Source: Mesorhizobium sp. L-2-11 (GTDB lineage Bacteria; Pseudomonadota; Alphaproteobacteria; Rhizobiales; Rhizobiaceae). Taken from it: a stretch of DNA of 64,000 bases. The stretch is taken from the NCBI RefSeq assembly GCF_016756595.1, contig NZ_AP023257.1, forward strand, positions 2,372,001 through 2,436,000, given 5' to 3'. Shown piece by piece: positions 1 to 64,000 of this stretch. Numbering within the stretch: the stretch's first letter is position 1; each line of letters starts with the position of its first letter. Both the position numbers and the translations under genes were made by a program. The notes beneath the pieces were generated by a model. That model saw only the letters and a list, made by a program, of their open reading frames with translations, did not search any database and was not told the origin of the DNA.

Positions 1-1796
1 CGTTCAACGAACTCGATAATAAACCCTTCTCCGAATGTCGGCGCATAGAGCTGGAAAAATTCGCCGTTGTCGTCGCGGTCATAAAGGATGTTGGCTGAGC
101 GTAACCGATCGGCGACCTCCGGATCCAAACCGAAGCGCGCTTCTACGTCGTCGTAGTAGTTCATCGAGATCTGAAGCGGTTCGAAGCCGTTGGCCTGCAG
201 CTTCGCCGCCGTCGCAAAGATGTCGTCCGTCGCGAGTGCCAGATGCTGGACGCCGGAACCAAAGGTTTCGGCGATGAAATGACCAGCCAGGGTGCGGCGA
301 CTTTCGGCGCCGTTCAGCGTGAGGCGGAAGCGCTTGTCCAGACCCTCGATCACTTGACTGCGCACGAGGCCGGCCGGATCGACGATGTCGACCATCGGGG
401 TTTTGGTCGTCCTGAAGATCGAGACATAGAACAGCAGCCAACTCGGCATCTCCTCCTGTGCCATGGTCTGCCCGACATGGTCGATACGGGTGAGGCCGAC
501 GCCATTGCCGGAACTTGCCGCCGTGACCGGCATGAACTCTATGTCCCAGACCTTTGCCAGGTCGGTCTTGGCATCGAGGAAGTAGATCAGTCCGCCGCCG
601 ACGCCGCGGATCGCCGGGATCGACAACTCGCCGGGCCCGACCCGCTGGTGAAAGATCTCCGCGCCCAGCACCTCGGCGCGCGCCACCGTGGCGGCGGCGT
701 CCTCGACCTTCAGGCCCATCGCGTATGCCGACGTGCCATGGACAACAAAGGAAGAATGGGCAAAGCCCTGCCGCTCGGTATTGATGACAATATTGATCTC
801 ACCCTGGCGGTAGAGCGTGACGTCCTTCGAGACGTGCCGACCGGCCTCGACAAACCCGAGCATGCGCAACAGTGATCCAAGCTGTCCGGCGTCCTGGCGA
901 TCGGCCGCAAACTCGATGAACTCGATCCCTCCAACCCCGATGCGGTCGGGCATGGGCGGGATGGCCATGTCAAGTACCGGTTCTTCACGACGCACCTGAT
1001 CCATCAACCATACGAGCGACCGCCGTCCGTCGACGGAGATCGCCTTTGCCGACCCGCCACGGAACTGGTCGTTGAAAATCTCGAGCGACAGATAGCCGTC
1101 ATAACCGGTTGCCGCGACCGCCTGCATGAACTGTCGCACCGGCAGATCACCTTCGCCTGGCATGTTGCGGAAGTGCCGGCTCCAATAGAGCAAGTCCATT
1201 TCGATCAGCGGCGCGTCGGCGAGTTGGACAATGAAGATCTTGTCCGCGGGTATCGAACGGATCGAGCCGAGTTCAATCCTGCGGGCCAGCGTGTGGAAGG
1301 AATCGAGAACCAGCCCGACGTTCGGATGGTCAGTCCTGCGCACGATTTCCCACGCATCGCGATGATCATTGACGTGACGCCCCCAGGCCAATGCCTCGTA
1401 GCCGACGCGCAGACCGCGCTTGGCGGCGCGCTCGCCAAGCTCGTGAAAGTCCATGGCCGCCCGGTCGATCCCGCCAAGTGAGACCGGCGACACCGACGAG
1501 CATACCAGCATCAGGTCGGTGCCGAGTTCCTGCATGACGTCGAACTTGCGCTCGGCACGATCAAAGGCGCGGTTGCGCTGCGGCTCCGGCAAACCCTCAA
1601 AATCCCTGAACGGCTGGAACAGCGTTATGGTCAGACCTGTGTCACCAGCCATTCGGCCGACGTCGCGCGGTGAGCCGTCAAAGGCGAGGAAATCGTTCTC
1701 GAAGATTTCGACACCGTCGAAGCCCGCGGCGGAAATTGCCGCGAATTTCTCCGCCAGGTCACCGGCGATCGACACCGTCGCGATCGACGTCTTCAA
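1..1796 (-). CDS. quiC: QuiC-like 3-dehydroshikimate dehydratase / 4-HPPD-domain fusion (3' end outside window)
   Basis: Converts 3-dehydroshikimate to protocatechuate in quinate/shikimate breakdown (known for the family). The frame is open from a TTG start at 1796 to the window edge, about 598 codons, so only a short C-terminal piece is missing. The N-terminal ~270 residues read as a sugar-phosphate-isomerase TIM barrel, with metal-ligand-like stretches such as VLDSFH and SLEIFNDQF. The C-terminal half is a VOC/4-hydroxyphenylpyruvate-dioxygenase-like domain (IDHVGQ, GVQHLALATDD). The TTG start is chosen because GGGAGGAGG lies 6-7 nt before it. A palindromic operator sits 28 bp upstream, and the tetR gene lies beyond that on the same strand. 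The neighbouring shikimate dehydrogenase and dehydroquinase fit the same pathway. Other TIM-barrel epimerases are possible, but the two-domain layout favours QuiC. Confidence 0.85.
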   Translation of the reverse strand, partial: MKTSIATVSIAGDLAEKFAAISAAGFDGVEIFENDFLAFDGSPRDVGRMAGDTGLTITLFQPFRDFEGLPEPQRNRAFDRAERKFDVMQELGTDLMLVCSSVSPVSLGGIDRAAMDFHELGERAAKRGLRVGYEALAWGRHVNDHRDAWEIVRRTDHPNVGLVLDSFHTLARRIELGSIRSIPADKIFIVQLADAPLIEMDLLYWSRHFRNMPGEGDLPVRQFMQAVAATGYDGYLSLEIFNDQFRGGSAKAISVDGRRSLVWLMDQVRREEPVLDMAIPPMPDRIGVGGIEFIEFAADRQDAGQLGSLLRMLGFVEAGRHVSKDVTLYRQGEINIVINTERQGFAHSSFVVHGTSAYAMGLKVEDAAATVARAEVLGAEIFHQRVGPGELSIPAIRGVGGGLIYFLDAKTDLAKVWDIEFMPVTAASSGNGVGLTRIDHVGQTMAQEEMPSWLLFYVSIFRTTKTPMVDIVDPAGLVRSQVIEGLDKRFRLTLNGAESRRTLAGHFIAETFGSGVQHLALATDDIFATAAKLQANGFEPLQISMNYYDDVEARFGLDPEVADRLRSANILYDRDDNGEFFQLYAPTFGEGFIIEFVE

Positions 1797-1823
1797 ACGC
1801 GCCTCCTCCCTGGTTTGTTGTGA

Positions 1824-1837
1824 ACGAACCAGTTCGT
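1824..1837. promoter_or_regulatory. Palindromic operator upstream of quiC
   Basis: ACGAACCAGTTCGT: 6-bp arms ACGAAC/GTTCGT around CA. A near-identical site lies at 2611-2624, and the bases after both sites (ACAT) also match. Inferred binding site of the TetR protein encoded at 1882-2568. Confidence 0.7.
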
Positions 1838-1881
1838 ACATAATTAAAGCAACGCTGGCAGCGCCGCAAGTTCCGGCGCGC

Positions 1882-2568
1882 TCAGCGTTCTGCGGGAGCT
1901 CTGTCCTTGGCGACAAAACGCAACAGCATCTCGACGCTGTTGCGTTTGAGCCGCTCGAGTTGTGCCGGCGCGCCGAAGTCGCGTCCGAAGATCATCGAAA
2001 AGGTGGTGCGATTGGAAACGTTGAAGAAGCACAGCGCGCTTATCTGCCAATGGAGTTCGACCGCGTCGAGTCCTGGCCGGAAGACCCCCTCTTCGACACC
2101 GCGTGAATAGATGCGAGAGATATGGTCGATCGCAGTCACGTTCAGTTCGCGGATCGCATCCGATTGTTCGAGGTATTGGCCGTGATGGATGTTCTCGATC
2201 ATCACCATGCGGATGAATTCCTCGTGTCGGTGATGGTGGTCGAACGTGAACTCCACCAGGCGTGTCAGTGCCGCCACGGGGGGCAGGCCCTCGATGTCAA
2301 GTTGAGCCTCGCCTTCGCGCACCTGGCGATACGCGTTCTCGAGCGCGCGCAGATAGAGGCCTTCCTTGTCGCCGAAATAGTAGTAGATCATGCGCTTGCT
2401 GAAGCGTGTGCGCGCCGCAATCTCGTCTATGCGTGCGCCCGACAAACCGTTCAGGGCAAACTCCTTGGATGCGATCTCCAGGATGTTGCGGCGCGTGCCC
2501 TCAGGGTCTTGGATACGCGTCGTATTCGCGTCCGGCTTCGGCTTTCGTTCCTTCTTGATAACGGCCAT
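1882..2568 (-). CDS. TetR-family regulator of the quinate/shikimate locus
   Basis: Transcription factor of 228 aa. Residues ~25-70 form a TetR DNA-binding domain (GTRRNILEIASKEFALNGL..RIDEIAAR, then FSKRMIYYYFGDKEGLY). The rest is a helical ligand domain of the TetR_C type, with a His-rich stretch (DHHHRHEE). The N-terminal ~18 residues are a basic tail. The gene lies between quiC and the divergent shikimate dehydrogenase, and matching palindromes lie just before quiC and in the divergent promoter. It therefore probably controls both units and itself in response to a pathway intermediate (inference). The ATG at 2568 gives a normal family length. Confidence 0.85.
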   Translation of the reverse strand: MAVIKKERKPKPDANTTRIQDPEGTRRNILEIASKEFALNGLSGARIDEIAARTRFSKRMIYYYFGDKEGLYLRALENAYRQVREGEAQLDIEGLPPVAALTRLVEFTFDHHHRHEEFIRMVMIENIHHGQYLEQSDAIRELNVTAIDHISRIYSRGVEEGVFRPGLDAVELHWQISALCFFNVSNRTTFSMIFGRDFGAPAQLERLKRNSVEMLLRFVAKDRAPAER

Positions 2569-2610
2569 GCAGTTTGAGTTCCCGCCCCGGCGCAGCCGGC
2601 ATTTGACTAA

Positions 2611-2624
2611 ACTAACCAGTTAGT
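2611..2624. promoter_or_regulatory. Palindromic operator in the tetR / shikimate dehydrogenase divergent promoter
   Basis: ACTAACCAGTTAGT: perfect 6-bp arms around CA, followed by ACATCA. It shares AACCAGTT and the flanking GTACAT with the site at 1824-1837. It lies 43 bp upstream of tetR and 120 bp upstream of the dehydrogenase gene. Confidence 0.7.
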
Positions 2625-2744
2625 ACATCATTCGCAAATCACGACGGACTCATTTACCGGCGCGTCTGGCGTGAACACAAGGGCGATCCAGGAATTGCCG
2701 CATTCGGGCTGGGAGGCGGCCCGCACAGGGAGGAATTTCGGGAG

Positions 2745-3653
2745 ATGGGCGATAGCCTTGTCGACCTGCTTTGCCGTCTAGCGGACGAGCACAAAGGCGC
2801 CGCCGGCGGCGACAGCGAGAAGGTGGTGATTGGCCTTGTCGGGCGCGGTATTCAGTCCTCGCGCACTCCCGGCATGCACGAGCGTGAAGCCCGGCGCCTT
2901 GGCATCGGCTATTCATACCTTTTGCTCGATTTCGACCGGCTCGGATTTCCCGACGCGGCGATCGGCGACTTGATCGCGGCGGCGGAAATTGCCGGCTTTC
3001 ACGGCCTCAACATCACTCATCCGTTTAAACAGGCTGCCATTTCCGTCCTCGATGTGCTGTCGCCGGAAGCGCGCGCGATAGGCGCGGTGAATACGGTCGT
3101 CTTTGCTGGCGGACGCAAGGAAGGCCACAACACCGACAGCTGGGGTTTCGCGGAGAGTTTTCGCGAGGCAATGACAGGCGCATCGATGGGCTGTGTCGCA
3201 ATGTTCGGCGCCGGCGGAGCGGGCGCTGCAGTCGCAAACGCGCTGATGCAAATGGGCGTTGGCCGGCTGTTCGTCCTCGACAGCCAACCCGGTCGCGCCT
3301 CGGAACTTGCGTCGCGCATGGGCGCCTTGTTCGGCGGTCGCGTCGAGACGTGGCCGGACCCGGCCGCAGCCGTGCGCATGGCAAACGGCATCGTTAACAC
3401 GACCCCGGTGGGCATGGCAAAATACCCCGGAACACCGTTCGACACGGCTCTTCTGACAGCCGAAAAATGGGTCGCCGACATAATCTACTTTCCGACCGAA
3501 ACAGAGTTGCTGGTCGCAGCCCGAACGATCGGCTGCAGAACGCTTCCGGGCACCGGCATGGCGGTCTATCAGGCCGTCCGCGCGTTCGAACTGTTCACCG
3601 GGCGCAAGGCCGACCGCCGCGCCATGGCAGATCATTTCGAGGCCGCCGCATGA
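2745..3653 (+). CDS. Catabolic shikimate (quinate) dehydrogenase, AroE superfamily
   Basis: NAD(P)-dependent oxidation of shikimate or quinate to the 3-dehydro acid. The 302-aa protein carries the AroE substrate domain with the catalytic lysine in NITHPFKQ (K95) and aspartate in HNTDSWGF (D131), then a Rossmann motif GAGGAG at about 154-159. The cofactor loop reads VLDSQPGRA, with an acidic residue rather than the NRT motif of NADP-dependent AroE. This points to NAD and a catabolic role (inference). It starts the plus-strand operon leading into the TRAP transporter and aroQ, and GGGAG lies just before the ATG. The ~20 extra N-terminal residues relative to E. coli AroE leave the start slightly open. 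Confidence 0.86.
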   Translation: MGDSLVDLLCRLADEHKGAAGGDSEKVVIGLVGRGIQSSRTPGMHEREARRLGIGYSYLLLDFDRLGFPDAAIGDLIAAAEIAGFHGLNITHPFKQAAISVLDVLSPEARAIGAVNTVVFAGGRKEGHNTDSWGFAESFREAMTGASMGCVAMFGAGGAGAAVANALMQMGVGRLFVLDSQPGRASELASRMGALFGGRVETWPDPAAAVRMANGIVNTTPVGMAKYPGTPFDTALLTAEKWVADIIYFPTETELLVAARTIGCRTLPGTGMAVYQAVRAFELFTGRKADRRAMADHFEAAA

Positions 3654-3701
3654 AGGCAATGACGCCTATAACCATATGAAGACCATAGGGAGGAAATCGA
3701 C

Positions 3702-4688
3702 ATGAAAACTGAAATGAACCGACGCCTGTTTATGGTCGCCGCCGGCGCACTCGCCGCCGCGACCGCCATTCCCGCCCTGGCGCAGGATAAGCCGAAGCTG
3801 CGTTTCTCGGCCGTGTTCTCGGAGCAGGACATCCGGGCCGAGATGATGAAAATGTTCGCCGAAGCCATCAAGGACGACTTTGCCTTCGAGGGCTATTACG
3901 GCGGCAACCTGTTCAAGCAGGGCACCGAACTTGTCGCCATCCAGCGCGGCAACCTCGAGATGGGCAATGTGGCCCCGCAGGACATCTCCAAGCAGATTCC
4001 GGCGTGGTCTATCGTCACCGCCGGCTACCTGTTCCGTGACGCCGCGCACGTGAAGGCGTTCTTTGCCAGCGATGCCGGTGCGGAGCTGAAGCGGATGGCC
4101 GAGGACCAGCTCGGCGTGAAGGTGCTCGGCCCTACCTATTTCGGCCTGCGCCAGGTCGGTCTGAAGCCGGACAAGGAAATCAAGACTCCCGCCGACATGG
4201 CAGGCATCAAGCTGCGTATGCCGGGTGGCGACGCGTGGCAATTCCTCGGCCAGGCGCTCGGTGCGAACCCTACGCCAATGGCCTACGCCGAGGTCTATAC
4301 CGGCCTGCAGACAGGCGCAATCGACGGGCAGGACAACCCGTTGCCCAACGTCGAGAACATGAAGTTCTACGAGGTCATGTCGCAGATCGTGCTTACCTCG
4401 CACCTTGTCGGTTTCGACCTTCTCAGCATCTCGAAAAAGGTGTGGGACGAGATGGGGGCCGAGAAGCAGGCAAAGGTCCAGGCCGCGGCGGACAAGGCGA
4501 TCGACTTCTCGACAGAGAAACACCTGACGCGCGAGAAGGAACTCGTTGAAACGTTCAAGGGCAAGGGCCTGAAGATCTACGAGCCCGATGTCGCAGCATT
4601 CCGCAAGCATGTGCAGGAGCAATATCTTGCCTCCGACCTGGCCAAGGAATGGCCTGCCGGGATGGTCGACAAGATCAACGCGCTTTGA
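3702..4688 (+). CDS. dctP: TRAP transporter solute-binding protein DctP
   Basis: Periplasmic receptor of a TRAP transporter (328 aa). It has a signal peptide with twin-Arg-like start MNRRLFMVAAGALAAATAIPALA and cleavage after ALA-Q. The DctP fold shows in GLRQVGLK..IKTPADMAGIKLRMP and in YTGLQTGAIDGQDNP, which includes the conserved substrate-site Arg (KLRMP). The ATG follows AGGGAGGAAATCGAC. It is 48 nt after the dehydrogenase and is followed by the small and large permeases, so a complete TRAP set is present. From context the substrate is probably shikimate, quinate or a related hydroxy-acid; the sequence alone does not prove this. Confidence 0.9.
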   Translation: MKTEMNRRLFMVAAGALAAATAIPALAQDKPKLRFSAVFSEQDIRAEMMKMFAEAIKDDFAFEGYYGGNLFKQGTELVAIQRGNLEMGNVAPQDISKQIPAWSIVTAGYLFRDAAHVKAFFASDAGAELKRMAEDQLGVKVLGPTYFGLRQVGLKPDKEIKTPADMAGIKLRMPGGDAWQFLGQALGANPTPMAYAEVYTGLQTGAIDGQDNPLPNVENMKFYEVMSQIVLTSHLVGFDLLSISKKVWDEMGAEKQAKVQAAADKAIDFSTEKHLTREKELVETFKGKGLKIYEPDVAAFRKHVQEQYLASDLAKEWPAGMVDKINAL

Positions 4689-4754
4689 CGCGACGAACTC
4701 GCCGGCCGGTCCGCTTGCGACCGGCTGGCCGGTTTGACCAGGCAGGGAGGCATC

Positions 4755-5273
4755 ATGAACCCGGGATTGAGAAAGGTCGGCGGCTGGCTCTACCGGCGCG
4801 CCGAGAACGCAATCGCCATCGCAATCGGCGCCATGTTCGCCGCGTTTCTGCTGCAGGTTGTTTTTCGCTACCTTCTCAACTGGCCGACCGGCTGGAGCAA
4901 CGAGCTCACCGTCGTACTCTGGATCTGGGTTGTGCTGTTCGGCGCAGCGTTCGTCGTTCGCGAAGAGGAGGAAATCCGTTTTGATCTCCTCTATGCCACA
5001 GTCGGTCCGGACATCAGGCGGGTCATGACGCTTGCCTTCGCAATCGCTCTCGTCGCGCTCTATGGCTGGTCCTTTCCGGCCGTCTTCAGCTACGTGACCT
5101 TCATGAAGGTCGAGAGCACCGCCTACCTCAAGATACGCTTCGACTGGCTGTTCTCGATCTATCTGGTCTTCGTGGTCGCCGTGATCGCCCGCTACCTGTG
5201 GCTGGCGTGGCGTGCTCTGCGCGGCGAAGCACCGGCGGAATTCGACCCCACCAAAGCGAGCTCCGGCGTATGA
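4755..5273 (+). CDS. dctQ: TRAP transporter small permease DctQ
   Basis: Four-helix membrane subunit of the TRAP transporter (172 aa from this start). Hydrophobic segments are visible around AIAIAIGAMFAAFLLQVVF, VVLWIWVVLFGAAFV, MTLAFAIALVALYGW and IYLVFVVAVIARYLWL. The typical DctQ sequence NELTVVLWIWVVLFGAAFVVREEEEIRFD is present in short matching stretches. An in-frame TTG at 4734 exists, but GGGAGG lies 6 nt before the ATG at 4755. Its stop overlaps the start of dctM (ATGA), indicating translational coupling. Confidence 0.88.
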   Translation: MNPGLRKVGGWLYRRAENAIAIAIGAMFAAFLLQVVFRYLLNWPTGWSNELTVVLWIWVVLFGAAFVVREEEEIRFDLLYATVGPDIRRVMTLAFAIALVALYGWSFPAVFSYVTFMKVESTAYLKIRFDWLFSIYLVFVVAVIARYLWLAWRALRGEAPAEFDPTKASSGV

Positions 5274-6571
5274 ATCTCGCGAGTCCGTTTTCGCTGTCAG
5301 TCGTCGCGATCACAGCGCTGGCCCTGCTTGGCCTGCCGATCGGTCACTCGATGATCGCCGGGTCGATCCTCTATCTCTGGCTTGCAGGGCTGGACATGGG
5401 CACCTCGGCCGAGCAGCTCCTCAACGGGCTCTACACAAGCTACATTCTGCTTGCCGTACCGATGTTCATTCTCGCCGCGGAGTTGATGAACGCCGGGACG
5501 ATGACCGACCGGCTGCTGCAATTCTGCAATGCCGTCGTCGGCCGTTTCCGCGGCGGCCTGGCGCAAGTCAACGTGCTGCAGTCGATCATTTTCGCCGGCA
5601 TGTCCGGCTCGGCCATCGCCGACGCTGCAGGCACCGGCAAGATGATGCAGCAACTCATGACCAGGGATGGCAAGTATCCGGCGAGCTATGCCGCTGCGCT
5701 GACAGCCGTCACCTCCGTCATCGGCCCGATCATTCCTCCATCGATTCCGCTGGTCATCTACGCACTGATCTCGGATGCATCCATCGGCTACCTCTTCATT
5801 GCCGGTATCGTGCCGGGCCTTCTTCTCGCCCTGGCGCAGATGATCATCGTCGCCATCGACGCGCGCCGGAAGAACTTTCCGGTCGAGAAGCCGGTGCCGC
5901 TCAGGGAGTTGCCGGGGATCACCTTGCGCGCATTTCCGGCGCTGATGCTGCCGGTCGTTCTGCTGGTCGGCATAAGGGGCGGCGTGATGACCCCCACCGA
6001 GGCCGCGGCGGTCGCCGCCGGCTACGCGCTGCTCATCTCGGTCGCGATCTATCGCAGCGTGACGCCGGGCCAGCTCTACCATGCGCTTCTCAACAGCGCC
6101 CGCACCACCGCCTCGATCGGCATGCTCATCGCCGGCGCCCTGGTGTTCAACTACGTCGTTACGGTTGAGAACATTCCGCAATCCCTGTCGGTGATCCTGA
6201 AGTCCTGGGACCTTTCGCCGATGGGGTTCCTGATCCTGGTCAACATCCTGCTGCTGATCCTGGGCTGCGTCCTGGAGGGCACGACTATCCTGCTGGTCAT
6301 CGTGCCGGTGCTGATTCCGACGGCGCAGGCGCTCGGTGTCGACATGGTGCATTTCGGCGTTATGGTCGTCGTCAACATCATGCTCGGGCTCGTCACCCCG
6401 CCCTACGGGTTGCTGCTGTTCATCATGACCCGCATCGCGGAGGTGCCGTTGCGCGACCTGGTGCACGACGTGATGCCGTTTCTCTACGCCATGATTGCCG
6501 CCCTGATGCTGATCACCTTCTTCCCATCGCTGGTGCTGTGGCTGCCGCGCCTGCTGGGCTATCAAGGATAG
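5270..6571 (+). CDS. dctM: TRAP transporter large permease DctM
   Basis: Multi-spanning transport subunit of the TRAP system (433 aa, a usual length). Signature stretches include YILLAVPMFILAAELMN, GGLAQVNVLQSIIFAGMSGSA, TSVIGPIIPPSIP and MLGLVTPPYGLLLF. These are conserved in the DctM/SiaM family and form the sodium-coupled core. The start is the ATG overlapping the dctQ stop (ATGA at 5270-5273); a longer reading from 5198 would run through dctQ and is rejected. The next gene, aroQ, follows after only 4 nt, so the transporter and the enzyme are co-transcribed. Confidence 0.92.
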   Translation: MNLASPFSLSVVAITALALLGLPIGHSMIAGSILYLWLAGLDMGTSAEQLLNGLYTSYILLAVPMFILAAELMNAGTMTDRLLQFCNAVVGRFRGGLAQVNVLQSIIFAGMSGSAIADAAGTGKMMQQLMTRDGKYPASYAAALTAVTSVIGPIIPPSIPLVIYALISDASIGYLFIAGIVPGLLLALAQMIIVAIDARRKNFPVEKPVPLRELPGITLRAFPALMLPVVLLVGIRGGVMTPTEAAAVAAGYALLISVAIYRSVTPGQLYHALLNSARTTASIGMLIAGALVFNYVVTVENIPQSLSVILKSWDLSPMGFLILVNILLLILGCVLEGTTILLVIVPVLIPTAQALGVDMVHFGVMVVVNIMLGLVTPPYGLLLFIMTRIAEVPLRDLVHDVMPFLYAMIAALMLITFFPSLVLWLPRLLGYQG

Positions 6572-6575
6572 GACC

Positions 6576-7019
6576 ATGACCAAGCCAATCTTCGTTCTCA
6601 ACGGGCCAAATCTCAACCGGCTCGGCATGCGCGAGCCGGAGATCTATGGGCGGACGACACTCGCAGAAATCGAGGTGATGTGCCGTGACGCCGCCGGCGA
6701 TCATCCGATCCGTTTTCACCAGTCGAACATCGAAGGCGAAATCGTCAACTGGGTGCATGAGGCGATCGACGACGGCGCGGGCATTCTGATCAATCCCGCG
6801 GGTTTGAGTTTTATTTCGATCCCGGTGCTCGATGCGCTCAAAATGTTTGCGGGCCCGATCGTCGAACTGCATATCTCGAACATCCATCGCCGCGAGGAGA
6901 TCTATCATCGGTCGCTGGTATCGAAGGTCGCCAGCGGCGTGATCGCGGGGCTGGGCGCCGAGGGGTATCCGCTCGCAATCCGCTGGCTCATCGACCAGGT
7001 CGACCGTCGCCATGACTGA
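6576..7019 (+). CDS. aroQ: Type II 3-dehydroquinate dehydratase
   Basis: Interconverts 3-dehydroquinate and 3-dehydroshikimate (147 aa, normal for the dodecameric type II enzyme). It shows the hallmark FVLNGPNLNRLGMREPEIYG with the catalytic Tyr, FHQSNIEGEIVNWVHEA, and VELHISNIHRREEIYHRS with the active-site His. The substrate loop INPAGLSFISIPVLDAL differs from the biosynthetic form INPAAYTHTS. Together with its place between TRAP and BKACE genes, this suggests a catabolic paralogue (inference). Its last 8 bases overlap the next gene. Confidence 0.93.
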   Translation: MTKPIFVLNGPNLNRLGMREPEIYGRTTLAEIEVMCRDAAGDHPIRFHQSNIEGEIVNWVHEAIDDGAGILINPAGLSFISIPVLDALKMFAGPIVELHISNIHRREEIYHRSLVSKVASGVIAGLGAEGYPLAIRWLIDQVDRRHD

Positions 7020-7848
7020 ACCCTGTATCATCGCTGTTGCGATCACCGGCTCGCTGCCGCGCAAGGAAGACAATCCTGCGGTGCCAATCAGCGTGGCCGA
7101 ACAGATCGAGTCGACCCAGGAAGCCTTTGAAGCGGGTGCGTCGCTGGTGCACATCCACGTGCGCAATGACGATCAGAGTTCATCGTCAGAACCAACGCGC
7201 TTCGCTGCCGTCCAGGCGGGGGTGCGCAGGCACTGCCCCGGCATGATCGTCCAGTTCTCGACCGGCGGGCGCGGTCGTGATCCTGCCGCGCGTGGCTCGG
7301 CACTTTATCTGAAGCCGGACATGGCCTCGCTCTCGACCGGTTCGGTCAACTTTCCATCCATCGTCTATGAGAACCATCCCGCCCTGATCGCTGATCTCGC
7401 AACCGCGATGAAGGCAAATGGCGTGCTGCCGGAGATCGAGATCTTCGATCTTTCGCACCTTCACACAGCCAGGCGGCTGGCCGACGCGGGACTTATAGGT
7501 GAGCGCCCGCACATCCAGTTTGTCATGGGCGTGCAAAACGCACTGCCTGCGGAGGAGAGATTGCTCGACGCGCTCCTCGGGGAAGCGAAATTCCTGTTTC
7601 CACAATCCACCTGGACAGCGGCCGGAATAGGCCGCAACCAAACGATCGTCATGGAATGGGCGTTGGCACGCGGAGCAGACGCAGTGCGGACCGGACTTGA
7701 GGACAATATCAGGATCACCAGGGAACGCCTGGCGCGCAGCAACGCCGAGCTCGTCGAACTCGCGGCGGCGTCGGTCGAGAAGCTTGGCCGGCGCGTGGCC
7801 ACCGTCAGCGAGGCGCGCCAAACGCTTGGTCTGGCGTCAGGACCGTAA
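7012..7848 (+). CDS. BKACE (DUF849) beta-keto acid cleavage enzyme
   Basis: The family is known to condense a beta-keto acid with acetyl-CoA and split it to acetoacetate plus a CoA ester, using zinc. This 278-aa protein has the metal-binding HIHVR motif (H47, H49), the QFSTGGRGRD loop with basic residues, the LPEIEIFD strand and the late VRTGLEDNI motif with conserved Arg and Glu. It overlaps the end of aroQ by 8 nt and closes the operon. The native keto acid is unknown. A substrate from aromatic or hydroxy-acid breakdown is plausible, since the substrate-range groups of this family cannot be told by eye. Confidence 0.82.
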   Translation: MTEPCIIAVAITGSLPRKEDNPAVPISVAEQIESTQEAFEAGASLVHIHVRNDDQSSSSEPTRFAAVQAGVRRHCPGMIVQFSTGGRGRDPAARGSALYLKPDMASLSTGSVNFPSIVYENHPALIADLATAMKANGVLPEIEIFDLSHLHTARRLADAGLIGERPHIQFVMGVQNALPAEERLLDALLGEAKFLFPQSTWTAAGIGRNQTIVMEWALARGADAVRTGLEDNIRITRERLARSNAELVELAAASVEKLGRRVATVSEARQTLGLASGP

Positions 7849-7888
7849 TTCCTGGCTGCAACTTCGCGCCGCGAAGGCCGAAGCTGCC

Positions 7889-8599
7889 TCATAACGTCGT
7901 CAGATTGAGCCGCCTGAGGATCGGAACCAGCTGATCTCTCGCGCCTCGGCGATGGCCCCTTGCAGCCCGGCCGGCCTCCGCCGGATCAGCGTCCCGGATT
8001 GCTTCAATGATCTTTCGGTGCTCCACAACCGACTGTGTCGGGGTTGGTCGAAGATGCAACGTCAGCCGCCGAGCCCGCTGAGATTGACCAGCCACAGTTT
8101 CGATCATGCGGCGGATGCGCCCGTTTCCGCAACGCGAGACAAGGGTATCGTGGAAACGTTCGTCTGCATCGGCCCAGGCATCCAGATCTCCCCTGCTAAG
8201 AGCGATCTCCATCCTGTCGGTGAAGGAACCAAGCTCGTCCAACACGCGGGAAGTTTCTTCGTTTTGGTTTAGAGATGCCAGGCGCTCGGCTGCGGCGCCT
8301 TCAAGCCCAATGAGAATGTCGTAAATTTCCAGAAGGTCGGATGGCGTCAGCGCTTTGACGAGTATGCCTCGCCGCGGAAGAATCTGGACGAAGCCTTCCT
8401 CCTGAAGGCGAGCCATCGCCTCGTGCACCGGCGTCCTGCTCATGCCCAGCCGGGCCGCAATATCGACCTCGGTTGCCTGAAAGCCTGCCGGTAACTCATT
8501 GGCCAGGATCGCCTGGCGGAGGAACCGGTAGGCGGCATCGCCGCGCGCCTCCTCAGCAGCTTCCATATCTCGCGCCGGTCCTGAACGCTTAAGCGGCAT
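7889..8599 (-). CDS. GntR-family (FCD-type) regulator
   Basis: DNA-binding regulator, 236 aa from the ATG at 8599. The winged-helix domain is at the N-terminus (AAYRFLRQAILANELPAG, then DIAARLGMSRTPVHEAMARLQEEG). It is followed by an FCD ligand domain with metal-ligand-type residues (DLDAWADADERFHD, VEHRKIIEAI). A longer reading starts at 8677, but it would run into the palindrome at 8672-8693. AGGACGGG before 8599 supports the shorter form. The gene is divergent from the Bug-type binding protein and the dehydrogenase, and probably represses them and itself. Confidence 0.85.
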   Translation of the reverse strand: MPLKRSGPARDMEAAEEARGDAAYRFLRQAILANELPAGFQATEVDIAARLGMSRTPVHEAMARLQEEGFVQILPRRGILVKALTPSDLLEIYDILIGLEGAAAERLASLNQNEETSRVLDELGSFTDRMEIALSRGDLDAWADADERFHDTLVSRCGNGRIRRMIETVAGQSQRARRLTLHLRPTPTQSVVEHRKIIEAIRDADPAEAGRAARGHRRGARDQLVPILRRLNLTTL

Positions 8600-8633
8600 C
8601 GCACCCGTCCTGATTCTTTTTGTCCCGACAAGA

Positions 8634-8662
8634 TTGACACACTGCAAGTCTTTGTCTAGATG
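8634..8662 (+). promoter_or_regulatory. Sigma-70-like promoter for the Bug/dehydrogenase unit
   Basis: TTGACA at 8634-8639, a 17-bp spacer, then TAGATG at 8657-8662. The -35 is perfect and the -10 is weak. It lies directly upstream of the GntR operator, as expected for repression by a bound regulator. Confidence 0.55.
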
Positions 8663-8671
8663 CATATCAGC

Positions 8672-8693
8672 ATGCATACAAGCTGGTATGCAT
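8672..8693. promoter_or_regulatory. GntR-type operator palindrome
   Basis: ATGCATAC at 8672-8679 and GTATGCAT at 8686-8693 form perfect 8-bp arms around AAGCTG. It sits about 10 bp downstream of the putative -10 box and within the 5' leader region of both divergent genes. FCD-type GntR regulators often bind GTAT/ATAC-type palindromes. Confidence 0.75.
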
Positions 8694-8743
8694 CAATGCG
8701 AGATGCACCGCACGTTGCGGCCATCTCTCAAGGGAGGTTTGAT

Positions 8744-9703
8744 ATGAGAAGATTGCTGGCGGCCGCGCTCGCGTCCGCATTCGTCATTTTCACGGGTTCG
8801 GCTTCAGCACAGGAAGAGTATCCGAACCGGCCGATAACCATCCTCGTTCCCGCCGCTGCCGGCGGGCCAAGCGACACGGTTGCACGCCTCGTCGCTGAAG
8901 CGATGCGCGTCGATCTGGGTCAACAGGTGCTGGTCGAGAATGTCGGCGGTGCTGGCGGTTCGCTGGGCGCTGGCCGTGTCGCGAGCGCTGAACCGGACGG
9001 CTACACGCTTCTGCTCTACCACGGTGTCTCCACCTTCGCCGCACTTTACCCGGACCTCGCCTACAAGCCCATAGAGGCTTTCGATTCTGTGGGGTTGGTG
9101 ACCGAGGTTCCGATGACGCTGGTCGGCAAGAAGGATCTGCCGCCGCAGGACGTCGGATCACTTCTGACTTATCTCAAGGGCGAAGGTGCGGGCGCGACGT
9201 TCGGCACCGCCGGCGTCGGTGCGGCATCGGACCTGTGTGGCAAGCTCCTGACCGAAGCGACGGGGATCAATCTGACTGTCGTGCCTTACAAGGGCACCGG
9301 CCCGGCGATGACCGACCTCGTTGGCGGCCAGATCGATCTCATGTGCGATCAAACCACCAATACCATCAATCAGATCAAGGCCGGCGAGATCAAGCCCTAC
9401 GCCTTAACCACCAAGGCGCGCATCGACGCTCTGCCCGACCTGCCCACCTTGAATGAAAGCGGGGTGAAAAACTTCGAGGTCACCGCCTGGCACGCAATAT
9501 GGACGCCGAAAGGCACGCCGGAGGCAATCAGGAGCAAGCTCTCGGCCTCGCTTCAGAAGTCACTCGCCACGCCGAAGTTGATCGAGCGCTTCGCCGCCCT
9601 CGGAACTGTGCCTGTGGCACCGGAACTGGCCACGCCAGCGGCACTCGATGAACGCTTCCATTCCGAGGTCGAGCGCTGGGGCAAGCTTCTTTCGGCGAAA
9701 TGA
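8744..9703 (+). CDS. Bug/TctC-family tripartite tricarboxylate transporter binding protein
   Basis: Periplasmic receptor (319 aa) with signal peptide MRRLLAAALASAFVIFTGSASAQ. Family marks are YPNRPITILVPAAAGGPSDTVARLV, the VENVGGAGGSLG loop that grips the carboxylate ligand, and YKGTGPAMTDLVGGQIDLMCD. An upstream in-frame ATG at 8660 is possible, but it would start inside the operator; AGGGAGG lies 7 nt before 8744. No TctA/TctB membrane genes follow in this window, which is common for Bug proteins, so it must use a distant permease or act as a sensor. The neighbouring dehydrogenase suggests a tartrate- or malate-like ligand. Confidence 0.88.
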   Translation: MRRLLAAALASAFVIFTGSASAQEEYPNRPITILVPAAAGGPSDTVARLVAEAMRVDLGQQVLVENVGGAGGSLGAGRVASAEPDGYTLLLYHGVSTFAALYPDLAYKPIEAFDSVGLVTEVPMTLVGKKDLPPQDVGSLLTYLKGEGAGATFGTAGVGAASDLCGKLLTEATGINLTVVPYKGTGPAMTDLVGGQIDLMCDQTTNTINQIKAGEIKPYALTTKARIDALPDLPTLNESGVKNFEVTAWHAIWTPKGTPEAIRSKLSASLQKSLATPKLIERFAALGTVPVAPELATPAALDERFHSEVERWGKLLSAK

Positions 9704-9770
9704 TTGCGACAACAGCTTAATTCGTGACTGGCGTCGCCTTGTCCGGCGTCAGCAGCCTTCGGAGGTCTCC

Positions 9771-10844
9771 ATGCAGAGCTACAAGATTGCGGCAATTCCC
9801 GCCGACGGTATCGGTCCTGAAGTCATCGCCGCAGGCCTCCAGGCGCTCGAAGCCCTGGAAAAGCGCGAGGGAACTTTCACGCTGGAGGTGACGACGTTCG
9901 ACTGGGGGTCGGATTATTACAAGAAACACGGCGCCATGATGCCTGCTGATGGCACCGAGCAGCTCAAGGCATTTGATGCAATCTTCTTCGGCGCCGTCGG
10001 GGCGCCCGACGTTCCCGATCACATAACACTCTGGGGTCTACGCCTGCCGATCTGCCAAGGCTTCGATCAGTATGCGAACGTGCGTCCCACGAAGGTTCTG
10101 CCGGGCATAGCTTCGCCTCTCGCCGGCGTTGGCCCGGGCGACCTGGATTGGGTGATCGTGCGGGAAAATTCCGAAGGCGAATACTCGGGCATTGGCGGGC
10201 GGGCGCATCGTGGACACCCGGAGGAAGTCGGCACCGAGGTGTCGATCTTCACGCGCACCGGGGTGACACGCATCATGCGCTACGCCTTCACGCTGGCTCA
10301 GTCTCGGCCGCGCAAATTGCTGACCGTCGTCACGAAATCGAATGCCCAACGTCACGGCATGGTGATGTGGGATGAGATCGCGGCCGAGGTGGCAAGCGAG
10401 TTCCCGGACGTGACCTGGGACAAGATGCTGGTCGACGCGATGACCGCGCGTATGACGCTGAAGCCGCGCAGCCTTGATACAATCGTCGCCACCAACCTGC
10501 ACGCCGACATCCTTTCGGACTTGGCGGGCGCTCTTGCGGGCAGCCTTGGCGTGGCTCCTACGGCCAACATCGATCCGGAGCGTCGATACCCCTCGATGTT
10601 CGAGCCAATCCACGGTTCGGCATTCGACATCACCGGGAAAGGCATTGCCAACCCGGTTGCCACGTTCTGGACCGCTGCCCAGATGCTCGAACATCTGGGC
10701 CAGCCGGCCGCCGCTGCGCGGCTGATGGATGCGGTTGAGAAGGTTACCGGTGACGGGATCCTGACGCCTGACGTGGGCGGAAAGGCGACGACGAAAGAGG
10801 TGACCGACGCCGTCTGCGAGGCGATCCGCCGTTCGAACATTTAG
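9771..10844 (+). CDS. Tartrate dehydrogenase / D-malate dehydrogenase (isocitrate-isopropylmalate family)
   Basis: NAD-dependent beta-decarboxylating dehydrogenase of 357 aa, matching TtuC/DmlA length. Seen in order: IPADGIGPEV near the start, LPICQGFDQYANVRPTKVLPG, the VIVRENSEGEYSG substrate loop, VTKSNAQRHG with the catalytic Lys, the metal-binding TNLHADILSDLAGALAGSLG, and FEPIHGSAFDITGKGIANP. The ATG at 9771 follows GGAGGTCTCC. It is the second gene after the GntR operator. Tartrate, D-malate or 3-isopropylmalate are the candidate substrates; the loop LWGLRLPICQ fits TtuC/DmlA better than LeuB. Confidence 0.87.
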   Translation: MQSYKIAAIPADGIGPEVIAAGLQALEALEKREGTFTLEVTTFDWGSDYYKKHGAMMPADGTEQLKAFDAIFFGAVGAPDVPDHITLWGLRLPICQGFDQYANVRPTKVLPGIASPLAGVGPGDLDWVIVRENSEGEYSGIGGRAHRGHPEEVGTEVSIFTRTGVTRIMRYAFTLAQSRPRKLLTVVTKSNAQRHGMVMWDEIAAEVASEFPDVTWDKMLVDAMTARMTLKPRSLDTIVATNLHADILSDLAGALAGSLGVAPTANIDPERRYPSMFEPIHGSAFDITGKGIANPVATFWTAAQMLEHLGQPAAAARLMDAVEKVTGDGILTPDVGGKATTKEVTDAVCEAIRRSNI

Positions 10845-11094
10845 CACCGGCCATTCGCCCAGCCATGCGCATTGGGAGGAGCCGATGGCGGACGCTCGAT
10901 TTCAGCCGCAGACGGCACGCGACTTCCTGCCGCCGACATCGGCGGTGCGGCAATGCAAGTCGAGCGATGTCTTCAATCTACACAGCGACAGCCGAGCACG
11001 GCAAAAACTGTCACCGAAATGCCCTTCACTGAAATGCCCTTGCGCCGATTCCATGGGACGGCGGCTGAGGCTTCGCTCGTCTGCCCTGCCTGGC

Positions 11095-11678
11095 TCAGCG
11101 CGGTCGTCGCAGCATCGGGACTTGCGTCGGCGATGAACCGACCTGGATCGCGCCGAGCGGTTCGAAGCCGTGGCGCCGGTAGAACGGAATGTTGCGCGGG
11201 TTCGAGGATTCCAGATAGGCGGGCGCGTGATCGCGATCGCACTGCGCGAGCGCGTATGCCATCAAGGCGTCGCCGAGACCTTCGCCCTGATGCGCCGGGT
11301 CGACGCCGATCACGGGCAAGTACCAATGCGGTTCGGTCGGGTGGTACTTGGCCATCTGCTCGAATATAGCGGCGACTTCAGGTGCAAGAGAGGGCGCAAC
11401 CGTGCCCTCGACAAGCGCACCAAGCGCTTCCTCGTCGGGATGCACACCGGGCGACAGCCACAGCGCCGTCCCGATATAGCCATCGGTACAAAAGCCGCTT
11501 CCGTTCGAGAATGCCTTGGCTCCGAAGGCGCGGACCAGTCGCGGCATGGCCGCAAGGTACTGGTGTGCATGCGGCCAGGTCCATCGCGCCATGGGATCCG
11601 TCGCAACGCCAGCAAGATTGTTCCGATCGCCGGATCTTCATCGGCCGCGGCCATAACTCTCACTGTCGACGATTTCAT
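11095..11678 (-). pseudogene. GNAT-family N-acetyltransferase with apparent 1-nt frameshift
   Basis: The main open frame (11095-11592, 165 aa) begins at MARWTWPHAHQYL and contains the GNAT acetyl-CoA loop VDPAHQGEGLGDALM and the late NPRNIPFYRRHGFEPL. The true N-terminus lies upstream in another frame: ATG at 11678 after GGAGGGCAGC gives MKSSTVRVMAAADEDPAIGTILLA, then the frame is lost. Adding one base near 11605 (minus strand GCGTTGCG to GCGTT-N-GCG) joins the two as ..LAFATDPMARWTWPH.., the usual order in this family. It is either a natural frameshift or a sequencing error. The region on the other side of the gene (10845-11094) holds no supported gene. Confidence 0.75.
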
Positions 11679-11903
11679 GCTGCCCTCCATGACACAGGTG
11701 GTTCGACGAGGCGCCCGCGCCCTCAAGCGGGCGGCGCAACAAGCGGGCTGGAGTCCGTGATCAGGCAGTCCGTGACCAGGCAGTCCATCGGAAACCCGCC
11801 TCACATCTGGCTAGCATGTTTCGCCTCCGGCGTTAAGTTTATCTCCTGACCGCAACAAGTTGTTTCGAGAAACGGAAAGGAAACGAGGAAGGAGATAGGA
11901 GCG

Positions 11904-12623
11904 ATGACGAAACACAAGACCGGAACACGCGAGGAATGGCTCGGAGCGCGGCTCGCACTGATCGAGGCGGAGAAACGGCTCATGCGGCAGAGCGACGAAC
12001 TGGCGCGACAGCGACAGGAACTGCCGTGGGTTCGGATCGATAAGGAGTATCTATTCGAAACCGGGGAGGGCAGCGCCTCGCTCGCCGACCTTTTCCAGGG
12101 GCGCTCGCAACTCTTCGTCTATCATTTCATGTTCGGCTACGGATACCGGCTCACCGATGAGCGCCAAGGATGCACCGGATGCTCCTTGATCGCCGATCAC
12201 TTCGACTGCGTCATCCCCCACTTGAACGGCCGCGACGTTACCCTCGTCTGCGAATCGATCGCCCCGTTGCAGGAGATCCAGGATTACAAGCAGCAAATGG
12301 GCTGGCGCTTCCCGTGGGTTTCCTCGCTCGGCAACGATTTCAAATACGACTTCGGCGCCGCCTTTACCGAAGAGCAGCAGAGGGACGGCGCTGACTACAA
12401 CTATCAGCATGTCGACAGGGCCGAGCCGCAGAAGGAGGGAATGAGCGTCTTCGCGCTCCAGGGCGGTGCCGTCTACCATACCTACTCGACCTACGCCCGT
12501 GGCACCGAGGTGTTTATGGGGGTCTACCGTTTCCTCGACCTGGCTCCGTGGGGAAGGAACGAGAACGGGCTCGAGTTCCCCCAGGCGTGGTGGCGCCGCC
12601 ATGACGAGTACGGCAATGGCTGA
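11904..12623 (+). CDS. DUF899 family thioredoxin-like protein
   Basis: A 239-aa protein of the DUF899 group, which has a thioredoxin-like fold and unknown biochemical role. Visible marks are EWLGARLALIEAEKRLMRQSDELARQRQ at the N-terminus, DKEYLFET, FVYHFMFG, the cysteine pair QGCTGCSLIADHFD, GWRFPWVSSLGNDFKYDF, VFALQGGAVYHTYSTYARG and LAPWGRNE. It has no signal peptide, so it is probably cytoplasmic. GGAAGGAGATAGGAGCG precedes the ATG. It appears to be a single-gene unit. Confidence 0.85.
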   Translation: MTKHKTGTREEWLGARLALIEAEKRLMRQSDELARQRQELPWVRIDKEYLFETGEGSASLADLFQGRSQLFVYHFMFGYGYRLTDERQGCTGCSLIADHFDCVIPHLNGRDVTLVCESIAPLQEIQDYKQQMGWRFPWVSSLGNDFKYDFGAAFTEEQQRDGADYNYQHVDRAEPQKEGMSVFALQGGAVYHTYSTYARGTEVFMGVYRFLDLAPWGRNENGLEFPQAWWRRHDEYGNG

Positions 12624-12762
12624 GTGTCATGGGCACGACCGCGAATTACGGGGACAGGGGCGCGATTTTCCTTTCTGCCTGCCGTGCCCCTCGACCCGCG
12701 CCCGCGGTGGGCGCAGATCCGCCTCCTGAAGATAGTGCGCGTCCGCCCTGCCGCCGGGCCGG

Positions 12763-13179
12763 TCAGCCTGGCGGCATCTTCTCGAACGTCGTCAGCCCGG
12801 TATCCATCTTGTCCCAGGGGAGAGCCCGGCTGCCGTAGGTCACCACGGTCGGATTGAACCGGCCCGGATCATCGAGACTTGCGGCGTGGACCGTGATCAC
12901 GTCCGGCATGGCGTCGTATGTCAAGTGTGTCGGCGTTCCGCAGACCGGGCAGAAGGAATGGATTTTGACATTCCCGTTGTCGGCCGCAACACGCCAGTCC
13001 GCGGTCACGCCGGTGATCGTCACGTCCGCCCGCGACGGAAACGTCAGGTAAGATCCGTGGCCGGTGCCGCTTCTTTTCTGGCAGTCGCGGCATTGGCAGT
13101 GGTTTTCGAAGATCGGGGCGGCCTTGGCCTCGTAGCGGAGCGCGCCGCACGCGCATCCGCCGGAGTAGAGAGTGCTCAT
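12763..13179 (-). CDS. GFA/CENP-V domain zinc protein
   Basis: A 138-aa protein of the GFA family, once named for glutathione-dependent formaldehyde activation. The zinc ligands are seen in GGCACGALRYEA, CQCRDCQKRSG and HSFCPVCGT. The reading frame extends upstream to 13242, but that part overlaps the neighbouring gene; the ATG at 13179 has AAGGGACCGAGCAG before it. It shares direction and close spacing (22 nt) with the SRPBCC gene, so the pair is probably co-transcribed. A role in formaldehyde handling is tempting in a methylotroph, but most members are not proven to act on it. Confidence 0.82.
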   Translation of the reverse strand: MSTLYSGGCACGALRYEAKAAPIFENHCQCRDCQKRSGTGHGSYLTFPSRADVTITGVTADWRVAADNGNVKIHSFCPVCGTPTHLTYDAMPDVITVHAASLDDPGRFNPTVVTYGSRALPWDKMDTGLTTFEKMPPG

Positions 13180-13201
13180 CTGCTCGGTCCCTTGTGCTGG
13201 G

Positions 13202-13672
13202 TCAGGCCGCCAGTTCGGACTCGCGCGGCTTGGCGAAGACATCGATCGCCTGGCCGGTTTCGAGGAAGGATTTCAGGCTGGAGAGGACGATCGGCCAACC
13301 GCGTCTGATGCCGTTCGCCATGCCGCTGCCGGCTTCGAGTTCGTCATGGCTGACTGTCAGACGGACCATGGCCTCGTATTCCTCGAGCTCCAAGGTCACC
13401 CGGCTATAACTCGCCGGATCGGACGCCTGCGAAGCGTTTGCCCAGGTGATGACGAGACGGGTCGGCGGCGACACCTCGATGACCTTGCCGACGAGCTCGA
13501 CGGTGCGTTCGTCATTGGCGCGGATATGCTGCCAGCTCGAGCCGGGCTTCCAGTCGGAGACGTTCTCGTGGCCCCAGTAGCGCCGTGCGAGGTCCGGTTT
13601 GGTTATGGCCTCGAACACCTTTGCCGGTGTCGAGACAATGTAGGTCGTGTAGATAAAGCTTTCCTTGGTCAT
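13202..13672 (-). CDS. SRPBCC / AHSA1-like (START-fold) protein
   Basis: A 156-aa protein of the Aha1/SRPBCC hydrophobic-cavity fold. It shows FIYTTYIVSTPAKVFEAITKPDLARRYWGHENVSDWKPGSSWQH in short segments, then VIEVSPPTRLVITW and VRLTVSHDELEAGSGM..GWPIVLSSLKSFLETG, typical of ActR-type AHSA1 proteins. The start at 13672 has AAAAGGAGCGTAGCA ahead of it; the longer reading to 13777 has no such site. Such genes are often paired with ArsR regulators, but none is seen here. Function unknown. Confidence 0.84.
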   Translation of the reverse strand: MTKESFIYTTYIVSTPAKVFEAITKPDLARRYWGHENVSDWKPGSSWQHIRANDERTVELVGKVIEVSPPTRLVITWANASQASDPASYSRVTLELEEYEAMVRLTVSHDELEAGSGMANGIRRGWPIVLSSLKSFLETGQAIDVFAKPRESELAA

Positions 13673-13775
13673 TGCTACGCTCCTTTTGTTTCGCGAGCAT
13701 AGGTAGATGGGGAAACCGGGTTCGTGTGAGTGACAATCTTGTCGCGAATTGCATCTGATATGAAAGGGTTGACGC

Positions 13776-14654
13776 ATGACGCGCTGGCAGCTTGCTCATG
13801 GACGGCATCTCGATCTTGGCGCGAAATCGTTGCTGATGGGGATTTTGAACGTCACGCCGGATAGTTTTTCCGACGGCGGAGAATTCGACCGGCCGGAGCG
13901 GGCGCTGCAGCAGGCGCGGCGCATGATCGGCGAGGGCGCGGCGATCATCGATGTCGGCGGCGAATCCACCCGGCCCGGCGCCGGCGCTGTTTCGGCGCGC
14001 GAGGAACAGCTGCGCATCCTGCCGGTCATCGAGGCGCTGTCGTCCGAAGGCGGCAGCCTGGTTTCGGTCGACACCTACAGGGCTGAGACGGCGCGGCTGG
14101 CGGTCGCCGCGGGCGCGCATATCGTCAACGACGTGCATGGCCTGCAGCGCGAACCCGGCATCGCCCACGTCGCGGCGGAAACCGGGGCCGGTCTCGTCAT
14201 CATGCACACCGGGCGCGGCCGCGAAAAACTGGCGGATGTGATCGCCGACCAGTTCCTGTTCCTGGACAGATCGCTGGAGATCGCGCGCGACGCCGGCATC
14301 GCGGACGAGCGGATCGTGCTCGACCCCGGCTTCGCCTTCGCCAAGGACGGCGAAGAAAACCTCGCGCTCATGGCTCGCTTCGGTGAATTGCGCGGGCTCG
14401 GTTTTCCATTGCTCGTCGGCACGTCACGCAAGCGTCTTGCCCGTCACCTGGTCGGCGAAATTGACGAGGGGCGGGACGTCGGCACAGCGGCAACAAGCGT
14501 CATCCTGCGGCTGAAGGGCGCTTCGATCTTTCGCGTCCACAACGTTGCGGTCAATCGCGACGCACTGGCCTTCGCCGACGCGGTGCGCGAGCGCGAGACC
14601 GGGGAAGAGAGGGCGCGTCAGGCGGGCTCGGTGACGACGCCGATCCGCCGGTAG
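13776..14654 (+). CDS. folP: Dihydropteroate synthase
   Basis: Joins p-aminobenzoate to dihydropterin pyrophosphate in folate synthesis. The 292-aa protein has LLMGILNVTPDSFSDGG, the IDVGGESTRPGA loop, SVDTYRAETARLAVAAGAHIVNDVHG, LDPGFAFAKDGEENLALM, VGTSRKR, and a late FRVHNVA in place of the usual RVHDV. It stands alone, between the SRPBCC gene and the pqq operon. Its 3' end overlaps the 3' end of pqqE on the other strand by 37 nt. Whether it is the main folate enzyme, or an extra copy tied to pterin needs of methylotrophy, cannot be told from this window. Confidence 0.92.
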   Translation: MTRWQLAHGRHLDLGAKSLLMGILNVTPDSFSDGGEFDRPERALQQARRMIGEGAAIIDVGGESTRPGAGAVSAREEQLRILPVIEALSSEGGSLVSVDTYRAETARLAVAAGAHIVNDVHGLQREPGIAHVAAETGAGLVIMHTGRGREKLADVIADQFLFLDRSLEIARDAGIADERIVLDPGFAFAKDGEENLALMARFGELRGLGFPLLVGTSRKRLARHLVGEIDEGRDVGTAATSVILRLKGASIFRVHNVAVNRDALAFADAVRERETGEERARQAGSVTTPIRR

Positions 14655-15739
14655 ATGAATTGTCCGTCGTTCGAGGGAACTGCCGCAGCACGCCGGGCCT
14701 CGTCGATCAGCATGGCCATGCGCGCATGGATCGGCGATTTCGCGCAAGCCGGGTCGGTCGCGGCGGCGTCGCCGGCGATCGCCATCGCCTGGCAGCGGCA
14801 GCCGCCCCAGTCGATCTCACGCCGTTCGCAGCTGCGACAAGGCTCATGCATCCAGTCGGTGCCGCGAAAAGCGTTGAATGCCGGCGAGTCTCTCCAGATC
14901 TCGGCCAGGCTGCGTGCCCCAAAGTGCTCGAAACTGAGCGACGGGATGGTCTGCGCGGCATGGCACGGTAGCACGGTGCCGTCCGGCGCCACCATGAAGG
15001 CGTCGCGCGCCCAGCCGCCCATGCACGGCTTGGGATAGATGGCGAAATAATCCGGCGTGACGAAATCGATGTTCATGATGCCGGTGAGCCGTTCGCGCGC
15101 CGCCGCGACGATCTCCGCCTGCCGGTCGACCGCAGCACGCTCGGGCATCAGTTGATCGCGATTGGTCAGCGCCCAGCCGGCATACTGCACGTTGGCGATC
15201 TCGAGCCGCTCGGCGCCCAGCGAGAGCGCCAGGTCGATGAATTCCGGCACCTCCTCGATGTTGTGACGATGGATCGGCGCGTTGATGGTCAGCGGCAGGC
15301 CGGCGGCGCGCGCGCGGCGCGCCGTCTCCAGCTTCTTTTCGTGGCCGCCCTTGTGATTGCCGATGCGGTCGGTGGTCGCCGGCCGTGCGCCTTGAAAGCT
15401 CAGTTGCAGATGGTCGAGCCCGGCTTCGGCAAACGCCTCGATGCGGCCTTCGGCAATGCCGACGCCGGCGGTGATCAGGTTGGTGTAGACGCCGCGCGCC
15501 GAAAGCCCGGCGATCAATTGCTCGAGGTCGCGGCGCAGCGTCGGTTCACCGCCCGACAGATGCACGTGGAGAACGCCGAGATCGGCGGCCTGCGAGAACA
15601 GGTCGAGCCAGGTCTGTGTATCGAGTTCGCGATTGGCCTTCAGCAATTCGAGCGGATTGGAGCAATACGGGCATTGCAGCGGGCAGCGATGCGTCAGTTC
15701 CGCCAGCATGCCGATCGGAGGGAGAAGGGGCTCGCTCAT
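14618..15739 (-). CDS. pqqE: PQQ biosynthesis radical SAM enzyme PqqE
   Basis: Radical SAM enzyme that links the Glu and Tyr side chains of PqqA. The 373-aa protein has the cluster motif RCPLQCPYCSNP (CxxxCxxC), LSGGEPTLRRDL, and the C-terminal SPASM-type cysteines in MGGWARD, LPCHAAQTI and EPCRSCERREIDWGGCRCQ. The start ATG overlaps the pqqD stop (ATGA at 15736-15739); an in-frame GTG-type extension to 15766 lies inside pqqD. It is the last gene of pqqABCDE and converges on folP. Confidence 0.95.
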   Translation of the reverse strand: MSEPLLPPIGMLAELTHRCPLQCPYCSNPLELLKANRELDTQTWLDLFSQAADLGVLHVHLSGGEPTLRRDLEQLIAGLSARGVYTNLITAGVGIAEGRIEAFAEAGLDHLQLSFQGARPATTDRIGNHKGGHEKKLETARRARAAGLPLTINAPIHRHNIEEVPEFIDLALSLGAERLEIANVQYAGWALTNRDQLMPERAAVDRQAEIVAAARERLTGIMNIDFVTPDYFAIYPKPCMGGWARDAFMVAPDGTVLPCHAAQTIPSLSFEHFGARSLAEIWRDSPAFNAFRGTDWMHEPCRSCERREIDWGGCRCQAMAIAGDAAATDPACAKSPIHARMAMLIDEARRAAAVPSNDGQFIYRRIGVVTEPA

Positions 15740-16032
15740 AGTTTTACCAGCAGCTTGTCCGACCATTCCTGCAGGAAGGCGACGACGTCGGCCGCCACGG
15801 CCTCCTGTTCGGCGTCATAATCCGCGGCAAGCTCGGCAATGATGTGGCCGACCGTGGACCGTCCATCGCAGCGGCGCAATATATCGAGGCTGATGTCGTT
15901 TGGCCAAAACACTTTTTCCGGCGAAAGCACGGCGAACGCCTGCCGCACCCGGTCGTACTGGATGCGCACGTGCTTCGGCAGCGACGGCACCGACTGCGGC
16001 GATACCATGGCTCTTTCGCGCAGCGCCATCAT
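15736..16032 (-). CDS. pqqD: PqqD peptide chaperone
   Basis: Small protein (98 aa) that binds PqqA and presents it to PqqE. It shows the family core VRIQYDRVRQAFAVLSPEKVFWPND, DILRRCDGRSTVGHIIAELA and VAFLQEWSDKLLV. The start is the ATGATG at 16027-16032, which overlaps the pqqC stop. The longer open frame to 16128 would lie inside pqqC and is discarded. It is coupled by ATGA overlap to pqqE. Confidence 0.93.
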   Translation of the reverse strand: MMALRERAMVSPQSVPSLPKHVRIQYDRVRQAFAVLSPEKVFWPNDISLDILRRCDGRSTVGHIIAELAADYDAEQEAVAADVVAFLQEWSDKLLVKL

Positions 16033-16787
16033 CGGGCTGGCTCCGGACGGAAGGCGCCGGGCGGGATGTTTCCGGGCTCGCCATAGGCGTGTTGAAGCGC
16101 GTCGAGCATGGCCCACAGGATATCGCATTTGAACACCAGCGCATCGATCGCCTGCTGCTGGCGTTCCGCCGTGTCGGCATGGCTGAGCACGTAGGCGAGG
16201 GCGAAGTCGGCGTCGCGCGAGGCCTGTTGGGGCCGTCGGCTGAAATAGGCCAGCGTATCCTCGGTGATGTAATCATATCTGGCCAGCATCGCCGGCACCC
16301 GTTCGCCGATGATCAGCGGCGAGAACATCTCGGTCAGCGACGAGGCGACCGCCTCGAACAGCGTCCGGTTCGTGCAAAAGGCGAGGTAGGCGCCGACCGC
16401 GAAACGTGTCGCCGGCAGCGCCAATCTCTCGCTCTTCACGTCGTCGGCATCGAGGCCGAGCGAGGTCGCCAGATGCAGCCAGCGCGCGATGCCGCCGCTC
16501 CAGCCGTCCTCGCCGTCATGGTCCTCGATGCGTTTGCGCCAGGCGGCGCGAAACGACGGGTCCTGCGCATGTGCCAGGATCATGGCATCCTTGCGCGGAA
16601 TGACGGCCTGGTAGCAATAGCGGTTCAGCGCCCAGGCCTGCATTTCGGTCCTCGACAGCGCGCCGCTGGTCATCCGGTGATGGAAAGGATGGCGGTTGTG
16701 ATAGCGCTCGGCACCGACCTGCCGCAGCACGGCTTCGAGCTCGCTGGAGGACAGGCGGTTCCTGGCCGCGTCGTGGAAATCACTCAA
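16029..16787 (-). CDS. pqqC: Pyrroloquinoline-quinone synthase PqqC
   Basis: Cofactor-free oxidase for the final ring closure and eight-electron oxidation to PQQ (252 aa, normal length). Motifs include RYHNRHPFHHRM, WALNRYCYQAVIPRKDA, EDGWSGGIARWL, AYLAFCTNRTLFEAVASSLTE and LSHADTAERQQQAIDAL, which carry the His, Arg and Tyr residues lining the active site. Its start overlaps the pqqB stop by 4 nt, and its stop overlaps the pqqD start. Confidence 0.95.
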   Translation of the reverse strand: MSDFHDAARNRLSSSELEAVLRQVGAERYHNRHPFHHRMTSGALSRTEMQAWALNRYCYQAVIPRKDAMILAHAQDPSFRAAWRKRIEDHDGEDGWSGGIARWLHLATSLGLDADDVKSERLALPATRFAVGAYLAFCTNRTLFEAVASSLTEMFSPLIIGERVPAMLARYDYITEDTLAYFSRRPQQASRDADFALAYVLSHADTAERQQQAIDALVFKCDILWAMLDALQHAYGEPGNIPPGAFRPEPAR

Positions 16788-17722
16788 AATTCCATCTCCA
16801 TGCCGTCGCGGGCGACTTCCCAGCCAGCCGCCTCGACCGCTGCGAGTTCGGCCGAATTCTCGTCCAGAACCGGGTTGGTGTTGTTGATGTGGACGAAGAC
16901 ACGGCGGCCGATCCTCACATCGGCCAGGGCGGCGATCGAACCGGCGTCTCCCGACATTGCCAGATGCCCCATGCGCGCCCCGGTCTTTTGGCCGACGCCG
17001 GCGGCAATCATCTCGTCGTCGGTGTAGACCGTGCCATCGAACAGGACACAGGCGGCATCGGCCAGGCGCGTGCGCAGCGTCGCATCGATGCGCGCGCAGC
17101 CCGGGATATAGAAGACGGAGCCGCGGCTGCCGGCACCAGTGATACGGACGCCGATCGTGTCGCCGGCGTCGGAACTGAAATTGGCTTCCGGCCGGCTTCT
17201 TTCCTCGAGATAGAGGGCTATCTTGCCGGGCACGGGAAAACTCTCGACAGTCACGCCGGTGTCGTGGCCGTCTGCGTCGCAGATCGCCAGTTCTTCCGCC
17301 GGCGGCAAGATGCGTCGCGGCACCAGCGCCGGATCGAGGACATTGAAGATCGAATTCGCCTCCAGCGTCGCCAGCACCTGTGTCGTTGCGTAAATGGCGA
17401 AGGGCTGCCGCTCACGCAGGCTGAGCAGGCCGGCGACATGATCGACATCGGCATTGGTCAGAACCACCGCGCGGATAGGCGTCGAACGCAACGGCGCATC
17501 CTGCGCCGGCTGCAATTCAGGCGTTTGCGCAATCTGCTGGCGGATATCGGGCGAGGAGTTGAAGAGAACCCAGCCGGCCCCATCCGCTGACGCGGCGATG
17601 CTTGATTGGGTTCGCGAATGCACGCCAGCCATCCCGGTGCGAGCCGCGCGGCTCAGGCGATAGTTGCAATTCCACTGCGGAAAGCCGCCGCCCGCCGCCG
17701 AGCCGATGATCTTCAAGCGCAT
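16784..17722 (-). CDS. pqqB: PqqB, metallo-beta-lactamase-fold PQQ biosynthesis protein
   Basis: Putative hydroxylase acting on the PqqA-derived intermediate (312 aa). It starts MRLKIIGSAAGGGFPQWNCNYRLSRAAR and has SSPDIRQQIAQTPEL, VVLTNADVDHVAGLLSLRE (the metal site, with NADVDH replacing the usual HxHxDH of the fold, as in other PqqB proteins), FDGTVYTDDEM, MGHLAMSGDAGS and FVHINNTNPVLDE. Four-base overlap with pqqC. A gap of 172 nt separates it from pqqA, in which no further gene is seen. Confidence 0.95.
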   Translation of the reverse strand: MRLKIIGSAAGGGFPQWNCNYRLSRAARTGMAGVHSRTQSSIAASADGAGWVLFNSSPDIRQQIAQTPELQPAQDAPLRSTPIRAVVLTNADVDHVAGLLSLRERQPFAIYATTQVLATLEANSIFNVLDPALVPRRILPPAEELAICDADGHDTGVTVESFPVPGKIALYLEERSRPEANFSSDAGDTIGVRITGAGSRGSVFYIPGCARIDATLRTRLADAACVLFDGTVYTDDEMIAAGVGQKTGARMGHLAMSGDAGSIAALADVRIGRRVFVHINNTNPVLDENSAELAAVEAAGWEVARDGMEMEF

Positions 17723-17894
17723 TGCAATGCCCGCCCAACGGCTTGTTCAATCAACAACGGCCTGTTCAACCAACAGCAAATTTTCGACCGCGAATGGCTT
17801 CGCGTCCGCATTGAACGCGTCAAAGCCTTTCACCAGGACCTCGCGCGAAATGGCAGTGCGTGTCCCCGTTGCCGGGGACACGCACCTCTGCGGC

Positions 17895-17990
17895 CTACTT
17901 CTTGGGAGTAATTTCAGCAGGCAGATACCGCGAAATCTCGAAGCCCGCAGCAACCTGGCACATGGTCGGTTTCGTCCAGCTCTTCTTCAT
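17895..17990 (-). CDS. pqqA: PqqA, PQQ precursor peptide
   Basis: A 31-residue peptide that supplies the Glu and Tyr from which PQQ is built. The frame starts at ATG 17990 (MKKSWTKPTMCQVAAGFEI...) and ends in TAG at 17895-17897. Residues E18 and Y22 sit in the diagnostic EISRY, a Glu-x3-Tyr motif. The start has GAAGAGGAGATATGCC before it. It heads the pqqABCDE operon, and the ~160 bp upstream to 18149 would hold its promoter. The 172-nt gap to pqqB may allow higher peptide expression. Confidence 0.96.
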   Translation of the reverse strand: MKKSWTKPTMCQVAAGFEISRYLPAEITPKK

Positions 17991-18148
17991 GGCATATCTC
18001 CTCTTCTACCAGCCCGAAGGGGCCGATCCTTTCTCAGTCAACCATTGCTGGGCACCATTGCAATGGCTCGTCCATCAGCTCTCAAAATGGACAAATGAAA
18101 CGGCAGGTCCTGAAAAGTCGAAAAACAAGAAAATAACAATGCTCATGC

Positions 18149-18715
18149 TCAATTGCTAATCACATAAGGCTTCCTTTCCTCAAGTGGAAGGTTGGCACGT
18201 TCCCATCCATCGGCGCCGGGCGGATACCAGATCACTGAACTGTAGCCCCATTCGATGGCGCGTTTCGCAGCATTCCACGACATCCAGCAATTGGTCATGC
18301 AATAGAACAGAATGGCACGCGACTTGTCGGGACCGGCTGCGGCCGCGAGGCCTTGGCGAAAATAGTTGGCGGTCTCCTCGGAGAGAGCGCCGTAACCGAC
18401 ATTGGCCAGCCAGGTGCTGCCGGGGATGTCCTTTCTGATCGCGGCTCTCCAAATCGTTCCTGCCGGCAAATTGGCCGGCTTCGGCGTGTTCGGCATGACG
18501 TCGAAGAACACCGCCTTCTTCCCCCGCCACAGCGCCTCTGCCTCCGCCGTCGTCACCACCTTCGCGCCCTGCAGCGTCTGCGGCACCGGCGCCCGATATT
18601 CGTCCATCCGGTAGCCGCCGGGCTCGGCGATATCGCCAGCCCACATCGGTTCGGTCAGACCCAGAAGGCCCGCGGCGACCAGCAAAATCGTCTCCTTTCC
18701 CTTCATGCCCTTCAT
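18149..18715 (-). CDS. PQQ-dependent catabolism-associated CxxxCW / rhodanese-like periplasmic protein
   Basis: A 188-aa exported protein with N-terminal hydrophobic signal MKGKETILLVAAGLLGLTEPMWA. It has a rhodanese-like fold in which the active loop reads FYCMTNCWMSWNAAKRA (C139, C143, W144), the mark of a family found next to quinoprotein alcohol dehydrogenases. Role not established; the cysteine pair suggests thiol redox or sulfur transfer in the periplasm. It follows the xoxJ gene by 10 nt in the same direction and ends the xoxFGJ unit. Confidence 0.85.
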   Translation of the reverse strand: MKGMKGKETILLVAAGLLGLTEPMWAGDIAEPGGYRMDEYRAPVPQTLQGAKVVTTAEAEALWRGKKAVFFDVMPNTPKPANLPAGTIWRAAIRKDIPGSTWLANVGYGALSEETANYFRQGLAAAAGPDKSRAILFYCMTNCWMSWNAAKRAIEWGYSSVIWYPPGADGWERANLPLEERKPYVISN

Positions 18716-18725
18716 ACGTTTCTCG

Positions 18726-19586
18726 TCATTGCGTGATCGGATTATCGTGTTCGTCGATCAGCGGCACGTTGTAGTCCAGCAGGATCCTGTTGATCTCCGC
18801 CTGGTTTTCCCTGATCACCCGGTTGAGCGTCCGCTTCCATTCCTGGTCGGATGGACGCACGCCCATGGTGATACGGTAGGACATGCGGGCACCGGTTTTT
18901 TCCTTCACCAGCGGAACGACGGTGAGATCGGCGCCCGATTTCTTGGCGTAGTAGCCCGCCATCGGCCCCCACACGATCGCGGCGTCGATCGTGCCTGCCA
19001 AAAGATCCTTGATCATGACTTCAGCCATCGATGGGGCGAGGCGCGTGTCGACCATCAACGGGTAGGTCTTGGCGCTCCGCATCAGCTTGGCCGCGGCCAG
19101 GTTGGAAGCCGGCGGCGTTCCGCCGACAATCCCGATTTTCTTCCCCGCAAGCTTGGGATCCCCTATGGTTTCGACGCCGCCGAGACCGCCGCCCTTCCTG
19201 TAAACCAGCACATAAGCCGACCGGTAATAGGCGTTGGTATTCTGGACCAGTTCGTCGCCCTGCGCGTATCCCATGATGACGTCGCAGCGGTTGGCTGTCA
19301 GCGTGTTGCGCACGAAACCGGTGATCATCGGAAACCAGGTATAGGCGACCGATTTCCGGCCGGTCTTTTCGGCAACCAGTTCGGCCAGCCTGTTTTCAAA
19401 ACCTTCACCACTTTGGTCGGTGAACGGCATGTTCGAGGGATCGGCGCAGACGCGCAGCACTTGCGGGTCGACCAGTTCTCCGGCGGCGCCGAGGCCCGCA
19501 TCTTGCGCCAGCGCATGGGCGGGGACGAACGCGGCAGCCGTGGCAGCGAACAGGAAGAGGCGCAGTCTATCGCGGTACCAACTCAT
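18726..19586 (-). CDS. xoxJ: XoxJ-like periplasmic protein, quinoprotein dehydrogenase-associated
   Basis: A periplasmic solute-binding-fold protein (286 aa) of the MxaJ/XoxJ group, thought to assist activation of methanol dehydrogenase. The signal peptide is MSWYRDRLRLFLFAATAAAFVPAHALAQ. The body has LRVCADPSNMPFTDQSGEGFENRLAELVAEKTGR, ANRCDVIMGYAQG, GIVGGTPPASNLA and DAAIVWGPMAGYYAKKSG. GGGAGGATGAT precedes the ATG at 19586; the upstream frame to 19817 is in the xoxG gene. It is 1 nt from xoxG, a tight operon. Confidence 0.92.
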   Translation of the reverse strand: MSWYRDRLRLFLFAATAAAFVPAHALAQDAGLGAAGELVDPQVLRVCADPSNMPFTDQSGEGFENRLAELVAEKTGRKSVAYTWFPMITGFVRNTLTANRCDVIMGYAQGDELVQNTNAYYRSAYVLVYRKGGGLGGVETIGDPKLAGKKIGIVGGTPPASNLAAAKLMRSAKTYPLMVDTRLAPSMAEVMIKDLLAGTIDAAIVWGPMAGYYAKKSGADLTVVPLVKEKTGARMSYRITMGVRPSDQEWKRTLNRVIRENQAEINRILLDYNVPLIDEHDNPITQ

Positions 19587-19587
19587 A

Positions 19588-20112
19588 TCATCCTCCCATG
19601 CAGGACGCTTCCTGGTCCTTGGCTGCCTGCGGCTTCTCCGCCTTCTTGGGCGGGCGGCCACGCGGAGCACCGCCGACGGCGCGTGCGCGCAGATAGACGT
19701 AGAGATCATCCATGTAGCAGTAGACGTTCTTGTTGTCGCCGAAGGCCGGCATGACGTTTTCCTTGCCGCCGCCAACATTTTTGCGCCCCTCGGCGACGAT
19801 CGACAGGAAGGTTCCATAGTCCATGTTCTTCATGGTCTCCGCCAGGGCCGGCGCGTAGCTCGAGCCGACGCCATCGGGCCCGTGGCAGACATGGCAATCG
19901 GAATGATAGCGGCGGTAACCGCTGAACGTGTACCAATCCACGGTTCCGTTTTCGATCTTGTAGGTCGGATTTCCGTCCGCGTCCAAATGCTTGCCGTTTT
20001 CTTCCGTCACTGCCTTGGCTTTTTCCGCGCTGTCCTGGGCTTGTGCGAGGCTTAAGCTTGCCAAAGGCAGCAGAGCCAGAGCGAGAGCGGAAATTACAAT
20101 GCGAACGGACAT
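19588..20112 (-). CDS. xoxG: XoxG c-type cytochrome, electron acceptor of XoxF
   Basis: Periplasmic cytochrome cL-type protein, 174 aa, with signal peptide ending LAQAQ. One heme-binding motif, CHVCH at residues 73-77, follows WYTFSGYRRYHSD. The likely axial Met is in GKENVMPAFGDN. The C-terminal tail (APRGRPPKKAEKPQAAKDQEASC) is Lys/Pro-rich. Lies between xoxF and xoxJ, the usual xoxFGJ order. A stem-loop between xoxF and xoxG may lower its expression relative to xoxF. Confidence 0.93.
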   Translation of the reverse strand: MSVRIVISALALALLPLASLSLAQAQDSAEKAKAVTEENGKHLDADGNPTYKIENGTVDWYTFSGYRRYHSDCHVCHGPDGVGSSYAPALAETMKNMDYGTFLSIVAEGRKNVGGGKENVMPAFGDNKNVYCYMDDLYVYLRARAVGGAPRGRPPKKAEKPQAAKDQEASCMGG

Positions 20113-20196
20113 TCAGACTCTTTCCTTCATTTCGCCTGCACACGGTCTTGCTGTCGTGAAGCGGCATTGATCGGTGTTTTGGAGCGCGGCGAAATC

Positions 20197-20232
20197 GAGA
20201 GCCCGGCGGCATTGCCGGTGATCCGGGCTCTC
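20197..20232 (-). terminator. Stem-loop between xoxF and xoxG
   Basis: GAGAGCCCGG (20197-20206) pairs perfectly with CCGGGCTCTC (20223-20232) around a 16-nt loop. It is placed 67 nt after the xoxF stop and 85 nt before xoxG. There is no U-tract, so it may be a partial terminator or a 3'-end stabiliser rather than a full stop. Confidence 0.55.
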
Positions 20233-20298
20233 GTTTCTCAGGCCATTTCTCAGGCCATGGGCCCTTGCATCGCTAGGGTCGTGCGATGTCCCGGAAGA

Positions 20299-22197
20299 TC
20301 AATCCGGGAGGCCGAAGACGGTGAGCTGACCGCCCAGCGTCGTGTAGTCGGCAAGAGCGGCATAGCCGCCGACCGCACCAAGACCAGCCGTGGAGATGGA
20401 CTTTTCTTCCTCGGTCGGAGCTTTTTCACCCGCCACTGCCGCTTGCCAGGCCGCGGCGCCTTCGGCTCCCAAAAGGCCACCTGCGAGGCCGATGCCAGCC
20501 CAGCCGCCGACACCCGACAGGACGGCTACATACTGCTTGCCGCGATGTTCGAAGGTGTTGACGTTGCCGATGATGCCCGACGGCGTCTTGAACTTGTAGA
20601 GTTCCTTGCCTTCGGTATCGACGGCCTTGATGTAGCCTTCCAGCGTGCCGTAGAAGACCACGTCGCCTTCGGTGGCAAGCGCGCCGGACCAGACCGAGAA
20701 CTGCTCGGGCTTGGACCAGACGATCTCGCCCTTGGCAGCGTCCCAGGCGATGAAGTTGCCCATGCCGCCATGGCTGTTGGGGGTCGGGTACATCGCCACC
20801 GTGGCGCCGACATAGGGCTGGCCGGCGGTGTAGCTCACCTTGTAGGGCTCATAGTCCATGCAGACATGGTTTGTCGGCACGTAGAACAGGCCAGTCTTCG
20901 GCGAATAGGTCGCCGGCTGCTGGTCCTTGGTGCCAAGCGCAGCCGGGCAGATGCCCGTCGTGTTGGTGTCTTCGCCGTTCTGCTGGGTCGAATATTTGGC
21001 CACGACCTGCGGGCGGCCATACTGGTCGCTCTTGGGGTCCATGTTGACCTCGGTCGCCCAGTTCACCGTGGGATCGTATTTCTTGGCGACCAGAAGCTCG
21101 CCGCTGGCGCGATCCATGGTGTAGGCAAAGCCGTTGCGGTCGAAATGCACCAGCACGTCATGCTTGGCGCCGTTGACCTCCATGCCGTCGACGAGAATGT
21201 TCTCGTTGACGCCATCATAATCCCACTCGTCATGCGGGGTCATCTGGTAGAGCCATTTGGCCACGCCTGTGTCGGCATCGCGCGCCATGAGCGTCATCGA
21301 CCAGCGATTGTCGCCCGGGCGCTGGACCGGGTTCCAGGTCGAGGGATTGCCGGTGCCATAGTAAACCAGGTTCAGCTTGGGATCATAAGCGAACCATCCC
21401 CAGGTCGTGCCGCCACCTGTTTTCCACTGCTCGCCCTCCCAGGTGTTGATGCCGGAATCCGGCCCGACGGGTTTGCCGAGATGCGTGGTTTTTTCCGGAT
21501 CGATGAGCGTCTCTGCATCCGGACCGGTGGAATAAGCCTTCCAGGCAAGCGAGCCATCCTTGAGATTATACGCCGCGGTCCAGCCGCGGACACCGAATTC
21601 AGCGCCTGAAACGCCGATGATGACCTTGTCCTTGACGACCATAGGCGCGGCTGTGCCGGATTCGCCCTTGCTGCCGTCGGTCTCGCCGTTCTTGACCGAC
21701 CAGACGACCTTGCCGGTCTTGGCATCGAGCGCCACAACAGTGGTGTCGGCCTGGTTGAGGATGATCTTGCCGTCACCATAGGCGACGCCGCGATTGACCG
21801 TATCGCAGCACATGATCGCAATGACGTTCGGATCCTGCTTGGGCTCGTACTTCCAGAGGATCTTGCCCTCGTTATTGAGGTCGAGAGCGTAGACCATATT
21901 CGGGAACGGCGTGTGGATATACATCACGTCGCCGATCACCAGCGGGCCGCCTTCATGGCCGCGCAGCACGCCAGTGGACATCGTCCACTTGACCTGCAGA
22001 TCCTTCACATTGTCCTTGTTGATCTGGTTCAGTTTCGAATAACGGGTGTTGGCGTAGTCACCCGTTGGCATCGCCCAGTTCTTGGGGTCAGAGGACATTT
22101 TCATCAGCTCTTCATTGGCCGACGTCATGTGGACCGCGCCGAACGACATGAGCGCCGCGGTCGTTAGTAGGTAGGCAGTTTTCGCTAATACACGCAT
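20299..22197 (-). CDS. xoxF: Lanthanide-dependent methanol dehydrogenase XoxF
   Basis: PQQ-dependent periplasmic oxidation of methanol to formaldehyde (or formate). 632 aa with a signal peptide ([20 protein letters not shown]..). The eight-bladed propeller shows tryptophan-docking repeats ([21 protein letters not shown]). The adjacent cysteine pair is C130-C131 (IAIMCCDT). Predicted metal ligands are E200 (SGAE), N284 (GTGNPS), catalytic D326, and D328 in [11 protein letters not shown]; the extra Asp is the known mark of rare-earth enzymes. The ATG at 22197 follows GGGAGGACTTTG; the reading from 22218 adds 7 residues with no ribosome site. No mxaF is seen in the window. Confidence 0.97.
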
Positions 22198-22450
22198 CAA
22201 AGTCCTCCCAGGGTGCACAATGACGAATCGTCCGTTGAGCCCACCAGGGCTTGCCCAAGCGATTCATGTGGGGGAAGTATTTCCGGCAGCGTGTCACGAC
22301 CTAAGCCGAATGAGCAGAGGGCACCGTTACTGCCCATCCCACCTGGCCTACGAAAGACTGTCGCCGCTCCCTAATGACGGTGACGCCCTTGAAGCCGGAA
22401 ACAGGATGAAGCTATGTCATCCCCAGACGGAAGGCAAGAAAAATCACTTC

Positions 22451-22485
22451 CATCTATGTTGCACTGCAATATAGAGAAATAGATG
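22451..22485. promoter_or_regulatory. Nested inverted repeats upstream of xoxF
   Basis: Outer arms CATCTAT (22451-22457) and ATAGATG (22479-22485) enclose TTGCACTGCAA (22459-22469), a 5-bp-arm palindrome. It lies about 255 bp upstream of the xoxF start. Candidate regulator site or leader structure (inference). Confidence 0.4.
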
Positions 22486-22563
22486 TGAAAAAACCCGTGC
22501 TGAAAGCTATTGATCGACTGTGGATGAAGCGAGATTTATATAAGTGGTTAAATTTTGCGTATT

Positions 22564-22603
22564 TTTTGCGCAAAATGTATTGATTTTTATTCGCGAATAT
22601 TCG
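22564..22603. promoter_or_regulatory. Two perfect palindromes in the AT-rich xoxF upstream region
   Basis: TTTTGCGCAAAA (22564-22575) and CGAATATTCG (22594-22603), 18 bp apart. A second ATTTTGCG at 22552-22559 can also pair with CGCAAAAT at 22569-22576. Possible binding sites for the rightward promoter or for a methanol/lanthanide response regulator. Confidence 0.4.
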
Positions 22604-22882
22604 TTGGAGCGTATGATTTTAAGTATGCGCACGTCGCTTCGGTTGCCGATAGTGGAGGAGACCTGAAATCAAGCTCAGCACCAGGATTCGGAGCCGATGT
22701 TCGTGCTGTCGGGGAGGCGTTTTGCCGGCCGGGACGGCCCTGTCCTTTGGTACTATATGGCGTGCACGAGAACTTGACTGGCGTGGATTCGCGAGGCCAA
22801 CTGGAGCGGTGATCCGTCTCGATCCAGCGAGCTCGGCCAGCGGGCTCGGCCTGTCACGTTCCGGGCCAATCGGAGGTTCTCC

Positions 22883-23236
22883 ATGATCAGATTTGTCGGC
22901 TTCTCGAGCCTGCCGCTGTTGCTCATTTCGGCCCTGGCCTTCGCCAATCCGGCCGGCGCCGCCTCGGATTATCCGACGGTGACGGTCGTCGACTATGTGC
23001 TCGGCTGCATGCAGACGAATGGCCAGACACGTCAGGCGCTGGAGAGTTGTTCCTGCTCGATCGACGTCATCGCCTCGATCCTTCCGTTCGAGGATTATGA
23101 AAGGGCCGAGACTTTCAAGAGCATGTCCCTGACGACAGGGGAGCGTTCGGGACTGTTCCGCGAAAACGCGCCGGCAAAAGCCGCAAGCACGGAACTGAAG
23201 CGCGCGCAGGCGGAGGCCGACGTGCGCTGCTTTTAA
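22883..23236 (+). CDS. Secreted cysteine-containing hypothetical protein
   Basis: Not a family I can name. 117 aa, with signal peptide MIRFVGFSSLPLLLISALAFANPAGA followed by a small domain with five cysteines (GCMQTNG, ESCSCSID, and a C-terminal RCF). CGGAGGTTCTCC precedes the ATG. It lies between xoxF and the SoxYZ-like carrier, and the CxC motif recalls other small periplasmic proteins near quinoprotein dehydrogenases. It may support XoxF maturation, but there is no direct evidence. Confidence 0.75.
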   Translation: MIRFVGFSSLPLLLISALAFANPAGAASDYPTVTVVDYVLGCMQTNGQTRQALESCSCSIDVIASILPFEDYERAETFKSMSLTTGERSGLFRENAPAKAASTELKRAQAEADVRCF

Positions 23237-23290
23237 AGCGCGTCGCGTTTGAGTGGATTCATGCGACGCTTTGCATGTGGTTTCGAGGCT

Positions 23291-24154
23291 TCAAAGCCCC
23301 GTAACCTCCAGCGGCCATTGATTGCGAAATACCTTGCCATCCGTATCGATCGCTTCGACCTGGATTTGGCCAGAGCCGTGCGCGGTGAAATCGAACCGGA
23401 AATTGGGGTCTTCCGAAATAGATATCCCCCCTTCCATCGACAGGATCAGCCGGTCGGCCTGCGAGACCGACAGTTTCTGAACGAAATGCGCGGGGATGAA
23501 ATACTGGGTCAGCGGATTGCGCTGCAGGCCCGAATTGTTCGGGTGGCGGATCATCAGCTGCAATTCCTGCGCCTTTGTCATCGTCTCTTGCGGCGGGAAT
23601 TGGCGCAGCTTCATCTGCCCCATCGTCGCCATCGCCTCGTCCTGGTTCTTGACCGCCGGGGCGGAGCATCCGCCTGACGCCTTGACGAAGGTCTGGGCCA
23701 TGTGAAGCTCGCCGCCCTGCGTCTCTGCTATGGCACGCAGATAGGAATAGTCGTCGACGCGCACGCGCGTCGACAGATGCGTCACGCCGGCGTCCTTGCC
23801 GATCTCGAACGTCGCCGCCACCGGCGCCGGGTTGACGTCGATGATCAAGGTGACGGATTTGATGCCGGCGGGCGCCTTGGCCGGATCGATGTAGATGTCG
23901 ACGGGCACGATGGCGGCATCCTGCGCCCGCTTCGGCGCCTCGATCCTGACGACGCCGCTATCGACCAGAATTGCCCGATCGCCGAACACGTCGCCTTTCA
24001 GAGCCTGCCAGATCCTGTTTGAAGACGCGGTTGTCTGCTGGGCGTTGGCGGCGCCGGAGGCGCCAAACAGCGTGCCGACGGCCAGGACAATCGCGGCAAA
24101 GACGGCTGCGAGCGGCAAGCCGAGCTGCCGGCTCCGGTAAGCGCGGTTGTGCAT
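23291..24154 (-). CDS. Quinoprotein dehydrogenase-associated SoxYZ-like carrier protein
   Basis: Periplasmic fused SoxY-SoxZ-like protein (287 aa). After the signal peptide (LAAVFAAIVLAVGTLFGASGAANA) the SoxY-like half ends with the swinging-arm motif GGCSAP (C163), and the SoxZ-like half follows (MIRHPNNSGLQRNP..YFIPAHFVQKL). Such fusions are known beside quinoprotein dehydrogenases and a SoxH-like hydrolase, in a proposed quinoprotein relay. The matching hydrolase is at 27201-28172, separated here by an inserted block. GGAGGCATCGAA precedes the ATG at 24154; the frame to 24241 lacks a site. Confidence 0.88.
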   Translation of the reverse strand: MHNRAYRSRQLGLPLAAVFAAIVLAVGTLFGASGAANAQQTTASSNRIWQALKGDVFGDRAILVDSGVVRIEAPKRAQDAAIVPVDIYIDPAKAPAGIKSVTLIIDVNPAPVAATFEIGKDAGVTHLSTRVRVDDYSYLRAIAETQGGELHMAQTFVKASGGCSAPAVKNQDEAMATMGQMKLRQFPPQETMTKAQELQLMIRHPNNSGLQRNPLTQYFIPAHFVQKLSVSQADRLILSMEGGISISEDPNFRFDFTAHGSGQIQVEAIDTDGKVFRNQWPLEVTGL

Positions 24155-24577
24155 TTCGATGCCTCCACCAATGTCAGAGAGGTGGTGCCCAGGCCGAGGT
24201 CGAGGATAGACCCTTGACGATGCGTTGGCAAATCGGTCCACTTCATCACGTCTTGCGGTGAAAATCTAACGTTTGGTACCCGAGGCGAGATTCCGCTTCC
24301 GACCCAAGCGCACGTTCGCCTGGCCGGGCTGAGCTCACGCCCATGACCCTGAGCGGCCCTTCAATCCCCAAATTCGCTGGACCTTGCCACGCCGATTCGG
24401 CCGCTCGCAAGCGGACCTTCGCCGGAACAGACGCGCGGCACGCTCCGCGAAGCCCGGATCTCGCAATGGTGTCAACTTACTGGGTCCCGCAGGGAGCCAT
24501 TGTCGGTTAAGCTTGGCCAGGCGAGTTGGTATCAGCCTCTCATCACTGTTCGGTTGGACTTCAGCGACCGACGGCTA
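24155..24577. other. Intergenic region between SoxYZ-like carrier and SUMF1-like gene
   Basis: No supported gene. It holds one copy of a 42-bp repeat (24257-24298); the following ~280 bp have short open frames on both strands without ribosome sites or recognisable domains. It probably includes the left boundary of the inserted block. Confidence 0.5.
24257..24298 (+). repeat. 42-bp dispersed repeat, copy A
   Basis: Matches the minus strand of 27137-27178 at 37 of 42 positions, giving an inverted pair 2.9 kb apart. Both contain GGTGAAAATCT and TTGGTACCCGAG. Read in one frame both encode RLVPE[AT][RK][FY]RF directly after a stop codon. Confidence 0.8.
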
Positions 24578-25540
24578 CTACCTGGGGTCATCCCAAGCGC
24601 CGGACGAAATCGAAACGGCAACGCGCATGCCAATATTGTTGCCGCGCATATCCTCATCTTCATAAACCCCGCACCGCGCTGCGGAACGAAGCGCGATATC
24701 GATTGAGTCGAAGAAGTAACCGCGAAGCCCCCATACCTTGCAGGCTCCTTCCGCAGGGGTGGAATACTCCTGATGAGCATTGCTAAACAGCCACGGGGAG
24801 CCATCGTCAGGCGCCCCTTTGTAGTTGGGGAAGTAGCAGTCCTCTATGTATTCAAAGACGTTGCCGACCATGTCGAAGAGACCCCAGTTATTCGGCCCAA
24901 AGCTACCGACGGGGTAAGTGTACTCAAGCGATGGGGCTTCGGCGCATTGCGCAGCCATTGCAGACGAGTAGACCGAATCTCCGTCGGCAAAGTTGCCATG
25001 ATCGCAAAGCTCATCCCGGCCAGCACCGTAGAAGAATGGCCGTGTTTCGCCCGCTCTCGTCGCATATTCCCACTCGGCTTCCGTGGGAAAGCGATATCTT
25101 CGTCCCGTTTTCTTTGAGAGCCACGAGAGGTAAGCCTTCGCTTCATTGCGCGATATGCAGGTGGCCGGCTGGGTATCCTCTACTTCAACGCCGGGCTTCC
25201 GAAAATCGGCGTATTCAACCAATACCAGACCGCCGCCACCAGAGCCGGGAATGATGCCCCGCTCGTACTGGCCTGCCTTTCGGCTGACGGCGCCGATGAA
25301 CTTGCCCTGGTTAGGTCCACTGTCCGGAATCCGAAGGTAACACTCCCCGCCGGCTTCGAATCCAGTGTCCTCCACGAAGGCAGCAAACTCGGCTACCGTC
25401 ACTGTGAACTTGCCTATTGCGAATTGGTAATCGAACGTCACCTCATGCCGCGGCGTTTCCGACGGAATGTGGTATTCGGTAAACGGCAGCTTCGCATCTT
25501 CTTCCGTCGCCCCCATCCAGTACGATCCAGCAGCAAGCAC
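24578..25540 (-). CDS. SUMF1/formylglycine-generating-enzyme-like protein, catalytic cysteines absent
   Basis: A 320-aa protein with the FGE-sulfatase fold: AAGSYWMGATEED, PRHEVTFDYQFAIGKFTVTVAEF, PATCISRNEAKAYLSWLSKKTGRRYRFPTEAEWEYATRAG, FDMVGNVFEYIEDCYFP, and RGYFFDSIDIALRSAARCG..GNNIGMRVA at the end. The two cysteines that true FGEs carry just before the RxAxR motif are missing here, so peptidyl-formylglycine formation is unlikely. A non-enzymatic or EgtB/PvdO-like role is possible. The start is doubtful: the GTG at 25540 follows an in-frame stop and has no good ribosome site. The usual signal peptide is lacking, so the 5' end may be lost. Confidence 0.72.
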   Translation of the reverse strand: MLAAGSYWMGATEEDAKLPFTEYHIPSETPRHEVTFDYQFAIGKFTVTVAEFAAFVEDTGFEAGGECYLRIPDSGPNQGKFIGAVSRKAGQYERGIIPGSGGGGLVLVEYADFRKPGVEVEDTQPATCISRNEAKAYLSWLSKKTGRRYRFPTEAEWEYATRAGETRPFFYGAGRDELCDHGNFADGDSVYSSAMAAQCAEAPSLEYTYPVGSFGPNNWGLFDMVGNVFEYIEDCYFPNYKGAPDDGSPWLFSNAHQEYSTPAEGACKVWGLRGYFFDSIDIALRSAARCGVYEDEDMRGNNIGMRVAVSISSGAWDDPR

Positions 25541-25886
25541 GACGTCTCACACATACCAGAAGTCTATCCCGTCAGCGCTCTCGCTGCTAAGTCAGCCGTT
25601 AAGCGAACATCCGCTTGGCCGCGGGTAACAATGCCTAGCAATATTGGAGGCGTTGATCGCCTGCCCGTGATCCGAATGGCGGCAACGGGTCGACTCAAGC
25701 CGTAGCGCGAAGGTCAGGTTTGGAGAAGCGCGGGGAATGGCAGCTCATGGCGCGATCGAGCCGGCTGGGGCATCGGCTCGGATTATAACGCGATGGGGCG
25801 TTCTACGTCTCAATCGGGTGGATAGCTGACCTCTGGGCCGGGAGCTGATTTCATCCGATCTCGCGCATTTATCGCGAGGGGCGGCA
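25541..25886. other. Intergenic region, 346 bp
   Basis: No gene, repeat or clear promoter recognised. It separates the divergent SUMF1-like and methyltransferase genes. Confidence 0.5.
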
Positions 25887-26723
25887 GTGGTATCGAAGTG
25901 CACTCAGGATTCGGACGACATGGTGACTGCGACCAAGCTTGCCAAGCATCTTGGCCGTCAGGCCTTCGGAGAGAACCCCGCCAGCTATCACAGCTCGCGG
26001 CCTGAGTATCCGGAATGGGTGTATGCCACCCTCGCCTCAAGATGCGGCTTAAACCGCAACGCTGCAGTTTTCGAGATCGGAGCAGGCACCGGCACGGCAA
26101 CACGCCGATTGCTCGACCTTGGCGCCGACCCGCTGATGGCCGTAGAGCCGGACCAACGCCTCGCCGACTTCCTGCGCACGAACAATCCGGACAAGGCCTT
26201 GAAGGTGGTCGTCGCCCCGTTCGAGGATGCGTCGCTCGAAGAGGAAGCCTTCGATCTGGGTGTAAGCGCTACCGCTTTTCATTGGCTCGACGAAGACTCG
26301 GCTCTCGTGAAGATCGCCAGCCTGATTCGCCCCGGTGGCTGGTGGGCGGCAGTTTGGAACGTGTTCGGCGATGACAGCCGACCCGATCCGTTTCACGAGG
26401 CGACCAAGGAATTGCTAGAAGCCCCTGCCAGCCCTTCAGCCGGGGAGAGGGGCATTCCCTTCGGATTGGATTCTGGGGCTCGCTTGGCTGCCTTGAAGCG
26501 TACAGGAGCATTCGATGTTGTGGAGAACAGGACGAACCCATGGTCCCTAGTTCTCGATGCAAACCAAACGGTAGCGTTGTACGCAACTTACTCGAACGTG
26601 AGTGCCCGTCTCGACCGCGAGGCCGTCTTGGCTGAAATCGGCCGCATCGCTCGCGAAGTCTTTATGAATCGCGTTGTCCGAAACATGACGACGAGCCTCT
26701 ATATTGCCCGGCGGGCAGGCTGA
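25887..26723 (+). CDS. Class I SAM-dependent methyltransferase
   Basis: A 278-aa methyltransferase of the Methyltransf_11/25 kind. The SAM motif I is VFEIGAGTGTATRRLL, motif II contains LMAVEPDQRLADFL, and the later strand VSATAFHWLDEDSALVKIASLIRPGGWWAAVWN is typical of enzymes beginning GRQAFGENPASYHSSRPEYP. The GTG at 25887 has GAGGGG 5-6 nt upstream; an ATG at 25920 (MVTATKLA) is an alternative start and would still give a full domain. Its substrate is unknown. It lies within the block that splits the quinoprotein-relay genes. Confidence 0.85.
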   Translation: MVSKCTQDSDDMVTATKLAKHLGRQAFGENPASYHSSRPEYPEWVYATLASRCGLNRNAAVFEIGAGTGTATRRLLDLGADPLMAVEPDQRLADFLRTNNPDKALKVVVAPFEDASLEEEAFDLGVSATAFHWLDEDSALVKIASLIRPGGWWAAVWNVFGDDSRPDPFHEATKELLEAPASPSAGERGIPFGLDSGARLAALKRTGAFDVVENRTNPWSLVLDANQTVALYATYSNVSARLDREAVLAEIGRIAREVFMNRVVRNMTTSLYIARRAG

Positions 26724-26807
26724 AGGAAGCTACTCCGCGTTCCACCGGAATGTCTGCATGGGGTCGATAGCGTCGGTCGGCGGATGTCTGTTTAGGAAAG
26801 CGGTCAA

Positions 26808-27178
26808 TCAGACTGTCCGACGTACCACTGCTGCAGCCTCATTTTCCGCCGGTGCTTCATCTTCACCATCGGTGAAAACCGCCACCGTGATAGAAGGGGC
26901 GACATCGGGGAAATGATAGACGGCGTTGACGCAGCCCGGGCCGCCGCCCGAGTGGCCCATCGCCCGGCCGGAACCACCCATCCGGCCCGACATCAGCCCA
27001 AGACCATAGCCGAGCGTCTGCTTAGGGTCGACTCGAGCCGTTGCGTGAAGGGCAGCTTTTGAGAAGCGCCATGAATGTCGCGAAATGGCGCTCGTTGCTC
27101 GTTCCGGTCGACGAGACGTATGGCAGGAAACCACCAAAGCGGTATTTCGTCTCGGGTACCAAGCGTCAGATTTTCACC
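26808..27178 (-). pseudogene. Remnant of a serine hydrolase / class C beta-lactamase-like gene
   Basis: The C-terminal part reads TLGYGLGLMSGRMGGSGRAMGHSGGGPGCVN.. followed by SITVAVFTDGEDEAPAENEA, typical of the last strands of beta-lactamase-like hydrolases. Upstream, the matching sequence VPETKYRFGGFLPYVSSTGTSNERHFATFMALLK continues in a different frame. The switch occurs at an AAAA run near 27057-27060. A stop (TGA) lies directly before this piece, and the catalytic SxxK half is absent. Thus only a broken 3' fragment remains, overlapping repeat copy B. Confidence 0.7.
27137..27178 (-). repeat. 42-bp dispersed repeat, copy B
   Basis: Inverted partner of 24257-24298 (37 of 42 identical). 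Lies 22 bp beyond the stop of the quinoprotein-relay hydrolase. Confidence 0.8.
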
Positions 27179-27200
27179 ACTACCGCCTTGTCGCTGTGAT

Positions 27201-28172
27201 CTACTCCCATTCGAGTTCGGCAAAGGCGGCCGTTGCATTGCGCTCGTTGTAGTCGTCGAACAGATGCCAATTGTCCCGTTCGCTTGCGCCGGCAGTCTTG
27301 ACGGCGTCGCGCAGCGGTACCCCGTCGGCAATCGCCTTGCGAATATCGCGCGCCAGAATTTCGAAATAGCGCCGCTCCGCCATCAGCGCCGCCGGCCAGT
27401 CGGCCGGCACCGGGCCATGACCCGGCACGGCGCGCACTGCGCCGATCGCGGCGAGCGCATCCATCTGGCGAAGCCAGCCGAGCAGCGATCCGTCGAGCGT
27501 CGGCAAGGAACCGATGAAAACCAGATCGCCGGCAAACAGCGTGCGGGTCGCGCTGTCGAAGACGGTCAGGTCGTTGTCGGTGTGAGCCGCCTTCCAAGCC
27601 TGCAGTTCGAGCACGCGGCCGCCAAGGTCGAGCTGCAGGCGATCGTCGACCAGCATCGTCGGCGGTATGATCTCGATCCCCTCGATCAGCGCGTCGCCGA
27701 TCTGTTGGCGAAAGTTTTGCAGGTAGTACGCGCCGCGCGCCTCGAGAGCGCGCGGCAGATTTCGGTGGCCGACGATGGTGGCGCCGATTTGCCGGAACGC
27801 CGCGTTGCCGAAGACATGGTCGGGGTGCATGTGGGTGTTGATCAGGTAGCGAACCGGCCTGGCGCTTATCTCGCTGATCGCGGCGATGAGGGCGTTCGCC
27901 TCGATCAGGCTGCCGCCGCTGTCGATGACGGCGACGGCGTCGGTGCCGACGACGACGCCGAGGTTGGAGATCGCGCCATGGTTGGCAGCGCTCATCAATT
28001 CATCGACGCCCTGGAACGCGAAGACGCCGTCGGCGACTTTCCCGAGCTTGAATTCAAGGCCGTTGGTTGCGGCGAGAGCGGCCCGCCCGAGGCAACAAGG
28101 CAGCATCGCGGCGCTGACCGCGGTGCAGGCGAAGCCGTTCACAAGCTTGCGTCGTATCCTGTCGATCGGCAT
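27201..28172 (-). CDS. Quinoprotein relay system zinc metallohydrolase (SoxH-like)
   Basis: Periplasmic metallo-beta-lactamase-fold protein, 323 aa. It has a signal-like N-terminus (RRKLVNGFACTAVSAAMLPCCLGRAALAA). Zinc ligands are seen in INTHMHPDHVFGN (H114, H116, D118, H119), AAHTDNDLTVFD, and AVPGHGPVPADWP. It belongs to the SoxH-related group found with quinoprotein dehydrogenases and SoxYZ-like carriers. The matching carrier lies at 23291-24154. The 31-nt gap from the ABC ATPase suggests one operon with the transporter genes. Confidence 0.88.
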   Translation of the reverse strand: MPIDRIRRKLVNGFACTAVSAAMLPCCLGRAALAATNGLEFKLGKVADGVFAFQGVDELMSAANHGAISNLGVVVGTDAVAVIDSGGSLIEANALIAAISEISARPVRYLINTHMHPDHVFGNAAFRQIGATIVGHRNLPRALEARGAYYLQNFRQQIGDALIEGIEIIPPTMLVDDRLQLDLGGRVLELQAWKAAHTDNDLTVFDSATRTLFAGDLVFIGSLPTLDGSLLGWLRQMDALAAIGAVRAVPGHGPVPADWPAALMAERRYFEILARDIRKAIADGVPLRDAVKTAGASERDNWHLFDDYNERNATAAFAELEWE

Positions 28173-28203
28173 GGCTCCCTCCCGGTTCCGAACTGCAGGG
28201 CGA

Positions 28204-28944
28204 TCAGGCCACGCCCGGAAATTTTTGCTGGAACGACCGCAAAAGGTCGCTCATCACCTGTGGATTGCGATAGTGCCGCGGCAGCCTCACGTCGAACATG
28301 CCGAGCACATGGGCCGGCCGCTGCGCGAGCACGATGATGCGGTCCGACAGCATCAGCGCCTCGCGCAGATTGTGGGTTACCATCAGGGCGGTCGTGGGCC
28401 GCGCCGACCACACGGTCAAAAGCAGGTGCCGAAGCCGCTCGGCGGTCCGTTCGTCGAGGGAGGCAAAAGGTTCGTCCAGGAACAGCACCGCCGGTTCGGT
28501 GGCGAAGGCCCTGGCAAGCGCTGCCCTGCGCGCAAGGCCGAGCGAAAGCTCCGCCGGATAGAGCGAGCGCATTCCGGCGAGGCCGAGCGTGTCGAACAGC
28601 CCGTCGAGATTCTTCGTCCTCAGGCTTTTCGGCAGCGCCAGCCTGACATTCTGCTCCACCGTCCGCCACGGCAGCAAGACCGGCTCCTGGAACACGGCGG
28701 CGATCCGGCCGGAGCCGCCCTCAGGCAGCTGGAACGAGCCGGAAAAGTCCTTGTCCAACCCAAGCAGGATGCGCAGCGTCGTGGTCTTGCCGCAGCCGGA
28801 CGGCCCCAGCAGGCAGGCGAATTCGCCTTGCCGGACCTCAAAGGAAAGGTCCTGGAGCGCCGTGATCGAGACGCCTTGCGCGGACCTGAAGGTTTTTTCG
28901 GCGATGTCGACCCTAAGCGGGACGACGGCGCCAACGGGTTGCAT
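28204..28944 (-). CDS. ABC transporter ATP-binding protein (nitrate/taurine type)
   Basis: ATPase subunit of 246 aa. Walker A is GPSGCGKTT, the Q-loop is AAVFQEP, a degenerate signature ELSLGLARRAALARA replaces LSGGQ, Walker B is VLFLDEPFASLD, and the switch His is in VTHNLREAL. It is coupled to the upstream permease, whose end overlaps its start by 32 nt. The ATG at 28944 is taken as the start; an earlier in-frame start at 28983 lies deeper inside the permease gene. Located in the xox locus; substrate unknown. Confidence 0.86.
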   Translation of the reverse strand: MQPVGAVVPLRVDIAEKTFRSAQGVSITALQDLSFEVRQGEFACLLGPSGCGKTTTLRILLGLDKDFSGSFQLPEGGSGRIAAVFQEPVLLPWRTVEQNVRLALPKSLRTKNLDGLFDTLGLAGMRSLYPAELSLGLARRAALARAFATEPAVLFLDEPFASLDERTAERLRHLLLTVWSARPTTALMVTHNLREALMLSDRIIVLAQRPAHVLGMFDVRLPRHYRNPQVMSDLLRSFQQKFPGVA

Positions 28945-29740
28945 GTCGTTCAACGGGCTGCACCAGAAGGAGTTCGATGACAAGCATCACCGCCACGAAA
29001 GTCAGGGTGTAGGCAAGAATGGCGGCGACGTCGAAGAGTTGGAAATAAAGATAGATCTGGAAGCCGACGCCGTTGGAGCGGCCGAGCAGTTCGACCACCA
29101 GGACGATCTTCCAGATCAGAGCGATGCCTGATCGTGAGGCGGCGGCAAGATAGGGCTGCAGTTGCGGCAGCAGGACATGGCGAATGCGGTCGAGATGACC
29201 AAAGCGGTAGACGGCGGCCATTTCGGCGTAACTCGGATCAATCGCCCTGGCGCCCTCGCGCATCGTCACCACGACATTCGGGATCTTGTTGACGGCGACC
29301 GCGCCAATCGCCGCCGCTTCGTTGAGGCCGAACCAGATGTAGGCGAGCACGATGACGACCAGCGCGGGAATGTTGAGGAACAGAACCACCCAGGGAGCGA
29401 AGAACCGGTCTGCGCTGCGGTGGCTGCCGAGGATGACGCCGATGACCGAGCCAACGACCATCGCGACGACATAGGCCGCGGTAACCCGGCCGAGCGTCGC
29501 GCCGAGATGGGAGAAAAGATCGCCGTTCGCCGCCTCTGCAAGCAGCACCTGCCAGACCTGTCCCGGCCCTGGAAAGGCACGGCTCGGCCAGGCATGTGCC
29601 GCAACACCCCACAGCAGGCAAAGCCCGAGCAGAGAGGCCGCCACCGTCAACACCGGTGTCAGCGCCGCTGCCAGGCCGGACTGGCTGGACATGCCGACCG
29701 CAGCCCCAGGCCGGCGATCGCCGGTACCAGGTGCGCTCAT
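28913..29740 (-). CDS. ABC transporter permease (nitrate/taurine type)
   Basis: Inner-membrane permease of 275 aa, BPD_transp_1 fold. About six hydrophobic segments are seen, for example LTPVLTVAASLLGLCLLWGVA, VTAAYVVAMVVGSVIGVILG, FLNIPALVVIVLAYIWFGL and LAYTLTFVAVMLVIELLLV. The EAA-like loop reads EMAAVYRFGHLDRIRHVLLPQLQPYLAAASRSG. Four-base overlap with the binding-protein gene upstream (29737-29740) and overlap with the ATPase downstream. Confidence 0.88.
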   Translation of the reverse strand: MSAPGTGDRRPGAAVGMSSQSGLAAALTPVLTVAASLLGLCLLWGVAAHAWPSRAFPGPGQVWQVLLAEAANGDLFSHLGATLGRVTAAYVVAMVVGSVIGVILGSHRSADRFFAPWVVLFLNIPALVVIVLAYIWFGLNEAAAIGAVAVNKIPNVVVTMREGARAIDPSYAEMAAVYRFGHLDRIRHVLLPQLQPYLAAASRSGIALIWKIVLVVELLGRSNGVGFQIYLYFQLFDVAAILAYTLTFVAVMLVIELLLVQPVERHATRWRRRPA

Positions 29741-30732
29741 TGCGGGGGTACCTGCCAGAACGTGCCGGGCGCCATCTCGGGCGCGCCGCCGACCAGCTTT
29801 TCGCCGCCGATCTCGGCCAGCACGCGATAGAGTTTTCCCGCGTCGGCCGCATCCTCGGCGACGGGGCGTCTGGGAATGCCTTCGCGATAGCGGTCACGCA
29901 GTTTTGCCAGTTCCTCGCCTTGAGCGCGGACGACAGGCGCGAGGCGCAGCCACTCATCGTCGGATCTGGCCAGCAAGTCCTTTGACTGCGCCGAAGCCTT
30001 GATGAAGCCCCTGATAGCGTCCGGATGTTCGTTCGCCCATTTGTCATGAAAGACATAGCCGAGCGCCGATACGGCGCCCGAGGCCCCGAGCGCTTGCGCC
30101 GCAGCATCGGCGCCGATCAGCCGACGAAAGCCGTTGGCCTCGAGCCGGGCGCAAAAATGCCAGAAATTGAGCACCGCATCGAGCTCGCCCTGCATCGCCT
30201 TTTCCGAAATCAGCGGCGGCGCGCCGAAGACGACGTCGCTGGTTGCCGCCAGGTCGAGGCCGTGATCGCGTCTGGCCAGCGCCTGGATCAGCAGCCAGCT
30301 TTTATCGAGAGGTCCGCCGGCGACGCCGAGCTTTTTTCCCCTGAGATCGGTAATCGACCGGATCGGCGCCGCCTCCTTCACCATGATCGCGCCGACGGCG
30401 GTCGAATAGGGGACCAATGTGAGGTCGACGCCTTCGGAGCGCTGGCGCGAAACCCACTGCCAGTCGGAGACGATCATGTCGATCGCGCCGGCCAGCAAGG
30501 CGACGTTGGTTGCATCCTCGCCGGCGAAATCGAGAACCTCCAGATCGATGTCGTTGGCGGTGGCGAATCCGTGGTGCTTCAGCGTGTCGAGCGCCCAGCT
30601 CACGGTGCCGAATTTCAGCACACCGATGCGAACCACGGCCGTGGCGGGGGCCGCGGCGAAGGACGTTTTTGGGACAAGCGCTGCTGCCGTTGCAAGGGCT
30701 GCCAGACCGAGCGTTCCTCGACGCGAAATCAT
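29737..30732 (-). CDS. ABC transporter substrate-binding protein in the xox locus
   Basis: Periplasmic binding protein (331 aa) of the SsuA/NMT1-like kind. Signal peptide MISRRGTLGLAALATAAALVPKTSFAAA. Then VRIGVLKFGTVSWALDTLKHHGF, LLAGAIDMIVSDWQWVSRQR, DLRGKKLGVAGGPLDKSWLL and a tail MAPGTFWQVPPQ. GGGAGGAGACATC precedes the ATG at 30732; a longer frame to 30990 overlaps the small gene upstream. Genes of this kind accompany xoxF/quinoprotein loci in several methylotrophs; the ligand (organic cation, metal complex or cofactor) is not known. Confidence 0.85.
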   Translation of the reverse strand: MISRRGTLGLAALATAAALVPKTSFAAAPATAVVRIGVLKFGTVSWALDTLKHHGFATANDIDLEVLDFAGEDATNVALLAGAIDMIVSDWQWVSRQRSEGVDLTLVPYSTAVGAIMVKEAAPIRSITDLRGKKLGVAGGPLDKSWLLIQALARRDHGLDLAATSDVVFGAPPLISEKAMQGELDAVLNFWHFCARLEANGFRRLIGADAAAQALGASGAVSALGYVFHDKWANEHPDAIRGFIKASAQSKDLLARSDDEWLRLAPVVRAQGEELAKLRDRYREGIPRRPVAEDAADAGKLYRVLAEIGGEKLVGGAPEMAPGTFWQVPPQ

Positions 30733-30773
30733 GATGATGTCTCCTCCCGGGCCGTAACAGGCCGGGGCGCCGG

Positions 30774-30983
30774 TCAGATCGCGCGGTCTTTGTTCGGGAA
30801 AGCGCATTTCCAGCGCTTGACCCTTAGCTTCGGGTGTTCCTGCGACCATTTCGCGATTTCGCTGGGCGCCAAGACCATACATTGGACGAGAGAGCCACGG
30901 CTCTCGAAATAGAGATGTTCGTCTCGGCAATTGCTCGGATCGGCAATCAGGCAAACCGTCAAGATGAGGTCGACCATATCCAT
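30774..30983 (-). CDS. Small cysteine-containing conserved protein (copy 1)
   Basis: A 69-aa protein: starts MDMVDLILTVCLIADPSNCRDE and ends in HPKLRVKRWKCAF plus a short tail. Features are C11-x7-C19, a central Cys (VQC), and the W..EHP..RVKRW motif. AGGTGCTGA precedes the ATG. It is 41 nt upstream of the binding-protein gene in the same direction, so it heads that ABC operon. A related protein is encoded at 55637-55837, beside the second PQQ-associated ABC cluster. Function unknown. Confidence 0.75.
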   Translation of the reverse strand: MDMVDLILTVCLIADPSNCRDEHLYFESRGSLVQCMVLAPSEIAKWSQEHPKLRVKRWKCAFPNKDRAI

Positions 30984-31229
30984 TCAGCACCTCTTGCGCG
31001 CTTGAAGACGCCCGCTTCGGCGAGATCCGGCCCGGTCTGCGAGCCTGGACAGAATCGCCAGCTGCCGGTGTCCCGAGGTGCCCATGGAAAACCGGAATGG
31101 TTTGAGGCTACGCGTTCGCCCGATGGCCGTCAACAACGGCGAATGGATGGTGGAGCCGATGCCGAACTCCGCCGGTTGCTTGCCCAGTCTTCCAGCGTTG
31201 GTGGTTGGCGAAAGCCGAAGCGGCATCCA

Positions 31230-31275
31230 ATCTCCCCCCTTGCGGGGGAGATGTCCGGCAGGACAGAGGGGGGTG
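31230..31275 (+). repeat. Palindromic intergenic repeat, copy 1
   Basis: 46 bp forming two stems: ATCTCCCCC/GGGGGAGAT around CTTGC, then TGTCC/GGACA around GGCA, followed by GAGGGGGGTG. Its inverted partner is at 32804-32849 with 44 of 46 identical. Resembles the dispersed palindromic units common between genes in rhizobia. Confidence 0.8.
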
Positions 31276-31305
31276 GGAAGGATCGCCAACTCTCGATTTA
31301 ATCCA

Positions 31306-32736
31306 AGTTGTGTGCGTCAAGTTCTGCAAAAATGGCGTGGCATTCAGCGGTGACGTTGGCGTGTCCGCCGCGCAGCCCCCGTGTTTAGCGGAGCGGCGGA
31401 CATGGCGGCCGCGTCAGGCGGCCAGTGCCCTCAGGTTCTCCTTCTTGTGCTCGCGCAGATGATCCATGTTGAGGTAGCGGGTCGCCTCGAGCCAGTTCTC
31501 GTGGATCTCCACCGCCAATGCCCGAACCAGCCGCAAACAGCTCTGCGGGTTGGGGAAGATGCGAACGACCAGGGTGCGCCGCTTGATCTCCTGGTTCAGC
31601 CGCTCCAGCATGTTCGTCGACTTCATGTGCTTGTGATGCGGCAGCGGCAGCCGATAGAAGCTCAGCGTCTCCTCGATGTTGTTCTCCACCCAATCCACCA
31701 GCTTCGGGTATTTGGCCTGCCATTTGGCGATCCACTGCGCCAGGTCGCGCTTGACCTCGGCGAGGTCGCGCCGGTCATAGAACCATCTGAGCTCCATCAG
31801 GCAGTCGTCATCGACCTTGCGCGGCACATAATCGAGCGCGTTTCTGAGGAAGTGCACGTAACAGCGCTGCCAGACTGCCTCGGGCAGGACTTCGCGGATC
31901 GCTGCCCTGAGCCCCGGATGGTCGTCGGAGACGACAAACTCGACGCCGGCGAGCCCGCGCTGCTTGAGCCCTGCCACGAACGCGCGCCAGCTCGAATGGC
32001 TTTCACGGTTGGCCAGCTCGACACCGAGCACCTGGCGCCGGCCTTCCCAGTCGACGCCGATCGCCACCAAGACGGCCTGGCTGGCGATCACGCCGGCCTC
32101 GCGCGCCCGCTCGTAGCGCGCGTCCAGAATGAGGTACGGGTAAGGTTCGGCAAGCCGCTGCTCAAAGAACGCCTTCAGCGCCTCATCCAGCCGCGCCGTC
32201 GCCTGGCTTACCGTCGAGGCCGAGAAGGAATGGCCGCACAGATCCTCGGTGATCGCCTTCACCTTGCGCGTCGACACGCCTTGCACGTACATCTCGACCA
32301 GCGCCGATACCAGTGCCTTCTCCGAGCGCTGGTAACGCTCAAACAACTCCGTCGAGAACCGGCCGGCCCGATCTTGCGGAACCCGAAGTTCCAGCACGCC
32401 AACCCGCGTCACAAGCTTGCGTTCGTAATAGCCGGACCGGTAACCAACCCGCTCCGTCGTCCGCTCGCCTTTCTCGGCCCCGATCGCCTCCGTCATCTCG
32501 GCTTCCAAAGCCTCCTGCACCACAGTCTGCAAAACTCTGCGGAAGCCGTCCTCATCCGACAACAGCAACGCTTTCAACTCGCCTCTGCTCAGTCTAACCT
32601 CTCGCTTGGTCATGGCACTTACCCTTCCACGGGAATCGGTGATCGCAACGTCACCAGCGTGCCATGGCCGCCCCTCGCCTCAGAGTAAGGGCTGTTCTCT
32701 CTCCAGAGCTTTTTGCAGAACCTTCAGAACACTATC
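31306..32736 (-). mobile_element. IS256-family insertion sequence, 1431 bp
   Basis: It carries one transposase gene. The ends share an imperfect inverted repeat (19 of 27, including a 12-base identical stretch GTTCTGCAAAAA). An 8-bp direct duplication TTAATCCA flanks it at 31298-31305 and 32737-32744. These marks fit a recent, complete insertion. Confidence 0.88.
31414..32613 (-). CDS. IS256-family transposase
   Basis: DDE transposase of 399 aa (normal for the family), intact. The start MTKREVRLSRGELKALL and the block VVQEALEAEMTEAIGAEKGERTTERVGYRSGYY are typical. The DDE residues are expected in LILDARYERARE (D), VVSDDHPGLRAAI (D) and NMLERLNQEIKRRT (E). The mutator-type signature region G..W..RRQVLGVELANRESHSSW is present. 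No frameshift, so the element could still be active. Confidence 0.94.
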   Translation of the reverse strand: MTKREVRLSRGELKALLLSDEDGFRRVLQTVVQEALEAEMTEAIGAEKGERTTERVGYRSGYYERKLVTRVGVLELRVPQDRAGRFSTELFERYQRSEKALVSALVEMYVQGVSTRKVKAITEDLCGHSFSASTVSQATARLDEALKAFFEQRLAEPYPYLILDARYERAREAGVIASQAVLVAIGVDWEGRRQVLGVELANRESHSSWRAFVAGLKQRGLAGVEFVVSDDHPGLRAAIREVLPEAVWQRCYVHFLRNALDYVPRKVDDDCLMELRWFYDRRDLAEVKRDLAQWIAKWQAKYPKLVDWVENNIEETLSFYRLPLPHHKHMKSTNMLERLNQEIKRRTLVVRIFPNPQSCLRLVRALAVEIHENWLEATRYLNMDHLREHKKENLRALAA

Positions 32737-32803
32737 TTAATCCATTCCCTACCGAAAACAGCCGGATGGCGTGGCTGTAATTGACTGACAGGCCGCGGGA
32801 CAG

Positions 32804-32849
32804 CACCCCCCTCTGCCCTGCCGGGCATCTCCCCCGCAAGGGGGGAGAT
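32804..32849 (-). repeat. Palindromic intergenic repeat, copy 2 (inverted)
   Basis: Reverse complement of the repeat at 31230-31275. The two differences fall at paired positions of the small stem (TCC..GGA changed to CCC..GGG), so pairing is kept. Confidence 0.8.
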
Positions 32850-33070
32850 CGGCAGCGTCGCCGACTGCGCCACAGCAATTGGTCTGAAGCGACTGCCTTG
32901 AATTCGGGGTAACGGTTGACTTCCCCCATCTGCCGGGTAGCTTCCAGGATGCAGGCGCCGCAACTCCACAAGGGGACGCTCTCGCTCTGCATAAAACGAC
33001 GCATGCCGATGATCAGACAAAGGCATGCGCAAATCGTCCAGGGCACCTTGACGATCAATGAGGAAATGCC

Positions 33071-33451
33071 ATGCGTGCAATCGCATTTTTCGCCGTCGTG
33101 TCCGTTGCGACTGCTATCACGAACCAATCTCAGGCACAGGATGCCGCGGCGGGTGAGAAGGTCTTCGCCAAATGCAAGGCCTGCCACGTCGTCGATTCGG
33201 ACAAGAACAAGATCGGTCCGTCATTGAGCGGCGTTATCGGCCGGACGGCCGGCACGCATCCGGGGTTCAAGTTCTCTAAACCCATGACCGAGGCGGGCGC
33301 ATCCGGCGTCAAATGGGACGAAGCCACGCTGACAACCTATCTTCGCGACCCGAAGGCCATGATCAAGGGTACGAAGATGGCGTTTCCCGGTCTCAAGAAG
33401 GACGAGGATCTCGCCAACGTCATCGCCTATCTAAAGCAATACTCCAAATAA
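33071..33451 (+). CDS. Class I c-type cytochrome (c2/c550-like)
   Basis: Periplasmic mono-heme cytochrome, 126 aa. Signal peptide MRAIAFFAVVSVATAITNQSQAQ; heme site CKACH at residues 35-39 (FAKCKACHVVD); GPSLSGVIGRTAGTHPGFKFSKPM; axial Met in GTKMAFPGLKKDEDLANVIAYL. Stands alone between the IS region and the cbb operon. It could carry electrons from XoxG or other dehydrogenases to an oxidase. The ATG at 33071 is preceded by GAGGAAATGCC. Confidence 0.92.
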   Translation: MRAIAFFAVVSVATAITNQSQAQDAAAGEKVFAKCKACHVVDSDKNKIGPSLSGVIGRTAGTHPGFKFSKPMTEAGASGVKWDEATLTTYLRDPKAMIKGTKMAFPGLKKDEDLANVIAYLKQYSK

Positions 33452-33514
33452 CCCGGTTCTTCCCGGAAGGTTCTTCCCCCGGAAGTAACCCGGTTCTTCC
33501 GCAGGAAGTAACTT

Positions 33515-33546
33515 CGCCGGCCGTTCGTTACTGCGTTCGGCCGGCG
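33515..33546. terminator. Bidirectional stem-loop between cytochrome c and cbbZ
   Basis: CGCCGGCC (33515-33522) pairs with GGCCGGCG (33539-33546) around a 16-nt loop. It lies between two convergent genes (stops at 33451 and 33567). No clear U-tract on either strand. A 15-bp direct repeat TAACCCGGTTCTTCC (33449-33463, 33486-33500) precedes it. Confidence 0.5.
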
Positions 33547-33566
33547 CCCGCACTGGTTGGCGCCGG

Positions 33567-34268
33567 TCACGCGGCGTCTTGCAGCCTGCGCATCGCCGAA
33601 GGCAGGTCGAGCAAGCCGTCGCAAACCAGGTCGGCGCCAAGCTCTTCAACCGGAATTTGGGTGTAGCCGCCACGCAGCAGGATAGCCGGCATGGCGGCGG
33701 CGCGGGCGGCGGCCACGTCGGCGCCGCTGTCTCCGACCATCAGCGCGTCACGAGGCTCGACCTGAAGCTGGTCGAGCGCCAGCAGCAGAGCTTCGGGCGC
33801 CGGTTTCAAGGAGGTCACCGCGTCTCCGCCGACGATCGCGCCGAGATGCTCCGTCAGCCCGAAATGCAGCAGGATTTCGCGAGCCGCCAGCTGCGGCTTG
33901 TTGGTCACCACGCCCATGGCTATTCCGCTCAAATGGAAGTACGTGAGAACCTCCCTGACCCCAGGCATCAGCGTCGTCAGGCCGGTCAGATGTCTGCGGT
34001 AGATCGGCGCCATGGCGCGGTTGGCCTCGTCAAGCGCGCTGCCGAGCACCGGCGCGCCGGAAGCGGCGAAGGCGCGCTCGACCAGTTTTCTGACGCCGCC
34101 GCCGATCATCGCCCTGACCTGCTCCAGGCGCAGCGGCGGCAGATCATGGCCGGCCAGCAACTCGTTGACGGCGGCCGTTATGTCAGGCGCCGAATCGACC
34201 AGCGTGCCGTCAAGGTCGAACAGGATCGCTTTCGGCGATCGAAACCGCCTGCCTGCGCCGACGTTCAT
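33567..34268 (-). CDS. cbbZ: Phosphoglycolate phosphatase
   Basis: HAD-family phosphatase that recycles 2-phosphoglycolate formed by RuBisCO oxygenation (233 aa). HAD motif I is ILFDLDGTLVDSAPDI, motif II VVTNKPQ, motif III lysine in SLKPAPEALLLAL, motif IV MVGDSGADVAAARAA. The start at 34268 overlaps the upstream redoxin stop (ATGA). Last gene of the cbb operon, which supports the CbbZ name over a general Gph. Confidence 0.92.
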   Translation of the reverse strand: MNVGAGRRFRSPKAILFDLDGTLVDSAPDITAAVNELLAGHDLPPLRLEQVRAMIGGGVRKLVERAFAASGAPVLGSALDEANRAMAPIYRRHLTGLTTLMPGVREVLTYFHLSGIAMGVVTNKPQLAAREILLHFGLTEHLGAIVGGDAVTSLKPAPEALLLALDQLQVEPRDALMVGDSGADVAAARAAAMPAILLRGGYTQIPVEELGADLVCDGLLDLPSAMRRLQDAA

Positions 34269-34822
34269 GCAGCATCCTTCCACTTGATCGAGCAGCCGAT
34301 CGTAGCGATCTGGTCCAGCGGTCCGTCGCCGGTTCGGGCGATCTGTCTCATCGCCTCGAACAGGTCGCGTCTTAGTCCGGGCGGTCCCGCGTCGCGTCGC
34401 GCCGCGTCCAGCCGGCCGCGATATTGCAGCGTCAGCTCGCTGTTGAGCCCAAAGAAATCCGGCGTGCAAACGGCTCCATAGGCACGCGCCACCGTCTGGC
34501 GCTCGTCGTGGAGGTAGGGGAAAGTGAAGCCGTTCGCCTTGGCGAAAAGCTTCATGTTGTCGAAGGAATCATCCGGATAGGCGTCGGCATCGTTGGAGTT
34601 GATCGCGACAAAGCCGATGCCTTCGGGCTTGAGGTCGTTGGCATCGCGGACGATGCGGGAAATCGCCGCCTTCACATAAGGGCAATGGTTGCAGATGAAG
34701 GCCACGACCAGTCCGTTCGGGCCGGCGTGGCTGAAGATCGAATGCGATTTGCCGTCGACGCCGGGCAAAACGGCATCGATGGCTTGCCAGCCGAAATCGC
34801 AGACGGGTGGGATCGCCCCCAT
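34265..34822 (-). CDS. Thioredoxin-like redoxin (AhpC/TSA-type) in the cbb operon
   Basis: A 185-aa cytoplasmic thioredoxin-fold protein. The active-site region reads VVAFICNHCPYVKAAISRIV (C-N-H-C), with GFVAINSNDADAYPDDSFDNM and the cis-Pro region GAVCTPDFFGLN. Members are called thioredoxin family proteins with CxxC, and some occur in cbb operons. It could adjust Calvin-cycle enzymes by thiol redox, but this is inference. ATGA overlap with cbbZ and 21 nt from cbbE. Confidence 0.83.
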   Translation of the reverse strand: MGAIPPVCDFGWQAIDAVLPGVDGKSHSIFSHAGPNGLVVAFICNHCPYVKAAISRIVRDANDLKPEGIGFVAINSNDADAYPDDSFDNMKLFAKANGFTFPYLHDERQTVARAYGAVCTPDFFGLNSELTLQYRGRLDAARRDAGPPGLRRDLFEAMRQIARTGDGPLDQIATIGCSIKWKDAA

Positions 34823-34843
34823 GTTGCCCTCCGATGAAATGGT

Positions 34844-35530
34844 TTACGCGGCTTTCCGGCTCGCGCCGTCGGCCGCCTGCCTGATGGCGCCGATATTGGT
34901 GCGATAGGCCGCCTCGCTGCCGCCCTTGAAAATGGCCGAGCCGGCGACCAGCACATTGGCGCCGGCCGCGGTGACCAGCGGGGCGGTCTCCGGGGTGACG
35001 CCGCCGTCGATCTCGATGTCGATCGGGCGATTGCCGATCAGCGCCTTGACCCGCCTGACCTTGTCGACGACCGCCGGAATGAACGCCTGGCCGCCGAAGC
35101 CCGGATTGACCGTCATCAGAAGCACCAGATCGAGCCGGTCGAGCACATATTCGATGACGCTTTCCGGCGTCGACGGGTTCAGCGACACGCCGGCCTTCTT
35201 GCCGAGATTTTTGATCGCCTGCAGCGAACGGTCGAGATGCGGCCCGGCCTCGGCATGCACGGTGATGATGTCGCAGCCGGCATCGGCGAAGGCGGCGAGA
35301 TAGGCGTCGGCCGGCGCGATCATGAGATGGCAGTCGAAGACCTTGTCGGTTCGGTCACGAATTGCCTTGATCACCGGCGGGCCGAAGGTGATGTTGGGCA
35401 CGAAATGGCCGTCCATCACGTCGAGATGGATCCAGTCGGCGCCCGCCCGGACGACCGCTTCGACCTCGTCGCCGAGCCGCGAGAAATCCGCAGAAAGCAC
35501 CGAGGGCGCGATGATTGTCTTGGTACCCAT
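34844..35530 (-). CDS. cbbE: Ribulose-phosphate 3-epimerase
   Basis: Converts xylulose 5-phosphate to ribulose 5-phosphate in the Calvin cycle. 228 aa from ATG 35530 ([16 protein letters not shown]). Family blocks: [19 protein letters not shown] with metal-binding His and Asp, [46 protein letters not shown] and [12 protein letters not shown]. Earlier in-frame starts (35545, 35572) exist, but the family normally begins a few residues before IAPS. GGAG is placed 9 nt before the chosen start. Confidence 0.92.
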
Positions 35531-35590
35531 GGTCGTCGGCTCCATTCCATCTTCGGTTTCCGGTCGCTGCACATCAACCGGCCCATCTTG

Positions 35591-36529
35591 TCAGCGCGGC
35601 TTCGTCTCCGGTTCGCCTTCGAGCTTGCCTTCCGCGAACACACGGCTGCCGCGAATATCGGATTCCTCAATGGTGATAAGGTCGGTTTTCGTCAACACCC
35701 GGTCGCGCGACGTGAAAAGCCGGTTGGCCTGGCGAAGCCGCGCCCGGTCGAGCCCATTGCGGACCGAGCGAGCGTTGGAGAAATGCGGCAGCCGCATGCG
35801 GATCGGCAGGTACTCTTCGAGCGCCTTGGCCGCCGCCTCGCTGAGACGGTAATTCTGTTCCGCCAGCATGATCTCGGCGATCGATTTGAGCTCGCCGACG
35901 CCGTAGTCGGGAAAATCGAGGTGATGGGCGATGCGCGAGCGCATGCCGGGATTGCTGTCGAAAAAGCGGTCCATCTTGTCCTTGTAGCCGGCAAGGATCA
36001 CAACCAGATCGTCACGGTTGTTTTCCATGCATTGCAGCAGGATCTCGATCGATTCCTGGCCATAGTCGCGTTCGTTCTCGGGCTTGTAGAGATAGTAGGC
36101 CTCGTCGATGAAAAGCACCCCGCCCATGGCGCGCTTGATCACTTCGCGGGTTTTGGGCGCGGTGTGGCCGACATACTGGCCGACGAGATCGTCGCGCGTT
36201 ACCGCGACCATGTGGCCTTCGCGGACATAGCCGAGACGATGCAGGATTTCGGCCATCCTGAGCGCTACGGTGGTCTTTCCGGTACCGGGATTTCCGGTAA
36301 AGTTCATGTGCAGCGTCGGCGCGCCCGAGGTCAGGCCGAACTTGCGGCGAAGCCGGTCGACCAGGAGCAGCGCCGCAATTTCGCGGATGCGGGTCTTGAT
36401 CGGCTTCAGGCCAACGAGTTCGCGGTCGAGCTTGCCCAGCACCTCGTCGATGTTGGACGCCTCGAACTCGGCCTGCAGATCGACCGGCGCGTCCGGCGCG
36501 GCAGCGCCCCTTGCTATCGCGTCCAGCAT
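35591..36529 (-). CDS. cbbX: Red-type RuBisCO activase CbbX
   Basis: AAA+ ATPase that remodels inhibited red-type RuBisCO, threading the CbbL C-terminus. 312 aa from ATG 36529. Walker A is [11 protein letters not shown], Walker B is [12 protein letters not shown], the pore loop is near [11 protein letters not shown], sensor-like residues [12 protein letters not shown], and the arginine segment [15 protein letters not shown]. It lies 7 nt after the cbbS stop, and the upstream reading to 36757 falls inside cbbS. Confidence 0.95.
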
Positions 36530-36536
36530 GGTTCGG

Positions 36537-36971
36537 CTAGCTCCGCTCGCCTTCGGGCCTGTCGGTCGCATAAGGCACGATCGAATAGCCCTGGCTGCGA
36601 CCGTCGCGCTCCTGGCGCAGCAGCCGGAACCCGGGTTCGTTGGGCGGCCGGTTGACGATGAACGACATGCGCGGCGCTTCCCAGCCCTTGCTCGAATCGA
36701 AGGCGGTGACCCGGACATACATGTTGGGCATGGCTTTGCGGCAATTGTTGACTTCAAGCAGGATGCCCGCCGGGTCCTTCAGGTCGAACATCGGGTTGCC
36801 GTACATTTCCCAGTAGGTGTTTCGCGGATGCGGATCGTCGGTGTACTCGACGCTGACCGCCCAGTGGTTTTTCAGCGCGTATTTGATCTGCGCCGAAATC
36901 TGCTCATCGGTCAGGTCGGGCAGGAACGAAAACTGTCCCTGCGTGACCTTGTTTCCCGGATTGGTCATCAT
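36537..36971 (-). CDS. cbbS: RuBisCO small subunit (red type)
   Basis: 144-aa small subunit. It has [79 protein letters not shown], and a C-terminal extension ([22 protein letters not shown]) typical of red-type (IC/ID) small subunits, which form the beta-hairpin in the central channel. AAGGAACCGTCGCC precedes the start. 18 nt separates it from cbbL. Confidence 0.96.
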
Positions 36972-36989
36972 GGCGACGGTTCCTTTCGT

Positions 36990-38504
<1,515 letters not shown>

Positions 38505-39584
38505 TCAGGCGGCTTTCGCGGTTGCGATTTGCGGGTCGAGTTTTCCCGCGGCGTAACGTTTGGCCATCTCGTCCATGGCGATAACCTTGATCTTCGAGGC
38601 GTTGCCGGCGGTGCCGAAGCGTTCGAAGCGGTCGCGGCACAGGTCGCGCAGGGCGTCCATGGCCGGTTTCAGGAATTTGCGCGGATCGAATTCGCGCGGG
38701 TCCTCCGTCGCGACGCGGCGGAACTGCCCGGCCATGGCCATGCGGCAGTCGGTGTCGATGTTGACCTTGCGCACGCCGTAGCGGATGCCGCGCTCGATCT
38801 CCTCGACCGGAACGCCAAAGGTCTGGGGCATCTCGCCGCCATATCTGTTGATGACGTCCTGCAGTTCCTGCGGCACCGAGGAAGAGCCATGCATGACCAG
38901 ATGCGTGTTGGGCAGCTTTTCGTGGATCGCTTCGATCACCTGCATGGCGAGGATGCCGCCGTCGGGCTTGCGGCTGAACTTGTAGGCGCCGTGCGAGGTG
39001 CCGCAGGCGATCGCCAGCGCGTCGACCTGGGTGGCGGTGACGAAGTCGACCGCCTGATCGGGATCGGTCAAAAGCTGGTCGTGCGAAAGCGCGCCTTCGG
39101 CGCCGTGGCCGTCCTCGGCCTCGCCCTGGCCGGTTTCCAGCGAGCCGAGCACGCCGAGCTCGCCTTCGACGGAAGCGCCGACCCAATGCGCCATGCGTGC
39201 GACACGTTCGGTGATGGCGACGTTGTAGTCGTAGCTCGCCGGCGTCTTGGCGTCCGCCATCAATGAGCCGTCCATCATCACCGAGGTGAAGCCGTGGCGG
39301 ATCGCCGAAAGGCAGGTGGCTTCGTTGTTGCCGTGGTCCTGATGGATGCAGAGCGGAATGGCCGGATGCATTTCAGTCAACGCCTCCATCATCTTGGCCA
39401 GCATGATGTCGTTGGCATAGGAGCGGGCGCCGCACGAGGCCTGGATGATGACCGGCGCGTCGCAGGCCCTGGCCGCCTCCATGATGGCAAGGCCCTGTTC
39501 CATGTTGTTGATGTTGAATGCCGGAACGCCGTAGCCGTGCTCGGCGGCATGGTCGAGAAGCTGGCGAAGGGTGATGCGGGCCAT
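38505..39584 (-). CDS. cbbA: Class II fructose-1,6-bisphosphate aldolase
   Basis: Zn-dependent aldolase making fructose 1,6- or sedoheptulose 1,7-bisphosphate (359 aa, CbbA length). It shows [33 protein letters not shown] (zinc-site His), [43 protein letters not shown] and [14 protein letters not shown]. Located between cbbT and cbbL, 13 nt from cbbT. Confidence 0.95.
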
Positions 39585-39597
39585 TTTGGGGTCCTTC

Positions 39598-41607
39598 CTA
39601 GATGATGAGCTTCAGCGCCGCTGCGGCGACGGCTTCGGGCGTGATGTCGAAATGCCGGTAGAGATCCGGGGCAGGGGCGCTGGCGCCGAAACCGGCCATG
39701 CCGACGAAAGCGCCGGTGTCGCCGATCCAGCGGTCCCAGCCGAGCCGTGCTGCAGCTTCGACGGCGATGCGCGGCGCCGAGCCGAGAACGGTCTTGCGGG
39801 TGTCGGCATCCTGTTCCTCGAACAGCTCCCAGCATGGCATCGAGACGACCGCGGCGGCGATGCCGTGCTCGGCCTCGAGCCGCTCGGCGGCGGCAACGGC
39901 GATCTCGACCTCCGAGCCGGTGGCGATCAGCGTCACGGCGCGGTGCCCGGCTGGCTCGCGCAGGATGTAAGCGCCCCGGCTCGACCGGTTCTCGTCGCTA
40001 TATGCTTGGCGCAGCATCGGCAGGTTCTGCCGCGAGAGCACCAGCACGCTCGGCCGGTTCTTGCTCTTCAGCGCCAGTTCCCAGCACTCCGCCGTTTCGA
40101 TGATGTCGGCCGGCCGGAAGACGTTGAGGTTCGGCGTCGCCCGCAGCATCGCCAGGTGCTCGATCGGCTGGTGGGTCGGGCCGTCCTCGCCGAGGCCGAT
40201 GGAATCATGGGTCATCACATAGATGACGCGCTGGCCCATCAGCGCCGAGAGCCGCATCGCGCCGCGGGCATAGTCGGCGAAGCACAGGAAGGTGCCGCCA
40301 TAAGGCACGAAGCCGCCATGCAGCGCGATGCCGTTCATGGCCGCGGCCATGCCATGCTCGCGGATGCCGTAATGGATGTAGCGGCCGGCATAGGCACCAG
40401 GCGTTATGCGATCCATGCCCTTGGTGATCGTCAGGTTCGAATGCGTCAGATCGGCGGAGCCGCCGACGGTCAGCTCGGTTGCGGCGTTGATCGCAGCGAG
40501 CGCCATTTCGGAGGCTTTTCGCGTTGCGACCTTGGTCGCCTTTTCGACATGCTCCCTGCGGAAAGCGTCGAGCGCTTCGAAGACAGCGTCGGGCAGGGTG
40601 CCGGCGACCGCACGCTCGAAGGTCTCGCGCTGCGGTGAGGCGGCAAGCCGCTGCTCCCAGGCGTGCCGCGCCGCTTGCCCGCGCTCGGCAATTTCGCGCC
40701 AGGCGAACAGGATGTCGTCCGGCACCTCGAACGGCGCGCAGGCCCAGCCGATGTTTTCACGCGTCGCGGCGATCTCGGCATCGCCCAGCGGCGCGCCATG
40801 CGTCTTTTCCGAGCCGCCCAGATTGGGCGCGCCCTTGCCGATCACCGTGCGGCAGGCGATCAGCGACGGCCGGTCCGACTGCTGCGCCGCTTCGATTGCC
40901 GCAGCGACGGCTTCGGTATCGTGGCCGTCCACCGACTGGACATGCCATCCGGCGGCTTCGAACCGGGCCGGCTGGTCCATCGATGTCGACAGCGAAGTCG
41001 GTCCGTCGATCGAGATCGCATTGTCGTCCCAGAAGACGATCAGCCGGGCGAGCTTCAGGTGACCGGCAAGGTCGATCGCCTCGTGGCTGATGCCTTCCTG
41101 CAGGCAGCCGTCGCCGGCGATGGCGTAGGTGAAATGATCGACGAGATCGGCGCCATGGCGGGAAGCAAGCATGCGCTCGGCCAGCGCCATGCCGACGGCG
41201 GTCGAGATGCCTTGTCCAAGCGGGCCGGTCGTCGTCTCGATGCCAAGCGCATGGCCATATTCGGGATGTCCGGCGGTGCGGCTGCCCAGCTGGCGAAACC
41301 GCTGCAATTGCTCGATCGGCATGTCTTCGTAGCCGAGCAGGTAGTGCAGCGCATATTGCAGCATCGAGCCGTGCCCGGCCGAAAGCACGAAGCGGTCGCG
41401 ATCGGGCCAGTTGGGCGCCGACGGATCGATGTTGATGAAGCGGCTGAACAGCACCGTGGCGACGTCGGCCATGCCCATCGGCATGCCCGGGTGACCGGAA
41501 TTGGCCTTTTGGACGCTGTCCATTGCCAGCGCGCGAATGGCGTTCGCCATGTCGCGCTCCGAGACGGCGGCGACGGGCTTCAGGGCTGCTGCTGCTTGGC
41601 TGTTCAT
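39598..41607 (-). CDS. cbbT: Transketolase
   Basis: Thiamine-diphosphate enzyme of the Calvin cycle, 669 aa. [30 protein letters not shown] is the classic start; [18 protein letters not shown]; the ThDP-binding [28 protein letters not shown]; a later [23 protein letters not shown]; and [21 protein letters not shown] at the end. The start at 41607 has GAGGAGGACGCC before it. Ten nt from cbbP. Confidence 0.96.
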
Positions 41608-41617
41608 GGCGTCCTCC

Positions 41618-42490
41618 TCACGACACACGGTTCTTGCGTTCGATCAATTGCAGGATGAGCGGCGTCAGGATCAGCTGCATGGCGAGATCGAGCTTGTTGC
41701 CTGGAACCACTATGGAATTCGGCCGCGACATGAACGAGTCGTGGATCATCGAAAGCAGGTAGGGGAAATCGATGCCGCGCGGATTGGCGAAGCGGATGAC
41801 CAGCATCGATTCGTCGGGCGTCGGAATCCAGCGCGCGATGAACGGGTTGGACGTGTCGACGATCGGCACGCGCTGGAAGTTGATGGCGGTCTGCGAGAAT
41901 TGCGGGACGATGTAACGGACATAGTCCGGCATGCGGCGCAGGATGACGTCCATCACCGCCTCGGTGGAATAGCCGCGGGTTGCCCGGTCGCGATGGATCT
42001 TCTGGATCCATTCGAGATTTATGACCGGCACCACGCCGATCTTGAGGTCGGCGTGCCTGGCCAGGTTGATCTTATCGGTGACGACGCAGCCATGCAGGCC
42101 CTCGTAGAACAGCAGGTCGCTCGGAGGGAATTCGCGCCATTCGGTAAATTGTCCCGGCGGCGTGCCGTACTGCTTCTCCTCGTCCTCGTCATGGATGTAG
42201 GTGCGGGTCTTTCCGGTTCCGCGGCGGCCATATTCCTCAAACACCTCTTCGAGGATTGCGAGCTCGTTGGCCTCGGCATGGAAATGAGTGAAGTTCGGAT
42301 TGCCGGCCTTCTCCTGCTCGGCCACCTTGACCTTCATCGTGGCGCGGTCGTAGCGATGGAAAGCGTCGCCTTCGATGAAGGCGGCGTCGATGTTCTCGCG
42401 CCGGAAGATCAGCTCGAAGATGCGCTTGACCGAGGTGGTGCCGGCGCCTGACGACCCGGTGATGGTGATGATGGGGTGCTTTGCCGACAT
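41618..42490 (-). CDS. cbbP: Phosphoribulokinase
   Basis: Makes ribulose 1,5-bisphosphate from ribulose 5-phosphate and ATP. 290 aa, the bacterial allosteric type. P-loop [13 protein letters not shown] near residue 10, [21 protein letters not shown], the [11 protein letters not shown] strand, then [31 protein letters not shown] and [17 protein letters not shown]. Six nt after cbbF. Confidence 0.97.
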
Positions 42491-42495
42491 GATGT

Positions 42496-43557
42496 TCAGG
42501 CCCTGAACAGGCCGCGGCGGCTGAACAGCGGCGCACGCTCGCCGATCGCGCTGGGTTCGATGTGGTAGCGGGTGATGCGTGCGACTTCGCGCGCCGATCC
42601 GAACACCACGGGCACGCGCTGGTGCAGGCTCTCGGGTTCGATTTCGAGGATGCGGGTGATCGTGTCGGTGGCGGCGCCGCCTGCCTGTTCGATGAGATAG
42701 GCGATCGGGTTGGCCTCATAGACGAGGCGCAGCCGTCCCTGGCGGTAACCCTTGCGCTTGTCGCCTGGGTACAGGAATACGCCGCCGCGCATCAATATGC
42801 GGTAGCAGTCGGCGACGAGGGAGGCGATCCAGCGCATGTTGAAGTCCTTTCCGCGTGGGCCTTCAGTGCCTTCGAGGCAGTCGTCGATGTAAAGCCGCAC
42901 CGCCTCGTCCCAATGCCGGTAGTTGGCGGCGTTGATGGCGAACTCCTGGGTACGCTGCGGGATGATCCGGCTCTCGTAGGCCTGGACGAAGGTGCCGAGC
43001 CTGGTCGAGAGAACGAAGACATGCGTGCCGCTGCCGAGCGACAGAACCAGCGCCAGCTGCGGCTCGTAGATGAAGAAACCGGCGCCCAGCTGGTTCGCAC
43101 CTGCCTGCAAAAAAACGGCGGCCGGATTTTCGTCCGGCGCGCCAGTTGCAGGGAGGCCAGCTGCAGGGAGGAGCGAGAAGATCGTTCCGATCGACACGTT
43201 GGTGTCGATGTTGGAAGAGCCGTCGAGCGGGTCGATGGCGATGGCGAGAGGCGCCTGGCTGTCGAGCAGGACCGGCTGCTCCAGTTCCTCGGAGGCGTAG
43301 AGCGCGACCGGAGCGTGGCGCATGGCATCGAGGAAGATGTCGTCGGCGAAGATGTCGAGATCCTTCTGGATGTCGCCGTCGGCATTGGCGCTGCGGGTCC
43401 TGGGAAAGGCAGTGCCGAGCACCCCCTGATTGATGGTGTTGCGGACCTTGGTGGCGGCCAGCGTCAGCTGGCGAACGGTGGCGACGACCGCGGAACGCAG
43501 TTCGTCGGGCGGGCCGAGATAGGAATTCAGAAATGCGTCGAGCGTTGCCGCTGGCAT
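42496..43557 (-). CDS. cbbF: Class I fructose-1,6-bisphosphatase
   Basis: Fructose-1,6-bisphosphatase, probably also acting on sedoheptulose 1,7-bisphosphate in the Calvin cycle. 353 aa from ATG 43557 (GGGAGGTTACG before it). Metal site YASEELEQPVLLD and IAIDPLDGSSNIDTNVSIGTIFSLL; the late block CYRILMRGGVFLYPGDKRKGYRQGRLRLVYEANPIAYLIEQAGG is diagnostic. First gene of the cbb operon, divergent from cbbR. Confidence 0.96.
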   Translation of the reverse strand: MPAATLDAFLNSYLGPPDELRSAVVATVRQLTLAATKVRNTINQGVLGTAFPRTRSANADGDIQKDLDIFADDIFLDAMRHAPVALYASEELEQPVLLDSQAPLAIAIDPLDGSSNIDTNVSIGTIFSLLPAAGLPATGAPDENPAAVFLQAGANQLGAGFFIYEPQLALVLSLGSGTHVFVLSTRLGTFVQAYESRIIPQRTQEFAINAANYRHWDEAVRLYIDDCLEGTEGPRGKDFNMRWIASLVADCYRILMRGGVFLYPGDKRKGYRQGRLRLVYEANPIAYLIEQAGGAATDTITRILEIEPESLHQRVPVVFGSAREVARITRYHIEPSAIGERAPLFSRRGLFRA

Positions 43558-43622
43558 CGTAACCTCCCGATCCAGCCGCAAACTCCGGCCGGATTGGGGA
43601 ATGAGAACAAACGGCGCGAGAT

Positions 43623-43666
43623 AAGTAAAATTCAATAACTTTACTTTTGTGCTAAAAAAAATTTAG
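43623..43666. promoter_or_regulatory. CbbR operator region between cbbF and cbbR
   Basis: AAGTAAA (43623-43629) and TTTACTT (43640-43646) form a perfect inverted repeat; CTAAA..TTTAG (43652-43666) is a second, with the T-N11-A form of LysR sites. Both lie in the 117-bp gap between the divergent genes, just upstream of cbbR. Confidence 0.7.
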
Positions 43667-43674
43667 TATGGCCT

Positions 43675-44631
43675 ATGAGAAACCTCACGCTCAAGCAATT
43701 CAAGACCGTTCAGGCCATCATTAGCCATGGAAAAATTGTTAGCGCGGCCAAGGTGTTAGGCTTGTCTCCTCCAGCGGTGACGATTCAGTTGCGGCAGGTC
43801 GAGGAGGAGTTCCAGTTGGCATTGTTCGACCGGACGTCGGACGGCATGCGTCCGACTGCCGCAGGTCTGGCCTTCGTCGAGACGGCGCAGGCGATCGAGG
43901 AGCGGCTTCGCCTGCTCGAAGACAAGATGGATGCGATCAAGGGCGTGCGTATCGGCAGCTTGCGGCTGGGGGTCGTTTCCACCGCTAAATATTTCGCGCC
44001 GCGGCTGATGGCCGGCTTCATGAAGGAACATCCCGACATCGATATGCGACTCGCCATCGGCAACCGCGCCGAAACCATCAACAGTCTGAAGAACCACGAC
44101 ATCGACATCGCGCTGATGGGACGCCCGGCGAGGGAAGTTCCGGTGCGTGCCTCGGTGTTCGGCGATCACCCGCTGGTTATCATCGCGCCGCCCGACCATA
44201 AGCTGGCCTCAGTGCGCGAGATATCCAAGGAGCGGATCGCCGAAGAGCATTTCCTCATCCGCGAGCCCGGTTCCGGCACGCGCATCTCGCTGGAAATATT
44301 TTTGAGCGACGTGCCCGGCCGCATCGACGACCTCGGCGTCGAGATGGGCTCGAACGAGACGATCAAGCAGGCGGTGATGGCCGGGCTCGGCATCGCCTTC
44401 ATCTCCGCCCACACCATCGCCGCCGAAACCGAAGCCGGCCGGCTGGTCATCCTCGACGTCGTCGGCATGCCGATCCGCCGGCAATGGTTTTCGGTGATGC
44501 GCAGCGATCACGCGATCTCGCCGGCGATGGCGACGTTCCACGATTTCCTGATGCGCAAGGGCGCGATGTACCTGCCGCTGTTTGGCAAGCTCTATCCACA
44601 CGAAGGACCGGACACTAGAGGTCGCGTCTGA
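43675..44631 (+). CDS. cbbR: LysR-type Calvin-cycle regulator CbbR
   Basis: Activator of the cbb operon (318 aa). N-terminal HTH: LTLKQFKTVQAIISHGKIVSAAKVLGLSPPAVTIQLRQVEEEFQLALFDRTS. The effector domain has GSLRLGVVSTAKYFAPRLMAGF, NHDIDIALMGRPAREV, HFLIREPGSGTRISLE and SNETIKQAVMAGLGIAFISAHTI, which match CbbR closely. Transcribed away from cbbF, with operator repeats between. Confidence 0.95.
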   Translation: MRNLTLKQFKTVQAIISHGKIVSAAKVLGLSPPAVTIQLRQVEEEFQLALFDRTSDGMRPTAAGLAFVETAQAIEERLRLLEDKMDAIKGVRIGSLRLGVVSTAKYFAPRLMAGFMKEHPDIDMRLAIGNRAETINSLKNHDIDIALMGRPAREVPVRASVFGDHPLVIIAPPDHKLASVREISKERIAEEHFLIREPGSGTRISLEIFLSDVPGRIDDLGVEMGSNETIKQAVMAGLGIAFISAHTIAAETEAGRLVILDVVGMPIRRQWFSVMRSDHAISPAMATFHDFLMRKGAMYLPLFGKLYPHEGPDTRGRV

Positions 44632-44673
44632 ATTGAGGACGGAACGCCGCTGGCAGCCGCCTTCCCAGGCCGC

Positions 44674-45288
44674 CTAGTTCGATGTGCCGAGAGCTTTCAG
44701 GACAAAGCGAATCTGCGTGCGCAGGCCCGCTTCGGTGTCTTCGCCGTGTTGAACGCAGTGCTCGATCAGAATCGGGTGGAAGAACGGCGTGAACGCGGTA
44801 TTGACCGCACGCGCCGCTTCTGCCGGGTCCTCGACCTTGAGTTCGCCCGCCTCGGTCCCCTCGCGAATGATCGCCTCAAGGATTCTCAACATTCGCTCGA
44901 CATGCGCCTTGATGACCGCCCGATTCCCGCGCATGGCGGCGACGATCAAGTCGTGCATGCTTCTTTCCTTGATCAATTTCGTCTTGTTGTGCCGGTGAAC
45001 GGCGGTTAGGAGCCGGTCGAGTTTCTCCAAGGCCGGGACGTTGGTGCGTGCGATCGCAACGGCGATGTCCGCGACCTCGTTCACGACCAGCCTGCAGATG
45101 GACTCGTTGATTGCCTCCCTGGAGGAAAAGAAACGGTAGACGTTCGCCCGGCTCATGCCGAGTTCGGAGGCGATGTCGGCTATCGACGTCTTATGGTAGC
45201 CGATGCGGCGAAAATGCTCCTCCGCCACCTCGAGGATGCGAGCGCGCACCTCGTCGGGATCCGTTCGCGTTCCGACCGGATGATTCAT
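44674..45288 (-). CDS. TetR-family regulator next to RND efflux genes
   Basis: 204 aa; HTH in ARILEVAEEHFRRIGYHKTSIADIASELGMSRANVYRFFSSREAINESI; C-terminal domain of the TetR_C_7/AefR-like helical kind (AVHRHNKTKLIKERSMHDLIVAAMRGN). It lies 141 nt after the RND permease gene in the same direction. It may be the local repressor of the pump, but operator-like repeats at the pump promoter instead match those of the other TetR gene at 52593. Confidence 0.86.
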   Translation of the reverse strand: MNHPVGTRTDPDEVRARILEVAEEHFRRIGYHKTSIADIASELGMSRANVYRFFSSREAINESICRLVVNEVADIAVAIARTNVPALEKLDRLLTAVHRHNKTKLIKERSMHDLIVAAMRGNRAVIKAHVERMLRILEAIIREGTEAGELKVEDPAEAARAVNTAFTPFFHPILIEHCVQHGEDTEAGLRTQIRFVLKALGTSN

Positions 45289-45429
45289 GGATGTCTCCAG
45301 AACTGATGATGGATCTGCCGGGCTCGCCCGGAACGATCATTTGCAAGCGGTAAGGTCGTGCGACTGGCCCTGCGTATGTTCAGGCAAAGCCAGCGGCGAA
45401 ATCTGATCCGCCTGCTCGACAACAGGGCC

Positions 45430-48400
45430 CTATTCAGCAGCAATTGCCGTGTGCATTTCCAGTTCCTCCGCCGCGCCCTCACAGACCTCGTCAGCAGTCG
45501 GCTTGATCCGGAACCACGCGGCGTAGAGCGCGGGAAGGAAGAGCAGGATCAGCGCCGTACCGACCGCCGTGCCGCCGATCAGCGTATAAGCCATCGATCC
45601 CCAGAAGACGGAGTGCGTGAGCGGGATGAAGGCCAGCACGGCGGCGAGGGCCGTCAGGATCACGGGCCTGGTGCGTTGCACCGTGGCCTCGATGAGCGCG
45701 TGATAGTCGTCAAGGCCGGCGGCGCGGTTCTCCTTGATCTGTTCGGTCAGGATCAGCGTGTTGCGCATCAGTATGCCGGCCAGTCCTATCAGGCCGAGAA
45801 TGGCGTTGAACCCGAAGGGCTGGTTGAAGGTGAGCAGCATCGGCACCACGCCGACAAGGCCAAGCGGCGCCGTCAGCATGACCATGGCCATCGTCGAGAA
45901 CGATCGCACCTGCAGCATGATGACGATCAGCATGGCGGCGATCATGGCCGGAAAGACCTTGCCCAGCGCGGTGTTGGCCTTTTCAGCCTCCTCGATCGAT
46001 CCGCCCAGTTCGATGCGATAGCCGGCCGGAAGGGATGCGATCAGCGGCTGAAGGGCCGTCATGATCTGCTTGGAAACCTCCGGAGGCTGCGTCGCCTCGT
46101 TGATATCCGAGCGGATCGTGACGACGGGCGTGCGATCGCGGCGCTTCAGGATCGGCTCTTCCAGGCGGATTTCCGAATGGCCGATCTGGTCGAGCGGAAT
46201 CTGCCGGCCGTCCCTGCTCATCAGCGAGAAATCCGCCAGCCGCGCCGGATCCAGCCGCTCTTCGCCGGCGCTGCGTGCCACGATGGGGACATTGCGGATG
46301 TCCTCGCGGACCTGCGTGACGGGAATGCCGGTGAGGAGGAACTGGAGCTGCTGGCCGACCTCTGCCGGCGACAGGCCGATGAGGTTCAGTCGATCCTGAT
46401 CGGGGACGAAACGGAGCACGGGCGTGCGATTGCCCCAGTCGCGGCTGGCCTGCCGCACGTCAGGGACGCCCCGCATGATGTCGAGGGCCTTTTCTGAAAT
46501 GCTATAGAGTTGCGCGGGATCGGGTCCCATGACACGGAACTCGACCGGGAACGGCGTGTAGGGTCCGAACACGAGCTGCGTGACGCGGATATTGGCCTCA
46601 GGCGCAAGGCCCTGTGACACCGCCTCTCTGAGCCGGTGCTTCAACACTTCGCGCGCCTCGGCGTCCGGCGTCAGCACGACGATCTTGGCGAAGGCGGGAT
46701 CCGGCAGTTCCGGCGCCATCGCGAAGAAGAAGCGGGGTGCGCCCTGACCGACATAGCTGGTGACGATCTTGGCTTCGGGCTGGTCGTGGAGCCAGTGTTC
46801 CAGCTTCTCTACCGTGGCGGTCGTCGTCTCGATGCTGGCGCCTTCCGGCAGGCGAACCTCCACCAGCACTTCGGGGCGGTCGGATGTCGGGAAGAACTGC
46901 TGTTTGAGGGAGCCCATGCCGACAACGGAAAGCGCGAAGGCGATGGCGACGATGCCGGAGGTTGCGAACTTATGGCGCACGGCAAAGGTGATGAGCCGTC
47001 GCAGGCGCCGATAGTTCGGCGTGTCGTAGATCGCATGGGTGCCGCCTTCGACCGGCTTGATCTCGGGCAGCATCTTGACGCCGAGATAGGGCGTGAAGAC
47101 CACAGCGACGATCCAGGAGACGATAAGGGCAAACCCCACCACCCAGAAGATGTTGCCGGCGTATTCGCCGGCCGTCGAGCGCGCAAAGCCCACCGGCAGG
47201 AAGCCGGCGACGGTCACGAGTGTACCCGACAGCATCGGCGCCGCGGTGTGGCTCCACGCATAGGCCGCCGCCTTGATGCGGTCCATGCCCTCCTCCATCT
47301 TCACCACCATGACCTCGATGGCGATGATGGCGTCGTCGACGAGAAGACCGAGCGCCAGGATGAGGGCGCCGAGCGTGATGCGATCGAAGAACCGGCCGGT
47401 TTCCAGCATGATGAGGAAGACGACGGCAAGCGTCAGCGGGACGGCCGCCGCCACGACGATGCCGACGCGCCAGCCCAGACTGAGCAGGCTGACCAGCAGC
47501 ACCACGCCAAGCGCCATCGCGAATTTCATCATGAACTCGTCGACCGCCGAGGTGATGTTGACGGCCTGATCGGTCACCTTGTCGAGGGTCATCCCGAGCG
47601 GCAGTGTCTGGGCGATGGCCGCAGTCCTGTCCTCCAGCGCCTTGCCGAGCGCGAGACCGTCCCAGCCCTCCTGCATCACCGCCGCGAGCATGATCGTCGG
47701 CTCGCCCTGGCGTCGGATGAGGTATTTGGCAGGGTCTTCATAGCCGCGGCGGACCTCGGCGACGTCGGAGAGTTTCAGTGTTCGCCCCGAAGCGACGATC
47801 GGCGTCTCGGCAATCGCCTGGACACTGTCGTAAGCGCCGTCGACCCGGATGAAGATTTGCGGCCCATGGGTGTCGATCGAGCCCGCCGGTGTGACGGTGT
47901 TCTGCCGCTGCAGGGCGCCGACGATGTCCTGTGCCGACACGCCGAGGGTCGCCAGTCTGGCATAGGAGAACTCGACGAATATCTGTTCGGGACGCTCACC
48001 GAGGATGTTGATCTTCTTGACGCCGGGGACGTGCAGGAGGTCCTGGCGGATCGCCTCGGCCTGCCTGGCCAGCTCACGCATCGGCATGCCCTTGGCCTTC
48101 AGCGCATAGAGGGCGAAGCTCACGTCGGAATATTCGTCGTTGACGAAGGGGCCGAAGACGCCCGACGGCAGGTTGCGGGCTTCATCCCCGAGCTTCTTGC
48201 GGGCCTGGTAGAACTCCTCCTGCACGACGGATGGCGGTGTGCTGTCCTTCAGCGTAACTGTCATATACGCATAACCCGGCCGAGTGGTCGTCTCCACCCG
48301 GTCGTACCAGGTCAACTCCTGAAGGCGCTTTTCCAACGGTTCGGCGACGAGGTCCTGCATCTCGCGCGCCGTGGCACCCGGCCATGCCGTCGTGACCGTC

Positions 48401-48540
48401 AGCGTCTTGATGGTGAAGTTGGGGTCCTCTGCCCGCCCGAGCATGACGAAAGCGTAGGCGCCGGCGGCCACCAGCAGGAGGATGAAGAACAGGGTGACCG
48501 CCCGTTCGCGGACGGCGATCGCGGAAAGATTGAGGTTCAT
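45430..48540 (-). CDS. RND-type efflux transporter, inner-membrane pump
   Basis: Proton-driven efflux pump of the AcrB/HAE1-like family (1036 aa, full length). TM1 region AVTLFFILLLVAAGAYAFVML; porter domain ITVTLKDSTPPSVVQEEFYQARKKL..; TM4 carries the proton-relay pair in LGLLVDDAIIAIEVMVVKMEEG; GTLVTVAGFLPVGFA in TM5-6; C-terminal GLIGLAGILMRNTLILTEQIKENRAAG. It is 2 nt downstream of the adaptor gene. An outer-membrane TolC-type gene is not seen in the window. Substrate unknown. Confidence 0.94.
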   Translation of the reverse strand: MNLNLSAIAVRERAVTLFFILLLVAAGAYAFVMLGRAEDPNFTIKTLTVTTAWPGATAREMQDLVAEPLEKRLQELTWYDRVETTTRPGYAYMTVTLKDSTPPSVVQEEFYQARKKLGDEARNLPSGVFGPFVNDEYSDVSFALYALKAKGMPMRELARQAEAIRQDLLHVPGVKKINILGERPEQIFVEFSYARLATLGVSAQDIVGALQRQNTVTPAGSIDTHGPQIFIRVDGAYDSVQAIAETPIVASGRTLKLSDVAEVRRGYEDPAKYLIRRQGEPTIMLAAVMQEGWDGLALGKALEDRTAAIAQTLPLGMTLDKVTDQAVNITSAVDEFMMKFAMALGVVLLVSLLSLGWRVGIVVAAAVPLTLAVVFLIMLETGRFFDRITLGALILALGLLVDDAIIAIEVMVVKMEEGMDRIKAAAYAWSHTAAPMLSGTLVTVAGFLPVGFARSTAGEYAGNIFWVVGFALIVSWIVAVVFTPYLGVKMLPEIKPVEGGTHAIYDTPNYRRLRRLITFAVRHKFATSGIVAIAFALSVVGMGSLKQQFFPTSDRPEVLVEVRLPEGASIETTTATVEKLEHWLHDQPEAKIVTSYVGQGAPRFFFAMAPELPDPAFAKIVVLTPDAEAREVLKHRLREAVSQGLAPEANIRVTQLVFGPYTPFPVEFRVMGPDPAQLYSISEKALDIMRGVPDVRQASRDWGNRTPVLRFVPDQDRLNLIGLSPAEVGQQLQFLLTGIPVTQVREDIRNVPIVARSAGEERLDPARLADFSLMSRDGRQIPLDQIGHSEIRLEEPILKRRDRTPVVTIRSDINEATQPPEVSKQIMTALQPLIASLPAGYRIELGGSIEEAEKANTALGKVFPAMIAAMLIVIMLQVRSFSTMAMVMLTAPLGLVGVVPMLLTFNQPFGFNAILGLIGLAGILMRNTLILTEQIKENRAAGLDDYHALIEATVQRTRPVILTALAAVLAFIPLTHSVFWGSMAYTLIGGTAVGTALILLFLPALYAAWFRIKPTADEVCEGAAEELEMHTAIAAE

Positions 48541-48542
48541 CG

Positions 48543-49655
48543 TCAGTTGCCCTCGCTTTGGGACGCAGTCCTGACGTGAGCGCCTTCCTGCAGGAGATGA
48601 GCGCCGAGCGAAACGATAGGATCGTCGGAGTTCAGTCCGGAGATCACGGCGTTTTCGCTGCTCACCCGAACAAGCTTGACCGGCCGAAAGCGCACGGTCG
48701 AAGTGGCGCGGTCCAAGACCCAGACGCCGGTCTTCTCGCCGTCATCGAGCACGGCTCCCAGCGGCACCTGGACTTCAGGCTGGTGTGCCTGGCTTGCAAG
48801 CCGAATGGTCACCGTCGCGCCAAGCAGTGCTGCCGCAGCCTCTCCGTCGAGCACGTAGCGCGCCTCATAGGTACGGGTCTGGGCGTCGGCGGAATCCGAC
48901 AGTTGCCGGAGATGTGCCGTATAGCGACGGCCATTGCCCCCATACACGCTGGCCTCGGCCGCCGAGCCGAGCGCCGGCCGGATTGTTTCGGGTAGCGCGA
49001 CCACCGCTTCGCGCGGGCTGGCGTCAGCGATCCGAACCACTGTCTGGCCGGAGGGGACGACCTGCCCCGGCTCGCCAAGCGTTTCGACCACCGTTCCATC
49101 CGCGTCCGCCACCAGGACCGCGTAAGTCGCCTCGTTCTCGGCGACCCGTGCTTCGGCTTCAGCGGCGGCAAGCTGTGCCGTTGCGGTATCCAGCGTGGCC
49201 TTCGCCTGCTCGTAACGCTGCGGGGTTGCGGCCAGTTCCTTCTGGACAAGAACGGCATAGCGCTTTTCGTCCGCACTCGCCTGCACCAGGACGGCGCGTG
49301 CCGCAGCAACGGCGTTGCGCTTGGCGGTGAGCGCAAGGGCCAGATCGGTGTCGTCGATCCGCAGCAGCGGTTGGCCCGCCTTGACCCGTTCACCGACATT
49401 CACAAGCCGCTGCACGATCTTGCCGGCGACGCGAAAACCGAGATTGCTCTCAACCTTCGCTCCGATGATGCCTGTGAAGCTGCGTTCTGATGCGGTCACA
49501 GGTGCCGCGGTCACCAGTCTGACGATCGGCGGTTCCTGCCTCGGGTCGTCTACGGCGGAGGCTCGCTGCGTAGGAATGGCAAGTGTGGCGAATGCCGCCG
49601 CTCCTGACATCGCGATCAGCACGCCCCCCAGCACAACAGCGGGTCTCTTTTTCAC
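48543..49655 (-). CDS. RND efflux periplasmic adaptor (membrane fusion protein)
   Basis: Links the RND pump to an outer-membrane channel. 370 aa. A signal/membrane anchor (KKRPAVVLGGVLIAMSGAAAFATLA); lipoyl-like halves (ESNLGFRVAGKIVQRLVNVGERVKAGQPLLRIDDTDL and YAVLVADADGTVVETLGEPGQVV); a coiled-coil hairpin between them (LTAKRNAVAAARAVLVQASADEKRY..); then beta-barrel and end domains. The second gene of the 50104-45430 operon. Confidence 0.92.
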   Translation of the reverse strand: MKKRPAVVLGGVLIAMSGAAAFATLAIPTQRASAVDDPRQEPPIVRLVTAAPVTASERSFTGIIGAKVESNLGFRVAGKIVQRLVNVGERVKAGQPLLRIDDTDLALALTAKRNAVAAARAVLVQASADEKRYAVLVQKELAATPQRYEQAKATLDTATAQLAAAEAEARVAENEATYAVLVADADGTVVETLGEPGQVVPSGQTVVRIADASPREAVVALPETIRPALGSAAEASVYGGNGRRYTAHLRQLSDSADAQTRTYEARYVLDGEAAAALLGATVTIRLASQAHQPEVQVPLGAVLDDGEKTGVWVLDRATSTVRFRPVKLVRVSSENAVISGLNSDDPIVSLGAHLLQEGAHVRTASQSEGN

Positions 49656-49690
49656 GTTCGTCGCCTCCCAAGAAAGATTGCGTTTGACCT

Positions 49691-50104
49691 TTACATCGGC
49701 CCGGCGGACGCGAGCCCAGCAGCACGCAGGCTGCCGTCTGCAAGGCGGATCGGTGCATTGGCGTCGGCGCGCATGCCGGTCTCGGACGACACCGTCACCT
49801 TCTCGCCGGACCGCGAGAACGCGTAGAGCGGGCCGCGGTGGCCCGGCATCGAAAAGGCCACCGAGTCGCCGTCGGCGAGCCCCATGACGACGCGCTGCGG
49901 ATCGCCGCCGGTCTTCGGCGCGAAGGTGGCGGTGACCTCCAGGAGGTCGCGCTCGGCCGGGACGTAATAGACGACCATGTCGAGGTGTCCCTCGTGCAGG
50001 CTGCCGGCTTCGATCGGGCGTCCTATGGTGGCTTCATCGGCAAACGCCGGGGCGGCAAGAAACAGGGCGGCCAAAACCGAGGCGCTCAGGGTGTTGCGGA
50101 TCAT
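49691..50104 (-). CDS. Conserved secreted protein leading the RND operon
   Basis: 137 aa with signal peptide MIRNTLSASVLAALFLAAPAFA. The mature part is beta-rich (VVYYVPAERDLLEVTATFAPKTGGDPQRVVMGLADGDSVAFSMPGHRGPLYAFSRSG). I do not recognise a named family. It lies 35 nt before the adaptor gene and is the first gene after the long inverted repeat at 50122-50172, so it is probably co-regulated with the pump, perhaps as an accessory periplasmic factor. Confidence 0.75.
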   Translation of the reverse strand: MIRNTLSASVLAALFLAAPAFADEATIGRPIEAGSLHEGHLDMVVYYVPAERDLLEVTATFAPKTGGDPQRVVMGLADGDSVAFSMPGHRGPLYAFSRSGEKVTVSSETGMRADANAPIRLADGSLRAAGLASAGPM

Positions 50105-50121
50105 CTCGTATCTCCTTCTTG

Positions 50122-50172
50122 TTAGATTGCGTTCGAACTCTATAACTGAGTTAGATTACGAATGCAATCTAA
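50122..50172. promoter_or_regulatory. Long inverted-repeat operator at the RND promoter
   Basis: TTAGATTGCGTTCG (50122-50135) and CGAATGCAATCTAA (50159-50172), 13 of 14 paired, 23-nt spacer. Nearly the same arms occur at 52527-52577 before the TetR gene. Inferred binding site of that TetR protein. Confidence 0.75.
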
Positions 50173-50500
50173 AAAATGAAAAAATTGATGATGCGTGGGA
50201 GGTGCTGCAGAAAACCGCGAAACGGCGAGGGCGGCTTGCTATCCGCAGATCAGAGCGGGATGACCTTGGGCAAGCGGAACACTCTAAAGTTGGCCTGAAT
50301 TCGCGGCATCACGCTTTTGCGGGCATTGGCGCTGCCCCTCACCTGCCTGCCGGCATCCTCTTCCCGTATAGTGACGGGGAGAGGGGCGCTGTCGTCGCCG
50401 GTTTCGCCAATCGCCGGCGTTGCAAGAAGGGCGCCGAGACTGCGGCCGGCTTCTTTCTCCCCGTCACTATACGGGGAGAAATGCCCGGCTGTCCGAACCG
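50173..50500. other. Intergenic region with a 20-bp inverted repeat
   Basis: No gene supported. Arms at 50363-50382 and 50456-50475 are exact reverse complements (CCCGTATAGTGACGGGGAGA and partner) around 73 bp of GC-rich sequence, probably a dispersed palindromic element. The left end of the IS481-like element follows. Confidence 0.6.
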
Positions 50501-51819
50501 GATAGATAGGTAACAGAGTAGACCGATTGCATAGGTGACAGTTTTCTTGTCCGCCGGGAGGTACCGGCGATGGTTTGGCGAGAGACTGACATCATGGACG
50601 AGCGGTTGAGGTTTATAGTGGATTGCCTTTCGGGAGAGGAGACGATGACGGCTGTTTGCGAGCGGTACGGGATATCGCGCAAGATCGGCTACAAGTGGCT
50701 TGGTCGTTACCGGGAGTTCGGCCCGGAAGGTTTGCATGATCTGCCGCGAGCGCCGCTCAATCACGGCCGCGCGACCGCTGCCGATCTGGTTGAGCGGATC
50801 GTTGCGCTGAAGGAGGCGCATCCGGCATGGGGGCCCAAGAAGATCATCGGGCGGCTCAAGCGTGAGGCGCCGTCGCACCCGTGGCCGGCGATCTCGACGG
50901 CCGGCGAGATTCTGAAGCGCCACGGCCTTGTCGGCCGGCGGCGGGGGCGCTGGAGAGCTGTGGGCAACGGCCCCTGGCCAGATGCGCAAAGGCCGAATGC
51001 GGTGTGGACGGGCGACCACAAGGGCTGGTTCCGGACCCGTGACGGGTGGCGCTGCGAACCGTTGACAGTGCTGGATGCGTGGAGCCGCTACCTGTTGGCG
51101 CTCGAAGCGACGGGTTCGACGGCAGATGAGGAGGCCTGGCCGGTGTTCGAACGGCTGTTTGAGGAGCATGGTCTGCCGGATCGGTTCAGAAGCGACAATG
51201 GTTCACCCTTCGCGTCGGCCGGCGTCACCGGGCTGACGCCGCTTGCGGTGCGCTTCATCAAGCTCGGCATCGCGCTGGAGCGGATCGCGCCCGGCAAGCC
51301 TCAGCAGAACGGCTGCCACGAGCGCTTTCACCTGACCATGTTGCCGCTGGCCAAGGCGCCTGAGATCGACAGACAGGCGCAGAGCCAGGCTTTCGACGCC
51401 TTCCGTCGCGAGTACAATGAGGAGCGTCCGCATGAGGCGCTCGGCATGGACACGCCGGCCGAATACTACCGCGGTAGCGAGCGGCAAATGCCGGCCAACG
51501 TGCCCGAGCCCGACTATCCGGCCGAGGCCGCAGTCAGGCGCGTGCGCAACAATGGCGCGATCAAGTGGCAGGGCGGCGAGATCTATGTCTCGGCCTCGCT
51601 TGCCGGCGAGCCGGTCGCCGTCGAAGAAACCGAAACCGGCGAATGGGCCTTACGCTTCTACGCCCACCCGCTCGGCCACATCGATCTCAAGCGAATGCGC
51701 CTGGTCCGCCGCAGCGCCTTGCAACCCCGACCAGCCGGCGCTGCGGCGGACACCACTGCGCAGGAGAAGGGGGGAAAACTGTAACCTATGTATCCGGTTC
51801 AAACTGTTACCTATCTATC
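50501..51819 (+). mobile_element. IS481-family-like insertion element
   Basis: It carries a single integrase-type transposase. Both ends hold two tandem copies of a motif CTGTNACCTATNNATC: left (reverse strand) at 50495-50516 and 50521-50541, right at 51779-51800 and 51804-51825. The ends are therefore inverted repeats of about 45 bp. The exact boundary is uncertain by a few bases, and no target duplication was recognised. Confidence 0.8.
50570..51784 (+). CDS. IS481-like DDE transposase
   Basis: 404 aa, intact. N-terminal HTH (FIVDCLSGEETMTAVCERYGISRKIGYKWLGRYREFGPEGL) and an rve integrase core: WTGDHKGWFRTRDG (D), FRSDNGSPFAS (D) and QQNGCHERFHL (E). The extension after PHEALGMDTPAEYY is the usual IS481 tail. 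GGGAGGTACCGGCG precedes the ATG at 50570; a second ATG at 50594 is possible. The stop codon lies inside the right-end repeat. Confidence 0.92.
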   Translation: MVWRETDIMDERLRFIVDCLSGEETMTAVCERYGISRKIGYKWLGRYREFGPEGLHDLPRAPLNHGRATAADLVERIVALKEAHPAWGPKKIIGRLKREAPSHPWPAISTAGEILKRHGLVGRRRGRWRAVGNGPWPDAQRPNAVWTGDHKGWFRTRDGWRCEPLTVLDAWSRYLLALEATGSTADEEAWPVFERLFEEHGLPDRFRSDNGSPFASAGVTGLTPLAVRFIKLGIALERIAPGKPQQNGCHERFHLTMLPLAKAPEIDRQAQSQAFDAFRREYNEERPHEALGMDTPAEYYRGSERQMPANVPEPDYPAEAAVRRVRNNGAIKWQGGEIYVSASLAGEPVAVEETETGEWALRFYAHPLGHIDLKRMRLVRRSALQPRPAGAAADTTAQEKGGKL

Positions 51820-52013
51820 GGCTGGACACGGCAGGGCAATGAGGGGCGGCGCCGACTTCGAAAAATGGTGGTCGCCACTAAAGTTGGAAACGGCCATTCG
51901 TCTGACGCAATTGCACCAAGAGCATGCTGATGGGGCCGTCTGCGGGCGATGCCCGGCATGGCCACGGGCTAGCGTACCCGCGGTTACGCTGCGGGCCGCT
52001 GACTGCGCTTCTG

Positions 52014-52472
52014 CTAGCCAACAATTGGTTCGGCGACAGCTTCTTCGAGACCCGATGCCGCCTGGGCGGCGAGACCGCGGGCTGCTGCTTGGGAATCATA
52101 GAATTCCTCAAGTGCATAGACTTTTCCCCAGCGCAGGGTGAATACGTGGAGACCGCTGTTGACGTAGGAGGCGTCGCCGTTGAGCAGCGTCGCGGTGCCG
52201 TCCCACTGGGCAAATACGGTCGTATGCCACGGCCAGCCCGTCACCCAGACGTGGTTCACCGTGAGATGGAGATTGGGCAGGACACGGCCGAGGCGCTCAA
52301 ACCAGCGGCGCACCGCTTGCTTGTCGTGGCGCTCACCACCGAGCGCGTGGTCGCCGGAAACGCGGTGATAGACATGCGGCACGAGTGCCTTCACCGCCTC
52401 ATCCCAGCGATGGTTGTTGACGTGGTCGAAGCTCTGCCGGATCGATTTCTCGACGATATAACTGTATAGCAT
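52014..52472 (-). CDS. SnoaL/NTF2-like protein
   Basis: 152-aa protein with an NTF2-like fold (SnoaL-like): YIVEKSIRQSFDHVNNHRWDEAVKALVPHVYHRVSG, AVRRWFERLGRVLPNLHLTVNHVWVTGWPWHTTVFAQWDGT, then LHVFTLRWGKVYALEEFYDSQ. Such proteins are often small-molecule isomerases, hydrolases or binding proteins. It is divergent from the TetR gene, and the operator at 52527-52577 sits between, so it is probably under the same control. Substrate unknown. Confidence 0.85.
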   Translation of the reverse strand: MLYSYIVEKSIRQSFDHVNNHRWDEAVKALVPHVYHRVSGDHALGGERHDKQAVRRWFERLGRVLPNLHLTVNHVWVTGWPWHTTVFAQWDGTATLLNGDASYVNSGLHVFTLRWGKVYALEEFYDSQAAARGLAAQAASGLEEAVAEPIVG

Positions 52473-52526
52473 TTGACCTCTCCTCCAAACTTCGATGCGT
52501 GATCCTGGGCACCGTGCGCAGCCAAA

Positions 52527-52577
52527 TTAGATTGCGTTCGAATTCTATATCTGCTATAGATGTCGAACGCAAGCTAA
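52527..52577. promoter_or_regulatory. Long inverted-repeat operator at the TetR / SnoaL-like divergent promoter
   Basis: TTAGATTGCGTTCGA (52527-52541) pairs with TCGAACGCAAGCTAA (52563-52577), 14 of 15, 21-nt spacer. Inside it TCTATA..TATAGA (52544-52560) forms a second palindrome. Close match to 50122-50172. Confidence 0.78.
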
Positions 52578-52592
52578 TTAAGGAGGTCGACG

Positions 52593-53171
52593 ATGCGTGT
52601 GAGTCGCGTTCAGGCGGCGGAAAACCGCGAAACCGTGATCAATGTGGCAAGCCGGCTTTTTCGGGAGCGCGGCTTTGACGGCATCGGCCTCAAAGACCTG
52701 ATGGAGGCTGCCGGTCTGACCCAGGGCGCGTTCTACAAGCAGTTCGCCTCCAAGAACGATCTGGCGGTGCAGGCGTCGAGGCGGGCGATGGAGAGCGCCA
52801 CGCTGCGGTGGTCGGCCGCGACTGCGGCAAAATCCGAGGATCCGCTTGGCGCGGTGATCGCATTCTACCTCAGTATGGACCATCGCGGAGAAAAGATGGA
52901 CGGCTGCCCGATTGTCGCGCTCGGTTCGGATGCCGCCAGGCAGGGCAGCGACGTGAAAGCGTCGTTCGAAGCCGGGATCAAGGAGCATCTCGAAGTCCTC
53001 AGCCGTTTCATTGCCGAGGCCAAGGGTGAGGAGCCCGACAGAAAGGCCATGGCCATTCTCTCGACGATGGTCGGTGCGCTGACCCTATCGCGCGTTGTCA
53101 ACGACCCGGACCTCGCCCAGGCCTTTCTGGACGCGGCGACCGAACAGGTTCGCGAAGCAGCCGCCGCTTGA
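52593..53171 (+). CDS. TetR-family regulator
   Basis: 192 aa. HTH: ETVINVASRLFRERGFDGIGLKDLMEAAGLTQGAFYKQFASKNDLAVQA, with a C-terminal ligand domain (ATEQVREAAAA end). GLTQGAFYKQF is typical of regulators of efflux or lipid-like stress genes. A strong AAGGAGGTCGACG precedes the ATG. It is followed by a FabF-like and an SDR gene in the same direction. The inverted repeat upstream recurs at the RND operon, suggesting it controls both. Confidence 0.88.
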   Translation: MRVSRVQAAENRETVINVASRLFRERGFDGIGLKDLMEAAGLTQGAFYKQFASKNDLAVQASRRAMESATLRWSAATAAKSEDPLGAVIAFYLSMDHRGEKMDGCPIVALGSDAARQGSDVKASFEAGIKEHLEVLSRFIAEAKGEEPDRKAMAILSTMVGALTLSRVVNDPDLAQAFLDAATEQVREAAAA

Positions 53172-53218
53172 ACGGCGTGCGCAGCGCTGGCGGCGCAGCC
53201 AAATCGATAGGAAAATAG

Positions 53219-54496
53219 ATGCGACGGATCGTTGTCACAGGCATGGGAGCGGTCACGCCCCTTGCTGCCGATGTCGAGGCATCGTGGTCGCGGCTCGTGG
53301 CCGGTCGCTCGGGCATCCGCAGGCTTCCGGACGATATGGTGGCAGACCTGCCGGCCAAGATCGGCGGGGTGGTTCCCTCGCTGGAAGACGATCCGGATGC
53401 TGGTTTCGGTCCGGATGCCGTCCTGGCGCCAAAAGACCAGCGCAAGGTAGACCGATTCATCATATTCGGGCTCGCCGCTGCACAAGAGGCTCTCGCGCAA
53501 GCAGGATGGGCGCCGGTCTCGGAAGCGGATCGCCTGGGCACGGCCACGATCATCGCCTCCGGCATCGGCGGGTTCCCCGCCATAACGGAGGCGGTGCGCA
53601 CGGTCGACCAGCGCGGTGTCCGCCGCCTGTCGCCGTTTACGGTGCCGTCCTTCCTGGTGAACCTCGCGGCGGGCCACATCTCGATCCGCCATGGCTTCAA
53701 GGGGCCGCTCGGCGCGCCGGTGACGGCGTACGCGGCAGGCACCCAGGCGATTGGCGATGCTGCTCGTCTCATCCGCGCCAACGAAGCCGATATCGCCGTG
53801 TGCGGCGGCACCGAAGCCTGCATGAACATCGTCAGTCTCGGTGGTTTTGCTGCCGCACGCTCTCTTTCAACCGGCTTCAACTGGGCGCCGGCTCAGGCGT
53901 CACGGCCCTTCGACGTGTCGCGGGACGGCTTCGTCATGGGCGAAGGAGCCGGCGTGCTGGTCATCGAGGAACTGAGCCACGCGCTGGCGCGCGGCGCGAA
54001 ACCGCTCGCCGAGCTCGTCGGCTACGGCACGACGGCGGATGCGCATCACGTCACCTCCGGTCCCGAGGATGGCGACGGGGCGCGCCGAGCCATGCAGATC
54101 GCGATTGCCCAAGCCGGCATTTCGCCGCGTGAGGTTCGCCACCTCAATGCGCACGCGACCTCCACGCCGATCGGTGATCTCGGCGAAATCGCGGCGATCA
54201 AAACACTCTTCGGCGCAGATTCCACCATCGCCGTCAGCGCAACGAAATCGGCGACCGGGCATCTGCTCGGAGCCGCCGGCGGGCTTGGAGCCATCTTCGC
54301 AATCCTGGCGCTCAGGGATCAGGTGGCGCCGCCAACCCTCAATCTGGGCGCGCCGGATCCAGCCGGCGACGGCATCGACTTCGTCGCCAACCAGGCCCGG
54401 CCGATGGCAATGGACTACGCGATATCAAACGGCTTCGGCTTTGGCGGCGTCAACGCCAGCGCGCTATTCCGGCGCTGGACGGACGAGATCGCCTGA
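53219..54496 (+). CDS. FabF-like beta-ketoacyl-ACP synthase with Tyr at the catalytic Cys position
   Basis: 425 aa with the thiolase-fold KAS II layout: RRIVVTGMGAVTPLA start, GGFPAITEAVRTV, NAHATSTPIGD (His) and SATKSATGHLLGAAGG (Lys, His), FGFGGVNAS. At the nucleophile the usual TAC-(A/S)-G becomes VTAYAAGTQAIG: Y171 replaces Cys (codon TAC at 53729-53731). Without Cys it cannot form the acyl-enzyme. It might act as a malonyl-ACP decarboxylase or chain-length-factor-like partner, or be inactive. It lies between the TetR and SDR genes. Confidence 0.88.
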   Translation: MRRIVVTGMGAVTPLAADVEASWSRLVAGRSGIRRLPDDMVADLPAKIGGVVPSLEDDPDAGFGPDAVLAPKDQRKVDRFIIFGLAAAQEALAQAGWAPVSEADRLGTATIIASGIGGFPAITEAVRTVDQRGVRRLSPFTVPSFLVNLAAGHISIRHGFKGPLGAPVTAYAAGTQAIGDAARLIRANEADIAVCGGTEACMNIVSLGGFAAARSLSTGFNWAPAQASRPFDVSRDGFVMGEGAGVLVIEELSHALARGAKPLAELVGYGTTADAHHVTSGPEDGDGARRAMQIAIAQAGISPREVRHLNAHATSTPIGDLGEIAAIKTLFGADSTIAVSATKSATGHLLGAAGGLGAIFAILALRDQVAPPTLNLGAPDPAGDGIDFVANQARPMAMDYAISNGFGFGGVNASALFRRWTDEIA

Positions 54497-54564
54497 CTCC
54501 GACCTTTCGCGCTTCTTCCATGCCAATCCAAATCAGTCCAACCCCAGAGAAAGAGATGATCTCC

Positions 54565-55377
54565 ATGAACAAAACCAATCCTGGCGTCGCCGTGGTGACG
54601 GGGGCGTCTTCCGGCATCGGGCGCGCGACGGCCATAGCTTTGCAAAGCGCCGGATACCGCGTGTTCGGCACCAGCCGTCGCGCAGCCGAAAACTCCGACG
54701 GCCTGACCATGCTGGCCTGTGACGTGACCGATGACGCGTCCGTGGCGAAACTGGTCGATGACGTGCTGGCCGAGACCGGGCGCATCGACCTGCTCGTCAA
54801 CAATGCCGGCATGGGTTTGTTTGGTGGCGCGGAAGAGTCCTCCATGGCCCAGGCTCAGGCACTGTTCGATGTGAACGTCTTCGGCGTGCTTCGCGTGACC
54901 AACGCGGTCCTGCCGATAATGCGCCGTCAAGGCAAGGGTAGAATCGTCAATCTGAGTTCGGTGCAGGGGTTCATTCCAGCTCCCTATTTCGCGCTTTATG
55001 CGTCGACCAAACATGCCATCGAAGGCTATTCCGAATCACTCGACCATGAACTGCGCCCGTTCGGGATTCGCGTTGCCTTGGTCGAACCCGCCTATACCCG
55101 CACATCCTTCGAGGATAATCTCGCCAAGCCGGATCAGTTGCTTGATATCTATGACGCTGCGCGCGTTGGCATGAAAGCAGTCGTGCGGAGAGCAATGGAA
55201 AAAGGCGATTCACCCGAAGTGGTAGCCAAGACGGTTTTGGCGGCTGCGACCGATCGCGCTCCGAAGAGGCGCTATGCGGCGGGAAAAATGGCCCGCCAGG
55301 TCAGTCTCCTGCGCCGTTTCGTCCCCGCATCCGCATTCGACAAGAGCCTGCGTAAGCAGAACGGGCTGCCGGCCTGA
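54565..55377 (+). CDS. Short-chain dehydrogenase/reductase
   Basis: 270 aa, classical SDR. Cofactor motif VVTGASSGIGRATA; DLLVNNAGMG; catalytic Ser in GRIVNLSSVQG; and YASTKHA (Tyr, Lys). The motif GTSRRAAE after the second strand favours NADP. ATG codons at 54556 and 54565 are both possible; the second gives the usual MNKTNPGV start, with AAAGAG 7-9 nt upstream. Follows the FabF-like gene by 68 nt, likely one operon. Substrate unknown, perhaps a ketoacyl or lipid intermediate. Confidence 0.9.
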   Translation: MNKTNPGVAVVTGASSGIGRATAIALQSAGYRVFGTSRRAAENSDGLTMLACDVTDDASVAKLVDDVLAETGRIDLLVNNAGMGLFGGAEESSMAQAQALFDVNVFGVLRVTNAVLPIMRRQGKGRIVNLSSVQGFIPAPYFALYASTKHAIEGYSESLDHELRPFGIRVALVEPAYTRTSFEDNLAKPDQLLDIYDAARVGMKAVVRRAMEKGDSPEVVAKTVLAAATDRAPKRRYAAGKMARQVSLLRRFVPASAFDKSLRKQNGLPA

Positions 55378-55393
55378 CGATACCGACGACTCC

Positions 55394-55501
55394 GTGAAAA
55401 TCGGAATCATCGGCCCTGGAAACGTCGGCGCCACATTGAGGCAGCCCAAACCTGACGCAATTTGCTTTGGAGAACGCCCGGCGGTTGTTGGCGTTAGATA
55501 A
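55394..55501 (+). pseudogene. N-terminal remnant of an NADP-binding F420-reductase-like oxidoreductase
   Basis: From GTG 55394 the frame reads VKIGIIGPGNVGATL, the exact Rossmann start of NADPH-dependent F420 reductase-like proteins, then changes to unrelated RQPKPDAICFGERPAVVGVR and stops. Only the first ~15 codons resemble the family, so the gene was probably cut off. It may have followed the SDR gene in an ancestral operon. Confidence 0.55.
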
Positions 55502-55636
55502 GCGACATGTTATGTTGCAGTGCGAAAGAGCGGGGGCCACGTCCTTTCAAACCCTGTATGTGCGACCCCTGCAGACTGGTCGGTATCACTGAAACTCCCG
55601 GGCATGGGGTTCGGGATTCGATGGGGACAAGGGGTA

Positions 55637-55837
55637 ATGCTTTACACGCTGGTTATGATGGTCTGCATGACGGATGTGCCGCAGACCTGTGAAAAACGCG
55701 AACAGATTGTGGACGGTCTGGCGATGAACCCCGGGACCGCCTTCATGCAGGCGCAGCCGCTGGTCGCCCAGTGGATCGAGACGCATCCCGGTTATTTCGT
55801 GCAGCGCTGGCGCATGCTGCCCGGCCGGGGAACGTGA
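55637..55837 (+). CDS. Small cysteine-containing conserved protein (copy 2)
   Basis: 66 aa from ATG 55637: MLYTLVMMVCMTDVPQTCEK..., then VAQWIETHPGYFVQRWRMLPG. It shares with the protein at 30774-30983 the hydrophobic start, the Cys-x7-Cys pair, and an aligned W-x3-HP-x3-V-x-RW segment. An earlier in-frame start at 55520 exists but has no similar residues; GGACAAGGGG precedes 55637. It converges with the lut/ped-like cluster. Function unknown. Confidence 0.7.
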   Translation: MLYTLVMMVCMTDVPQTCEKREQIVDGLAMNPGTAFMQAQPLVAQWIETHPGYFVQRWRMLPGRGT

Positions 55838-55860
55838 GATCCGCTACGCAGATAGAGGTT

Positions 55861-56490
55861 CTACTTCTTCGCGGCGAGCGTTTCCGAGACGGCCTTGGAC
55901 AATTGATAAAGTCGCTGCTCGATGATCGTCGGCACTTCACAGACATAAGTCAATGATTGGACGCGTTCATTGAAAATTCGCGTTGCGAATTTCAGCTGTT
56001 CGGTTCGCCGTTCGATGTCGTCGGGGTCTGCATCCGGCTTTGCCCGCAACGCATCGACGTCGGAGGCTGCCTTGCGCAAGGCGGCGGCCATTTCGAGCTG
56101 CTTGCGGGCGTACCGGGAAATGCCTGAGATCACGTGCGAACGCTCGGCGTCCATGTGATCGAACATGCCTTGCACCAGCATCGCCATTTTCGGCGCCAGC
56201 TGCTCGGCCGGCAGCGAGGCGCCGAAATCCTTGATCTTCTTCTGGGCTTCGGCAATCGGCATCCGCCGGGCTGCCACCTCCTCGACCAGAGCGGAGACGG
56301 CAGGGTCCTTCGAAAAGTCCTTCGCCGCTGGCGGAAGCTCCGGACCGTTCCAGATCTGGCCGAGCGAGAGCTGCGGCACCTTGCGCTGTATGCAGGGCCA
56401 GTCCGGATCGGTGTTCGCCGCCCTGGCGTTCACGCTCGGCGTCAGCATGGCAACCACAGCCAGGCTGCGAACGAGGCTCATTCGTGCCAT
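55861..56490 (-). CDS. Exported protein of the PQQ/lanthanide ABC cluster (LutG-like position)
   Basis: 209 aa, signal peptide MARMSLVRSLAVVAMLTPSVNARAA. The mature start is DPDWPCIQRKVPQLSLGQIWNGPELPP, then a helical, charged body (AEAQKKIKDFGASLPAEQLAPKMAMLVQGMFDHMDAERSHVISGISRYARKQLEMAA). ATG at 56490 overlaps the permease stop (TGATG). No named fold recognised. Its place after the permease matches an exported protein of the M. extorquens lut cluster; the assignment rests on context. Confidence 0.75.
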   Translation of the reverse strand: MARMSLVRSLAVVAMLTPSVNARAANTDPDWPCIQRKVPQLSLGQIWNGPELPPAAKDFSKDPAVSALVEEVAARRMPIAEAQKKIKDFGASLPAEQLAPKMAMLVQGMFDHMDAERSHVISGISRYARKQLEMAAALRKAASDVDALRAKPDADPDDIERRTEQLKFATRIFNERVQSLTYVCEVPTIIEQRLYQLSKAVSETLAAKK

Positions 56491-57365
56491 CAGCCATTTC
56501 CTCCGGTGTCTTGTTTGCGGGTCACCAGGCCGCGCGAAGGGTCGTAGGCGATGATGGCGGCGGCAAGGAACAGAACGGTGCAGCCGGCAACGACGCCCAG
56601 CGACAGCCACTCAATCTGGCCGTAGAAGGCGAAGCGGATCAGTTCGACGGCATAGGTGAACGGATTGGCGAGGCAGATCTTGTGCAGCAGCGGACTCGCT
56701 TCCTGGATGCGCCACAACGGATAGAGCGCCGGCGAGGCGAAATAGCCGGGAAAGATGACGAAGTTCATGATGCCGGCGAAATTTTCGAGCTGCTTGATCA
56801 TCGACGACAAAAGTATGCCGAGCGCGCAAAGCATCATGCCCGACAGGAACAGCGCCGGCAGCACCATGAGATAGCCGATCGGCGGCGCCTTGACGCCCCA
56901 GAACCAGGCCACGATCAGGAACGCGTAGACCTGCGCGATCGATACCGAGACCCCGGCGAGCATCTTCGACACCAGCAGGAACCAGCGCGGGAAGGGGCTG
57001 ACCAAAAGCGTGCGCATGTTGCCCATCTCGCGGTCATAAACCATCGACAGCGAAGACTGCATGCCTGAGAACAGCAGGATCATGCCGCACAGCCCCGGCG
57101 TGATGTAGACCTCGTAGAGCACGTAGGTCTTGTAGGGCGGGATGATCGACACGCCGAGCACCTGCCGGAATCCGGCGGCAAAGATGAACAGCCAGATGAG
57201 CGGCCGAACCAGTGAGGAAATGAAGCGCTCGCGCTGGTGCAGGAAGCGCAGGCACTCGCGCAGGACGACGCCCTTGAGGCAAATGAGATAGTGGCGCAGG
57301 CCGAATTTCTCGAACTTCACAGGGATGATGCCGGCGACTTTTTCAGGCATTGCCGGGGCGCTCAT
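56490..57365 (-). CDS. ABC-2-type permease, PQQ-dependent alcohol dehydrogenase/lanthanide system
   Basis: 291 aa with six hydrophobic segments, for example LVRPLIWLFIFAAGFRQVLG, GLCGMILLFSGMQSSLSMVYDREMGNMRTLLVSPFPRWF (typical ABC-2 signature) and LGVVAGCTVLFLAAAIIAY. The start at 57365 overlaps the ATPase stop (ATGA). Corresponds to PedC of Pseudomonas and LutF of Methylobacterium, known or proposed to move lanthanides or their ligands. Direction of transport is not settled by the sequence. Confidence 0.87.
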   Translation of the reverse strand: MSAPAMPEKVAGIIPVKFEKFGLRHYLICLKGVVLRECLRFLHQRERFISSLVRPLIWLFIFAAGFRQVLGVSIIPPYKTYVLYEVYITPGLCGMILLFSGMQSSLSMVYDREMGNMRTLLVSPFPRWFLLVSKMLAGVSVSIAQVYAFLIVAWFWGVKAPPIGYLMVLPALFLSGMMLCALGILLSSMIKQLENFAGIMNFVIFPGYFASPALYPLWRIQEASPLLHKICLANPFTYAVELIRFAFYGQIEWLSLGVVAGCTVLFLAAAIIAYDPSRGLVTRKQDTGGNG

Positions 57366-58150
57366 GGCGATAGCTCCGCGGTGCCGGCCGCCTCGATGCG
57401 GCTGAGCCTGGAAAAGGCGTCGCGGATCGAGCCGGCGCCGCTCGTCCTGACGACATCGGCCACCTTGCCCTTGGCGACCAGTTCGCCCTGCCGCAGCACG
57501 ACGACATGGTCGCCGTCGTCGACCTCGTCGATCAGATGCGTCGCCCACAGCACGCCGATGCCCTCGGTTTCGACGAGCTTGCGGATGGTGGCGAGAATGC
57601 CGGCGCGCGACTGGATGTCGAGACCGACCGTCGCCTCGTCGAGCAGCAGCAGCGATGGGCGGTGGAGCAGCGCCCTGGCGATCTCGATGCGCCGCATCTG
57701 GCCGCCGGAAAGGCTGCGCGCCTTGTCATGCTGCCGACCTGGCATGTCGACGATATCGAGCAACGCGGCGATGCGCTGCCGGGCCTCGTGTCCGCCGATG
57801 CCATGCAGCGCGGCGTGGTAGGAGAGGTTCTGGTGAACGCTGAGATCGAGGTCGAGCGTGCGCGCCTGGAACACGATGCCGACACGCCTGAGCGCCTCGC
57901 CCGAGGCGCGGCTGACGTCATGGCCGAAGATGCGGATCGATCCGCGACGGGTGTCGTAGAGATGGCTGATCAGCGAGAACAGGGTCGTCTTGCCGGCGCC
58001 GTTGAGACCGAGAAGGACGGTGAACGTCGCCGGCGCGATCGAGAACGAGACGTCGTTGAGCGCCCGCTTCGAACCATAGGAGTGGCTGACGGCGGCAACG
58101 TCGAGCGCCGCCACCTGATCTCCCGGTCCGCTTGTCCTCACATGCTGCAC
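57362..58150 (-). CDS. ABC ATPase, PQQ-dependent alcohol dehydrogenase/lanthanide system
   Basis: 262 aa. Walker A LGLNGAGKTTLF, Q-loop GIVFQARTLDLDLSV, signature SLSGGQMRRIEIARAL, Walker B LLLLDEATVGLD, switch ATHLIDEV. The family usually has DLDLTV after the Q-loop and is found next to quinoprotein dehydrogenases. Equivalent to PedB/LutE by context. Coupled to the permease. Confidence 0.89.
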   Translation of the reverse strand: MQHVRTSGPGDQVAALDVAAVSHSYGSKRALNDVSFSIAPATFTVLLGLNGAGKTTLFSLISHLYDTRRGSIRIFGHDVSRASGEALRRVGIVFQARTLDLDLSVHQNLSYHAALHGIGGHEARQRIAALLDIVDMPGRQHDKARSLSGGQMRRIEIARALLHRPSLLLLDEATVGLDIQSRAGILATIRKLVETEGIGVLWATHLIDEVDDGDHVVVLRQGELVAKGKVADVVRTSGAGSIRDAFSRLSRIEAAGTAELSP

Positions 58151-58250
58151 GCCGGCTGGCTCCTTGTCGTCGACAATAGTCTAGCGCACCTGGCGCACCA
58201 CGAGTCTAGTGCACTGGGCCAGATCGCGAAGGTCTCGCTTTCCGGTCATC

Positions 58251-58751
58251 TTACTTGATCGTGATCGTGCCCTTCATGCCCTTGTCGGCGAGGTCGGGCA
58301 CCGACCATGTGTAAATGCCGGGCCTCACGGTGCTAAACTGTACCTGGATGGTGCCGTCGGCGTCGAATTCGAGCCATGCGGGTGCGCCGTTCATGTGCAC
58401 TTCAAGGTCGTTGATGACGATCTGGTTGTTCCACACATTGCGGAACAGGTCGGTATGGAATTTGTACTCCAGCCCGCCGGCCGCGGTAATCTTCCAGCGA
58501 TAGCCCTGGCCGGCGATCAGCTCAAAGTCCTTCTGGTTGACGGTGAACTGGTCTTGCTTGCTGCCGAGGATAAGTTCCGGCACGTCCTTGCTGGCGCGGG
58601 TCGCCTTCTCGGCCTGCGGACTGGCCTCCGTGCTGGCCGCTGCGGCGGCGGCTGCGTCATCGTCATCGCCGTCGTCCTGCGCCCAGACCTGGCCCTGGGT
58701 GAGCGTCATGCCCACCAGCGCGGCGAAAGCGACTGCCCGAAATTTCCGCAT
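58251..58751 (-). CDS. Acidic secreted protein with cupredoxin-like C-terminus
   Basis: 166 aa; signal peptide MRKFRAVAFAALVGMTLTQGQVWA. The mature protein opens with an Asp cluster (QDDGDDDD, residues 25-32), an Ala-rich linker, then a beta-sandwich-like domain (FELIAGQGYRWKITAAGGLEYKFHTDLFRNVWNNQIVINDLEVHMNGAP..FDADGTIQVQFSTVRPGIYTWSVPDLADKGMKGTITI) resembling cupredoxins but lacking an obvious Cys-Met copper site. AGGGCAGGAAATC precedes the ATG. Sits between the beta-propeller and the ATPase in the cluster. Confidence 0.78.
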   Translation of the reverse strand: MRKFRAVAFAALVGMTLTQGQVWAQDDGDDDDAAAAAAASTEASPQAEKATRASKDVPELILGSKQDQFTVNQKDFELIAGQGYRWKITAAGGLEYKFHTDLFRNVWNNQIVINDLEVHMNGAPAWLEFDADGTIQVQFSTVRPGIYTWSVPDLADKGMKGTITIK

Positions 58752-58833
58752 GATTTCCTGCCCTTGTGCTGTTTTTCTGTCGGTTTGATTCACTTGGTTT
58801 ATTCAATGGTTGATTGGGTTCATTTGGCGGGTT

Positions 58834-59805
58834 TCATTTGGGAGAGACGACGACGCCCCACGGCAGCGCGCCGACGGTCACCGACTGCACCGGCTCGTCG
58901 GTCGCCACGTCGATGAAAGTGATGTCGTTCGACACGCCGTTGGTCGAGATGATGGTTTTCTGGTCCGGGGTGAAAGCGAGCTGCCAGACGCGTTGGCCGA
59001 CCAGCACATATTTCTCGACCTCGTATGTCTGCGTGTTGATCACCGCGACGCGGTTGGCCGGCCCGAGCGCGACATAGGCTTTCTTGCCGTCGGCGGTGAT
59101 GCGCACGCCGACCGGCTGGATGGATTCGGGCCTCAGGCCGGCAATCTCGAAGGTGATCTTGTGGACGACTTCGCGCGTTTGATTGTCGATCACCGAAACC
59201 GTGCCTCCGATCTCGGCACTCACCCAGGCCTGCTTGCCGTCGGGGGTGAACTCGACGAAGCGCGGACGCGCGTCGACCAGCACGTTGTCGGTGATCTCGT
59301 GCGTCGACGTATCGATGAAATGCGCCATGTTCGTCGTTTCCGACGTGTTGACCATCGTCTTGCCGTCCGGGCTGACGCCCATGCCCTCCGGCTCGACGCC
59401 GACCGGGATCTCGGCCAGCACCTTCTTGCCCTCGATGTCGATGACGGTGACGAGATTGTCGTCCTCATTGGCGACATAAAGCGTCTTGCCGTCGGGCGAC
59501 AGCACGAACAGCTCCGGGTCGGGCCCGGAAGGCAAGGTGTCGACGATCTCCAGCGACGCCGTGTCGATGACCTCGATCGAATCATCGTCGCTGGCGCAGA
59601 GATAGATGTGCTTGCCGTCGTGCGAGATGGTGATGCCGCGCGGACGCTGCCCGACATTGACGGTCTTCACCACCTGCATCGTCGCGGTGTCGACCACGGA
59701 AATCGTGTTGTCCTTCTCGTTGGAGACATAGGCCATGTAGGCCGACGCCGGGCCGGCCATGAAGCCGGTCACAACTATGGCGAGTGCGCAAGCTCGTCTC
59801 TGCAC
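58834..59805 (-). CDS. PQQ-associated YVTN beta-propeller protein
   Basis: Periplasmic seven-bladed propeller protein (323 aa) with signal peptide MQRRACALAIVVTGFMAGPASA. YVTN-type repeats recur about every 42 residues: YVSNEKDNTISVVDTATMQVVKTVNVG, LCASDDDSIEVIDTASLEIVDTLP, YVANEDDNLVTVIDIEGKKVLAEIPVG, and so on, each with PxGxxxSPDGK. The family is found with quinoprotein alcohol dehydrogenase ABC systems; equivalent to PedA2/LutB by position. 21 nt from the binding-protein gene. Confidence 0.9.
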   Translation of the reverse strand: MQRRACALAIVVTGFMAGPASAYMAYVSNEKDNTISVVDTATMQVVKTVNVGQRPRGITISHDGKHIYLCASDDDSIEVIDTASLEIVDTLPSGPDPELFVLSPDGKTLYVANEDDNLVTVIDIEGKKVLAEIPVGVEPEGMGVSPDGKTMVNTSETTNMAHFIDTSTHEITDNVLVDARPRFVEFTPDGKQAWVSAEIGGTVSVIDNQTREVVHKITFEIAGLRPESIQPVGVRITADGKKAYVALGPANRVAVINTQTYEVEKYVLVGQRVWQLAFTPDQKTIISTNGVSNDITFIDVATDEPVQSVTVGALPWGVVVSPK

Positions 59806-59826
59806 TAAAGTTCCTCCCGATCTTTT

Positions 59827-61077
59827 CTACTTAAGCACGCATTTTGTTTCCGGTTCATCGACCCCGAGCGTATCGAGCTCCGACAGCTGGTGCAAAAATC
59901 CCTCCTGCGGCGATGTCGAGACGACTGATCTGGTGTCGCCGAGGAAGATTGGCTGCCGCAACTGCTGGTTCCACTTGCGGAAGGTCAGTTTCTGCCCCTT
60001 GAAGGCGGCGATCGAAAAATCGTCGGAGCGGATGAAGTCGGCCATCTTGCGCGGGTCGGCGCCCTGCGTGCGGGTCGCCGCCTCGCCGAGGACGCGCACC
60101 GCCGTCCACGCCGCCATGTCCTTCGACACCATGCGGCGGCTATTCGCCTTGGCGAAGCGGTTCTGGATCTGGGTGCCGCCCCATTGCTCGCTGGCCGGAT
60201 GCCAGGCCGACGGGGTGAGGCCGGCGGTGCCGGCGACCGGCCGTGGGACCCAGGTGCGGAACGGAACGTAGGTGCCGAACACCTCGCTTTCGTCGGCGAC
60301 CAGCAGCACATCGTGCTCCGGCAGGTCCTGGGTGAAGACAGGCATCTGGCGCTGGATCTGGACGACGCCGGAATCGGTACGCCGTGCCGTTCCGGTATCC
60401 TCGAACAGCTTTTCGCCGACAATCTCGCCGCCGAAGCGCGTCGCCGCCCGGCGCAGCGCCTCGGCAAAAAGCTGGTCGCGCTCGTGCGAGCCGTAGATCA
60501 GCACCCAGCGCCGCCATTGCTTCCAGATGAGATATTGCGCCAGCCCGTCGGCCAGCATGCTGCGCGTCGGGATGGTGTGAAAGATATTGGCGCGGCATTC
60601 CTCCTCGCGCAGACTGTCGTCGGTAGCGCCGGCGTTGAAGATCAAAACGCCGTTGTCGCGGGCAAGATCGGCGATCGACAGCAACTGCCTGGCCGAGAGA
60701 TCCGCGACCACATAGCGGTTGCCTTTGGCGATCATCTCCTGGAAGGCCGGGACGACATCTGCATCCGGCTTCACCTCGGTCACGTCGAGGCTGAACTTCT
60801 GGCCGAGGAAGCTGCCGGTCGTGTTGTTGTCGGCAATCGCCACATTGCCCCCGGCAACGCCTTCATCGCGCGGCGGGACGTCGAGCACCGACAACGCCAA
60901 CTGCGGCGCATAGGCGCGCAAATAGCCTATCTTGATCTCGGTCAGTTTTTTTTCCGGCTTGGCCGTTGCGGTCGGCTGCTTGCCCGTCGCTTCCTGGGCC
61001 AGCGCGCCCGCAACGTTGACGGTCAGGGAAAAAAAGCACAAAAAGGCCGCCAGAGTGCCCGGCACCGCGCTCGTCAT
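59827..61077 (-). CDS. ABC substrate-binding protein, PQQ-dependent alcohol dehydrogenase/lanthanide system
   Basis: 416 aa from ATG 61077 with signal peptide (MTSAVPGTLAAFLCFFSLTVNVAGALAQ). Type I periplasmic-binding fold like the branched-chain amino acid receptors: KIGYLRAYAPQLALSVLDVPPRDEGVAGGNVAIADNNTTGSFLGQ, DLSARQLLSIADLARDNGVLIFNAGATDDSLREEECR, and AWTAVRVLGEAATRTQGAD. This group is tied to PQQ-dependent catabolism and is like PedA1/LutA. First gene of the leftward cluster. A longer frame to 61284 overlaps the divergent promoter. Confidence 0.88.
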   Translation of the reverse strand: MTSAVPGTLAAFLCFFSLTVNVAGALAQEATGKQPTATAKPEKKLTEIKIGYLRAYAPQLALSVLDVPPRDEGVAGGNVAIADNNTTGSFLGQKFSLDVTEVKPDADVVPAFQEMIAKGNRYVVADLSARQLLSIADLARDNGVLIFNAGATDDSLREEECRANIFHTIPTRSMLADGLAQYLIWKQWRRWVLIYGSHERDQLFAEALRRAATRFGGEIVGEKLFEDTGTARRTDSGVVQIQRQMPVFTQDLPEHDVLLVADESEVFGTYVPFRTWVPRPVAGTAGLTPSAWHPASEQWGGTQIQNRFAKANSRRMVSKDMAAWTAVRVLGEAATRTQGADPRKMADFIRSDDFSIAAFKGQKLTFRKWNQQLRQPIFLGDTRSVVSTSPQEGFLHQLSELDTLGVDEPETKCVLK

Positions 61078-61302
61078 CGATAAAATTACCCATTCTTGCG
61101 CTAAAGTCCGATTGTTGTCGGAGCGGCGCGAAGTCAAGGTGCCCATGATGAGCTTAGCTGACCGGCAAATTTTATCAAACCCTGAAAGTGGACTTCTCAC
61201 GTCTGCTTTAGTGCCGTGCCTGCTCGCCCGAACGGCGACCGAGCGGATTTCGGTATTCGGGCCCAAGAACGCTCTGTCCCTCATGCCGGAGAAAGTCCGT
61301 CA

Positions 61303-63141
61303 ATGACCAGAATGCTGGCCAGCGTCACCGGCGTCGACGAGGCGGAGATCGCGCTTTCAGGCGGCGTCGACATCGTCGACCTGAAGGATCCGAAGGCGGG
61401 AGCGCTGGGCGCGGTGTCCACGCAGACCATCCGCCGGACGATTTCGCTGATCGCCGGCCGGGCGCCGGTCAGCGCGGTCTGCGGCGACCTGCCGATGGAA
61501 CCGGAGACCATTCGCGCCAAGGCCGAAGAGATTTCTGCAACCGGCGTCGATTACGTCAAGATAGGTTTTTTCCCGACGGCAAATGCCACCGCCTGCGCGG
61601 CTGCGCTCGAACCGCTCGCCGCCCGAACGAAACTGATCGCGGTCCTGTTCGCCGACCTGGCGCCGGATTTCGAGCTTCTGCCGATGCTTGCCGGACATCG
61701 CTTTCATGGCGCAATGGTCGACACTGCGATCAAGGCCAGCGGGCGCCTGCTCGACCATGTGCCGCCCGAGCGTATTCCGGGTTTCGTCGATCGAGCCAAA
61801 TCGCTCGGCCTCATGGTTGGGTTGAGCGGATCGCTGGAAGCCCCTGATATCCCGCGCATGCTGCCCTTCGTTCCCGATTTTCTCGGCTTTCGCGGGGCGC
61901 TGTGCGGCCATTCCGGCCGCGTCGGCTCGATCAGCGCCGAGGCGGTTGCGCAAATCCGCGACTTGATCCCGAAAGCATCCCGGGTCGGCGGCGCGTCGAG
62001 CGTCGACTACCGCCTGCTGGCGGCGAGGGGCTATTCGCCGGGCACCGACCCGACACTGGGTACCGACAAGATCTTCGTGCGGGACTTTGTCCTGCCGGTC
62101 CAGATCGGCGCCTACAGTTTTGAGCACGGCCATACCCAAAAAGTGCGTTTCGACGTGATCGCCGACGTGCTGCAAGTCACCGACCATCCCGAAGACATGC
62201 GCCATGTGTTTTCCTACGACATCATCATGGACGGCATTCGCACCATCGTCGCGCGCGGCCACATCCAGCTTAGCGAGGCCCTGGCCGAGCAGGTGGCGTC
62301 CTACATCCTGGAAAACCCGCGTGTCGTGCGGGTCACGGTAAGGGTGGAAAAACTCGAACTCGGCCCAGGCGGCGTCGGCGTCGAGATCGAACGCAAGCGC
62401 CAATCGGCAGGCCGCGGCGTTGCCTCCGGCTCTGCCGGCCGAAAAGACCAAAGCGCCGTTTCCCGGGCGCGACAGGAAAGGCCTGAGGCCATCAGGCGAG
62501 CCGTCAAGCCAGCCGTCGTCAAGCTTGGCGGCAGCACGGCCGATGCGGCGGAAATGGCGGACTGGGTCGCGGCGCTGGCGGGTTCCAAGCTGCCGATCGT
62601 CATCGTGCCGGGCGGCGGCCGCTTTGCCGACCAGGTGCGCGAGACGCAGATTTACATGGATTTTTCCGACACCGCCGCGCACGCCATGGCGATCCTCGCC
62701 ATGGAGCAGTTCGCCCAAATCATCCTCGACCGTGACGAAAGGCTGGAGCCGGCACGGTCGCTGGAAGAAATGCGGCGGGCGCTGGACGCGGGGAAGGTGC
62801 CGGTGTGGCTGCCGTCGTCATTGACGCTGCCGGCGCCGGACATTCCGGCTTCCTGGGATGTTACCTCCGATTCCCTTGCCGCCTGGCTTGCCGGCAAGCT
62901 CGGCGCAAATGCGCTGCTCCTGATCAAGCAGACAGGCGCCTTCTCCGGCAGCGACACGATCGACGGCCTGGCGGCCAGAGGCATCGTCGACGCCGGCTTC
63001 GCCGCCATGCTGCCCGACGGTGTCGATGTCCATCTCGCCGGCCCGAAAGATGCCTCCGAGGCCATGGGGTTGCTCGCGGCGGGCGTTCTGCCCGGCATTC
63101 GGATCGCCGCCCCGATCCGGTCGGCAAGAATAGCAGGGTAG
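61303..63141 (+). CDS. Three-domain fusion: MfnB-like synthase - FolB-like aldolase - amino-acid-kinase-like (methanofuran/H4MPT cofactors)
   Basis: 612 aa. Residues 1-240 are MfnB-like ((5-formylfuran-3-yl)methyl phosphate synthase): IVDLKDPKAGALGAVS (catalytic K28) and VDYVKIGFF (K86). Residues ~253-365 are a dihydroneopterin-aldolase-like FolB domain (DKIFVRDFVLPVQIGAYSFEHGHTQKVRFDV). After a basic linker, ~402-612 is an amino-acid-kinase fold (AVVKLGGSTADAAEM, IVIVPGGGRFADQVRE). In methylotrophs these are usually separate proteins. GGAGAAAG precedes ATG 61303. Followed 3 nt on by a flavoprotein gene. The pathway role is inferred from domains and neighbours. Confidence 0.87.
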   Translation: MTRMLASVTGVDEAEIALSGGVDIVDLKDPKAGALGAVSTQTIRRTISLIAGRAPVSAVCGDLPMEPETIRAKAEEISATGVDYVKIGFFPTANATACAAALEPLAARTKLIAVLFADLAPDFELLPMLAGHRFHGAMVDTAIKASGRLLDHVPPERIPGFVDRAKSLGLMVGLSGSLEAPDIPRMLPFVPDFLGFRGALCGHSGRVGSISAEAVAQIRDLIPKASRVGGASSVDYRLLAARGYSPGTDPTLGTDKIFVRDFVLPVQIGAYSFEHGHTQKVRFDVIADVLQVTDHPEDMRHVFSYDIIMDGIRTIVARGHIQLSEALAEQVASYILENPRVVRVTVRVEKLELGPGGVGVEIERKRQSAGRGVASGSAGRKDQSAVSRARQERPEAIRRAVKPAVVKLGGSTADAAEMADWVAALAGSKLPIVIVPGGGRFADQVRETQIYMDFSDTAAHAMAILAMEQFAQIILDRDERLEPARSLEEMRRALDAGKVPVWLPSSLTLPAPDIPASWDVTSDSLAAWLAGKLGANALLLIKQTGAFSGSDTIDGLAARGIVDAGFAAMLPDGVDVHLAGPKDASEAMGLLAAGVLPGIRIAAPIRSARIAG

Positions 63142-63144
63142 GCG

Positions 63145-63696
63145 ATGGCGACGCTACATACGCCGCGCTGGGCATGGGTTTTGACCGGTTCCGGTCATTT
63201 TTTTACCGAGAGTTTTGCACTCATCCACCAGATCGAGCATTGCGATGTCTTCGTGTCGAAAGCCGCCAACGAAGTGCTGCGCATGTACAAGCTCAAGCTC
63301 GATTTTCCGGAGACGACGCGCGTGCTGCACGACAAGACGGCGAGCGCGATCCCGGTCGGCGAATTCTATCACGGTGTCTATCATACCGTGGTGGTGGCGC
63401 CGGCCAGCTCCAACACGGTCGCCAAATGCGTGCACGGCATTTCCGACACGCTCGCCACCAACGTCTTTGCCCAGGCCGGAAAATGCCGGGTGCCGGCCAT
63501 CGTCTTTGCCTGCGACACCGCGCCGGAACTCGAAACCATGGCGCCGCATGGGCTGGTCAAGGTCTATCCGCGCAGCATCGACCTGGAGAACACCAACCAG
63601 CTGAAGAGTTTTGAGCGAACCCAGGTGGTCGAGTCGCTTGTCGATCTCGAAGCCTCGGTCAGGCGGCGCCACGCCGAACTCGCAAGCCATGGCTGA
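63145..63696 (+). CDS. Flavoprotein, dihydromethanopterin-reductase-like (DmrB type)
   Basis: 183 aa, a Dfp/UbiX-like flavoprotein. It shows WVLTGSGHFFTESFALI, VFVSKAANEVLRMY, HTVVVAPASSNTVAKCVHGISDTLATNVFAQAGKCRVPAIVFACDT. This family occurs in tetrahydromethanopterin gene clusters of methylotrophs, where DmrB/AfpA-type enzymes reduce dihydromethanopterin with FMN. It starts 3 nt after the fusion gene and overlaps the next gene by 8 nt. Confidence 0.82.
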   Translation: MATLHTPRWAWVLTGSGHFFTESFALIHQIEHCDVFVSKAANEVLRMYKLKLDFPETTRVLHDKTASAIPVGEFYHGVYHTVVVAPASSNTVAKCVHGISDTLATNVFAQAGKCRVPAIVFACDTAPELETMAPHGLVKVYPRSIDLENTNQLKSFERTQVVESLVDLEASVRRRHAELASHG

Positions 63697-64000
63697 GCGG
63701 CTGGTCTTTCTCACCGGCCATCTGGCCAAGGTTCGGCTGGAGAGGCTGCTGGCCGGACTGGGCGAAACCGAATTTGCCTGGGAGATCATCGACATCGGCG
63801 TCAAGGTCGCGGCGCTGATGAGCGAAGATATCATCAAGCGGCGGCTCAGCCTGACAGGCGCCGTCGACCGCGTCATCCTGCCCGGCCGCTATCGCGGCGA
63901 CATCGAGCATCTGTCGAACCATTTCGGCGTGCCCTTCGTGCGCGGGCCCGACGAGATCGCCGATCTGCCGGCCTTTCTCGGCCGGGCGGGCGAGCCGCCC
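63689..64000 (+). CDS. DUF6513 / dihydropteroate-synthase-related protein (3' end outside window)
   Basis: The first 104 codons read MAERLVFLTGHLAKVRLERLLAGLGETEFAWEIIDIGVKVAALMSEDIIKRRL and RVILPGRYRGDIEHLSNHFGVPFVRGPDEIADLPAFLG. This is the N-terminal domain placed before a pterin-binding TIM barrel in H4MPT cluster proteins of methylotrophs. The barrel itself would lie beyond the window. Overlaps the flavoprotein gene by 8 nt, showing one operon. Confidence 0.78.
   Translation, partial: MAERLVFLTGHLAKVRLERLLAGLGETEFAWEIIDIGVKVAALMSEDIIKRRLSLTGAVDRVILPGRYRGDIEHLSNHFGVPFVRGPDEIADLPAFLGRAGEPP

Follow-up and report, generated by a model that had tools for sequence, protein, structure and literature searches.

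Mesorhizobium sp. L-2-11 encodes a single protein composed of an N-terminal MfnB domain, a central FolB domain, and a C-terminal MfnE-like kinase domain. The fusion is real, inherited, and conserved, and it joins known enzymes. We consider it likely that the protein is a trifunctional enzyme for the building of methylofuran and (dephospho-)tetrahydromethanopterin, with the fusion history that is outlined below. The gene is located near the end of the window, which is the whole 64,000-nucleotide stretch of DNA that was analysed. The distance from the end of the gene to the end of the window is 859 bases, and the methanopterin cluster is for the most part located past the window. The gene, its likely ribosome-binding site, and the three domains are positioned as follows.

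61303..63141, + strand: mfnB-folB-mfnE fusion gene, 612 amino acids, from ATG to TAG, identified by Pfam, NCBIfam, and relatives.
61288..61291, + strand: GGAG, likely ribosome-binding site of the fusion gene.
61312..61956, + strand: MfnB domain (4-HFC-P synthase), residues 4–218; PF04476 (4HFCP_synth) E 5e-65, PDB 4rc1 E 4.9e-25.
62071..62391, + strand: FolB domain (dihydroneopterin aldolase), residues 257–363; PF02152 E 3.7e-16, PDB 3v9o E 7.9e-11 for this piece.
62509..63138, + strand: MfnE-like amino-acid-kinase domain, residues 403–612; AA_kinase E 1.2e-11, NF040622 E 6.5e-20, PDB 7qrh E 1.3e-16 for this piece.

The translation of positions 61303 to 63141 of the + strand is a single frame of 612 codons with no internal stop. 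The original prediction described one 612-residue frame with three complete domains, and its coordinates, strand, and length are exact. Its claim that no stop separates the parts agrees with the uninterrupted frame and with 38 other full-length triple-domain proteins among the 120 matches listed in a protein-cluster search. The motifs that it named (K28, K86, the FolB block, KLGG at residues 407–410, and PGGG at 436–439) are present, and its three families, MfnB, FolB, and amino-acid kinase, all score above their Pfam cut-offs. The domains were assigned from Pfam, NCBIfam, and PDB sequence matches. The ATGACCA start context and the GGAG upstream of the ATG are found in 24 of 24 triple-fused loci and support the annotated start.

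The MfnB domain matches PF04476 with 219.9 bits, above the curated cut-off of 22.4. The best NCBIfam MfnB model, NF002576, scores 271.1 bits, below its cut-off of 297, and the two NCBIfam models named for the MfnB enzyme score 114 and 110.6 bits, below their cut-offs of 341 and 304. Residues D26, K28, K86, D140, K144, and R197 are invariant in 114 of 114 alignment rows, more than one of which is the Mesorhizobium sp. L-2-11 sequence itself. K28 and K86 correspond to K27 and K85, which we take to be active-site lysines of MfnB. In the alignment to MfnB of Methanocaldococcus jannaschii (MJ1099, PDB 4rc1/4u9p), a member of the same family and, as 4rc1, the solved structure closest in sequence, the active-site lysines are matched by K144, K28, and K86 of the fusion. 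MJ1099 is a stand-alone archaeal enzyme with 242 residues in the crystal, whereas the Mesorhizobium MfnB is part of a fusion. Lys155 is described as a catalytic residue of MfnB in excerpts of PMC11365854.

The FolB domain reaches 60.1 bits with PF02152, above the curated cut-off of 31.8, and 46.8 bits with TIGR00525, the equivalog model for FolB, below the cut-off of 72.15. Residues E274, Y305, E325, and K350 are invariant in 71 of 71 rows, the Mesorhizobium sp. L-2-11 sequence itself occupying more than one. From the alignment to 3v9o, a dihydroneopterin aldolase and the solved structure closest in sequence, we take them to be the catalytic Glu, Tyr, Glu, and Lys of dihydroneopterin aldolase.

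The kinase domain is matched by Pfam AA_kinase (PF00696) over residues 404–543, with 45.3 bits against a cut-off of 24.9. Its best NCBIfam match is the MfnE model NF040622, [5-(aminomethyl)furan-3-yl]methyl phosphate kinase, at 71.7 bits, below the cut-off of 300. That cut-off is reached in none of 80 MfnB-bearing genomes of the order and in one of three control genomes. Glycines G409, G410, and G437–G439 are invariant in 71 of 71 rows, and K407, D523, and K542 are conserved in at least 95%, with the protein's own sequence present in more than one row. The best sequence match among solved structures is PDB 7qrh, named by its depositors Aspartate/glutamate/uridylate kinase; it is a separate chain of 228 residues, whereas the Mesorhizobium kinase is the C-terminal domain of the fusion. 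One lone kinase is labelled dihydroneopterin aldolase in its public record, which is likely a naming error.

The kinase had been predicted to act on tyramine or on the furan. The nearest curated family is MfnE, a furan kinase, which is also the top NCBIfam match for the kinases of the relatives scanned; nothing points to tyramine, which we regard as unsupported. The kinase also stands among methylofuran and methanopterin genes. It is improbable that the enzyme uses another substrate, such as tyramine or a pterin. The score far under the MfnE cut-off would fit such a role, as would plasmid pAB510c of Azospirillum sp. B510, which carries a folB-kinase pair without mfnB in the 9.1 kb examined and is missing from the 50 records in which MfnB was matched. 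However, MfnE is the best match here and in relatives, Orf21 of Methylorubrum extorquens is named as an MfnE homologue in excerpts of PMC8141765, and in another Azospirillum the folB-kinase pair is clustered with mfnB.

The fusion is found in many relatives. Among 8000 proteins scored in the protein-cluster search, 2099 match at E ≤ 0.001, and the 120 listed comprise 39 full-length triples, 78 MfnB-FolB proteins, and three partial ones. The listed triples are 606–613 residues long and 66–100% identical to the query; one is the protein of Mesorhizobium sp. L-2-11 itself and 38 are others, and all triples with an organism name among the 120 listed proteins belong to Mesorhizobium. The 78 MfnB-FolB proteins have 384–414 residues, and some of them could be triples cut by contig ends. 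In a set with one genome per species, for which 80 of 93 confirmed stretches were kept, the best 78 loci of a longer list include 37 with MfnB and FolB in one frame (L009–L045): 19 triples, all Mesorhizobium by title, 17 doubles beside mfnE, and one double without an mfnE match in the stretch. The remaining 41 of the 78 loci have MfnB and no FolB match within the stretch examined. In the genus group of Mesorhizobium sp. L-2-11, MfnB is present in five of 37 genomes, and all five loci are triples, one of them (L004) cut by a contig end. The triple-fused loci number 24, and contig ends cut two of them, L004 and L038, inside the kinase. Public databases carry the fusion protein as '(5-formylfuran-3-yl)methyl phosphate synthase' or 'dihydroneopterin aldolase'.

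A class-wide search used a model of 395 positions, as the kinase columns are mostly gaps in the alignment, and scored at most three candidates per genome. Among the matches listed for 385 genomes, a stretch spanning MfnB and FolB occurs only in the genome of Mesorhizobium sp. L-2-11 and in G078, where it is split over contigs. One further stretch (208–371 in G732) lies in a frame of 172 residues, too short for a fusion.

Purifying selection acts on each of the three domains in the 22 complete triples. The median dN/dS is 0.156 for MfnB, 0.179 for the first linker, 0.057 for FolB, 0.368 for the second linker, and 0.267 for MfnE; the pairs are non-independent and the values descriptive. L004 and L038 were left out and pairs with dS ≤ 0.05 dropped, giving 183–229 of 231 pairs per region. 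That an assembly or sequencing artefact merged separate genes is practically out of the question, and we reject it: there are 38 other full-length triples among the 120 matches listed, the fusion recurs in 24 loci, and selection acts on the protein sequence on either side of the junction.

The genes downstream of the fusion, in the same direction, encode a flavoprotein, a DUF6513 / dihydropteroate-synthase-like protein, and a DUF447 protein. The first two begin inside the window.

63145..63696, + strand: flavoprotein of the AfpA / dihydromethanopterin-reductase type, next gene; PF02441 E 3.4e-22, TIGR02700 and TIGR02699 below cut-off.
63722..64000, + strand: start of the DUF6513 / dihydropteroate-synthase-like gene, which runs past the window; whole protein TIGR00284 E 3.3e-52 (below cut-off), PF20123 E 2.1e-19.

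The DUF447 gene is followed by transposase-like and integrase-like genes, named by eye from the sequence. Beyond these lie genes for an MfnF-like protein, Fae, a CitG-family protein, an MptN-like ATP-grasp ligase, and Mch, and after Mch those for a second ATP-grasp protein, a methylene-methanopterin-dehydrogenase N-terminal domain, RFAP synthase, and pterin carbinolamine dehydratase. In many relatives, an MfnF-like gene directly follows DUF447. Genome-based prediction has XoxF methanol use, a glutathione-linked pathway, and the Calvin cycle widespread in Mesorhizobium (excerpts of PMC12628762), and the methanopterin cluster therefore stands apart here.

The FolB step is part of pterin synthesis. 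The furan pathway proposed in excerpts of PMC8141765 runs through MfnB, a bacterial transaminase not yet identified, and MfnE to aminomethylfuran pyrophosphate, which MfnF joins to the glutamyl-tyrosine or -tyramine part. As the transaminase (MfnC) acts between MfnB and MfnE, these two do not catalyse consecutive steps. Methylorubrum extorquens has the same furan-enzyme homologues, Orf22 (MfnB), Orf21 (MfnE), and Orf9 (MfnF), in an archaeal-like methanopterin/methylofuran cluster; its Orf22 and Orf21 are separate proteins, whereas their Mesorhizobium counterparts are fused (PMC8141765, in part). This bears out the expectation that the parts usually form separate open reading frames, at least in showing that separate forms exist. 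Neither "aldolase" nor "dihydroneopterin" appears in the main text of PMC8141765.

We propose that the N-terminal MfnB domain would convert two glyceraldehyde-3-phosphates to the furan aldehyde phosphate (4-HFC-P). The amine would be made by a transaminase outside the fusion protein, in the MfnC step, and the C-terminal kinase would add the second phosphate in the MfnE step. Independently, the middle FolB domain would cleave 7,8-dihydroneopterin and so provide 6-hydroxymethyl-7,8-dihydropterin for the pterin part of methanopterin. The three domains belong to a single chain and are therefore produced in equal amounts. Coupling of the furan and pterin pathways beyond this equal production is guesswork. 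Eukaryotic folB-folK-folP fusions likewise join FolB to other cofactor enzymes; these fusions combine consecutive folate steps (excerpts of PMC4224340), whereas the Mesorhizobium FolB is joined to enzymes of another cofactor.

The order of the three genes in Hyphomicrobiales, which the original prediction proposed to survey, was examined in relatives. MfnB is present in 92 of 397 genomes of the order, and 80 of them form the gene-order set, which leaves out 11 genomes of genus group g102 with low MfnB scores (53–70 bits) and G120, where MfnB is in two pieces. Some of the left-out g102 genomes, for example G213 and G365, have folB upstream. In the 80 genomes, folB is located directly downstream of mfnB in 41, upstream in eight, and elsewhere in 31. 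The 39 genomes without folB just downstream indicate that the linkage of mfnB and folB is not required. Among these 41 genomes with folB downstream, 15 have MfnB and FolB in a single frame and 26 have them as separate genes; in 38, an MfnE match follows at a distance of up to 600 bp. The shared MfnB-FolB frames are spread over six family groups. The MfnB-FolB doubles of Mesorhizobium, Pseudaminobacter, Phyllobacterium, and others have the same first two domains and mostly the same surrounding gene order as the triple; their kinase has a gene of its own, and the possible start of that gene often falls within the stop codon of the double, whereas the Mesorhizobium triple has the kinase fused. 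In Azospirillum argentinense, which belongs to another order, five adjacent but unfused genes encode FolB, an MfnE-matching kinase, DUF6513, DUF447, and MfnB, with a PQQ alcohol dehydrogenase close by. Since folB, the kinase, and mfnB neighbour one another in relatives, Azospirillum argentinense included, the fusion joined neighbours.

The mfnB-linked FolB is probably a working dihydroneopterin aldolase. Of the 41 genomes in which folB directly follows mfnB, 38 have no other FolB, and FolK is present in all 41. The exceptions are two Mesorhizobium triples, G000 and G029, in which the other folB adjoins folK, and G037, where the second match is below the cut-off. Some forms of PTPS substitute for FolB (excerpts of PMC5041015), and a PTPS match is absent in four of the 41 genomes (G368, G180, G078, and G427). 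G368 has its MfnB-FolB protein as the only FolB, and the tree row of this protein is identical to that of Mesorhizobium sp. YM1C-6-2. Where it is alone in the genome, the mfnB-linked FolB most likely also serves folate, since 38 of the 41 genomes have no other. The placement of FolB in the pterin (methanopterin) pathway that had been made from the window is thus supported in part. The genome of Mesorhizobium sp. L-2-11 contains a second FolB, beside FolK, and three PTPS matches, two of which are neighbouring pieces; the need for the fused FolB is therefore not proven. In the sampled genus group, two genomes with MfnB carry two FolB each and seven without MfnB carry one. Since the separate folB of Mesorhizobium sp. 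L-2-11 sits beside folK, its fused FolB may act mainly for methanopterin.

In the FolB tree of 71 rows, one branch separates 51 mfnB-linked FolB from 20 others, with support of 91/84 and presence in 89% of bootstrap trees; the tree was built from 115 columns only and leaves out 17 triple loci as well as L008 and L043, the latter being without mfnE. Two of the 20 non-linked FolB, both of family group f50, are united with the mfnB-linked ones one branch further on (100/99). This separate branch, the position directly beside mfnB in 41 of 80 genomes, the other FolB beside FolK in Mesorhizobium sp. L-2-11, and a weak match to the NCBIfam aldolase/epimerase model would also suit a FolB domain that is not a pterin aldolase: a structural core or another step of methylofuran synthesis, or a pterin epimerase. 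We regard such a function as quite unlikely, given the invariance of the four catalytic positions examined in 71 rows, the retention of FolK where this FolB is the only one, and the pathway in excerpts of PMC8141765, which has no such furan step.

The triple fusion evolved at least twice. In the MfnB-FolB tree of 70 rows (66 different), well-supported branches force two origins of triples; the tree uses 23 of the 120 listed proteins, leaves out L101 and L104, and carries a long-branch warning for the deep doubles. The first origin is a clade of 30 rows (99/89), none of which has reverted to a separate kinase. The second is protein P0042, placed among doubles by branches with support of 95/86, 100/97, and 100/99. 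As far as about residue 388, P0042 shares 80% identity with the double P0106, from which it then diverges; its identity to the Mesorhizobium sp. L-2-11 protein is 66%. Three features of the fusion gene mark the junction of FolB and the kinase.

62401..62508, + strand: linker between FolB and the kinase, residues 367–402, the fastest evolving part; median dN/dS 0.37 versus 0.06–0.27 for the domains.
62458..62487, + strand: residues 386–395, probably the old FolB C-terminal tail in a new frame; the shifted frame reads FPGRDRKG, like the tails of unfused relatives.
62491..62494, + strand: ATCA, which aligns with the stop/start overlap (GTGA or ATGA) in MfnB-FolB relatives; the junctions were lined up by eye.

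Of 24 double-fused loci, 18 have a possible mfnE start that shares four bases (NTGA) with the stop, and mfnE is then in another frame; a fusion is therefore one small mutation away. Two of the 18 loci, L044 and L087, look alike. The Mesorhizobium triple probably arose when the reading frame underwent a net shift ahead of the old stop, since its tail DNA, read with an offset of one base, resembles the old FolB tail. In that frame, the triple tails align to 14 tails of doubles with a mean score of 19.7 (shuffled 14.8, sd 1.4), against 16.7 (shuffled 15.8) in the frame now read and 13.7 (shuffled 14.2) in the third; this test was chosen after a motif test, and its 14 tails were picked from 24 doubles for having such a tail. 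The shifted frame is the best match to the old tail, by alignment score, in 22 of 24 triples, and the stricter motif test ([KRQ][KR]G in the shifted frame) is positive in 10 of 24. The junction DNA comes from more distant doubles, and the nearest doubles (P0050, P0047, P0054, and P0044) are known here as proteins only. The FolB tail is highly variable among relatives. We hypothesize that mfnB, folB, and mfnE would at first have been neighbouring genes, that MfnB and FolB then fused, with mfnE starting at the overlapping stop, and that a net frameshift within the FolB tail finally bypassed this stop.

It is quite possible, if a little short of probable, that the fusion is a passive by-product of overlapping genes, in which a chance frame change removed a stop and the domains act independently, with no coupling and no gain. 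The overlap of the possible mfnE start with the stop in most doubles would favour this reading, as would the fast evolution of the linker between FolB and the kinase, the non-consecutive order of the MfnB and kinase steps, and the persistence of separate genes in many genomes. On the other side stand the MfnB-FolB frames in six family groups, the two origins of the triple, and the lack of any return to a separate kinase inside the 30-row triple clade, although all of these are still compatible with neutral fusion. A trifunctional enzyme with a role in both pathways is the reading that we prefer. We consider it doubtful that the fusion is in addition a control hub, which would fix the ratio of methylofuran to methanopterin and, in relatives with a sole FolB, make the folate supply also hang on the methylofuran operon. 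If it were one, responsibility for folate synthesis would have passed to a one-carbon gene cluster.

Among the open-licence papers listed by the searches, none was found, by title or start of abstract, on an MfnB-FolB-kinase fusion, which may have been mentioned elsewhere before, and none brings together methanofuran and dihydroneopterin aldolase. Little seems to have been written about the enzyme behind the pterin half of bacterial methanopterin. The fusion places two non-consecutive furan steps and one pterin step in a single protein, the parts of which are known. Together with the gene order, it points to a particular branch of FolB as the one that serves this pterin half, and it raises the sharper question of whether this mfnB-linked branch supplies both methanopterin and folate.

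The gene upstream of the mfnB-folB-mfnE fusion gene was annotated as follows.

59827-61284, minus strand: 485-aa frame with a PQQ-associated binding-protein match from residue 132

Because the match begins only at residue 132, the frame was probably called too long, and the true gap between this gene and the fusion gene is therefore likely to exceed 18 bases. The gap may contain a divergent promoter.

The methanopterin cluster of the window genome, which lies mostly past the window end, seems to be split by an insert at approximately 68205-72849 (window coordinates, extended). Genes in this stretch resemble, by eye, those of transposases and integrases. The MfnF-like gene seems to be partly duplicated here, since in relatives a 132-aa frame from the stretch and the MfnF-like gene both match one place. 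Further downstream, at approximately 83949-86595, an RFAP synthase of 322 aa is accompanied by a 192-aa frame with an identical start, and a pterin carbinolamine dehydratase of 141 aa is present twice. This stretch looks like a partial tandem duplication.

The kinase also occurs outside the triple fusion. On the Phyllobacterium zundukense plasmid NZ_CP017942.1 (locus L165), the gene at 7194-7832 is publicly named dihydroneopterin aldolase; it encodes a lone MfnE-type kinase with AA_kinase as its sole domain. The annotation of the adjoining MfnB-FolB protein covers MfnB only. The aldolase label has perhaps spread from fused relatives. On plasmid pAB510c of Azospirillum sp. B510 (L166:4037-5255), folB is paired with an MfnE-type kinase gene, with hydrogenase genes nearby. 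No mfnB was found in the 9.1 kb examined around this pair, and pAB510c is not one of the 50 records in which MfnB was matched. In the MfnB-bearing genome G120, a two-piece MfnB match (C1:2533335-2534060) falls within a single 765-aa open frame, possibly another type of fusion or a divergent MfnB.

The mfnB-folB-mfnE region is plasmid-borne in 11 of the 56 matching records (query coverage of 80% or more; identity 55.7-61.5%). These 11 records (H1-H11) are large plasmids from the genera Phyllobacterium, Rhizobium, and Sinorhizobium, by means of which the mfnB-folB-mfnE cluster may be mobile.
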